A DNA stretch of 34,477 nt from a virus. Under the pieces are notes generated by a model. That model made no database searches and had not been told where the DNA came from. It was given only the letters and a program-made list of their open reading frames with translations. Position numbers and translations under genes: made by a program. The stretch is from positions 1 through 34,477 of the IMG/VR virus record IMGVR_UViG_3300047557_000428; one strand, 5' to 3'. Shown piece after piece: positions 1 through 34,477 of the stretch; the stretch's first letter is position 1; each line of letters starts with the position of its first letter.

Positions 1-126
1 ACCTGAGCGGCAGCAATAACTCTGTCAGTTTTGGTACCAGCGACTTTACGATTGAACTTTGGCTTTATAAAAACACAACCGCAACACAGCGAATTGTTGG
101 TGGGGTGAACTCTGGCTCAGAGTCGT
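1..126. repeat. Terminal direct repeat, left copy
   Basis: Bases 1-126 are identical to 34335-34460; the two copies part at base 127 (t here, g at 34461). A single exact repeat of this size at the two ends of a contig is the usual mark of a circular assembly. The reading frame of the LamG gene agrees: codons starting at base 2 mod 3 at the right end continue as the open frame from base 3 here. Confidence 0.93.
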
Positions 127-1082
127 TTCAACTTTATATTTTCAACAACAACGAATTGTCGTTTTTTGACGGTTCTGGAGTTCTAAGCGCATCGCCGACC
201 AATCTTGTAACTGGCGCTTGGAATCACATTGCCGTTACTCGATCTTCAAGCACGCTAAGGCTGTATTGCAACGGTACACAAGCAACGTCCGCGTCAAATA
301 CAAGAAACATTGTTAGCGACACTGTTCGAGTGGGCGCTGGTGGCGCTGCCATTACTGAGACAGTCAACGGGTATATCTGCGATGCACGAATTTTGAAGGG
401 CACCGCGCAATACACAGGGTCAACTTACACCGTCCCCACCGCACCCCTCACAGCGATCACCAACACCAGCCTGCTGCTGAACTTCACCAATGCTGGAATC
501 ATCGACAACGCGATGATGAACGACCTTGAAACGGTCGGCAACGCGCAGATCAGCACCAGCGTGAAGAAGTACGGCACGGGGTCGCTGGCGTTTGATGGGA
601 ACGGCGATGCACTTGTGCCCCCACCCAATGCCATGTTCAACATGGGTACGGGCAACTTCACGATTGAGTGCTGGGTTTATCCGCAGACTCAAGTGCAGAA
701 TTTCCCCGGCGTGTTCAACCTTTCGGGCGTTGCTGATTTGAGCGTTGCTTTCGATCATTCTGATGGAACCAACGATTCGTTTTCTATGCTGCTTGGCGCG
801 ACTCGCACATCAGCATCTGTGACCAGCGCGGTGGATAACTGGTATCACATTGCCCTTGTAAGAAACGGGACAACTGTGACGCTGTACATCGACGGAACCA
901 GCCGAGCCACCGCGACGAATAGTTCAACGCTTGGCGGCAACAACTGCACGATTGGAATGTATTCCACTTCCTTCAGTTCGACGTCTTTCAAGGGCTACAT
1001 CGACGACCTGCGGATCACCAAAGGCTACGCACGCTACACCTCGAACTTCACCCCGCCGACTGCGGCGTTTCCCAACAACTAA
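1..1082 (+). CDS. LamG-domain tail/receptor-binding protein, 3' part (gene spans the contig junction)
   Basis: This is the C-terminal part of the gene that starts at 33449. The frame is open from base 3, upstream of the first GTG/ATG, because the true start lies across the junction. It holds the rest of the second and all of the third concanavalin-A-like (Laminin_G_3 type) domain. Marks are FTIELW near base 48 and FTIECW near 660, each followed by a strand with W-HIA and R-G--V-LY-, and closing segments of the form G-I-D-R--KG-A-YT. Such domains bind glycans, so a virion fibre or receptor-binding role is likely. It ends nine bases before the next start. Joined length is 655 aa. No enzyme motif is visible. 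Confidence 0.85.
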   Translation, partial: LSGSNNSVSFGTSDFTIELWLYKNTTATQRIVGGVNSGSESFQLYIFNNNELSFFDGSGVLSASPTNLVTGAWNHIAVTRSSSTLRLYCNGTQATSASNTRNIVSDTVRVGAGGAAITETVNGYICDARILKGTAQYTGSTYTVPTAPLTAITNTSLLLNFTNAGIIDNAMMNDLETVGNAQISTSVKKYGTGSLAFDGNGDALVPPPNAMFNMGTGNFTIECWVYPQTQVQNFPGVFNLSGVADLSVAFDHSDGTNDSFSMLLGATRTSASVTSAVDNWYHIALVRNGTTVTLYIDGTSRATATNSSTLGGNNCTIGMYSTSFSSTSFKGYIDDLRITKGYARYTSNFTPPTAAFPNN

Positions 1083-1091
1083 GGAGCAACC

Positions 1092-1553
1092 ATGCTGATT
1101 GCACAAATCACAAACCCGCAGCCGGTTGATTACCGAGTTGCATTCCCTAATACGTCATTCACCCCTAATGGCCCTGACGATGCTTGGCTTGCCGAGCAGG
1201 GTTACGCCAAGGTCAATGTATGGCGTTCTCACGATGCCAAGACGCAGAAGCTGGTTCCGTGTGAGCCGGTGTACGAAGCGCCGTGGGTCTACACAGTAGC
1301 CGTGGCAGACAAGACGCAAGAGGACATGGACGCTGCTTCAGCAAGCGAGGCTGCAAATGTCCGTGCCCAACGCGACAGGCTGCTGGCTGCATGTGACTGG
1401 CGCGTTATCAAGGCGCTGGAGGCGGGGCAGGGCTTGGCCTCTGATTGGGCGGCGTACCGTCAAGCGCTTAGGGATGTGCCGACCCAGGCGGGGTTCCCGT
1501 GGACTATTGATTGGCCTCACGACCCGAATTGGGTTGCGCCAAATGAAAATTAA
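1092..1553 (+). CDS. Tail fibre assembly chaperone-like protein (Phage_tail_APC family)
   Basis: The protein is 153 aa. The C-terminal third has the pattern of the phage tail assembly chaperone family: RAQRDRLLAACDW, then W-AYRQALRDVP, then a GFPW-IDWP ending (residues about 92-145). Members usually follow a fibre gene and help its folding or trimerisation. Here it lies directly after the LamG fibre gene, which fits. The start is the ATG behind AAGGAG at 1081-1086. The N-terminal 80 residues are variable in this family and are probably the fibre-specific part. Its last 11 bases overlap the next gene. Confidence 0.75.
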   Translation: MLIAQITNPQPVDYRVAFPNTSFTPNGPDDAWLAEQGYAKVNVWRSHDAKTQKLVPCEPVYEAPWVYTVAVADKTQEDMDAASASEAANVRAQRDRLLAACDWRVIKALEAGQGLASDWAAYRQALRDVPTQAGFPWTIDWPHDPNWVAPNEN

Positions 1554-1833
1554 GATTCTTGAACTTTACGGGGATGGCGCTGCGGCAACGGGCGCCAGGT
1601 ATCTTGCGTCCATTACTGATGGGCCAATCACCGTTGAGAGCGAGGGAAACTGGTACTTTGACGCTGTCCCGTTGGCTACGCTGACTGAGGACGATGTGGC
1701 GGCAATCATTATCCAAGCCACCACAAAAAACGGTGTAAACAGCATCCAGGCCCGCCTGCAAGAGCAGCTGGGCGCTCAAGCCAAGACGATTCGACTGCCG
1801 TGGCTTCCTGAGACCTTTACCGTATCGGTGTAA
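1543..1833 (+). CDS. Small protein of unknown function in the tail cassette
   Basis: The product is 96 aa and not recognised. The ATG at 1543 lies inside the end of the chaperone gene (11-base overlap). The frame stays open further upstream, but that part only shadows the chaperone gene. The protein begins [12 protein letters not shown], is mostly predicted strands and one helix, and carries no Cys. It is followed two bases later by the gp4-like gene. Its place suggests a virion or assembly role, but nothing in the sequence proves this. Confidence 0.65.
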
Positions 1834-1835
1834 AC

Positions 1836-2819
1836 ATGACCCAGCCAATCCAAATCATTTCCCTGGCGCTGAAGGACATTGGCGCATTGGAAGCTGGCGA
1901 AACCCCGACTCCAGAGGCTACGCAGGACGCTTTTGATACGCTGAACAATCTCATTGACCAATGGTCAAACGAGAATCTGCTGATCTACAACGTCACGGAA
2001 ATCATCTACACCCTGACCGCGGGGCAGACCCAATACACGATTGGCCCAAACCCCAGCACGGCAAACTTTATCGGGTCGCAGTTCACCGGATCGATTACCG
2101 GAAACATCCTGACGGTGACCGGCATTACCCAAGGCGCGATTGCCCAAGGCATGACCTTGAGTGGAACCGGCATCACCGCGGGCACCAAAATCACCGAGTT
2201 CATCACCGGCGCGGGCGGCAACGTCAACGAGCAGGGGACGTACTATGTCAACATCAACCAGACGGTGGCGTCCACGGCAATCACCGCGTACTACCAAAAG
2301 CCGCTAAACATCGATTCAGCATTTGTGCGGATCAACACAACCTCAAACGGTCAGCCCATCCTAAATGGTGGTCTGGACTACCCGGTCGCGGTTTTGAGCC
2401 TGCAAGAGTACGAAATGATCGGCCTCAAGACCCTGAATGGGCCGTGGCCTAAAGCCCTGTATTTCAACCCAGGCGCGGATTCGGGCAACCTTTTTGTGTG
2501 GCCCAACCCGTCGCAGGGCGAAATGCACATCTTTGCCAATACCTTATTCAGCGAGTGGGACACGGTCAACACAGATATTGCTTTCCCCAAGGGCTACATC
2601 ATGGCCCTGCGGTGGGCGCTTGCCGAGCGTCTGATGCCCATGTACGGCAAAAACAACCCCACCCAAATCGCCATGATCCAGCAGTATGCGGGGCAGGCAA
2701 TTGCCAATCTGAAGCGCACCAACATGGAACCGCAGCAAGTGGCACGCTACCCGGACAGCCTCTTGGTGGGCAAAGCCAAGGATGCGGGCTGGATTCTTTC
2801 GGGTGGGTTCTTCCGCTGA
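1836..2819 (+). CDS. P22 gp4-like tail accessory / neck protein with inserted beta-module
   Basis: The protein is 327 aa. Residues 1-80 and 153-327 resemble the P22 gp4 family, which docks under the portal and closes the DNA channel. Examples are the helical start with [19 protein letters not shown] and the later [15 protein letters not shown] helix. P22 gp4 is 166 aa, so this protein is about twice as long. Much of the surplus is a Gly/Thr/Val-rich module at residues 85-152 ([30 protein letters not shown]) that also occurs twice in the next large gene. It starts two bases after the previous stop. Together with the gp10-like gene it should form the neck of a short tail. Confidence 0.78.
2088..2291 (+). 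repeat. Inserted beta-module, copy A (in the gp4-like gene)
   Basis: Coding repeat of about 68 residues with the pattern GSI-GN-LTVT, G--L-GTGI--GT-I, then GTY-VN--QTVAS. It matches the two copies in the gp10-like gene at protein level. The DNA is well diverged, so this is an old or separately acquired module and not a recent duplication. Confidence 0.75.
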
Positions 2820-2822
2820 CCT

Positions 2823-2918
2823 ATGCAAATGGAGCGAAAAAACGGACAATTGCACTTGTTTCGGGAGCTTGCTAAATGCATTGGCCCGACTGAAGCGAAA
2901 ACACATGGCAAGGATTAA
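2823..2918 (+). CDS. Possible 31-aa peptide between gp4-like and gp10-like genes
   Basis: An ATG-started frame of 31 codons fills nearly all of the 102-base gap between the two neck genes. The product starts MQMERKNGQLHLFRELAKCI and ends in a lysine-rich tail. It is amphipathic and would form a short helix. The first ATG lies four bases after the gp4-like stop, so it could be read by re-initiation. It has no clear Shine-Dalgarno site of its own. It is not recognised, and it could be chance. Confidence 0.4.
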   Translation: MQMERKNGQLHLFRELAKCIGPTEAKTHGKD

Positions 2919-2921
2919 AAG

Positions 2922-4913
2922 ATGCCTGATTTCGGTTTTGTCGGCCCATCCTACGAAGCCCCAAGCATTTACCAGGATGCCCAAGAGTGCATCAATTTTT
3001 TCCCCGAAGTTGACCCTACCAAGCAGCCTGGGCAACGCGGGGTAGTCGCGCTTTATCCGACGCCGGGACTTACCACCAAGGTTGTTCTTAACTACGGGGA
3101 AGTTCGGGGAATCCGCACCACCTCGGGCGGGACTCAATGTGTTGTGGTGTGCGGGCCATATGTCTATGTCCTGACCACTAGCCTGACCCCGACGATTGTT
3201 GGGTTTTTGAACACTTCCACCGGACGGGTGGGCATTACCGACAACGGGGTCAACGTCTACATAGTAGACGGGGCATATCGGTACACCTGGCGCATTTCTG
3301 CGCCTTCTGCGGCGACGTTTTACGGGTCAATGTCAGGCACTACCCTGACGGTGACGGACGTTTCTAGCGGCTCTTTAGCCGTTGGACAGCAAGTGTTTGG
3401 AGTTGGGGTACTGAACGAAACCGTTATTACCGCGCTGGGCACCGGCACGGGCGGCACGGGGACATACACCATCAATCTGACCCAAACGGTTGCTGCGGAG
3501 AATATGTCGTCGGCAAACGTGGGCGCGGTAGTTACGGGCAGTATCTCGGGAACCACGCTTACGGTTACCGCGGTGAGTTCTGGAACCCTATACCTTGGGC
3601 AAACCATTCAAGGAACCGGCGTTACCGCTAACACAATGATTGTGTCGTTTGGCTCAGGCAGCGGCGGGGCTGGAACCTATACCGTCAGCAGCAGCCAAAC
3701 GGTCGGATCAACCACCCTGTATGCGCTGAACTTTACGCAGATTCCGTCAACGGATGGGGCGTTTTCGGGCGCAAACGTGGTGGACATTGTGGACAACTAT
3801 TTTGTCTACAACAAACCCGGTAGCCAGCAATGGGGCGCATCTGACTTTCTTAGTCCAATTTCCCCGACGCTCAGTTACGCGCTGAAGGACGGTGCGCCAG
3901 ATAACCTGGTGAGCCTGATTGTTGATCACCGCGAGGTCTATCTGCTGGGCGAGGCATCTTCTGAGGTCTGGACGGACGTCGGGGCGGTTCCGTTCCCGTT
4001 CCAGCGTATTCCGGGCACCAATACTCAGCATGGTATTGCGGCTGTGTACTCGGTGGCTCGGGTTGGTAATTCGTTTGCGTATGTATCCCGCAACATCCGT
4101 GGCGAGGCACAAATTGTCCAGATGAACGGCTATATCCCGCAGCGCATATCTACGCACGCTGTGGAAAACACGCTGGCAAATCAATACATCGACGACGCGA
4201 TTGCTTGGACGTACCAGCTGGAGGGCCATGAATGTTATGTCGTGACCTTCCCGACGCTTGACCTGACTTGGGTCTATGACGCCACCACGCAGATGTGGCA
4301 CAAGTGGCTGTATGTGAACAATGACAATGGCTACGAACGCCACCGCGGGAACTGCTGCACGTTGTTCCAGAACATGATCCTGGTCGGGGACTACGAGAAC
4401 GGCAAGGTCTACATGCTAGATCGGGCCAATTACACGGATGATGGGCAGGAAATCCGCAGACTGCGGCGTGCGCCTCACTTGGTTGCTGATCTGCAACGGC
4501 AGTATTTCGACGAGTTCCAGATTCAATTCCAACCAGGCGTTGGAACAACCGGATTCTCGGTGCAGACGGGGGCAATCCAGCCCGCAACGATTGAGTCTCC
4601 GTACACGATTTATCCCAATGATGCCCTGACAATTGGGCCAAACGACATTGTTTATCTTGGACAGACGTCTGTGGTGAACGTGCAAGACACGACAACCTAT
4701 CCCCAGGCCATGCTGCGGTGGTCAAACGATGGCGGCAGCACCTGGTCAAACGAACATTGGGTGACCATTGGTCAGCAGGGCAAGTACAAGAACCGCGCAA
4801 TCTGGCGGCGTCTTGGCATGGCCCGAGACCGAGTGTTTGAGGTTGTGGTGTCTGATCCGGTCAAGGCAGTCATTGTGTCTGCCAACCTTAAAGCAAGCCA
4901 AGGAGATAACTGA
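2922..4913 (+). CDS. P22 gp10-like packaged-DNA stabilisation protein (tail hub)
   Basis: The protein is 663 aa. The first 130 residues ([20 protein letters not shown], then a G-V-LYPTPGL turn) and the part after residue 270 match the P22 gp10 family, the hexameric hub under gp4 to which the tail proteins attach. Later hallmarks are [20 protein letters not shown] and the [15 protein letters not shown] strand pair typical of its propeller-like core. P22 gp10 is 472 aa; the surplus is largely two beta-modules at residues 135-197 and 206-268. The start is an ATG with AAGGA about 8 bases upstream. Its stop overlaps the next start by one base (TGATG). Confidence 0.85.
3324..3512 (+). repeat. Inserted beta-module, copy B (in the gp10-like gene)
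   Basis: About 63 residues: [16 protein letters not shown], a central -G-GV---T-I, then [13 protein letters not shown]. It is adjacent to copy C and alike in length and motif order. Confidence 0.75.
3537..3725 (+). repeat. Inserted beta-module, copy C (in the gp10-like gene)
   Basis: About 63 residues: [26 protein letters not shown], then [13 protein letters not shown]. It is closest to copy B and follows it after a short linker (residues 198-205). Confidence 0.75.
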
Positions 4914-5149
4914 TGGCAAACGGGCTGTCTCCGGTCACGCAAAACAACCCCTACCCGCAGGCTGAGTTCTTGGACAAGAACACGAACCGGCCTACAAGGG
5001 CATGGCAACAGTTTTTTTTGAATTTGCTGAACTTCAGCAGTTCTGCGTCAGCGACAGCGGGCGCTGCGACCTTGCCTGCAAATCCGGTGGGATTTATCAC
5101 CGTGAATGTGAATGGCAAGCCGCAAAAAGTGCCCTACTATGACGTTTGA
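4913..5149 (+). CDS. Small protein in the tail-needle/gp14 position, function unknown
   Basis: The product is 78 aa. It begins with a proline-rich stretch, then RAWQQFFLNLLN (a hydrophobic helix), an Ala/Ser linker and a C-terminal strand pair VGFITVNVNGKPQKVPYYDV. In P22 this slot after gp10 holds the needle gp26 and head protein gp14; I see no likeness to either. The ATG overlaps the stop of the gp10-like gene by one base, so the two are translationally coupled. The gene carries a run of eight T at 5012-5019, which is prone to slippage. It is probably a minor virion or tail-assembly protein. Confidence 0.7.
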   Translation: MANGLSPVTQNNPYPQAEFLDKNTNRPTRAWQQFFLNLLNFSSSASATAGAATLPANPVGFITVNVNGKPQKVPYYDV

Positions 5150-5163
5150 ATCGGAGAGAGAAA

Positions 5164-7341
5164 ATGGCTGATTTAATTGCAAGCATCAACGAAGCGGTAA
5201 GCGGAGCAATGTCCGGGTCAACCTCACAAACAACAAATGATCGGTTAATTACGGATTACCAGGGAACGCAATATGACGCAAAAACAATATTAAATCTTGC
5301 AAATCAAGTTGCCAAAAATCTTGATGTATCCAAGAGTTCAGGCGGTGTATTTGGAACGCAAGGACAAAGTGTAGGATTTGATTTTGCGGAATCTAGCCGA
5401 ATTCTTGGTCGCGCTCCTACCGCTGCAGAGCAAGTCACGCTTGACATGGCGCGTGAATTGGCGCGTCAGGGTGTAACTGACATTAACCAGTTACAGCAAA
5501 AGACATACACGACGCCAGATCAATTTATTGCGAGTGAGGGTGGCGATTATGTGATTCCGGGGTATGAAACCCAAGGATTATTTGCGGGTGATAAACAAAT
5601 TGGGGGAGTTGGTTCAAATCAATTTGGAGTAACGTACACCGGAAAAGGTGGAACTGGCTACAACATTGAGTTTGATCCGAACACTGGCAAGCCTAAATTT
5701 TCCACCAGCGGTTTTTCGACAAGTGATGCAGATGCACTTGCTCCGTTATTGTTGATGGGGGGATTAGCCCTTGGTGCGCCGTATCTTGGCAATCTTTTTG
5801 GGGCTGGTGCAGGTACTACGTTGGGCGGTTTGGGAGCAACAGAATTAGCTATTGCAGCCGGTGAAGGGCTTTTGCCAGTTACCGCTGGACAACTAACAAC
5901 TGCCGGGTTGACTGGTTCTCAATTGGGGGCGCTAGGAAGCGGGATTGGTCTTGGTGGTGCTGGTTTGGCTGGCGCTGGTCTTGGTGGCGCTGCAACAGGA
6001 GGCGGGGCCGGTGTTAACTATGGATTAGGTACGGGAAGCAACCTTGCCAGCATGGGCGGGGGTCAAGGTCTTACCGGCGGTGTCGGTGCAAACCTTGCGG
6101 GGATGGGTGGTGGTCAGGGGTTATCTACCACGCTTGGGGCGGGAACTAGTTTGACTGGCGGCGTTGGTGGAAGTGGCGCATTGATGACCGCTGGTGGATT
6201 GGTATTGCCTGGTGCTGGCACTTTGGCAGGCATTAACCCGCTGACCGGTTTGCCGCTTGGGGCAACCGTAACTGGCACAAATGTCATAACGGGCCTGGGT
6301 GGGCTGACCACTCTTGGCGGTCTTGGGAATGCTGGCGTCACAGTAGGGCCAGGAGGCACACTGTTGCCCACCGGGGGCACTGGAATGGGTGGCGGTACAG
6401 GTGGCGGTACGGGTGGCGGCGTAGGCGGCGGTACGGGTGGCGGCGTAGGCGGCGGTACGGGCGGCGGTACAGGTGGCGGTACAGGTGGCGGTACGGGTGG
6501 CGGTACAGGTGGCGGTACAGGTGGCGGTACAGGTGGCGGTACGGGTGGCGGCGTTGGCGGCTTGCTTGGTGGGTTGCTTGGTGGGTTGTCGACGGGAACC
6601 GGTCTTGCAGGATTGTTGTCGGGTATTGGATCGCTGACCAGCGGAGTCTTGGGTGCAAACGCAGCGGAGAAAGCTGCCGCGATTCAACAGCAGACCGCTT
6701 TAGCGCAGATGAAGCAACAGCGCGAGTTGTTTGACATCATCAACGCCCAGCAAGCCCCATATCGAACAGCAGGATATGGAGCACTCAGCACCATTGGCGG
6801 CATGTTGCCGGGTCAGCAGCCGGTCTACGACACGACTGGTAAGCAAATCGGCACGCAAGAAGGCACGGGTTATCTGACCCAACAATACACGCCAGAACTG
6901 TTCCAAAAGCAAATCGATCCTGGCTACGCATTCCGTCTTGCACAAGGACAGATGGCGGCGCAAAGGGCTGGAAACGTTGCTGGTGGCGGTCTTGGCGGCA
7001 ATGTCATGCGTGGTTTGCAGGACTACACCCAAGGTCTTGCAAGCACGGAATACGGCAATGCATTTAATCGCTTCCAGGCGCAGCGCCAGAACATCTACAA
7101 CACCCTGGCAGGGATTGCGGGGATCGGACAGACGGGACAAGCCGCGGCAAACCAAGCCGCCCAGCAGTATGGTCAAAACGTGGCGAACTTGGCTACGGGC
7201 GCTGCAGGGGCGCAGGCCGCGGGCACGATTGGCGCGGCGCAGGGTTATGGTCAGGGCATCAGCGGATTGGCAAACAGCTTGATGCTGGCGCAGTTGCTTG
7301 GACAGAATCAGAACGTTGCTGCACAACCCACTATTGGGTAA
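5164..7341 (+). CDS. DNA-transfer (ejection) protein, P22 gp7-like, with long Gly-rich centre
   Basis: The product is 725 aa. The C-terminal 220 residues (coiled region AAEKAAAIQQQTALAQMKQQ, then DPGYAFRLAQGQMAAQ, GNVMRGLQDYTQGLASTEY and RFQAQRQNIYNTLAGIAG) are the conserved part of gp7/'P32-like' DNA-transfer proteins. These are packed in the head and ejected to help DNA cross the cell envelope. P22 gp7 is 229 aa, so about 500 residues are added in front. Residues 200-460 are very rich in Gly and Ala and include 14 tandem GGGT/GGGV units. The frame also opens at a TTG at 5146, but the ATG at 5164 behind GGAGAGAG is preferred. Confidence 0.75.
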   Translation: MADLIASINEAVSGAMSGSTSQTTNDRLITDYQGTQYDAKTILNLANQVAKNLDVSKSSGGVFGTQGQSVGFDFAESSRILGRAPTAAEQVTLDMARELARQGVTDINQLQQKTYTTPDQFIASEGGDYVIPGYETQGLFAGDKQIGGVGSNQFGVTYTGKGGTGYNIEFDPNTGKPKFSTSGFSTSDADALAPLLLMGGLALGAPYLGNLFGAGAGTTLGGLGATELAIAAGEGLLPVTAGQLTTAGLTGSQLGALGSGIGLGGAGLAGAGLGGAATGGGAGVNYGLGTGSNLASMGGGQGLTGGVGANLAGMGGGQGLSTTLGAGTSLTGGVGGSGALMTAGGLVLPGAGTLAGINPLTGLPLGATVTGTNVITGLGGLTTLGGLGNAGVTVGPGGTLLPTGGTGMGGGTGGGTGGGVGGGTGGGVGGGTGGGTGGGTGGGTGGGTGGGTGGGTGGGTGGGVGGLLGGLLGGLSTGTGLAGLLSGIGSLTSGVLGANAAEKAAAIQQQTALAQMKQQRELFDIINAQQAPYRTAGYGALSTIGGMLPGQQPVYDTTGKQIGTQEGTGYLTQQYTPELFQKQIDPGYAFRLAQGQMAAQRAGNVAGGGLGGNVMRGLQDYTQGLASTEYGNAFNRFQAQRQNIYNTLAGIAGIGQTGQAAANQAAQQYGQNVANLATGAAGAQAAGTIGAAQGYGQGISGLANSLMLAQLLGQNQNVAAQPTIG
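6388..6555 (+). repeat. 12-bp tandem repeat, 14 units, encoding (GGGT/V)14
   Basis: Fourteen in-frame units of the type ggtggcggtaca, with acg or gtc/gta/gtt variants in the last codon, run without a break. They encode Gly-Gly-Gly followed by Thr (11 units) or Val (3 units) at residues 409-464 of the DNA-transfer protein. The unit is a multiple of three, so gain or loss of copies would keep the frame. Confidence 0.95.
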
Positions 7342-7350
7342 GAGGTAATC

Positions 7351-8772
7351 ATGCCGATGCAATTCAATTATCAACTGACCCCCAACGTTCCCCAAACCAG
7401 CATTGGGGACATGATTAACCTTGCGCGGAACGTTCAGGCATACCAACAAGCGCAGCAACTTAATCCGCTGCAAGTTCAACAGGCGCAGCAGAATTTGCTG
7501 CAGTCCCAGCTGGCCTATCAGCAAGCGCAGCAGATCAACCCTTTGCTGTTGCGGGCACAGCAAGCCGCAACCACGTTGGGTGAGGAAACGCTGCAGCCAA
7601 AGATTGCACAGCAAGTCGCCCAAACCAGTACGGCGCAAACACAAGAAAAAGCAGCCAAACTAACGCTGTCACAGGCCGAGCAGGGCGCAATGTTCACCCT
7701 GCTGGGCGGCATCATTAACGACCCGCAGATTCGCCAGCCTGATGCAGCAAAACTAGTGCTGCAGCAAGCCCGTGATCGGGCGGTCAATCTATTGGGGCAA
7801 GACCCTGATGCGTCCAAGAAAGTCGACGCGGTGTTCAAGCCTTTGGAGGACTTGGCGGGCAAAAAGCCTGACGCGCTGCCGCAAGTGCTGCAAAACGTGA
7901 TTCAGTCCAACATTGGTGCAGCAGGCCAGCAGGCATTGCAGACGCCGCAACCGGGAACCTTTGGTGGGCAACCAGGCGCGTTTGTGCCGGGGCAGGCTCA
8001 GGTTGTGCCGCTGCAGTTCCAAGGCGCACCCGCCGCAGGCCAAATGCCTGGACAAGCCATGCAAGGGCAACCCACCGCTGCAGGCATGGCGCTTCCGTAT
8101 CCCGTTCGTCAGGCAGGGATGCCATATGCCGCCACCCCGAGCGAGGAAGCCGACCGCACCAAAGGGCAATCGTATCGTTCTGGTGTTGTGGCTCGACAGG
8201 CAGACATTCCGACAGCCCGCCGCAATCTGGATGAGGTCATTAAGGAAGCCACCAAGATTGAAGGCCGTAACTTCTTTTCGTCAGGTATTGCAGGCGATCT
8301 GGAGCGCAAATTCCGTAATTGGGCGGGCGACACGACATATAAACAACTGTCAAAAGACTTGGCTAATGTTCAGATTGCCAACATTCAGGCGGTTGGTGGA
8401 TCGTTGGACACGGTCGCGGGGCAGCAGTTGGCGCGGATGGCAAACGGTGATGAAACATACCCGCCGAGCGTGCTGGTGAACATTGCCCGCCGCACCTATG
8501 CCGAATTGACCAACCTAGACATGCAGGCCCAAGGCGCACAGAAGTTTGCCCAAAAATACGGGGATGCCAACATAAACGCATTCCGTCAGGCATGGGCAAA
8601 CAATTCAGACTCCAAGGTATTTGAGGCTATTAGCATCTATAACAGCGTTCAAGACCCCGCAGAACGCAAAAAGATGATTGATGACTTGCTTGGCAGCGAT
8701 CAACGAATGCGGCAGCAATTCCTGCAGCGGTATAAAAACATCAAGAAGCTGACTGAGACCGGAGAATTGTGA
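7351..8772 (+). CDS. Probable ejected internal virion protein, P22 gp20 position
   Basis: The protein is 473 aa; P22 gp20, at the same place in the gene order, is 471 aa. Residues 25-75 are a Gln/Ala-rich helix built on repeated QAYQQAQQLNPLQVQQAQQ-like units, followed by a long helical stretch to about 180. A Pro/Gly/Gln-rich linker (about 190-260) then leads to a helical C-terminal half ending in a basic tail. No enzyme motif is seen. Low-complexity helical composition and position between the gp7-like and gp16-like genes argue for an ejection-channel protein. The assignment rests on context and length more than on clear similarity. The stop overlaps the next ATG (TGATG). Confidence 0.62.
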   Translation: MPMQFNYQLTPNVPQTSIGDMINLARNVQAYQQAQQLNPLQVQQAQQNLLQSQLAYQQAQQINPLLLRAQQAATTLGEETLQPKIAQQVAQTSTAQTQEKAAKLTLSQAEQGAMFTLLGGIINDPQIRQPDAAKLVLQQARDRAVNLLGQDPDASKKVDAVFKPLEDLAGKKPDALPQVLQNVIQSNIGAAGQQALQTPQPGTFGGQPGAFVPGQAQVVPLQFQGAPAAGQMPGQAMQGQPTAAGMALPYPVRQAGMPYAATPSEEADRTKGQSYRSGVVARQADIPTARRNLDEVIKEATKIEGRNFFSSGIAGDLERKFRNWAGDTTYKQLSKDLANVQIANIQAVGGSLDTVAGQQLARMANGDETYPPSVLVNIARRTYAELTNLDMQAQGAQKFAQKYGDANINAFRQAWANNSDSKVFEAISIYNSVQDPAERKKMIDDLLGSDQRMRQQFLQRYKNIKKLTETGEL

Positions 8773-11132
8773 TGGATGAGCTTGAACAGCTAATCGGCGG
8801 GCAAAAAGCCGCGCCCGTCATCACAGACAAGTTATTGGATAGCTTGCGCCGCGTAGAAAGCGGCAAAGACCCGCTTGCGGTCAACAAGCAGACTAAGGCA
8901 ATGGGGCCGTATCAGTTTTTGCCTGAAACGGTACAAATGCTGCATCGCCAAGGTGTCAAGTTCAACCCGTTTGACGAACAAGAGTCCAGAAACGCTGCCA
9001 GGACATATTTGGAGCAGTTGGTAAATCAGCAAGGCAGCGTGGAAAAAGCGCTGGCTGCATATGGTGGGTTTGTCACCAAAGACCCGTCTGCATACGTCCA
9101 GAATGTCATGCAGGGTCAGGCACCGCAAGCCGCAGTACCACAAGCCGCGCCTGCAGATGATTTGGAAAGCCTGATTGCCGGGACTGCTGCGCCCGCTGCG
9201 CGCCCTACGCCCGCAAAACGTCCGGTGATGGAGCAATTGCGCGACATATCAAGCCTGCGTGCGCCCGTGGAGGCTATACAGACACCACAACAGGTAACTG
9301 ACGTCATCAGGAACGTGGCTGCAGTCCCAGCGGGGGCGCTAGAGACTGGATTAACAGCGTTAAGCGGCGCTCTTGCCGCACCTATTGGCGCGGTTGGCGG
9401 CATTTACGAAACCTTGACGGGCGGCAAATTCGGCACACCGGAAGGCATCAGGCAGGGCCAGCAACGTGCGGCGCAGATTCAGGAGGCGCTGACGTATCGC
9501 CCATCGACCGCGGTTGGGCAGCAATTGACCGAGCAGTTTGGTAAGGCGCTGGAGGCAACCAAAGTGCCGCCAGTTGCCGTGCCTGAGGTTATGGGCATGG
9601 CTCCGCTGGCGCGTGGCGCACAGCAACAGACCGCTGCTGCTATTGCTCAGGCAAGACAGGCGGCGAGAACTGCACAACCACAAGTGATGACGCCGCAGGC
9701 CGTGCAGCAGATGCAGCAGCAGTTTGCAGCGCGTCAAGTGCCTAGTCAGCAGATGCCGGGTATGGGCGCGGCAATGACTGCGCCGGTCAACATCATCCGC
9801 GGCAACATTGATGCGGCAGTCGCGCAAGCATCACCAGAACTGCAGACATTCATCAAGGGACAAAAGCCCGAAGCGGTGAACCTGGCGGCGTTGGAGACCC
9901 GTGCGCTTGAGGAAAAACACGGCATCAATCTGACTCGCGGGCAGCGTACTGGAGACACAGCGCTTTACTCAACTGAGTGGAATCGCCGTGGGGAAACGCC
10001 GATCCTGGGCGAGCATTTTGGTGAGCAGCCCAAGCAGTTCAAAGCGGCATTTGAAAGCGCTATGCAGCGGTATGCGCCCGATATATTTGAAACTGAGCCG
10101 AGCGCCATTGGTCAGACGCAAATCAACGCTTTGGCGGCAAAAGACCAGCTGCGCCGCAATGCGATTAGCGAGGCGTACAAGAAACTGCAGGACGCCAACG
10201 CAGGCCAGTTCCCGATTGACGTTGGCGCACTTGATGCAAACATCAAGCAAAACCTGAGTAAAAACCTTAAAACAAGCCATTTGTCATCGGCAATTGCGTC
10301 TGATCTGGCTGAGTTCTACAAAAACCCGACGTTTGAGGCTTACGAGGCATTGCGTACCAATCTTGCCAACGAAATGCGCTCAAGTTCAAACGGCAACGCC
10401 AGAGCAGCGGCGTATATCGTGCGCGACGAGCTTGAAAAGATGCCGGTGTTTGGTGAAAACACAGCATCACCGCAAGCAGCCCAACTCAAGAGGCTTGCAG
10501 ATGACGCTCGACGGTTGGTGGTGGAGCGTGCCAATGTCATTAAAAGCAATCCCGCATATCGTGCAGCGGTAAAGGAAGCTGCTGACGTTGACCAGGCGGC
10601 GGCGCTAGGGGAAAGCCTGAACGCAGAGAAGTTCCACGAAAAGTTTGTGACTAAGGGAACGCCCGAGGGCATCCGTCGCATGAAGGCAGAACTTGCCGAC
10701 AGCCCGGAGGCGCTGCAGTCCTTGGTGGCGGGTGAGTTGCGGCAGGCCATGAAAAAGGCGGGCGTGGCAAGTGATGTGCCTGACTTGAACCCCAAGACGT
10801 TTGCCAACTACATTCGGGACAACAAGGGGCGTCTGCAGGAGGCGCTCGGCCCGCAGGCCATGCAAGACCTGATGGAACTGGCGGCGCTGTCCAGCAAGAT
10901 TGGTATGCCCAAGACGGGCACGTTTAACTACTCCAACACCTTTAGCGGGATGTTGGGGGAAATGGCTAAACAAGGGCTATCGACTGCTGCAGAGGCGAAA
11001 TTAGCGGGCATGACGGGCGGGGCATCCATCCCGGCGCTGTCGCTGACTCGGCAATTCATGCAAAAGATGAACAAGGAAGGGTTTGCCAAAGAAGCGGTGA
11101 ATCCCTACGGTGGTTTGACGAAGGAAAAATAA
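8772..11132 (+). CDS. gp16-like ejection protein with N-terminal lytic transglycosylase domain
   Basis: The product is 786 aa. Residues 20-100 look like an SLT-type lysozyme fold: RRVESGKDP with the likely catalytic Glu29, then AMGPYQFLPET, and later AALAYGG-type residues 94-99. This activity would open peptidoglycan during DNA entry. The rest is long, helical and Ala/Gln-rich with hydrophobic stretches near residues 180-210 (VAAVPAGALETGLTALSGAL), as in P22 gp16, which is 609 aa and acts in the membrane. The ATG at 8772 (GGAG at 8761) is preferred over a GTG three bases earlier. It overlaps the collar-protein ATG by one base (TAATG). Confidence 0.75.
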   Translation: MDELEQLIGGQKAAPVITDKLLDSLRRVESGKDPLAVNKQTKAMGPYQFLPETVQMLHRQGVKFNPFDEQESRNAARTYLEQLVNQQGSVEKALAAYGGFVTKDPSAYVQNVMQGQAPQAAVPQAAPADDLESLIAGTAAPAARPTPAKRPVMEQLRDISSLRAPVEAIQTPQQVTDVIRNVAAVPAGALETGLTALSGALAAPIGAVGGIYETLTGGKFGTPEGIRQGQQRAAQIQEALTYRPSTAVGQQLTEQFGKALEATKVPPVAVPEVMGMAPLARGAQQQTAAAIAQARQAARTAQPQVMTPQAVQQMQQQFAARQVPSQQMPGMGAAMTAPVNIIRGNIDAAVAQASPELQTFIKGQKPEAVNLAALETRALEEKHGINLTRGQRTGDTALYSTEWNRRGETPILGEHFGEQPKQFKAAFESAMQRYAPDIFETEPSAIGQTQINALAAKDQLRRNAISEAYKKLQDANAGQFPIDVGALDANIKQNLSKNLKTSHLSSAIASDLAEFYKNPTFEAYEALRTNLANEMRSSSNGNARAAAYIVRDELEKMPVFGENTASPQAAQLKRLADDARRLVVERANVIKSNPAYRAAVKEAADVDQAAALGESLNAEKFHEKFVTKGTPEGIRRMKAELADSPEALQSLVAGELRQAMKKAGVASDVPDLNPKTFANYIRDNKGRLQEALGPQAMQDLMELAALSSKIGMPKTGTFNYSNTFSGMLGEMAKQGLSTAAEAKLAGMTGGASIPALSLTRQFMQKMNKEGFAKEAVNPYGGLTKEK

Positions 11133-11674
11133 TGGCTTACCTACTCTCTCCCATCGGTAACGGTTTCCAGTTCTTTGGTACGACAGGACTGCCGCTAAAC
11201 GGTGGATACCTGTATTCCTACCAGGCCGGTTCCACAACGCCGCTGGCAACCTACACCACATCGTCTGGATCGGTTGCCAACACCAACCCGATTGTTCTCG
11301 GCCCGGATGGTCGGCCTCCGCAGGAAATCTGGCTTAACAGCGGCAACTCTTATAAGTTAGTGCTGACCACTTCTACTGGTACGCAGATCGCAACCTACGA
11401 CAACCTGTATGGCATTCCGACCAGCGTTTCTTCAGCAGCTGCGGTTCCCACGGGCGCAATCATCATGTGGAGTGGGTCTATTGGTTCAATTCCTGCAGGC
11501 TATGTACTTTGCAATGGTTCTAACGGCACTCCTGATCTACGCGACAGGTTTGTTGTTGGTGCTGGTAACACATATGCTGTGGGCAACAGCGGTGGATTTA
11601 CTTCATCTGCGACGGGGTCGGGGGGTACTTATCTCCCGTTGTATTACGCACTTGCCTATATCCAAAAGACATGA
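11132..11674 (+). CDS. Tail protein with tailspike-like N-terminus and tail-collar domain
   Basis: The product is 180 aa. Residues 1-97 resemble the N-terminal virion-binding part of P22-type tailspikes: GLPLNGGYLYSYQAGSTTPL, then NPIVLGPDGRP and an ending ATYDNLYGI. Residues 105-155 are a phage tail-collar domain (GAIIMWSG, IPAGYVLCNGSNGTPDLRDR, F-VGAG). It is in the position of P22 gene 9 but has no depolymerase repeats. It could be a short adaptor or a second adhesin. Its last four bases (ATGA) overlap the start of the next gene. Confidence 0.75.
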   Translation: MAYLLSPIGNGFQFFGTTGLPLNGGYLYSYQAGSTTPLATYTTSSGSVANTNPIVLGPDGRPPQEIWLNSGNSYKLVLTTSTGTQIATYDNLYGIPTSVSSAAAVPTGAIIMWSGSIGSIPAGYVLCNGSNGTPDLRDRFVVGAGNTYAVGNSGGFTSSATGSGGTYLPLYYALAYIQKT

Positions 11675-11898
11675 GCGAAATTGATCCCGTCAAATATGGG
11701 GTTCTGTGGCAGAAGGTCGACGATTACGAGCGACGTTTCGAGGCTATGGAAAAAAAGATGGACAAGATGGAGTCCCAGCTTGAACGTCTGATTGCGCTTG
11801 CCAACCAAGGCCGCGGGGGGTTTTGGGCGGGCATGGTGTTTGTGTCGGCTCTATCGTCAACGGTGGGCTATATCTCACATTGGTGGCACGGCAAATGA
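11671..11898 (+). CDS. Small coiled-coil membrane protein, XhlA-like lysis protein
   Basis: The protein is 75 aa. Residues 10-45 are a heptad helix (YERRFEAMEKKMDKMESQLERL) followed by one membrane segment at about 50-70 (GFWAGMVFVSALSSTVGYI) and a short charged end. This is the build of XhlA/haemolysin-type accessory lysis proteins. It heads the lysis cassette, with an ATGA overlap to the collar gene and another to the next small gene. Function is inferred from topology and context only. Confidence 0.68.
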   Translation: MSEIDPVKYGVLWQKVDDYERRFEAMEKKMDKMESQLERLIALANQGRGGFWAGMVFVSALSSTVGYISHWWHGK

Positions 11899-11987
11899 TG
11901 GACTGGTTGCTGGCTTTTCTAGCGGCAACCTGTTTCACCGCCGCCGTCGTGTGCATCGCGTGGCTGGCGATTTTTACGTTGAGGTGA
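11895..11987 (+). CDS. 30-aa single-span membrane peptide in lysis cassette
   Basis: The frame reads MMDWLLAFLAATCFTAAVVC and continues with IAWLAIFTLR, which is almost all one hydrophobic helix with a positive end. The ATG overlaps the previous stop in an ATGATG context, and the stop lies one base before the next ATG. It could be a holin regulator or a small pore peptide. It is not recognised as any named family. Confidence 0.55.
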   Translation: MMDWLLAFLAATCFTAAVVCIAWLAIFTLR

Positions 11988-11988
11988 T

Positions 11989-12453
11989 ATGGAGTTGCCG
12001 AAGTTGACCCCCGTGGTGCAGTTTGTGACTGCATCATTTGCGCTGGTAGTGGGCGGCTACACGGCTGGGGATAAGTTTGGCTGGTTCCAAAAGCCAATTC
12101 TTGAATGGTCGCCTGATCACTTCAAGATTCCGGCCACCAAGATTGGTCAGCCCGTCAACGTCACCGTGGCGCGGATTAAGAAACGCGATGATTGTTCGGT
12201 AGAGGGTTTTGAGCCGACGGTAAGGGATGCTGCTGGAATGATCCACGCAGCCACGCCTAGCATGAGCAAATTTACTGGCCCTGCTGGCCCGGACATTGAT
12301 ACGTTCACCTACCAGTTAAAGGTGTCCGACAAAGAGCCGATTGCGCCGGGTAAGGCGACGCTGCTGGCGACGATCAAGTACAAGTGCCCTGAGGGTGAGC
12401 GCACGGTAACTTACCCGCGCCATGCCAACCTGACGTTTACGCTGGAGAAATAA
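11989..12453 (+). CDS. Unknown protein with N-terminal membrane anchor, lysis cassette
   Basis: The protein is 154 aa. Residues 8-26 (PVVQFVTASFALVVGGYTA) can span the membrane. The remainder looks like a beta-sandwich exposed outside the inner membrane, with two Cys (in DDCSVEG and KYKCPEG) that could pair in the periplasm. GAGGTGAT at 11981-11988 is a good ribosome site for the ATG. By position it could be a spanin-like or envelope protein, but it has no lipobox or long coiled coil, so that is speculation. It is coupled to the holin gene by a TAATG overlap. Confidence 0.7.
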   Translation: MELPKLTPVVQFVTASFALVVGGYTAGDKFGWFQKPILEWSPDHFKIPATKIGQPVNVTVARIKKRDDCSVEGFEPTVRDAAGMIHAATPSMSKFTGPAGPDIDTFTYQLKVSDKEPIAPGKATLLATIKYKCPEGERTVTYPRHANLTFTLEK

Positions 12454-12959
12454 TGCTGACACTACTGTCGACCCTAATTTCGTTCCTTGCTGGCGGGTTG
12501 CCTAAGTTTTTGGAGTTCTTCCAAGACCGGGCAGACAAGGCGCACGAACTGGCGTTGGCTCGGATGCAGATTGAGCGCGAACTGGAACTGCGGAAGGCGG
12601 GCCTGGAGGCCCAAGAGCGCATCGAGCAGATTCACACCGAGCAGTTAGCCATACAGGGTGAGCAGCAGATGGCGCAGCTGGCGATGCAGGAAAAGCAAGC
12701 CCTGTACGCCCATGATGTTGCTATCGGGCAGGGGGCCAGCCAATGGGTCATTAACCTCCGCGCTATGGTCAGACCGACGATTACCTATGGCATGTTTTTG
12801 CTGTTGGTGTTTGTGGACGTAGCCGGGTTTATCTATGCATGGAACACGGGCGTTGACTTCACCGTGATGCTGGAAAAACTGTGGGATGACGAAACCCAAC
12901 TGATCTGGGCGTCCGTGGTCGCGTTCTGGTTCGGTTCTCAGGCGTTCAGCAAGAAATGA
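12453..12959 (+). CDS. Three-helix holin (GTA_holin_3TM-like)
   Basis: The protein is 168 aa. It starts with a hydrophobic helix (LLSTLISFLAGGLPKFLEFF) and a long charged Gln/Glu helix at 30-95. Then WVINLRAMVRPTITYGMFLLLVF begins a second membrane segment, and the last is ASVVAFWFGSQAFSKK. The RP-IT- motif and the WFGS---K ending are those of the three-transmembrane holin family found with gene-transfer agents and many proteobacterial phages. It sits directly ahead of the lysozyme, overlapping it by four bases (ATGA). Confidence 0.8.
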   Translation: MLTLLSTLISFLAGGLPKFLEFFQDRADKAHELALARMQIERELELRKAGLEAQERIEQIHTEQLAIQGEQQMAQLAMQEKQALYAHDVAIGQGASQWVINLRAMVRPTITYGMFLLLVFVDVAGFIYAWNTGVDFTVMLEKLWDDETQLIWASVVAFWFGSQAFSKK

Positions 12960-13429
12960 ATGTTTCCGAGCGCGCCATCAAGATGGTCATGCATCACGAA
13001 GGCGTGCGCCAAAAGCCATACCGTTGCCCCGCAAAACTCTGGACTGTGGGCGTGGGCCACGTTCTGTACCCCGAGCAGGGGCGGCTGAAGATTGACGACC
13101 GGGACGGTTTCCCGCTGAAGCCCGAGGACAACCGGGTGTTCTCGATGGAGGAAGTCAATGGAATTCTCAAGTCTGATCTGGCCCGCTTTGAGCGAGGCGT
13201 GGCAACTTATTGCCCCGTGGCTCTCACCCAAGGCCAGTTTGACGCTCTGGTGTCTTTTGCTTTCAATGTTGGCCTGGGAACACTACAGCGGTCAACGCTC
13301 CGTCAAAAGGTTCTGCGCGGCGATGAGGATGCGGCAGAGGAATTCTTGAAATACTGCTTGGCGGGGGGCAAAATCCTTAAAGGGCTGCAGAATCGCCGCA
13401 AGGACGAACGCGCCATGTTTTTATCGTGA
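12956..13429 (+). CDS. Endolysin, GH24 (T4-type) lysozyme
   Basis: The protein is 157 aa. The catalytic signature is present: Glu15 in HHEGVRQKPY, then a Cys at 24 where T4 lysozyme has Asp, and Thr30 in LWTVGVGH. This is the E-8-C/D-5-T pattern. LTQGQFDALVSFAFNVG (residues about 83-99) and a helical C-terminus ending GLQNRRKDERAMF complete the fold. It cuts the glycan chains of peptidoglycan at lysis. There is no signal peptide or SAR segment, so export should depend on the holin just upstream. Confidence 0.9.
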   Translation: MNVSERAIKMVMHHEGVRQKPYRCPAKLWTVGVGHVLYPEQGRLKIDDRDGFPLKPEDNRVFSMEEVNGILKSDLARFERGVATYCPVALTQGQFDALVSFAFNVGLGTLQRSTLRQKVLRGDEDAAEEFLKYCLAGGKILKGLQNRRKDERAMFLS

Positions 13430-13436
13430 GGACGCT

Positions 13437-13601
13437 ATGGCTACCAACTTCAAAGTCACCCAAGAGAAATCCAAGAACAAGGAACCCGTGCATTACGAGT
13501 ATGAGCGTGAGCATGTGGCTGAGATGCGCCGCATCAAAGCGCTTGAGCAAGAGCTAAAACGCCACGAAAAGATGCCCGCAGACAAGGCACACGGCAAGTA
13601 A
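13437..13601 (+). CDS. 54-aa charged protein after the lysozyme
   Basis: The frame has an ATG seven bases after the lysozyme stop, with a GAGGA site at 13428-13432. The product is rich in Lys, Glu and His (HYEYEREHVAEMRRIKALEQ) and would be one long helix. It is the last gene before the terminator at 13637. It is not recognised. Confidence 0.6.
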   Translation: MATNFKVTQEKSKNKEPVHYEYEREHVAEMRRIKALEQELKRHEKMPADKAHGK

Positions 13602-13636
13602 CTTCACGCAGTTGCCGAACGTTGTGAAGCCATTGG

Positions 13637-13660
13637 CCCGCCTAGTGCGGGTCTTTTTTT
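13637..13660 (+). terminator. Rho-independent terminator ending the late operon
   Basis: A GC stem cccgc/gcggg with loop ctagt is followed by tc and seven T. It lies between the last rightward gene (stop 13601) and the leftward operon that converges on it. The stop codon of the leftward nuclease gene (13642-13644) falls inside its loop. The other strand has no T tract, so it works in one direction. Confidence 0.88.
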
Positions 13661-13971
13661 GGTAACGGGACGCCTGTAGGCCACAGTCCCTGGTCAACCA
13701 AAGCGCTGACGGTGGCGTGGTGGGCCTTTTCCCAGGCGGCTTGGCGCTGGTCGCCGCTGAGATTCTTGCCCTGGTCTATTTCAAAGTGGCACCGCAAGCA
13801 GAGTGCCGCCACCAGGTTGTCATCGGCCTTGATGCCCCGTCCCTTGCCGCCGCCCCAATTGGAGTGTGCTGCCTGCACCATATCGCCTGATCCGCAGAGT
13901 TGGCAGTCAAGGCTTGCCACCAGGCGCAGGAGCTTGGGACTTCTGACGTACTGGTGTTTTGGGAACTTCAT
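13642..13971 (-). CDS. DUF1364/YbcO-like HNH-type nuclease
   Basis: The product is 109 aa from the ATG at 13971; a longer frame begins only at a TTG at 14016. It reads MKFPKHQYVRSPKLLRLVAS, then C-LCG, AAHSNWG-GKG--IKADD, and ALC--CHFEID. This CxxC...H...CxxCH layout is that of the DUF1364 (YbcO) family of phage recombination-associated nucleases. It is the last gene of the leftward operon, and its first 65 bases overlap the zinc-ribbon gene in another frame. It probably acts with RusA in processing DNA during replication or recombination. Confidence 0.82.
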   Translation of the reverse strand: MKFPKHQYVRSPKLLRLVASLDCQLCGSGDMVQAAHSNWGGGKGRGIKADDNLVAALCLRCHFEIDQGKNLSGDQRQAAWEKAHHATVSALVDQGLWPTGVPLPKKDPH

Positions 13972-14086
13972 GGGTGCGAAATGAATGGTTGTTGAAACAG
14001 ACGCGCCGCCGAGCAACGATATTCTGGCTTTTCCATTGCCGTGTTTCGGTTACATCGGTTGGAGCGCCGCAGACAGGGCATTTCAT
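13907..14086 (-). CDS. NrdR-like zinc-ribbon protein (ribbon only)
   Basis: The product is 59 aa. It starts MKCPVCGAPTDVTETRQW and has RRRVCFNNHSFRTHE at 26-40, close to the zinc ribbon that opens NrdR repressors. The ATP-cone domain of NrdR is missing. Likely metal ligands are Cys3, Cys6, Cys30 and His34, so one of the usual four Cys is replaced. The start is set by an ATGA overlap with the gene upstream. It may bind DNA or a partner; no clear function is known. Confidence 0.68.
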   Translation of the reverse strand: MKCPVCGAPTDVTETRQWKSQNIVARRRVCFNNHSFRTHEVPKTPVRQKSQAPAPGGKP

Positions 14087-14412
14087 TCGTGGGATGTGAT
14101 TTGTAGACGTTTGGTGGCCTCGCGGGTGCGCCACACTTCTATATCCAATCGAGCCGCTTCCAGTTCCCACCGCAGGGTTTCTTCAACCTCTATGGCGACC
14201 TGGAGGCCCAACAGGAGTTCTTGGTATTCTGGACTGGCAAGGGCTTCGCGCTGCTGGGCATTTGCCGCTTCAATGTTTCTGGCAAGCGCATCCTTCATTA
14301 GAAGGGCTAGTTTTACCTTTTTGAATTCGTCTAAATAAACCCGTCGGGCTTTTGCTTCACCATATATCGGGGCTTTTTCACGGATTGTCTCTGCAGCTTT
14401 GTCTGGACTCAC
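14083..14412 (-). CDS. Helical phage protein of unknown function, next to rusA
   Basis: The product is 109 aa from a GTG that overlaps the RusA stop (GTGA). The sequence is a near-continuous charged helix: KARRVYLDEFKKVKLALLMK, then LASPEYQELLLGLQVAIEVE and LRWELEAARLDIEVWRTREA. This type is common beside RusA or replication genes in phages. The longer open frame upstream of 14412 overlaps RusA and is only its shadow. It is coupled at both ends by four-base overlaps. Confidence 0.72.
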   Translation of the reverse strand: MSPDKAAETIREKAPIYGEAKARRVYLDEFKKVKLALLMKDALARNIEAANAQQREALASPEYQELLLGLQVAIEVEETLRWELEAARLDIEVWRTREATKRLQITSHE

Positions 14413-14828
14413 GGCAGTTCCTCTTTGACCAAAATGTGTACGCTGGGAATGGTTCCGTAGACTTTTGTGCAATGCAGCGTAACGACCTGTTTGTCGTCCA
14501 GGTAGACGATGCCGTTCATGCCATCCAAGAACGCTTTTGCCACGTTGTCGAGGTCTGGTTTCTTCAAAGGGCGCTCGGAACCGTCTAAAACGGCCTGTAG
14601 GCGCTTTTTGGGCAGGGATGAAGGGATGGGTAGCGTAACGTAGCAAAAAACGGCTACAGGCGTTTGTACGGGGTCTGACGAACCCATTGCGAATTTCGCC
14701 ATGTCGCGGATTTCGGTTTCGTAGCCTGCGGTTTTGGCGGGGGTGTAGGCGCGTCCGGTCTTGGTGAACCTGGGGCGGGCTTTTCCTTGGGGTGGGCCGT
14801 AAACGCAAAAGGTGACTTGGAAGGTCAT
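14409..14828 (-). CDS. rusA: RusA-type Holliday junction resolvase
   Basis: The product is 139 aa, the usual length for the family. It begins with a strand and YGPPQGKARPRFT, and carries the active-site block PDLDNVAKAFLDGMNG followed by YLDDKQV. Asp92, Asp94 and Asp111/112 correspond to the metal-binding acids of E. coli RusA. It cuts Holliday junctions made by recombination. It starts with ATG in an ATGA overlap with the gene upstream and lies in the leftward operon, away from the ERF/exonuclease genes on the other strand. Confidence 0.92.
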   Translation of the reverse strand: MTFQVTFCVYGPPQGKARPRFTKTGRAYTPAKTAGYETEIRDMAKFAMGSSDPVQTPVAVFCYVTLPIPSSLPKKRLQAVLDGSERPLKKPDLDNVAKAFLDGMNGIVYLDDKQVVTLHCTKVYGTIPSVHILVKEELP

Positions 14829-14989
14829 TGGTTCATTCTCCTGCGTAGATCGTCTGCAGCGGCTGATCCGCGGATTCGGGTTATGTCAGCGACGACTTGC
14901 GCCCACCATGATCGCGCGGCTGCGGAGCCTGCTTCGCCAATCTTCTTGCGGTAGCGGGCCTTCCATTCCCGTGCTTCGCATTGGCGCAT
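14825..14989 (-). CDS. Small helical protein upstream of rusA (DUF7696-like pattern)
   Basis: The product is 54 aa from ATG at 14989: MRQCEAREWKARYRKKIGE, then RSWWAQVVADITRIRGSAAA and DDLRRRMNQ. The EAR---...--I--IRG---AD-LR pattern is that of small proteins often found just ahead of RusA in phages. The frame is open further upstream, but that part shadows the neighbouring gene. It is coupled to rusA by an ATGA overlap. Function is unknown. Confidence 0.65.
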   Translation of the reverse strand: MRQCEAREWKARYRKKIGEAGSAAARSWWAQVVADITRIRGSAAADDLRRRMNQ

Positions 14990-15107
14990 ATGCTCGATCT
15001 CCGGTGTAGTCAAGGCATAGGTTGATGACTGCCAGCGGGTAGTCCTGGCCTTCTCGGATGTTGTTGAGGATACGGTTCGCTTCTTCACGGTTCATGGTTT
15101 TATACAT
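14886..15107 (-). CDS. Small protein of unknown function in the leftward operon
   Basis: The product is 73 aa from ATG at 15107, or 69 aa from ATG at 15095 (MNREEANRILNNIREGQDYP). The first choice has a weak AGAG site and overlaps the previous stop, so it is slightly favoured. After LAVINLCLDYTGD the rest is basic, and it overlaps the next gene for about 100 bases in another frame. Either the two genes really overlap, or a homologue would show that this one ends earlier. Confidence 0.5.
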   Translation of the reverse strand: MYKTMNREEANRILNNIREGQDYPLAVINLCLDYTGDRAYAPMRSTGMEGPLPQEDWRSRLRSRAIMVGASRR

Positions 15108-15300
15108 ATTGCTCTGCCCATGCGTTAAATTCTTTTGCTTTGGCAGGATTCGGTTTAATCCATTGATGTTCTGAACACATTGGTTTATTTCCATCAATAT
15201 GCACAGACCAACGTTTACGGCATCCAGGCGCATAACACATTAGTTTTTGCAATGCGTCTTGTTCAGATTCTTGTTTTCTTTCGGGCTTAATAAAACTCAT
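15100..15300 (-). CDS. Small Cys-rich protein, likely zinc binding
   Basis: The product is 66 aa. Four likely ligands lie in KLMCYAPGCRKRWSVHIDG and MCSEHQW (C-x4-C ... C-x2-H). It follows the DUF1376 gene with an ATGA overlap. Such short zinc proteins are frequent next to phage replication genes. The role is unknown. Confidence 0.7.
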   Translation of the reverse strand: MSFIKPERKQESEQDALQKLMCYAPGCRKRWSVHIDGNKPMCSEHQWIKPNPAKAKEFNAWAEQYV

Positions 15301-16037
15301 TTTGCGTACTTCCCATCAATAATTTTGGCGAAATTGCCTGCTGTCACGATCCACACAAGGTCTGGTCGCCAACTTCGACCGTTGCTTTCAAACCCGGCAG
15401 ACAACTTCGTGTCGTTGGCAATGTAGGCAAAGAAAGCATCCCACCAAGCAAGTCCTGCCTCTTTGGTTTTGTAGCCTTCAGGACTGTACGCAGATGGTTT
15501 GGATGCTTGAACCCAGCGCTGTTTGAGCATCGCCGCCCGGTTGCCTTCCCACACCCTGGGCTGGGCAAGGTGCGGTAGGTGCTTGGCATACAACTTCAAA
15601 ATCTCCTGTTGCGGGCAAGGCGGGAACGCAGTTCCCGACATAGATGCGTAAGCATCTTCTATATCTTGGTTATTGGTTAATGGTTCATGGTTTATGGTTG
15701 GTTGAACGGGCGTTGAACGGGCGTTGAGCCGACGTTCAGCGCTTGCTTTACCAGCGCGTGACGCCTGTTCAATCTTGCCGTGATAAGCGGCAATTTCCTG
15801 GGCGCATCGAGCGTGAACGTAACCGGTGGGCGTCAACTCAAACATGTCACGCAAAACGCCGCCAACCAAATCGGCAGGCATACGGATGCGCTTGGCAACC
15901 CAATCTATGTCAAGCGGGATTGGCTTTTCGGTGTCGTAGTACATATCCAGCAGCCGCCGGTATGTCAAATCTTCATCGTTCGACAGGTGCGCGGTCGACG
16001 AACGATAGTCCCCTATGTGGAACTGATAGTAGTGCAT
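15297..16037 (-). CDS. Replication protein with DUF1376 domain (O-like)
   Basis: The product is 246 aa. Residues 1-85 are a DUF1376 domain (MHYYQFHIGDYRSSTAHLSN, then EDLTYRRLLDMYYDTEKPIP and WVAKRIRM), a winged-helix-like start found in phage replication initiation proteins. A variable Pro/Asn linker (about 105-135) leads to a C-terminal part with Trp-rich helices (LAWWDAFFAYIAN, RSWRPDLVWIV) that often contacts a helicase loader. No helicase or polymerase is visible, so the phage would use the host's. It is the third gene of the leftward operon, 101 bases from the gene before it. Confidence 0.82.
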   Translation of the reverse strand: MHYYQFHIGDYRSSTAHLSNDEDLTYRRLLDMYYDTEKPIPLDIDWVAKRIRMPADLVGGVLRDMFELTPTGYVHARCAQEIAAYHGKIEQASRAGKASAERRLNARSTPVQPTINHEPLTNNQDIEDAYASMSGTAFPPCPQQEILKLYAKHLPHLAQPRVWEGNRAAMLKQRWVQASKPSAYSPEGYKTKEAGLAWWDAFFAYIANDTKLSAGFESNGRSWRPDLVWIVTAGNFAKIIDGKYAK

Positions 16038-16096
16038 GACAACTCCGCAACGCTCCCAAAAAGGAAACCATCGGCAGGCGGGGAGGTACGCTTTTC

Positions 16097-16118
16097 GGCA
16101 AGGTAGCTACTCCTTGCC
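16097..16118 (-). other. Stem-loop in the leader of the DUF1376 gene
   Basis: A perfect 7-bp stem ggcaagg/ccttgcc encloses an 8-base loop (tagctact). It lies in the 101-base gap upstream of the DUF1376 start (16037). No T tract follows on either strand, so it is not a standard terminator. It could be an RNA structure or a protein site. Confidence 0.55.
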
Positions 16119-16138
16119 TAGCCGGGTTTCGCAACATC

Positions 16139-16315
16139 TTACTGTTTTTTTTCTGGCGTGTGAACCATGTACGCAGGAATCACCCGATGGAAGGGCATGA
16201 AATCCGTGGTAGCCCGCTGCGTTGGGACGCGAGGCCAGTCCAGCTTGCACGGCCCACGCCAGTTGAAATCGTTGTTTTCTGACTTCGGGATGTTCGTACC
16301 AGGCCAATACTTCAT
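16139..16315 (-). CDS. 58-aa protein downstream of the Cro-like gene
   Basis: The product begins MKYWPGTNIPKSENNDFNWR and has further basic and proline-rich sequence. The ATG at 16315 is preferred because it overlaps the Cro-like stop (ATGA) and has GGAG about 9 bases upstream. The frame opens earlier at 16351, but that part shadows the regulator. Short proteins with a PGTN...FNW start occur after Cro-like genes in related phages, to my recollection; the function is unknown. Confidence 0.6.
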   Translation of the reverse strand: MKYWPGTNIPKSENNDFNWRGPCKLDWPRVPTQRATTDFMPFHRVIPAYMVHTPEKKQ

Positions 16316-16467
16316 TTGAACCACTCCGGGCGCAACACCCGCAGCTGCCACACGCGGGCTGCAGGCACAGACTCACCCCATTGGCTGACCGCAGCGCTGG
16401 AGATGCCCAGCAGCCGCGCTAAGGCAGCAGCGCCGCCAGCCAGATCAATTGCACGTTTCGTATCCAT
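16312..16467 (-). CDS. Cro/YdaS-like helix-turn-helix regulator
   Basis: The product is 51 aa: MDTKRAIDLAGGAAALARLL, then GISSAAVSQWGESVPAARVW and a short end. AAALARLLGISSAAVSQWG is a clear helix-turn-helix with the SAAVSQW recognition helix found in Cro/YdaS-type proteins. It is the first gene of the leftward operon and faces the rightward early genes, the position of cro-type control genes. Three inverted repeats lie in the gap in front of it and are its likely operators, so it probably controls itself and the rightward promoter. No CI-like partner is recognised in the genome. Confidence 0.82.
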   Translation of the reverse strand: MDTKRAIDLAGGAAALARLLGISSAAVSQWGESVPAARVWQLRVLRPEWFK

Positions 16468-16475
16468 CCCGCCAT

Positions 16476-16489
16476 GTTAGCAGGCTTAC
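16476..16489. promoter_or_regulatory. Operator-like inverted repeat O1
   Basis: The sequence gttagc-ag-gcttac is a 14-bp dyad with one mismatch to gtaagc-NG-gcttac. It starts 9 bp upstream of the Cro-like start and overlaps a -10-like taacat on the minus strand. It is centred 21 bp, two helical turns, from O2. Confidence 0.65.
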
Positions 16490-16496
16490 CACACTC

Positions 16497-16510
16497 TTAA
16501 GCAGGGTTAC
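16497..16510. promoter_or_regulatory. Operator-like inverted repeat O2
   Basis: The sequence ttaagc-ag-ggttac is a weaker copy of the same dyad, with changes at one position in each half. It lies two helical turns from O1, on the same face of the DNA. Confidence 0.55.
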
Positions 16511-16530
16511 ACTCTTTTGCACTTTAGTTG

Positions 16531-16559
16531 TTGACGGGTAAGGTAAGCGGGCTTACGAT
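16531..16559 (+). promoter_or_regulatory. Rightward early promoter
   Basis: A -35 box ttgacg (16531-16536) and a -10 box tacgat (16554-16559) are separated by 17 bp, the ideal spacing. The start of transcription would fall near 16566, about 40 bases before the first rightward gene. The perfect operator O3 lies between and across the boxes, so a bound repressor would block it. Confidence 0.75.
16543..16556. promoter_or_regulatory. Operator-like inverted repeat O3 (perfect)
   Basis: The sequence gtaagc-gg-gcttac is a perfect 14-bp dyad. It sits inside the rightward promoter, covering the end of the spacer and the first bases of the -10 box. Confidence 0.75.
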
Positions 16560-16606
16560 GCATCCATGCCGTAGCGATTCGCAAGCGGTCTTTTTAGGAG
16601 CCAATC

Positions 16607-16786
16607 ATGGCTGACTTTCAAATCCTTCCCTGGAGTTTCAACGATACCGAGGCGACGCTGGTTGCTTTGAACGACGCGGCGAAAGACCGCATCTATGGTG
16701 GCGTGTCGGTTGCCATCAAGTTGTCGGAACTGCAGCGCTGGTATGCAACGCTGATTGGTGACGGGTTCAAGGTTCAAGTGCTATGA
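16607..16786 (+). CDS. First rightward early gene, 59 aa, unknown function
   Basis: The product starts MADFQILPWSFNDTEATLVA and continues with a strand-helix mix ending GFKVQVL. AGGAG at 16595-16599 gives it a good ribosome site. It is the first gene under the rightward promoter and is coupled to the next frame by an ATGA overlap. It has no helix-turn-helix and is not recognised. An early host-takeover or control role is only a guess from position. Confidence 0.65.
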   Translation: MADFQILPWSFNDTEATLVALNDAAKDRIYGGVSVAIKLSELQRWYATLIGDGFKVQVL

Positions 16787-16890
16787 CCTGGCCCTTCCCA
16801 CCTCCAGGTGGGCCTATTCCTTGGACACCCAAACAGGAGCAAGACTATGCAAAACAGCAACGTGACCAAACCCCGCCTGCGCCCTATTGA
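16783..16890 (+). CDS. Possible 35-aa Pro-rich peptide
   Basis: The frame reads MTWPFPPPGGPIPWTPKQEQ and then a short Gln/Pro tail. It starts in an ATGA overlap with the gene before. The Pro/Trp-rich start may be a real short protein, but the region also contains a tight inverted repeat (cccacc/ggtggg at 16797-16812) that could explain the composition. Confidence 0.42.
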   Translation: MTWPFPPPGGPIPWTPKQEQDYAKQQRDQTPPAPY

Positions 16891-16963
16891 CTACGCAATG
16901 TGGATTGCAGTCACCGCAGGATTCATCACAGTCATTCTGGATGTGCTGGTATGGAGAGCGTAA
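16847..16963 (+). CDS. 38-aa single-span membrane protein
   Basis: The product has a polar start MQNSNVTKPRLRPIDY and then one membrane helix (AMWIAVTAGFITVILDVLVW). AGGAG at 16835-16839 supports the ATG. It overlaps its neighbours on both sides by 44 and 13 bases. It is not recognised; small membrane proteins in early phage regions often act on the host envelope or exclude other phages. Confidence 0.52.
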   Translation: MQNSNVTKPRLRPIDYAMWIAVTAGFITVILDVLVWRA

Positions 16964-17160
16964 AAACTATCATCAGCCCGACGATCCACACCGTGCGTAG
17001 CGGGGTCGGTTGGGACGCGAAAATTGAAGTGTTCATTCTGAAAGGCGAAACATGGCAATTGAGCAAAACGTTTTACGAATCCGACGATTACATGATGACA
17101 AACCTAAGGAGACACCTAAATCACCTTCAAGAATCCTTGACCCAAAGTTCGTCTATGTAA
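16951..17160 (+). CDS. Small early protein of unknown function
   Basis: The product is 69 aa from ATG at 16951: MESVKTIISPTIHTVRSGVG, then DAKIEVFILKGETWQLSKTF and a more basic end. The first 50 residues look like a folded small beta protein. The frame is open upstream to 16900, but that part overlaps the membrane peptide. The last 109 bases overlap another plausible gene in a different frame. Confidence 0.5.
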   Translation: MESVKTIISPTIHTVRSGVGWDAKIEVFILKGETWQLSKTFYESDDYMMTNLRRHLNHLQESLTQSSSM

Positions 17161-17228
17161 CCGCAGCAAAGACGGACATAACCAAGACCTGGCGCAAACA
17201 TGGATGGAGACCAATAAATGAAAGTTAA
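17052..17228 (+). CDS. 58-aa basic protein overlapping the previous gene
   Basis: The product reads MAIEQNVLRIRRLHDDKPKE, then DPKFVYVTAAKTDITKTWRK and HGWRPINES. The end, with FVYV---KTDITKTWRK-GW, resembles short basic proteins seen in early regions of other phages. The ribosome site is weak. Its stop overlaps the next start. It shares DNA with the 16951 gene for 109 bases. Confidence 0.5.
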   Translation: MAIEQNVLRIRRLHDDKPKETPKSPSRILDPKFVYVTAAKTDITKTWRKHGWRPINES

Positions 17229-17439
17229 CGCACAGCAAATCATCGAAACCGCAGAGGCTTTGGCGCGGCAGCACTACCCCAGTCCCGTCGAGCAGATTGA
17301 GCGTCTAGCGTGGCATGTGGGCCTGCTTAACGGCAGGATTCGTGAGTTGGCGGGCATCATCAACGAATGCGCTGATGAGATTGACGCAATCTTGGCTGAC
17401 TACGACAAAAAGAAAGTTCACCTAGAGCGCGTCAAATGA
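17218..17439 (+). CDS. Small helical early protein, unknown function
   Basis: The product is 73 aa, MKVNAQQIIETAEALARQHY then PVEQIERLAWHVGLLNGRIR, almost wholly helical, with a charged Lys-rich end. GGAG at 17207-17210 supports the ATG. It lies just before the ERF gene. It is not recognised. Confidence 0.65.
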   Translation: MKVNAQQIIETAEALARQHYPSPVEQIERLAWHVGLLNGRIRELAGIINECADEIDAILADYDKKKVHLERVK

Positions 17440-17481
17440 GCCACCAACAATGGTATGAAACCGTAGCAATTGAGGAACATT

Positions 17482-18054
17482 ATGAAGAACATCGCAAGCG
17501 CATTAGTGAAAGCACAGAAGGACTTTGGCCCAGCCTTGAAGTCCAGCAGCAACCCTCACTTCAAGAGCCGATACGCAGACTTAGCGGCGTGTGTGGAAGC
17601 GGTGGTGGACTCCCTGAACAAGAACGGCATCTTCCTGATGCAACAGAACCACGAGTGTTCTGACGGGGTCATTGTCGAGACCGTATTCATCCATGAAAGC
17701 GGTGAAACCTACAGCGCGGGCAAACTGCACGTTCCTGCTGCCAAGCACGACCCCCAAGGGTACGGATCGGCCCTGACTTATGCCCGCCGCTACAGCCTGA
17801 TGAGCGCCTGCGGCATAGCGCCCGAGGACGATGACGGAAACGCCGCCAAGCTCAAACCCCAAAAGCCCGCGGAGGCCATGCCAGAGGGCAAGCAAAGCAA
17901 GATTCTTGACCTGGTGGCGGCAATGGCTGACGCACCGGACGAGGACACGCTCAAGAAACTTTACGGGGAAGCGTACATCCTGTCTGCAGGCGACCAGGTC
18001 ATGCAGGCAAAAGTCATCACGGCAAAGAACAAACGCAAAGCGGAGTTGGTATGA
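17482..18054 (+). CDS. erf: ERF-family single-strand annealing recombinase
   Basis: The product is 190 aa. It starts MKNIASALVKAQKDFGPALK, then NPHFKSRYADLAACVEAVVD, and has the ERF block GYGSALTYARRYSLMSACGI followed by an acidic EDDDGNAA. These match the ERF family, whose founder is P22 Erf. Such rings anneal single strands and help circularise or replicate phage DNA. The ATG at 17482 behind GAGGA is preferred over a TTG at 17470. With the exonuclease at 18899 and the SSB-like gene at 19495 it forms a recombination set. It overlaps the next gene by four bases. Confidence 0.9.
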   Translation: MKNIASALVKAQKDFGPALKSSSNPHFKSRYADLAACVEAVVDSLNKNGIFLMQQNHECSDGVIVETVFIHESGETYSAGKLHVPAAKHDPQGYGSALTYARRYSLMSACGIAPEDDDGNAAKLKPQKPAEAMPEGKQSKILDLVAAMADAPDEDTLKKLYGEAYILSAGDQVMQAKVITAKNKRKAELV

Positions 18055-18314
18055 CCGAACAAGAAATAATTTCCATTGCCAAGTATTTAGGGTGGAACGT
18101 GGAACACACCGAGACCAACAAGCGCCTGGTGACGTTTGCCCGAGCCGTTCATCTGTACCGGATGCCCATACCGCTGAACAACGACCAAATCCACGCTTGT
18201 TTTAACCATGTTGAATATGAGACACCGCACAACTGGTTGCTGAATCCAGAGCCTTGGTGCGTTGAGTTCACCAGATCGATTGAGAAGTGTCACGGCATAG
18301 GAGAGCAGACATGA
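18051..18314 (+). CDS. Small protein of unknown function in the recombination cluster
   Basis: The product is 87 aa: MTEQEIISIAKYLGWNVEHT at the start, several aromatic residues, and two Cys. It starts by an ATGA overlap with ERF and ends in an ATGA overlap with the next gene, so it is an integral part of the operon. It has no motif I recognise. Confidence 0.65.
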   Translation: MTEQEIISIAKYLGWNVEHTETNKRLVTFARAVHLYRMPIPLNNDQIHACFNHVEYETPHNWLLNPEPWCVEFTRSIEKCHGIGEQT

Positions 18315-18559
18315 CCTACTCCGACCAGGCCATTCAAGACGTAGCAATGATTGCCCGCAACGCAATCGACCGAATCATTAAGATGGATCGCTCAATTGAG
18401 GAGCGCATTAAAAAAGCAGTTCTTGCCGAACGTGAAGCCTGCGCCAGAGTATGTGAATCCATACCGTTTGAGTGGGAGCATCAGCCCAACATCTGGCAAG
18501 CCGAACAAGCCACCATGCGCGAGTGCGCTGCCGCAATAAGGAGCAGAAATGGAAATTAA
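18311..18559 (+). CDS. Small helical protein, unknown function
   Basis: The product is 82 aa from ATG at 18311 (AGGAGAGC upstream). It holds a helical stretch with KKAVLAEREACARVCESIPF, the widespread 'AEREACA-VCE' signature of small phage proteins, and ends with ECAAAIRSR. This signature is common in phage ORFans with no known role. The start at 18287 is not used because that stretch shadows the previous gene. Confidence 0.65.
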   Translation: MTYSDQAIQDVAMIARNAIDRIIKMDRSIEERIKKAVLAEREACARVCESIPFEWEHQPNIWQAEQATMRECAAAIRSRNGN

Positions 18560-18899
18560 ATGGATTGACCCCAACACCCAAACCCCGCCGTTTAATCAGC
18601 AAATTCTTGTTGTGCTGGGCGGTAGCGGCAGTACGGACGCGACGACCACATGGGACAAGTACGTCAAGGTCTGCAACGTCATCATCGGCAAAACAAGCCC
18701 AAACGACAATGATCCGTTTGACCAGTGGGACGAGTTTGTTGAAAACGGCAAGAAAGATTACGACACTTTCCAGTTCTACGTTTTTGATTACGCAGATTAC
18801 ACATATGGTATGGGCGAGGATTCCGATTCAGACTGGTATTCGGACGCAATTATTTGCTGGGCATCAATGCCAAACCTAACAGAATTCAAAGGTGTCTAA
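18549..18899 (+). CDS. DUF551-like small protein
   Basis: The product is 116 aa. The start (EIKWIDPNTQTPPFNQQILV) and end (AIICWASMPNL) recall the W----LPP-G--VLV ... -WMPLP layout of DUF551-type phage proteins. The middle is acidic and aromatic (DQWDEFVENGKKDYDTFQFY). The ATG overlaps the previous gene by 11 bases and has AAGGAG just upstream. The TAA overlaps the exonuclease ATG by one base. Function is unknown; the family match is tentative. Confidence 0.6.
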   Translation: MEIKWIDPNTQTPPFNQQILVVLGGSGSTDATTTWDKYVKVCNVIIGKTSPNDNDPFDQWDEFVENGKKDYDTFQFYVFDYADYTYGMGEDSDSDWYSDAIICWASMPNLTEFKGV

Positions 18900-19498
18900 T
18901 GGATCAACGAACTGACGAATGGTTTGCCGCCCGCCTGGGCAAAGTCACCGCAAGCCGCATCAAGGACGTACTGGCAGGCAAAACCACCGCAGCGCGGCGC
19001 AACTATCTGGCCCAGCTGGTGGTGGAGCGACTGACCCAAAAAGCACCGGAATCCTTTACCAACGCCGCGATGCAATGGGGCACGGATCAGGAACCCTTTG
19101 CCAGAGCCGCATACGAGGCCAAAACGGGCGTTCTGGTCGACGAAACCGGCCTGGTTGACCATCCGGTCATCCCCATGAGTGGCGCGTCCCCTGACGGGCT
19201 TGTAGCCAATGACGGACTGGTGGAGATTAAGTGCCCCAACACCGCCACGCACATGGACACCTTGCTGACCAAGACCCCGGACTCGGACTATGTCGGTCAG
19301 ATGCAATGGCAGATGGCCTGCACGGGACGCAAGTGGTGTGATTTCGTGAGTTTTGACCCGCGGATGCCCGAGAATCTGCAGTTATGTGTTATTCGGGTAA
19401 ATCGGGATGATAAAAAGATTGAGGAAATAGAAAAGGAGGTAATAAAATTCTTATCTGAAATCGATCAAAAGATTACCCAATTGAAAGCAATCATATGA
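18899..19498 (+). CDS. YqaJ-type (lambda Exo-like) recombination exonuclease
   Basis: The product is 199 aa from ATG at 18899. It has RTDEWFAARLGKVTASRI at the start, then WGTDQEPFAR with Glu65, SPDG with Asp99, and VEIKCPN with Glu109 and Lys111. These are the metal and catalytic residues of the YqaJ/lambda exonuclease fold. It digests one strand at double-strand ends to expose DNA for the ERF protein encoded upstream. The longer frame from 18854 shadows the previous gene. The C-terminus is a Lys/Glu helix. It overlaps the next gene by four bases. Confidence 0.9.
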   Translation: MDQRTDEWFAARLGKVTASRIKDVLAGKTTAARRNYLAQLVVERLTQKAPESFTNAAMQWGTDQEPFARAAYEAKTGVLVDETGLVDHPVIPMSGASPDGLVANDGLVEIKCPNTATHMDTLLTKTPDSDYVGQMQWQMACTGRKWCDFVSFDPRMPENLQLCVIRVNRDDKKIEEIEKEVIKFLSEIDQKITQLKAII

Positions 19499-19719
19499 GC
19501 AAGACTATTTACGAAGTAACCGTCAAAACAGGAACATATAAAAACTCAAATGGCGAGGACAAAAACCGATATCAACGCATTGGATCGGTGATCGAGACCA
19601 AGAATGGCCCGATGCTGAAGCTGGACAGCATTCCGCTGGCAGATGGGGGATGGCCTGGGTGGGCGTATCTGAACACTCCAAAGCCCAAGGATGAGTTCCC
19701 GCCTGACGAGGACTTCTAA
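19495..19719 (+). CDS. Small SSB-like protein
   Basis: The product is 74 aa. It begins KTIYEVTVKTGTYKNSNGED, then NRYQRIGSVIETKNGPMLKL, and ends in the acidic tail PPDEDF. The GTY---G--KNRYQ-IG-V pattern and the acidic tip are those of small single-stranded-DNA-binding (OB-fold) proteins of phages. Its place right after the exonuclease supports this. The acidic tail of SSBs recruits partner enzymes. It starts with an ATGA overlap. The match is from pattern only. Confidence 0.6.
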   Translation: MSKTIYEVTVKTGTYKNSNGEDKNRYQRIGSVIETKNGPMLKLDSIPLADGGWPGWAYLNTPKPKDEFPPDEDF

Positions 19720-19859
19720 TGCCAGGGCCGCGCGAATGGATCATGTTTTTCGTTTGCGCGGGCATCTGGATCATTGTCATTGCCGCACTAATTTCCGTCA
19801 TTAACCGAATCAAGAGGCGACTATGTTTGAACCGAAAGCACGAAGCACCGACCCGGTAA
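19719..19859 (+). CDS. 46-aa single-span membrane protein
   Basis: The frame reads MPGPREWIMFFVCAGIWIIV and continues IAALISVINRIKRR with a basic cytoplasmic end. It is one long membrane helix with positive residues after it. The ATG overlaps the previous stop by one base (TAATG), and its end overlaps the next gene by 37 bases. It is not recognised. Confidence 0.55.
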   Translation: MPGPREWIMFFVCAGIWIIVIAALISVINRIKRRLCLNRKHEAPTR

Positions 19860-20107
19860 CGTCCCACCTGGCGGCAGAGAGCGCCAAGGAGTTAGCCAAA
19901 CGCCACCATGAGCGCATCATTCAAGCCTTGACCAACGGCCCATGTGGAGTGGGGCAGATTGCGGAGGCTGCGGGGCTGCAGCCGCACCAGGTGGGCAAGC
20001 GCATGAGGGAGTTAGAGGCAGAGGGATTGGTGGCGTTGACTGGCAGACTGGTGAAAAACAAAAGCAACCGCCTAGAACGCGAGTGGATGGTTTGCATCCC
20101 ATATTGA
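19823..20107 (+). CDS. Winged-helix DNA-binding protein
   Basis: The product is 94 aa. Residues 20-80 form a winged helix: RHHERIIQALTNGPCGVGQI, AEAAGLQPHQVGKRMRELEA, then a wing GLVALTGRLV. It may be a transcription regulator for middle or late genes, or a small DNA-packaging helper. A strong promoter-like sequence starts at its stop codon (20104). Confidence 0.7.
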   Translation: MFEPKARSTDPVTSHLAAESAKELAKRHHERIIQALTNGPCGVGQIAEAAGLQPHQVGKRMRELEAEGLVALTGRLVKNKSNRLEREWMVCIPY

Positions 20108-20131
20108 CAACCCCGCGGAAGGGGGCAAAAT
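20104..20131 (+). promoter_or_regulatory. Promoter-like sequence before the 102-aa gene
   Basis: A consensus -35 ttgaca (20104-20109) is followed after 16 bp by caaaat (20126-20131), a fair -10. Transcription would start about 25 bases before the ATG at 20164. The -35 box overlaps the end of the winged-helix gene. Confidence 0.55.
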
Positions 20132-20163
20132 AAAGCCTCCACTAACCTTGCAAGGATGGAAAA

Positions 20164-20472
20164 ATGGGCTATTACGGAATGGAAAAACTGCCGAAAGGCG
20201 CAAAGTCGAGTGATTCAACGGGCGAAAAGCGTGTGAGCGCTTCTGCAGTTGACACTAAAGGCGTGCCCAGCACTACGGGCGCAACTCCCCCGAAAGGCGC
20301 AACCTCGAGCGACCGCAGCGGTGAGCGCCGTGCGGCGATTGTGGGTGGCGTTGGTATGGGCGCAATGGATGGTTCTGGTCGCGCTGGCGATCAAGGCAAG
20401 CATGACGGTCGCCTGGGTGATATGAAGGGTCACATGGGCGAGAAGGTCTGCTACAACCACATGCGTGGTTAA
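20164..20472 (+). CDS. Gly/Lys/Ser-rich protein with internal repeat, unknown function
   Basis: The product is 102 aa and probably disordered. It contains a duplicated unit, LPKGAKSSDSTGEKR at residues about 9-23 and PPKGATSSDRSGERR at about 42-56, followed by a Gly/Met/Asp-rich half ending EKVCYNHMRG. AAGGATGG lies upstream of the ATG. It has its own promoter-like sequence and a large hairpin after its stop, so it may be made in quantity. It is not recognised. Confidence 0.6.
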   Translation: MGYYGMEKLPKGAKSSDSTGEKRVSASAVDTKGVPSTTGATPPKGATSSDRSGERRAAIVGGVGMGAMDGSGRAGDQGKHDGRLGDMKGHMGEKVCYNHMRG

Positions 20473-20475
20473 GGC

Positions 20476-20510
20476 GAGTCGGGAAGCCTGATGCAGCAGG
20501 CCACCGACTC
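20476..20510 (+). other. Large stem-loop after the 102-aa gene
   Basis: An outer stem gagtcgg/ccgactc (7 bp) and an inner stem gcctg/caggc (5 bp) enclose the loop atgcag, with small internal loops. No T tract follows (taaccattcc), so it is not a classical terminator. It could protect the 3' end of the upstream message or be a processing site. Confidence 0.65.
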
Positions 20511-20533
20511 TAACCATTCCTGACAGGACAGAA

Positions 20534-20752
20534 ATGGCTGAGAATCATTGTATTGATTGCAAGTATTTTGTCGACCACACCCAATTAGGGCAATGTCGGC
20601 GGTTCCCCCTATATCAAGCGCGGCACAGAAACGAGTGGTGCGGGGAATTCTGGCCTCAGGAAGTGGATGTCACATTCCAACCGAAAGAAGTGCAAGTGAT
20701 TCCCGTCGTGGAACCCAAGCGCAAACCTGGAAGGCCGAAGAAAAATGCTTAA
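20534..20752 (+). CDS. Small four-Cys protein with AT-hook-like tail
   Basis: The product is 72 aa. Cys6, Cys9, Cys21 and Cys36 (CIDCKYF, GQCRRFP, EWCGEFWP) could bind zinc or an iron-sulphur cluster. The C-terminus RKPGRPKKNA matches the core of an AT-hook, which binds the minor groove of AT-rich DNA. The TAA lies eight bases inside the GroES-like gene. Role unknown; a DNA-linked one is possible. Confidence 0.62.
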   Translation: MAENHCIDCKYFVDHTQLGQCRRFPLYQARHRNEWCGEFWPQEVDVTFQPKEVQVIPVVEPKRKPGRPKKNA

Positions 20753-21002
20753 ACCCTTGCGCGACAGAATTGTCGTAAAGCCACAGACCCGCAGCATCAG
20801 CGACGTCATTTATGTGGACAACCGAGAACCCTTCAACGAGGGCACGGTCATTGCTATAGGCCCGCTGGTAGACCAGACCAAAGTTGGGGATTTCATCAAG
20901 TACGGCAATGGGGACTATTTGAATTGGCCTGTCCACAACATTGATGGGCAGGACTACCAGATCATTCAAGAAGCGGACATTTGCGCCGTGGTAGAACCAT
21001 GA
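20745..21002 (+). CDS. GroES-like co-chaperonin
   Basis: The product is 85 aa, near the 95-97 aa of bacterial GroES. It starts MLKPLRDRIVVKPQTR, has a mobile-loop-like SISDVIYVDN, then EGTVIAIGP, KVGDFIKYG and the ending EADICAVVEP. These follow the order of the Cpn10 fold (PL-DRV-VK ... G-V-AVG ... VGD-V-F ... DILA-VE). A hydrophobic VIY takes the place of the GroEL-binding IVL. Phage co-chaperonins such as T4 gp31 adapt host GroEL for folding their coat protein. It is coupled on both sides by overlaps. Confidence 0.78.
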   Translation: MLKPLRDRIVVKPQTRSISDVIYVDNREPFNEGTVIAIGPLVDQTKVGDFIKYGNGDYLNWPVHNIDGQDYQIIQEADICAVVEP

Positions 21003-21160
21003 AGCCAGGACTATACGCAAACATCCATGCCAAGCGGGAGCGCATAGAGCGCGAGAAGGCCGAGGGCAAGCCCGTGGAGAAGATGCGGAAGCCTGGAACT
21101 AAGGGTGCGCCGACTGCCCAAGCATTCAAGGACGCTGCCAAAACAGCGAAAAAGAAATGA
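20999..21160 (+). CDS. Small basic phage protein (GLYANIHAKR type)
   Basis: The product is 53 aa: MKPGLYANIHAKRERIEREK, then a KMRKPGTKGAPTAQAFKDAA stretch and a Lys tail. Proteins with this GLYANI-AKR...MRKPG-KGAPTA-AF pattern are common and unexplained in environmental phages. It overlaps both neighbours by four bases (ATGA). Confidence 0.7.
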   Translation: MKPGLYANIHAKRERIEREKAEGKPVEKMRKPGTKGAPTAQAFKDAAKTAKKK

Positions 21161-21429
21161 AAAAGCACGACAAGCCGATCCCGCACAAGACCACGGGCAA
21201 GGACAAGACCTACAACCCGACAGAAAAGGGTGCAGGAATGACCGCCAAGGGCAGGGCAGAGTACAACGCCAAGAACAATGCCAATCTGAAGCCACCGGCT
21301 CCAAACCCCAAGACCGAAAAAGACAAGGGACGCAAAGCCAGCTTCTGCGCCAGAATGGAAGGCGTGGTCAAGCACTCCAAAGGCCCTGCAGAACGGGCTA
21401 AGGCATCATTGAAGAACTGGAACTGCTGA
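21157..21429 (+). CDS. Small basic phage protein (DUF6321-like)
   Basis: The product is 90 aa. TAKGRAEYNAKNNANLKPPA followed by RKASFCARMEGV and a KASLKNWNC ending is the pattern of a common phage family of unknown role (I recall it as DUF6321). It is very basic and could bind nucleic acid. It starts with ATGA coupling and its last base is shared with the next ATG. Confidence 0.7.
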   Translation: MKKHDKPIPHKTTGKDKTYNPTEKGAGMTAKGRAEYNAKNNANLKPPAPNPKTEKDKGRKASFCARMEGVVKHSKGPAERAKASLKNWNC

Positions 21430-21620
21430 TGACGCTAGAACAACTGCAAAACGAGCAGAAAAACCTGGAAACCCAACTGAAACAGGCAGAAATGCAAGCC
21501 GCCACCATCAACGGGGCACTCATGTTCTGCAAGCACCTGATCCAACTGGAGAGCGCAAATGCCACTCAAGCACAGCAAAACCAAGGAAGCCCTGAAAGAG
21601 AACATCAAGACGGAAATTAA
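21429..21620 (+). CDS. 63-aa coiled-coil protein
   Basis: The product is a Gln/Glu-rich heptad helix ([20 protein letters not shown]) with one Cys and a polar tail. It starts one base inside the previous gene, and its last 62 bases overlap the next small gene. It is not recognised beyond the coiled coil. Confidence 0.6.
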
Positions 21621-21699
21621 AGCAGGCAAACCGCCGAAACAGGCGGTTGCAATCGCCTACTCCGTGAAGCGCGAAGCAGAAAAAAAGAAAAAGAAGTGA
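21559..21699 (+). CDS. 46-aa Lys-rich phage protein ([12 protein letters not shown] type)
   Basis: The frame reads [20 protein letters not shown], then [20 protein letters not shown] and a poly-Lys end. The '[14 protein letters not shown]' pattern is widespread in phages beside packaging genes; its role is unknown. Its stop overlaps the GTG of the methyltransferase (GTGA). Confidence 0.65.
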
Positions 21700-22898
21700 A
21701 AATCACCGTTAAAAAGGTCGCAGAACTAATTCCTTACGCTAATAACAGCCGCACTCATAGCGACGAACAGGTCGCACAAATTGCGGCAAGCATTAAGGAG
21801 TTTGGCTGGACTAACCCGATCCTGGTGGACGGAACGAACGGCATCATTGCGGGCCACGGCAGACTGATGGCAGCGCGAAAGCTCGGGCACGCGGAAGTGC
21901 CAACGATTGAGCTAAAAGACCTGACCGAGACCCAGCGCAAGGCATATATTATTGCCGATAACAAACTGGCCTTAAATGCAGGGTGGGACAATGACCTGCT
22001 GAAGCTGGAGTTTGATGAGCTGCAGGAGGTTGGGTTTGACTTGGAACTGACAGGTTTTACCCTGGACGAAATTGCCGCGCTGAATCCTGAAGAACTGACG
22101 GAAGGGCTAACGGATGAGGACGAAGCGCCGCCCGTTCCTGAAGAGCCTAAGACAAAGCCGGGTGATATTTACCAGTTGGGTAAGCACCGGCTGATGTGCG
22201 GTGATAGCACCAGCATTGAGGCTTTAGAGACGTTGTGTGATGGCCAGCCTGTGGATATGTGGCTGACTGACCCGCCATATAACGTTGCTTACGAGGGTGG
22301 CACAAAGGAAAAACTGACAATCAAAAACGACTCAATGGGCGACGACCAATTTCGGCAGTTTCTGCGAGACGCTTACACCGCTGCGGACGCCGTGATGAAA
22401 CCGGGCGCGGTGTTTTACATTTGGCACGCAGATTCAGAAGGTTACAACTTCCGGGGCGCGGCAAAGGACGCCGCCTGGATTGTTCGGCAATGCCTGATTT
22501 GGAAAAAGTCAAGTTTGGTGCTTGGTCGCCAAGATTATCAATGGCGGCACGAACCCTGCTTGTACGGGTGGAAAGAAGGCGCGGGGCATTTGTGGGCGTC
22601 TGACCGTAAACAGACCACCATCTTAGAGTTTGACAAGCCAGCCCGGAATGGCGAACACCCAACAATGAAGCCGGTGGCGTTGTTTGAATACCAAATGCTT
22701 AACAACACGAAAGGCGGCGACATTGTGTTGGATAGTTTTGGGGGCAGCGGCACAACGCTTATCGCGGCAGAAAAGAACGGACGTCAAGCCAGATTAATGG
22801 AACTAGACCCCAAATACTGCGACGTCATCGTCAAACGATGGGAAGATTTCACCGGCAAAAAAGCAGTTCTGTTGACCGAAGAACCACAAACGGCGTAA
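21696..22898 (+). CDS. ParB-domain/DNA methyltransferase fusion (beta-class N6/N4)
   Basis: The product is 400 aa. Residues 1-125 are a ParB/Srx-like domain ([20 protein letters not shown], and [12 protein letters not shown] at 49-60). Residues 155-400 are an N6-adenine/N4-cytosine methyltransferase: motif IV DPPY at 192-195, HPTMKP at 321-326 and the SAM-binding FGGSG at 348-352. Motif IV before motif I marks the beta class. No restriction enzyme is beside it, so it is an orphan enzyme, likely protecting phage DNA or marking sites. GTG is the start, coupled to the previous gene. The target sequence cannot be read from the protein. Confidence 0.9.
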
Positions 22899-22901
22899 AC
22901 T
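22872..22901 (+). promoter_or_regulatory. Possible promoter for the packaging operon
   Basis: A -35-like ttgacc (22872-22877) and -10-like taaact (22896-22901), 18 bp apart, lie at the end of the methyltransferase gene ahead of the small terminase. The boxes are fair but not strong. Confidence 0.35.
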
Positions 22902-22925
22902 TTAGATACACTTCCCGTTTACAAA

Positions 22926-23261
22926 ATGCACGAGCATCAACCAACGGACAAAAACCGCAAGCTGGTAGAAAGCACCAGCGGGCTTGGTTTGCCGCAAGAT
23001 CAAATAGCGGTGCTGGTTGGCGTGGATGACAAAACCTTAAGAAAGCACTACCGCACGGAGCTGAACGCGGGAAAAGCCAAAGCGAACAGCAACATTGCCC
23101 AAACGCTTTACAACAAGGCTATGGCTGGTGATACGGCGAGTTTGATTTGGTGGTCAAAAGCCCAAATGAAGTGGTCGGAAACCATCAGGAACGAAGTTAC
23201 CGGCGCGGACGGAGAGCCGTTGCAGGGCATCCAGGTCACTTTTGTAAAGCCCAATGAGTAA
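22926..23261 (+). CDS. terS: Probable small terminase subunit
   Basis: The product is 111 aa. An N-terminal helix-turn-helix (STSGLGLPQDQIAVLVGVDD followed by TLRKHYRTEL) leads to helices KANSNIAQTLYNKAMAGDTA and a C-terminal strand. The layout and the place directly before the large terminase fit a TerS, which finds the packaging site. It overlaps TerL by eight bases. Assignment is by fold pattern and context. Confidence 0.75.
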   Translation: MHEHQPTDKNRKLVESTSGLGLPQDQIAVLVGVDDKTLRKHYRTELNAGKAKANSNIAQTLYNKAMAGDTASLIWWSKAQMKWSETIRNEVTGADGEPLQGIQVTFVKPNE

Positions 23262-24528
23262 CGTTGCCAAGGCCGAGTTTCCGGTCAAGCTGCAATGTCT
23301 ATTCAAACCCGCACGCTATAAAGTCCTGTACGGAGGCCGAGGCGGGGCAAAGTCATGGGGCGTTGCCAGGGCGCTTCTGATCTTGGGGGCGCAAAAGCCC
23401 CTGCGCGTACTGTGCGCCCGCGAATTCCAGACGTCCATCAAGGATTCCGTCCACAAACTGCTGTGTGACCAGATTCTTGCGTTGGGCTTGGAGAGTTTCT
23501 ACGAAATCACCCAGGCGCAAATACGGGGCGCAAACGGCAGCGAATTCAACTTCGTGGGCCTGAAAAACAACGTGGCGAACGTCAAGTCCTACGAAGGCGT
23601 GGACGTCTGCTGGGTGGAGGAAGCCCAAACCGTCAGCCGCCTGTCTTGGAACACGCTGATCCCCACCATCCGCAAGGAAGGCAGCGAAATCTGGATCACG
23701 TTCAACCCCGAGTTGGAGACCGACGAGACTTACCAGAGGTTTGTGGTCAGCCCGCCAGAGGGGTCGGTAGTCCAGAAGATCAACTGGTCGGACAACCCGT
23801 GGTTTCCTGACACGCTGAAGGTCGAAAAGGACGCTCTCAAGCACCGAGACCCAAATGCCTACAGAACGGTTTGGGAGGGCATGTGCCGCCAAACAGTCGA
23901 TGGGGCTATCTTTGCCCGCGAAATGCAGATGGCAGAGTTTGAAGGCCGCATTACCAGGGTGCCCTATGACGCCACCAAGCCCGTTCACACGATTTGGGAC
24001 TTGGGTTGGTCGGACGCCACCGCGATCTGGTTTCTGCAGTTTGTGGGCATGGAAACCCGCCTGATCCGGTACATCGAGGGCACGCAAAAGACCATCAGCG
24101 ACTACTTAGCGACCTTACAGACGTTTGGCTATATATATGACACGTTTTGGCTTCCCCATGACGCCGAGAACAAAACCTTGGCGGCAAACGGTAGAAGCAT
24201 TGAAGAAATCGTCCGTGCTGCAGGGCACAAAACTAGAATCCTGCCCCGCGTCCCGGTAGTCGACAGCATCAACGCTGCCCGCACGATATTTCGCGGGTGT
24301 TATTTTGACCGAGATAACTGCGCTGAAGGGCTGCAATGCCTGCGGCATTATCGGTACGAGGTCGACCCAGACAGCGGTCAATTCAGCCGCACTCCCCTGC
24401 ACGACCACTATTCACACGGGGCAGATGCTTTTAGAATGATTGGACTGATGGTGAACGAGCCAAGGAAGGTTCGCCCGCCAAAACCCAATGTTCAGCTATA
24501 CGCTGGGCAGCACTCTTGGATGGGGTAA
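23254..24528 (+). CDS. terL: Large terminase subunit (packaging ATPase-nuclease)
   Basis: The product is 424 aa. The ATPase half has Walker A GGRGGAKS at 27-34, Walker B VDVCWVEEA with Glu122, and the ITFNPE coupling motif at 149-153. The nuclease half has Asp249 in IWDLGWSDATAIW, Asp303 in PHDAENK and Asp391 in HGADAFR, the three acids of the RNase-H-like headful nuclease. It pumps DNA into the procapsid and cuts it. The sequence belongs to the Terminase_3 type. It is followed directly by the portal gene, as in P22. Confidence 0.95.
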   Translation: MSNVAKAEFPVKLQCLFKPARYKVLYGGRGGAKSWGVARALLILGAQKPLRVLCAREFQTSIKDSVHKLLCDQILALGLESFYEITQAQIRGANGSEFNFVGLKNNVANVKSYEGVDVCWVEEAQTVSRLSWNTLIPTIRKEGSEIWITFNPELETDETYQRFVVSPPEGSVVQKINWSDNPWFPDTLKVEKDALKHRDPNAYRTVWEGMCRQTVDGAIFAREMQMAEFEGRITRVPYDATKPVHTIWDLGWSDATAIWFLQFVGMETRLIRYIEGTQKTISDYLATLQTFGYIYDTFWLPHDAENKTLAANGRSIEEIVRAAGHKTRILPRVPVVDSINAARTIFRGCYFDRDNCAEGLQCLRHYRYEVDPDSGQFSRTPLHDHYSHGADAFRMIGLMVNEPRKVRPPKPNVQLYAGQHSWMG

Positions 24529-24530
24529 CT

Positions 24531-26660
24531 ATGGATGACGCCAGCCTGAGCGATTACGACCCGCGGATTGACAAGGCAAAGAAGTTCCTGAAGTTGGCAA
24601 ACGATGCCGACACCATGAACCGCCAAGAGGCTTTAGAAGATTTGAAGTTCGTCAACGGCGACCAATGGCCTGTTGAACTGCAAAACAGCCGAAACCTGGA
24701 ATCCCGTCCCGTCCTGACCATCAACAAGCTGGACGGATACTGCCGCCAGGTGGTCAACCAGATGCGCCAGCAGCGCCCCAGGGTCAAAGTCCACGGCGTC
24801 AACAACGAATCTGATGCCAAGGTCGCAGACGTCATCCAGGGAATCATTCGGCACATCGAGGTCAATTCCAACGCCGACAATGCCTACGACACCGCCGCGG
24901 ACTATGCGGTGCGTTGCGGTTGGGGATTCATTCGGGTACGGACGGACTACATCAGCGAGGACAGTTTTGAACAGGAAATCTTTATTGATCCTGTGGATAA
25001 CCCGTTCACCGTCTATTACGACATTAACTCGGTAGCACCGGACGGATCAGACGCTGAAGAATGTCTGATTACGATGATGATGCCGAAAAAGGTATTTAAA
25101 GACCTGTATCCCGGCGCAGAAGTAGACAGTTTCACCCAGCGGGGAACGGGCGACAGTCAGTCGGAATGGATCACCAAAGAGGACATTCGGATTGCCGAAT
25201 ACTTCTACACCGAGCGCCGCAAGACTGAGCTGGTGATGTTGAGCGACGGAACCACGGTGTTCAAGGAGGACTTGCCCAGCGAGGAAAGCATGGGTTCCGC
25301 GGGTATTTACGAGATTGACCGCCGCCCGACGTACCGCAAGTACATCCGGTATTGCAAGCTCACCGCCATAGAAATCCTTGAGGAAAAGGAATGGCCTGGT
25401 AAGTACATCCCCATCGTTCCGGTCTACGGGCGTCAAGTGGTGATTGGGGATAAGCGCAAGAAGTTTGGCATGGTGCGCCACGGCAAGGACGTCCAGCGCA
25501 TGTATAACTTCTGGCAGACGAGCCTGACCGAGTCTGTGGCGCTGGCACCGAAGGCCAAATGGTTGCTTGCGGAGGGTCAGGACGAGGGCCACGAAGGGGA
25601 TTGGGCGCAAGCCAACGTCAAGTCGCTGCCTGTCCTGAAATACAAACAGACCGACATTGAGGGCAGGCCCGCCCCGACCCCGTCGCGTCTGCAGCCTGAG
25701 CCGCCGCCTGCGGGGATTCTTGCTGCAGCCGCCACCATCGATGACGACATTAAGACCCTGATGGGCATATTTGACCCGGCTCAACTGAAGCAGGGCAACA
25801 TCAGCGGCAAAGCGCTTAACGGTCAGGTTCAGCAGATGGATTTGACCAACTTTGACTTCTACGACAACCTGACCAAGTCCATTGCCCACATCGGGAAGGT
25901 GTGCCTAGACCTGATCCCGAAGATTTACGACACCCACCGGGTCATGCGAATCATTGGGCAGGACGGGAAACCGGACATGGTTCAGATCAACCAGCGCGTG
26001 CAGGAAAACGGCGTCTGGAAGGTACTAAATGACGTCACCGTGGGCAAATATGACGTCGTGATGGAAACCGGCCCAGGCTACAACTCCAAGCGGGAAGCCG
26101 CGGTGGAGGCCATGATGCCGCTGGTGGGGGCTAATGAGAAGCTGTTTGAGGTCGCGGGGGACTTGGTGTTCCGCAACATGGATTTCCCTGGCGCGGACAT
26201 TATTGCCGACCGCCTTGCCGCGATTAATCCGTTGGCGCAGATCGATGAGAAATCGGACGTCCCGCCGCAAGTCCAGATGCAGCTGATGCAGAGCAAACAG
26301 CAAATGGATCAAATGGCCCGCCAGATTCAGGGGCTGCAGATGACCATTAAGCAGCGCCAGGATATTGAACAGGTCAGGCAGGATGCGGAGACCAAGCGCA
26401 AACTCATGGACGTCACCGCACGGGCGCATAACACCGAAACGATGGCAGAGGTCAGAGTTAATGACCAAAACACCCGTGCCATTACCAGCCAGAACAAGAT
26501 GGAAATCGAGGCAATCATGGAGTTGCTGGTGCGCCATATGGACACCGCCCAACTGAATGCTGAGATTGACCGTCGCAACCAAGAACAAGCCCGCGCTATG
26601 GCATTTGCCGTGCAGGATATTGAGCAGGCGGGCAACCCGTTTAGGCAATTGACGCAATAA
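24531..26660 (+). CDS. P22-type portal protein
   Basis: The product is 709 aa; P22 gp1 is 725. Residues 1-400 carry the P22-type portal core (RPVLTINKLDGYCRQVVNQM, then DYAVRCGWGFIRV and DPVDNPFTVYYDIN, later YNFWQTSLTESVALAPKAKW). The last 130 residues are Gln-rich helix (QLMQSKQQMDQMARQIQGLQ), matching the long barrel helix of P22 gp1 that reaches into the head. The ATG at 24531 is preferred over a TTG at 24516. The portal forms the 12-fold DNA entry ring. Confidence 0.92.
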   Translation: MDDASLSDYDPRIDKAKKFLKLANDADTMNRQEALEDLKFVNGDQWPVELQNSRNLESRPVLTINKLDGYCRQVVNQMRQQRPRVKVHGVNNESDAKVADVIQGIIRHIEVNSNADNAYDTAADYAVRCGWGFIRVRTDYISEDSFEQEIFIDPVDNPFTVYYDINSVAPDGSDAEECLITMMMPKKVFKDLYPGAEVDSFTQRGTGDSQSEWITKEDIRIAEYFYTERRKTELVMLSDGTTVFKEDLPSEESMGSAGIYEIDRRPTYRKYIRYCKLTAIEILEEKEWPGKYIPIVPVYGRQVVIGDKRKKFGMVRHGKDVQRMYNFWQTSLTESVALAPKAKWLLAEGQDEGHEGDWAQANVKSLPVLKYKQTDIEGRPAPTPSRLQPEPPPAGILAAAATIDDDIKTLMGIFDPAQLKQGNISGKALNGQVQQMDLTNFDFYDNLTKSIAHIGKVCLDLIPKIYDTHRVMRIIGQDGKPDMVQINQRVQENGVWKVLNDVTVGKYDVVMETGPGYNSKREAAVEAMMPLVGANEKLFEVAGDLVFRNMDFPGADIIADRLAAINPLAQIDEKSDVPPQVQMQLMQSKQQMDQMARQIQGLQMTIKQRQDIEQVRQDAETKRKLMDVTARAHNTETMAEVRVNDQNTRAITSQNKMEIEAIMELLVRHMDTAQLNAEIDRRNQEQARAMAFAVQDIEQAGNPFRQLTQ

Positions 26661-26677
26661 ACGGGGTCGGATATATT
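26649..26677 (+). promoter_or_regulatory. Strong promoter before scaffold and coat genes
   Basis: A -35 ttgacg (26649-26654) and a -10 tatatt (26672-26677) are exactly 17 bp apart. The -35 box lies over the last codons of the portal gene. Transcription would start near 26684, just before the hairpin at 26690. It would raise expression of scaffold and coat, the most abundant products. Confidence 0.72.
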
Positions 26678-26689
26678 TTGCAAACCTTA

Positions 26690-26706
26690 CCCGTGAGGTA
26701 CACGGG
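26690..26706 (+). other. 5' leader hairpin before the scaffold gene
   Basis: A perfect 6-bp stem cccgtg/cacggg with loop aggta lies about 20 bases ahead of the scaffold ATG and right after the expected transcript start. An outer pairing tttgc (26677-26681) with gcaaa (26707-26711) is possible but would need unpaired bases. No T tract follows. It may stabilise the message. Confidence 0.6.
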
Positions 26707-26726
26707 GCAAATTCTTAGGGAAACCT

Positions 26727-27632
26727 ATGTCAGACAAACAGGCTTCGTCAGTATTGACAAGCGAAAATGCAGCGGAGTTTTATGCAGAAAGATTAGGTTT
26801 AGCTGAACCTGAGCCGCAACCTGAGGCGACGGAGGAACCCGTAGCGGAGTCCGTCGAGCCAGAAGTTGCGCCAGAACAGAGTGAACCTAAGGAAGCAGAT
26901 ACCGCAAAACCGCAGGAGGAACGCAAACAGAATCCTAAACTTGAGAAACGGTTTTCCGAGATAACCAAGCAACGCGAAGAAGCGCGGGCCGAGGCCCAGC
27001 GGGAGCGCGAAGCAAGGGAACAACTGGAAAAGCGTCTGCAAGACCTTGAAAAGAAGGCGCAGCCCATCCCGGCGTTGCCAACCGTCGAACAAGAACCGCA
27101 GCCGCAGCAATTCCAGGATGCTTTTGAATACGCAAAGGCACTCACGGATTACCGCGTCGAGCAGCGTCTAGCGCAAGAGAAGGCGGCAGAAGCACAGGCA
27201 AGAGCACAAGCGGAGCAGCAAAAGGTAATCAATTCCTGGCTGCAACGAGTTGAAGCGGCGAAAGCGGAGCTACCGGACTTTGATGCAATGCTGGCAAGTG
27301 CAAGTAACGTCCCCGTTCCTGACCACATCAGGGATGCCATGCTCACCAGCGAGGTCGGCCCTAAACTGCTGTACCACTTTGCTGAGAATCCGGACGTCAT
27401 CAAGCGTTTGTCAGAACTGCAGCCCATCAGGGCGCTTGCTGAACTAGGAAAACTGGAAGCGCGATTTGAGGCTAAACCCGAGAAACCACCTGTGGCAAAG
27501 AGTAAAGCACCTGATCCGATTCAGCCCATCCGAGCGAATGGAAAGGCCGATTTGCCGTTGACCTCCGATGGAGAATTCCACGGTACATATCAAGCCTGGA
27601 AAGAGGCGCGGAAGTCTGGAAAGATCAGATAA
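26727..27632 (+). CDS. Scaffolding protein (P22 gp8-like)
   Basis: The product is 301 aa; P22 gp8 is 303. It is highly charged, with a Pro/Glu-rich acidic start, a long helix (REEARAEAQREREAREQLEK, then further Glu/Ala/Gln heptads) and a basic end YQAWKEARKSGKIR. The basic C-terminus is the coat-binding part in P22. The position between portal and coat is diagnostic. It guides coat assembly and leaves the head before packaging. Confidence 0.82.
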   Translation: MSDKQASSVLTSENAAEFYAERLGLAEPEPQPEATEEPVAESVEPEVAPEQSEPKEADTAKPQEERKQNPKLEKRFSEITKQREEARAEAQREREAREQLEKRLQDLEKKAQPIPALPTVEQEPQPQQFQDAFEYAKALTDYRVEQRLAQEKAAEAQARAQAEQQKVINSWLQRVEAAKAELPDFDAMLASASNVPVPDHIRDAMLTSEVGPKLLYHFAENPDVIKRLSELQPIRALAELGKLEARFEAKPEKPPVAKSKAPDPIQPIRANGKADLPLTSDGEFHGTYQAWKEARKSGKIR

Positions 27633-27656
27633 CCCTAATCTTTTTGGAGTCTCGAA

Positions 27657-28895
27657 ATGGCAAACCAATTGCTAACTATCTCCAAGATCACCAACGAAGC
27701 GTTGATGGTCTTGGAAAACGAACTGACCTTCACCTCGGAGGTCGACCGCAACTATGACGACCAATTTGCGGTTGTCGGCGCAAAGATCGGTAACACGGTC
27801 AACGTCCGTCGCCCTGGTCGCTTCATCGGCACCACCGGCCCTGCGCTGAACGTTGAAGATTTCAACGAAACCAGCGTGCCCGTGACCCTGAGTACGCAAT
27901 TCCACGTTGACACGCAGTTCACCACCCAAGACCTGGCCCTGTCGCTGGATATGTTCTCGGATCGCGTGTTGAAGCCCGCTGTTGCCGCTATTGCCAACAA
28001 GATTGACCGCGATGGTCTGTCTATGGCATCGCTGCAGACCGCCAACATCGTTGGTACTGCTGGCACCCCGCCGAGCGACCTCATCACCTACCTGACCGCC
28101 CAGGCTTACCTGGACGCCGAAGGTGCCCCGCGTGATGGTCGACGTTCGTGCATCGTTGAGCCGTTCACCTCGGCTACCATCGTCAACGCCCTGAAGGGTC
28201 TGTTCAATCCCCAGACGGAGATTTCTGAGCAGTACAAGAAGGGTCTGATGGGCCGTGATTCCGGTGGCATGAACTGGAAGATGGATCAGAACGTGGTTTC
28301 TCAGACCTTTGGTTCGTTTGCTGGTACTGCTACCAACAACACGACCACCGGCACGGGTTTCCTGACTTCTGGTTGGGCCTCAAGCAGCACCATCAGCATT
28401 ACCGCTACTGGCGCTGTGAGCCTGAACGCTGGCGACGTCATCACCATTGATGGTGTGTACGCTGTCAACCCGCAGAACCGCCAAGCCTACGGCAGCAACA
28501 AGCTCCGTAACTTTGTGGTAAAGCAGGCCGTTTCTGGCACGGGCACTACGCTGTCTGTTGTGGTTAGCCCCGCGGTGATTACCGCTGGTCAATTCCAGAA
28601 CGTCAGCATCCCCACGACCAGCTCGACCGCTACCGTCAACTTCTTCAACAAGACGGGCGCTGTTTCGCCGCAGAACATCATCATGCACCGCAATGCGTTC
28701 ACGCTTGCATGTGCTGATCTGGAACTGCCCGAAGGCGTGCATTTTGCTGGTCGCGCTTCCGACAAGGAAATCGGCCTGTCGATGCGTGTGGTTCGTCAGT
28801 ACACCATCAATAACGATTCGATCCCGACCCGTATTGATGTGCTGTATGGCTGGGCACCGCTATATCCGGAACTTGCTTGCCGCGTGGCAGCGTAA
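27657..28895 (+). CDS. Major capsid (coat) protein, P22 gp5-like
   Basis: The product is 412 aa; P22 gp5 is 430. The N-terminus MANQLLTISKITNEALMVLE, then GNTVNVRRPGRF, FHVDTQFTTQDLALSLDMFS and DRVLKPAVAAIANKID match the P22 coat family (HK97 fold with an inserted domain). Residues about 220-320 are Ser/Thr/Gly-rich beta sequence, the place of the I-domain or a similar insert. A good GGAG site lies upstream. It forms the icosahedral shell. Confidence 0.93.
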   Translation: MANQLLTISKITNEALMVLENELTFTSEVDRNYDDQFAVVGAKIGNTVNVRRPGRFIGTTGPALNVEDFNETSVPVTLSTQFHVDTQFTTQDLALSLDMFSDRVLKPAVAAIANKIDRDGLSMASLQTANIVGTAGTPPSDLITYLTAQAYLDAEGAPRDGRRSCIVEPFTSATIVNALKGLFNPQTEISEQYKKGLMGRDSGGMNWKMDQNVVSQTFGSFAGTATNNTTTGTGFLTSGWASSSTISITATGAVSLNAGDVITIDGVYAVNPQNRQAYGSNKLRNFVVKQAVSGTGTTLSVVVSPAVITAGQFQNVSIPTTSSTATVNFFNKTGAVSPQNIIMHRNAFTLACADLELPEGVHFAGRASDKEIGLSMRVVRQYTINNDSIPTRIDVLYGWAPLYPELACRVAA

Positions 28896-28913
28896 ATTAG
28901 GAGGGACTCAAAA

Positions 28914-29333
28914 ATGTCTAATCCTGGGCCAGCAACTACTACCAGCACCCACCCGTCAAACCTGGGCACCAACCAAGCGCTGCGCCTTCTGGCATCCGCG
29001 CAAGGTGTGAGCCTGGGCCAAACTGGTGATGCTGCAACCCTGCCGATCAACAACAGCACGACGTACTCGGTTTACCAAGTCATCGTGACCAACGCATCGG
29101 CAGATGTATCCACCGGCTACGTTGGCGTGTTTACGGCACCTTCTGGTGGCGGCACGGCAATTGTGTCCAACGCTGTCCTGACCGGCGTTACCGGCAGCAC
29201 CGTGGTGTCGCAGCGCACCGTGGCCTCGACCGCAGCACAGACCGCACAGAACCTGTATCTGAGGGTCGGCACTGCAGTAACTGGCACGGTTGACGTTTAT
29301 GTCTTTGGGTACGATTTCAGCCAATCGTCCTGA
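28914..29333 (+). CDS. Possible head decoration or minor structural protein
   Basis: The product is 139 aa with a strong AGGAGG site (28899-28904). It is Ser/Thr/Ala/Gly-rich beta sequence, starting MSNPGPATTTSTHPSNLGTN with YSVYQVIVTNASADVSTGYV in the middle, and has no Cys. It comes 19 bases after the coat gene and just before a terminator, so it would be made together with the coat. A decoration protein is the likeliest role, but this is context only. Confidence 0.6.
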   Translation: MSNPGPATTTSTHPSNLGTNQALRLLASAQGVSLGQTGDAATLPINNSTTYSVYQVIVTNASADVSTGYVGVFTAPSGGGTAIVSNAVLTGVTGSTVVSQRTVASTAAQTAQNLYLRVGTAVTGTVDVYVFGYDFSQSS

Positions 29334-29356
29334 TTGACATGACGCACTAGGGAAAG

Positions 29357-29384
29357 GCCACCTTCCACAAGAGGGTGGCTTTTT
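29357..29384 (+). terminator. Terminator after the coat operon
   Basis: A stem gccacc/ggtggc (29357-29362 with 29374-29379) is followed directly by five T. It follows the stop at 29333 and separates head genes from the fibre cassette. Confidence 0.8.
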
Positions 29385-29397
29385 CTCTTGTAAACGC

Positions 29398-29403
29398 TAC
29401 AAT
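29398..29403 (+). promoter_or_regulatory. -10-like box before the fibre cassette
   Basis: The hexamer tacaat lies 27 bases upstream of the GTG at 29430, with only a weak -35-like gtggct 17 bp before it. It would restart transcription just after the terminator. Confidence 0.3.
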
Positions 29404-29429
29404 TTATTGACTTTTTAAGGGGCACGATA

Positions 29430-29765
29430 GTGATTTCCCAATCCTTCCGCATTGTCGGGCAGACCACCAAATTGAGCGTCACGGATACTGGAGTGACCTC
29501 GGGTCTTATTAAGCCCACATCACCCGACCAAACGAACTACGCAGCATTTCTGAACACCGGCACAAACCCGTGTGCTATTACGTTCAGCATTAATGATGCA
29601 GGCGTAGATGCCACGTTGCCTGCTACCAACCCAGGCGATTTTGTGCTACCTGGTGGGATGATTCAGCCGGTTGCCATTGTGGTTCCTGCAGTCCCGTATT
29701 ACGTTGCTGCAATCACCGCAACCAGCGAAACCGCAACCCTTTATGTGACTCCGGTGGGGAACTGA
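29430..29765 (+). CDS. Small beta-rich virion protein, unknown function
   Basis: The product is 111 aa from a GTG with AAGGGG upstream (29417-29422). It contains SFRIVGQTTKLSVTDTGVTS, then NPCAITFSINDAGVDATLPA and a hydrophobic end strand YYVAAITATSETATLYVTPV. It looks like a small beta-sandwich. It is the first gene of the fibre cassette and is probably structural. It is not recognised. Confidence 0.65.
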   Translation: MISQSFRIVGQTTKLSVTDTGVTSGLIKPTSPDQTNYAAFLNTGTNPCAITFSINDAGVDATLPATNPGDFVLPGGMIQPVAIVVPAVPYYVAAITATSETATLYVTPVGN

Positions 29766-29766
29766 C

Positions 29767-30120
29767 ATGGGATACACCAACCAGGTTGCGTCAACACAGA
29801 CCACAAATATCGTCCCCGTGCAGGCTGCGTTTAACAGCGCAGGCGTCTGTACCGGACTGATCGGCCCAGGCGGGGCGGTGTTTCTGCCGCCGCTGTCTCC
29901 GTCGGTGATTGGTGGCAAGACCACAATTACCGCTGCGACAGGCACAAAAACGGTTACAAACGCGAATGTGACTACCGCAAGCGTGGTGGTAGCGACGGTG
30001 GCAACGTTGGACGATACGCTGACGTCAGTTCGTGTGGTTGTCGGCAACGGATCGTTCACGATCACCGGAAATACCGATGCGACTGCAACCACCACGATTA
30101 ATTACATCATCGTGAACTGA
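29767..30120 (+). CDS. Fibre-cassette protein with shared N-terminal module
   Basis: The product is 117 aa. Its first 45 residues (GYTNQVASTQTTNIVPVQAA, then CTGLIGPGGAVFLPPLSPS) resemble the start of the 860-aa fibre gene that follows. The rest is a Thr/Val-rich beta protein. It starts one base after the previous stop. The shared start suggests that both proteins attach to the same virion site. Confidence 0.65.
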   Translation: MGYTNQVASTQTTNIVPVQAAFNSAGVCTGLIGPGGAVFLPPLSPSVIGGKTTITAATGTKTVTNANVTTASVVVATVATLDDTLTSVRVVVGNGSFTITGNTDATATTTINYIIVN

Positions 30121-30121
30121 A

Positions 30122-32704
30122 ATGTCTAACCAGACCGCCTCGACCAGTACGCAAAACTTACTGCCTGTCCAAGCACTTTTCAGTCTGGACAATCAGTTTC
30201 AGACCTTTATTGGTCAAGGTCAACCGTTCACCGTTCCAATTGATCCCAATCAATCTGGTTTGCACATCACCAACAGCACGATTGATAGCACGACAATCGG
30301 GGCGACAACGCCTAGCACGGGCGTGTTTACAAACATTTCTGCCACCACAGGACAAGTAAGCACAGCTCCAAGCACAGGCAACGACATTGCAAACAAGACC
30401 TATGTGGACACGGTGGCGCAAGGTCTTAGCCCCAAGGCGGCGTGTAACTACAGCACCACCGGAAATATCACCCTTTCTGGCCTTGGAACGCAAACCGGAG
30501 GCGATTGGGCCTCGCCCCTAACGGCGGGCGACCGAATACTGGTCAAAAACCAATCCGCGCCTGCTGAAAACGGCATCTACATAGCCTCCGCAAGCGGGTG
30601 GTCACGATCTAGTGACATGAATACCTGGGACGAGGTGGTTGGTGCATATACGGTGGTCATTGGCGGCACTGCAAACCCGGATTCGGGTTGGGTGTGTACT
30701 GCGCCAAAAACCGGAACGCTTGGCGTCACTGCAATAACTTGGGAAATGTTCTCTGGCAGCGGCTCTTACACTGCAGGAACGGGCCTGACGCTTGTTGGAA
30801 CTCAGTTCAACATTGCCAATACAACCGTTGGCGCGGGGACATACGGTTCTGCGTCGGCGGTTCCTGTCTTTAACGTCAACGCTCAGGGACAACTTACCTC
30901 TGTCAGCAATACATCCATTGCAATTGGCGCAAGCCAGATCACCAGCGGCACGATTTCGTCGAGTCTTATCAGCGGCTCTTACACCGGAATCACGGGCGTC
31001 GGCACGTTGACTGCTGGAACATGGAATGCAAGCGCAATTCAGCCTGCCTATGGCGGCACGGGGCTAACCAACTTCAATGTTGGCGACCTTTTGGTGGCTA
31101 CCGGCACAACAACCTTGTCCACCCTAGCAGATGTAGCCACCGGAAATGCGGTTATCTCGGGCGGCGTGAACACCTCGCCGAGTTGGGGAAAGATTGGCCT
31201 GACCACGCACGTTTCGGGCGTTCTACCGATTGCCAATGGCGGCACAAACAGCACTGCAACACCGACCGCAGGCGGCGTGGCCTACGGAACCGGCACGGCG
31301 TATGCTGTAACGGCGGCGGGAACAGCGGGTCAGGTTCTAACCTCAACAGGAGCCGGTGCGCCGACATGGACAGCAGGCGCAACTAGCGTCGGAACGCCAG
31401 GGTATTTTGGATCGTTCTGGGACACAACCACGCAAACTGCCACCGCAGCAAACACGGCATACAGCGTCACGCTGAACAGCGCGGACACGGCAAACAACGG
31501 GGTTAGCGTAACCTCGGGAAGCCGCGTCACGTTTGCGAAAACGGGCATTTACAGCGTCACTTTCTCAATTCAGTTCACCAACAGCGACAGCCAGATTCAC
31601 GATGCAAATGTGTGGCTGAGAAAGAACGACAGCGGCAGTTCTGGCGATATTCCTGACACGGACAGCAAGTTCTCTGTACCCAACAAGCATGGCGGCATTG
31701 ATGGCAACTTGATTGGCACCGTTAATTTTGTTCTGTCCTTGACCGCAGGCGACTACATTGAACTGATCTGGTCAACCACAAATACTGCGGTTAAGCTGTC
31801 CGCGTTTGCAGCTGGAACCACGCCGGTTAGCCCGTCCATTCCGTCTGCCATCGTTACCGCTGTTGCGCTGCCGCAAATTGGCCTTGGCTATGGCGGGCTG
31901 ACCAGTTCTTCGACGGTAACGCCAGGAACCGGAACACGGACGTTTACGACCAATCTAAGCGCCGCCGACGTTGCGTTTACGGTTGGCACACAGATCGTAG
32001 TAGCATCTACGGTCAGCCCGACAGAATTTGTGCAGGGCACGATCACCTCATTTACCGGCACAACGCTAGTAATGGATTCAACGGCGTTCAGCGGATCAAC
32101 GCCGAGGTCATCGTGGACGATTTCCGTAGCGGGTAGCAGTGGGGTAACGAGCTTTAGCGGCGGCACAACTGGCCTGACGCCTGCATCTGCCACGCAAGGC
32201 GCGGTGACCTTAGCAGGCACGTTGGTTGCCGCAAACGGTGGCACGGGGCAATCTTCCTACACGACCGGCGACATTTTGTATGCGTCAGGATCATCTGCTT
32301 TGTCCAAGCTGGCAATCGGCAGCAGCACCAACATTCTGACGTCTAGCGGCACAGCACCTCAGTGGTCTGCCGGTTCCACCGTGTCGGTTGGCACAGCCAC
32401 CAACCTTGCAGATGGCGCGGCGGGTCAAGTGCCGTACCAATCAGGCGCAGGCGCAACGGCATTCACGGCTACGGGAAGCGCGGGTCAGGTGCTGACGTCC
32501 AATGGAACAAGTGCGCCAACCTGGACAACGCCAACCGCCTACGCAACGGTCACGGATGACACCACAACCAATGCAACGCGATATATCTTGTTTGCTGCTA
32601 CGACAACAGGCAATCTGACAACTGAATACGTCAGTTCGACCAAGCTCAAATACAACCCAAGCACAGGCGCATTGACCGCCAATCAACTAATCATCGCTCC
32701 GTAA
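30122..32704 (+). CDS. Long tail fibre protein with a C1q-like domain
   Basis: The product is 860 aa. Residues 1-45 share a module with the previous gene (NQTASTSTQNLLPVQALFSL). Residues 60-220 include a NDIANKTYVDTVAQGLSPKA block, usual in phage fibres. The middle has repeated Gly/Thr units (AYGGTGLTNFNVGDLLVATG, IANGGTNSTATP). Residues about 426-575 look like a C1q/TNF-type jelly roll (GYFGSFWDTTTQTA, KTGIYSVTFSIQF, IELIWSTTN). The end has further AGQVLTSNGTSAPTW repeats. It is probably the main adsorption fibre. It is not followed by its own chaperone. Confidence 0.82.
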   Translation: MSNQTASTSTQNLLPVQALFSLDNQFQTFIGQGQPFTVPIDPNQSGLHITNSTIDSTTIGATTPSTGVFTNISATTGQVSTAPSTGNDIANKTYVDTVAQGLSPKAACNYSTTGNITLSGLGTQTGGDWASPLTAGDRILVKNQSAPAENGIYIASASGWSRSSDMNTWDEVVGAYTVVIGGTANPDSGWVCTAPKTGTLGVTAITWEMFSGSGSYTAGTGLTLVGTQFNIANTTVGAGTYGSASAVPVFNVNAQGQLTSVSNTSIAIGASQITSGTISSSLISGSYTGITGVGTLTAGTWNASAIQPAYGGTGLTNFNVGDLLVATGTTTLSTLADVATGNAVISGGVNTSPSWGKIGLTTHVSGVLPIANGGTNSTATPTAGGVAYGTGTAYAVTAAGTAGQVLTSTGAGAPTWTAGATSVGTPGYFGSFWDTTTQTATAANTAYSVTLNSADTANNGVSVTSGSRVTFAKTGIYSVTFSIQFTNSDSQIHDANVWLRKNDSGSSGDIPDTDSKFSVPNKHGGIDGNLIGTVNFVLSLTAGDYIELIWSTTNTAVKLSAFAAGTTPVSPSIPSAIVTAVALPQIGLGYGGLTSSSTVTPGTGTRTFTTNLSAADVAFTVGTQIVVASTVSPTEFVQGTITSFTGTTLVMDSTAFSGSTPRSSWTISVAGSSGVTSFSGGTTGLTPASATQGAVTLAGTLVAANGGTGQSSYTTGDILYASGSSALSKLAIGSSTNILTSSGTAPQWSAGSTVSVGTATNLADGAAGQVPYQSGAGATAFTATGSAGQVLTSNGTSAPTWTTPTAYATVTDDTTTNATRYILFAATTTGNLTTEYVSSTKLKYNPSTGALTANQLIIAP

Positions 32705-32714
32705 AGGAATCGAC

Positions 32715-33449
32715 ATGGGACAACTGGTTTTTCAAGCAAACCTTGGCGGCGCAATCAACCTGGCAGGCCCGAACACGGCATCCACCGTCACGTTTACTCT
32801 GCCGAGCGCAGACGGAACGAACGGACAAGCGCTGGTTACCAATGGATCGGGCACGCTGTCATTTGCTTCTACAGGCGATGTGACAGCTGCTGGCAACAAC
32901 GCTTTTACCGGCGCAAATACCTTCTACAACTCCACTGGGCAAATCTTTGGCACGGGGACGTCCACCCAAGACGGAATCAAGATTACAGGCCGTGCGGGAG
33001 GAAGTTCATCGTATCGGGTTACCCTGACACCAGCTACGCTGTCGGCGAGCAGGACGCTAACGCTGCCCGATGCAACGGACACGGTAGCAGTTCTTGGAAC
33101 GGCCCAAAGTTTTACTGCCACGCAGACGTTTAAGGGTCTAACCGATACGGTTTTTACCATCACCGATGGCGCAGCATTTGAGATTGACCCGGCAAACGGA
33201 TCAATTCAAGTAGTGACGCTGGGGGCCAGCAGAACGCCCGCTGCCACGAACTTTGCGGCAGGGCAGTCGGTACTGTTGGGCATTGATGATGGAAGTGCCT
33301 ACACAATCACTTGGAGTACGGTTAACCCGACATGGGTGACTGTTGGTGGTGGGGGAACTGCGCCAACGCTTGCGACCAGCGGCTATACCTGGGTGCTGCT
33401 GTGGAAAGTATCTAGCACCATTTATGGCGCGGTTGTGGGGTCACCGTAA
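32715..33449 (+). CDS. Tail fibre protein, second in the cassette
   Basis: The product is 244 aa. It has a fibre-like build: MGQLVFQANLGGAINLAGPN, then TVTFTLPSADGTNGQALVTN, SRTLTLPDATDTVAVLGTAQ and a C-terminal beta domain (AGQSVLLGIDDGSAYTITWS). The LTLPDATDTV repeat is frequent in phage fibre trunks. The stop overlaps the LamG gene start (TAATG). A distal or side-fibre role is likely. Confidence 0.72.
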   Translation: MGQLVFQANLGGAINLAGPNTASTVTFTLPSADGTNGQALVTNGSGTLSFASTGDVTAAGNNAFTGANTFYNSTGQIFGTGTSTQDGIKITGRAGGSSSYRVTLTPATLSASRTLTLPDATDTVAVLGTAQSFTATQTFKGLTDTVFTITDGAAFEIDPANGSIQVVTLGASRTPAATNFAAGQSVLLGIDDGSAYTITWSTVNPTWVTVGGGGTAPTLATSGYTWVLLWKVSSTIYGAVVGSP

Positions 33450-34477
33450 TGGGCCACAACGTTCTTAAGTTAGCGGGGCGTGGCGGCGTTGTTACCGACC
33501 CGCAGTTTGAGTACGTCACCATGCTGCTGCACGGTGATGGGACGAACGGTGCGCAGAACAACACGTTCACCGACAGCAGCACCAACAACTTCACCATCAC
33601 CCGCAACGGCAACACGACGCAGGGTACGTTCAGCCCGTATGGGTCGAACTGGTCGAACTACTTTGATGGGTCGGGTGACTACCTGACGTTTCCCAATAAC
33701 ACAGCTTTTGCGTTTGGTACTGGCGCGTTCACGATTGAGTTTTGGGTTAACTCTAACAACCTGAACGACTCCTTCCTCTTGTCTGGTCGGGCTGCAATTG
33801 GCACGATGCACATCACAACCGGAGGGTTTGGTGGCTCTACTGCTGGGGCCTTGCGCTACGTTGGAAGCTCAACTATTACTTCAGGTTCAACGCTAATTAG
33901 CAATAACTTGTGGAACCATTGCGCCATCGTTCGTGACGGCAGCAACAACATTACCTTGTATGTGAATGGTGTTTCTGTTGGCACAGGCACCGACACAACC
34001 AACTACACCACCACATCTGGTACTTGGTATATCAACTGTAACGATTCAGGCCCAACGCCTGGACAAGCTGGCTACATCAGTAACTTGAGGATTGTCAAAG
34101 GTACGGCGGTCTACACCTCCGCCTTCACCCCCAGCACTGCCCCGCTGACAGCCATCACCAACACCTCATTGCTGACCTGCCAGAGCAACCGCTTCATCGA
34201 CAACTCCACCAACGCATTCACAATTACCCGCAACGGTGATGTGAGCGTCCAGCGCTTCAGCCCGTTCGCACCGACTGCTGCTTACTCTGCTGCCACGATT
34301 GGCGGGAGTGGGTACTTTGATGGGAGTGGGGATTACCTGAGCGGCAGCAATAACTCTGTCAGTTTTGGTACCAGCGACTTTACGATTGAACTTTGGCTTT
34401 ATAAAAACACAACCGCAACACAGCGAATTGTTGGTGGGGTGAACTCTGGCTCAGAGTCGTGTGAAAGTTATTTTTTA
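33449..34477 (+). CDS. LamG-domain tail/receptor-binding protein, 5' part (gene spans the contig junction)
   Basis: This is the N-terminal part of the gene completed at 1-1082. After a start MGHNVLKLAGRGGVVTDPQF, residues about 24-70 hold MLLHGDGTNGAQNNTFTDSS and TRNGN. The first LamG-like domain (FTIEFW, then LWNHCAIVRDG and NLRIVKGTAVYTSAF) ends near 34140. A second unit repeats the layout (NSTNAFTITRNGD, YFDGSGDYL, FTIELW). In the joined protein the three domains lie at about residues 70-230, 287-443 and 490-650. The ATG overlaps the previous stop by one base. The final 17 bases of the window do not match the left copy and may not belong to the gene. Confidence 0.85.
   Translation, partial: MGHNVLKLAGRGGVVTDPQFEYVTMLLHGDGTNGAQNNTFTDSSTNNFTITRNGNTTQGTFSPYGSNWSNYFDGSGDYLTFPNNTAFAFGTGAFTIEFWVNSNNLNDSFLLSGRAAIGTMHITTGGFGGSTAGALRYVGSSTITSGSTLISNNLWNHCAIVRDGSNNITLYVNGVSVGTGTDTTNYTTTSGTWYINCNDSGPTPGQAGYISNLRIVKGTAVYTSAFTPSTAPLTAITNTSLLTCQSNRFIDNSTNAFTITRNGDVSVQRFSPFAPTAAYSAATIGGSGYFDGSGDYLSGSNNSVSFGTSDFTIELWLYKNTTATQRIVGGVNSGSESCESYFL
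34335..34460. repeat. Terminal direct repeat, right copy
   Basis: Identical to 1-126. The 17 bases after it (34461-34477) differ from 127-143 and end in a run of T, so they are probably a contig-end artefact or a variant. Confidence 0.93.

Follow-up and report, generated by a model that had tools for sequence, protein, structure and literature searches.

The 139-bp region between cro and the divergent rightward early genes (positions 16468-16606 of the window, i.e., of the whole stretch of 34,477 nt that was analysed) probably is a Cro-only, autorepressed timing switch for early genes, from which both arms of a non-lysogenic P22-like phage are controlled. Judged from sequence, this reading was given a probability of about 0.8. 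The two record ends carry a common 126-bp repeat, and thus the window was read as a circular genome; the last 17 bases (34461-34477) do not match the record start after the end repeat and are probably assembly debris at the circle junction. The window encodes a P22-type portal protein (PF16510, E=3e-175) and a P22-type coat protein (PF11651, E=8e-36) as well as Terminase_3 and RusA, and by its portal and coat sequences it is a P22-like podovirus. It appears to be a small virus of freshwater bacteria, the host probably belonging to the Burkholderiales. According to the main ORFs and family matches, the rightward strand apparently holds all genes from 16607 past the record end to the lysis genes near 13600, and the leftward strand holds those from 16467 down to 13642. 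Because the genes form one rightward and one leftward arm, 16468-16606 is the only place in the genome at which they diverge. The gap length of 139 bp reported in a first-pass annotation was confirmed.

The leftward operon starts with cro (16312-16467, minus strand), and downstream of it are the genes for a DUF1376/O-like replication initiation protein (15297-16037, minus strand, family matches) and for the RusA resolvase (14409-14828, minus strand, PF05866). An int-alpA-like RNA lies between cro and the replication gene (16052-16128, minus strand; RF02996, 35.0 bits versus a cut-off of 35.8). RF02996 is a small RNA in Rfam that is named after integrase and alpA genes. It is over the cut-off in the related locus L021 (6182-6250, plus strand, 36.4 bits), also between cro and the O-like gene; in both cases it resembles a leader element of the replication gene, and an integrase was not found there. 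The rightward operon begins with a gene for 59 amino acids (16607-16786, plus strand) without Pfam or PHROG match, a 39% identical copy of which adjoins cro in L017. It further contains the genes for the Erf single-strand annealing protein (17470-18054, plus strand, PF04404) and for a YqaJ/lambda-type exonuclease (18854-19498, plus strand, PF09588). An unlisted gene for 35 amino acids, MTWPFPPPGGPIPWTPKQEQDYAKQQRDQTPPAPY, was noticed at 16783-16890 (plus strand); a terminator-like hairpin (16797-16812) falls within it. Conserved copies of this gene occur in L001 and Limnohabitans phage DC33 (L070, PQ492659.1, about 3993-4103); in DC33 the matching stretch has no annotated feature. DC33 is filed under Inoviridae (filamentous) though it has 39 kb, and the taxonomy line looks wrong. 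The only DNA likeness to cultured phages was an 82-bp match to DC33; it was rejected as a control region, since it proved to be a small coding gene. A GroES-like co-chaperonin (Cpn10, E=7e-8) is encoded at 20745-21002 (plus strand), and a gene so annotated is also present in MW202674 and MW202520.

The 51-aa product of the first leftward gene is a P22-type Cro repressor by profile, sequence and predicted fold. It matched P22_Cro (PF14549) with E=2e-13 and 50.2 bits versus a curated cut-off of 30.2, and its top sequence match in the PDB was P22 Cro (1rzs, E=1e-5). The AlphaFold2 model (pLDDT 95) has five helices in an all-helical Cro fold. Its best Foldseek match was also P22 Cro 1rzs (TM 0.81, probability 1.00, E 0.014), and N15 Cro was among the best matches as well, P22 Cro and N15 Cro both having a TM of about 0.8. 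The protein had at first been labelled "Cro/YdaS-like". The Cro half of this label holds for a real P22-type Cro, while YdaS_toxin (PF15943, E=9e-10) scores lower over the same residues.

Three related 14-bp dyads had been proposed in the gap, and they are present exactly at the proposed places. O1 (GTTAGCAGGCTTAC, 16476-16489) has 5/6 arm pairs and overlaps the -10 element and the spacer of the cro promoter, O2 (TTAAGCAGGGTTAC, 16497-16510) has 4/6 arm pairs and lies over the -35 area of the same promoter, and O3 (GTAAGCGGGCTTAC, 16543-16556) is a perfect dyad with 6/6 arm pairs. A perfect-core copy of O2 is found at the same place in L001. The centres of O1 and O2 are 21 bp apart, i.e., two helical turns as had been suggested, and the centre spacings are 46 bp for O2-O3 and 67 bp for O1-O3. 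Cooperative looping between O1/O2 and O3 (67 bp) is not claimed, since the spacing differs between relatives (about 37 to 69 bp). The triple-dyad score of the gap was 22, compared to a maximum of 10 in 3000 dinucleotide shuffles, the score having been devised post hoc so that no literal P value should be derived from it. Elsewhere in the window, an equally high score was reached only in a tandem-repeat coding region at 6.3-6.6 kb. The strict core TAAG-N4-CTTA occurs once in the window, namely in O3; with one mismatch it is found in O1, in O2 and at three scattered places. The operator core of P22 is the same and is exact in one OL site and one OR site of the P22 record. The mismatch in O1 (GCTAAC for GCTTAC on the cro strand) would be explained by the same bases having to supply the -10 element of cro.

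The rightward early promoter (PL-like; TTGACG-17-TACGAT, 16531-16559, plus strand) fits the consensus and was the only sigma-70-like site found on the plus strand near the gap; L001 has TTGACG-17-TACATT. As had been proposed, the perfect dyad O3 lies within this promoter and covers the spacer and the first three bases of the -10 element. On the other strand, the predicted cro promoter has the -10 element TAACAT (16474-16479, minus strand), which is preceded by TGC (extended -10) and lies 6 nt before the ATG, and a weak -35 element, TGCTTA (16498-16503, minus strand), inside O2. A -10-like hexamer 6-7 nt before the cro start was found in 17/17 non-redundant CI-less relatives, while 0.75 would be expected. 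A Shine-Dalgarno-like match was sought in the 20 nt upstream of the cro ATG, and none was found. Because the -10 element lies only 6-7 nt before the start of cro in the window and its relatives, the cro mRNA is most likely leaderless, with a predicted start at the ATG. The rightward transcript has a predicted 5' leader (16566-16606, plus strand) with a short 5' stem-loop (AUGCCG..GCGGU) followed by CUUUUUAGGAG. A 5' stem-loop followed by UCUUUUAAGGAG appears to be present in the rightward leaders of the window, L001, L005, L010, L012, L013, L016, L017, L024 and L039, and one pair of the stem is G-C, C-G or A-U depending on the relative. Unrelated stem-loops (AUCAGC..GCUGAU, GUAGCA..UGCUAC) occupy the leader position in another subgroup and in MW202520. 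For single sequences of the window type, the strength of the leader hairpin was not above that of shuffles.

The interpretation of the dyads would have been refuted if they were not conserved in related phages. The comparison did not refute it, but revealed that position and register are kept and that the sites co-vary within each genome. Across the CI-less relatives, the centre of a dyad falls 4-5 bp before the rightward -10 element (z 3.6 at -4), and its sequence varies while its position stays. The operator has the form GTAAGC.., GTTAA-N6-TTAAC in L012, GTAAG-N6-CTTAC in L016, GTAAA-N6-TTTAC in L025 and GTCTAAATTAGTAGAC in L018. A generic scan with TAAG-N4-CTTA misses the operators of CI-less relatives that have another recognition helix, but anchoring at the promoter finds them. 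Should a single Cro act on both promoters, the left and right sites within a genome are expected to be more alike than sites of different phages. The right operator had 11.5/16 identities to the left promoter region of its own genome and 8.75 to those of others, a difference that was reached in 0/20,000 permutations (P<=0.0002). The effect vanished when the 16-mer was shifted off the dyad, and therefore local base composition is not its cause. The left-side copy is clear in most genomes, with operators on both sides, and is not convincing in L010, L017, L019 and L069. In addition, the recognition helix tracks the operator: SQW-type helices mostly occur with TAAG half-sites, and NNW/HNW helices with GTAAA or GTAAG-N6-CTTAC. 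Between the window and L001, conservation extends beyond the dyads and spans nearly the whole stretch from O2 to the rightward -35 element. The left-right co-variation of the operators is an indirect sign that Cro may bind specifically to both promoters.

The absence of CI and integrase from the circle, which had been noted before, was corroborated by a profile search of the whole record, in which no S24 repressor, HTH_3 protein, integrase (PF00589) or resolvase (PF00239) was detected. No repressor gene was recognised on the divergent Erf/YqaJ transcript, so that there is no PRM-like maintenance promoter. The window shares with the lambda/P22 switch the three operators between cro and a divergent gene that overlap both promoters. 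However, the gene that diverges from cro is part of the recombination operon, and neither the CI divergent to cro that characterizes such switches nor the integration enzyme of a temperate phage was found. Relatives of the window's Cro are encoded in 63 IMG/VR loci, and 26 records were searched whole for S24 and integrase. Neither was present in 14/26 records, i.e., in the window and 13 relatives. Absence is meaningful in the window and in the records behind L010 and L023, because these CI-less records are circular by end repeats. An S24 repressor directly divergent to cro by coordinates was found in 10/26 records (e.g., L002-L004, L007, L009 and L027; in L002-L004 S24 is at locus positions 5235-5606 and cro at 6001). 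The latter loci resemble the window in having a Cro that is 63-70% identical and has the RVLRPEWF end; Erf is retained beyond the S24 repressor in L002, L004, L009 and L027, and the O-like gene adjoins cro in L002-L004. They differ by the divergent S24 repressor and, in several cases, by an integrase. Two of the 26 records (those of L031 and L059) have an integrase and no S24 match; the divergent gene adjoining cro in L031 starts HTH-like and is possibly a CI without S24 domain.

At least a dozen relatives, including two circular ones, have the same layout without CI, and in the CI-less group Erf and/or YqaJ are divergent across the control region wherever this is visible. A tblastn search of Cro against GenBank phages yielded no match at E 1e-3, and when GTDB genomes were scanned with the alignment of Cro, no relative turned up, and thus no prophage or host. 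Relatives in GenBank were found through the portal protein. Two of them from Manatee Spring, MW202520 and MW202674, have a P22-like virion with a 64-67% identical portal, and Erf directly adjoins a P22-type Cro in divergent orientation, with no repressor gene between them. Their Cro has diverged from that of the window. In MW202674.1 (L066) the P22-type cro, which is divergent to erf, is unannotated (4569-4712, plus strand), and a gene on the opposite strand was called there.

In the P22 record the order is Erf operon, PL-OL, c2, OR-PR, cro, O-like gene, and in the window it is Erf/YqaJ, O3, O2-O1, cro, O-like gene. Because the gene orders match otherwise, the window corresponds to P22 minus the part that separates PL from PR. 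Common to the window and immC of Salmonella phage P22 are a P22-type Cro, the core TAAG-N4-CTTA, the Erf operon on one side and cro with the O-like gene on the other. Unlike P22, the window has no recognised c2 (CI), c1 (CII), antiterminator gene 24 or integrase, the two operons are separated by 139 bp, measured between their first genes, compared to about a kilobase in P22, and the operators number three, against three plus three in P22. The first-pass annotation had compared the region with the OR switch of lambda. The operators are indeed of the P22/lambda type, but they do not represent OR alone, since O1 and O2 are at cro (PR-like) and O3 is at the PL-like promoter. The region thus looks like OL and OR brought together, i.e., the PL and PR regions of P22 joined back to back without c2. 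The telomere phages PY54, N15 and phiKO2 share features with the window, namely the all-helical Cro (N15) and the leaderless cro mRNA (PY54), which has been shown experimentally to start at the AUG (PMC4488713). In contrast to the window, they are temperate and have CI, and PY54 Cro binds a single operator and seems not to repress the promoter of its own gene (PMC4488713), whereas the window has sites on both promoters. The virulent Staphylococcus aureus phage SA97 also misses lysogeny genes as a relative of temperate phages; however, it lacks cI and cro and keeps the integrase, whereas the window keeps cro and the operators and has no integrase (PMC4632378).

The following course of events is proposed. 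On infection, the two back-to-back promoters would fire. The leftward promoter would yield a leaderless mRNA for Cro, followed by the replication (O-like), RusA and nin-like genes, and the rightward promoter would express the Erf/YqaJ recombination genes. As Cro accumulates, it would occupy its own promoter at O1 and O2 and the opposite one at O3. Bound Cro would shut both promoters and limit the synthesis of itself and of the replication and recombination proteins, affecting both timing and dosage. If the late genes downstream on the rightward strand are served by the same rightward promoter, repression by Cro would reduce them, too. Since CI, a maintenance promoter and an integrase are all missing, a lysogenic state would not be available as a choice. 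The arrangement may have originated from a lambda/P22 immunity region without the segment between PL and PR (c2 and its neighbours), and cI would have been lost rather than never present. The backbone of the Cro tree (about 50 residues) is compatible with both loss and gain of cI.

It had been suggested that the region either has a hidden CI partner or is a timing switch of a lytic phage, and of these the timing switch was retained. If the phage were still temperate, a small gene would have to encode an unrecognised partner of the CI type, which would contend with Cro for the operators. Many early ORFs have no family match, and the three-operator layout resembles OR. However, the slot that holds cI in relatives has only 139 bp here and no gene, HTH_3, S24, integrase and resolvase are all absent from the circular record, and diverse relatives, of which two are circular, also have the layout without CI, which makes a hidden CI clearly unlikely. 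Another explanation takes the wiring itself as its starting point. In lambda dv, cro heads the replication operon and is autorepressed by its own product. The window's cro is also first in the replication operon and is the predicted target of its own product, and thus the leftward cro/O-like unit could maintain the genome extrachromosomally in a carrier or plasmid state, with Cro as a copy-number regulator (a replication model of lambda dv is cited in PMC8313558). The support for this carrier state is the wiring. Against such a replicon, genes for partition or plasmid maintenance were not recognised, the O-like gene showed no iterons, and the ParB_N domain at 21696-22898 belongs to a fusion with a methyltransferase, and therefore it is regarded as improbable. 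It is tempting to speculate that in a stable phage lineage the Cro-only switch itself acts as a lambda-dv-like copy-number governor, allowing extrachromosomal persistence without CI or integrase, and that operators and recognition helix drift jointly from phage to phage, each phage having its specific Cro (an immunity group without lysogeny); this has a low but real probability.

Two further explanations concern the components of the switch. The dyads could serve a host regulator or be a coincidence, with Cro acting elsewhere, and the merely 4/6 palindromic O2 would fit this. Yet none of the 3000 shuffles reached the dyad score, the register is the same in divergent relatives, the left-right co-variation per genome peaks at the dyad, and the dyad core equals the P22 operators, all of which makes this very unlikely. 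The idea that the 51-aa protein acts as a toxin or antitoxin of the YdaS type instead of a lytic repressor deserves next to no credence, the match to YdaS_toxin notwithstanding, because P22_Cro scores better, fold and position match Cro, and no partner toxin gene was seen. Taken together, the Cro-only timing switch of early genes is the preferred reading.

Virulent phages that have lost lysogeny genes are already known, and so is P22-type Cro together with its operators. The novelty is the joined, Cro-only control region that is kept across a lineage with co-varying operators. No earlier description of a Cro-only control region of a lytic phage was found in the open literature, to which the search was confined. 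Most work on Cro has treated it as the antagonist of CI; in this group of phages CI seems to be gone, while Cro has been kept along with its operators and still evolves together with them, so that the timing of lytic growth must be the sole benefit of Cro. The use of Cro where there is no lysogeny to prevent is a long-standing question, which would thus become testable in nature. For work on Cro-DNA recognition, the phage group supplies matched pairs of Cro and operator with differing specificity. The window also shows that the entire genome of a P22-like phage can be organised in two arms that start from one 139-bp control point.
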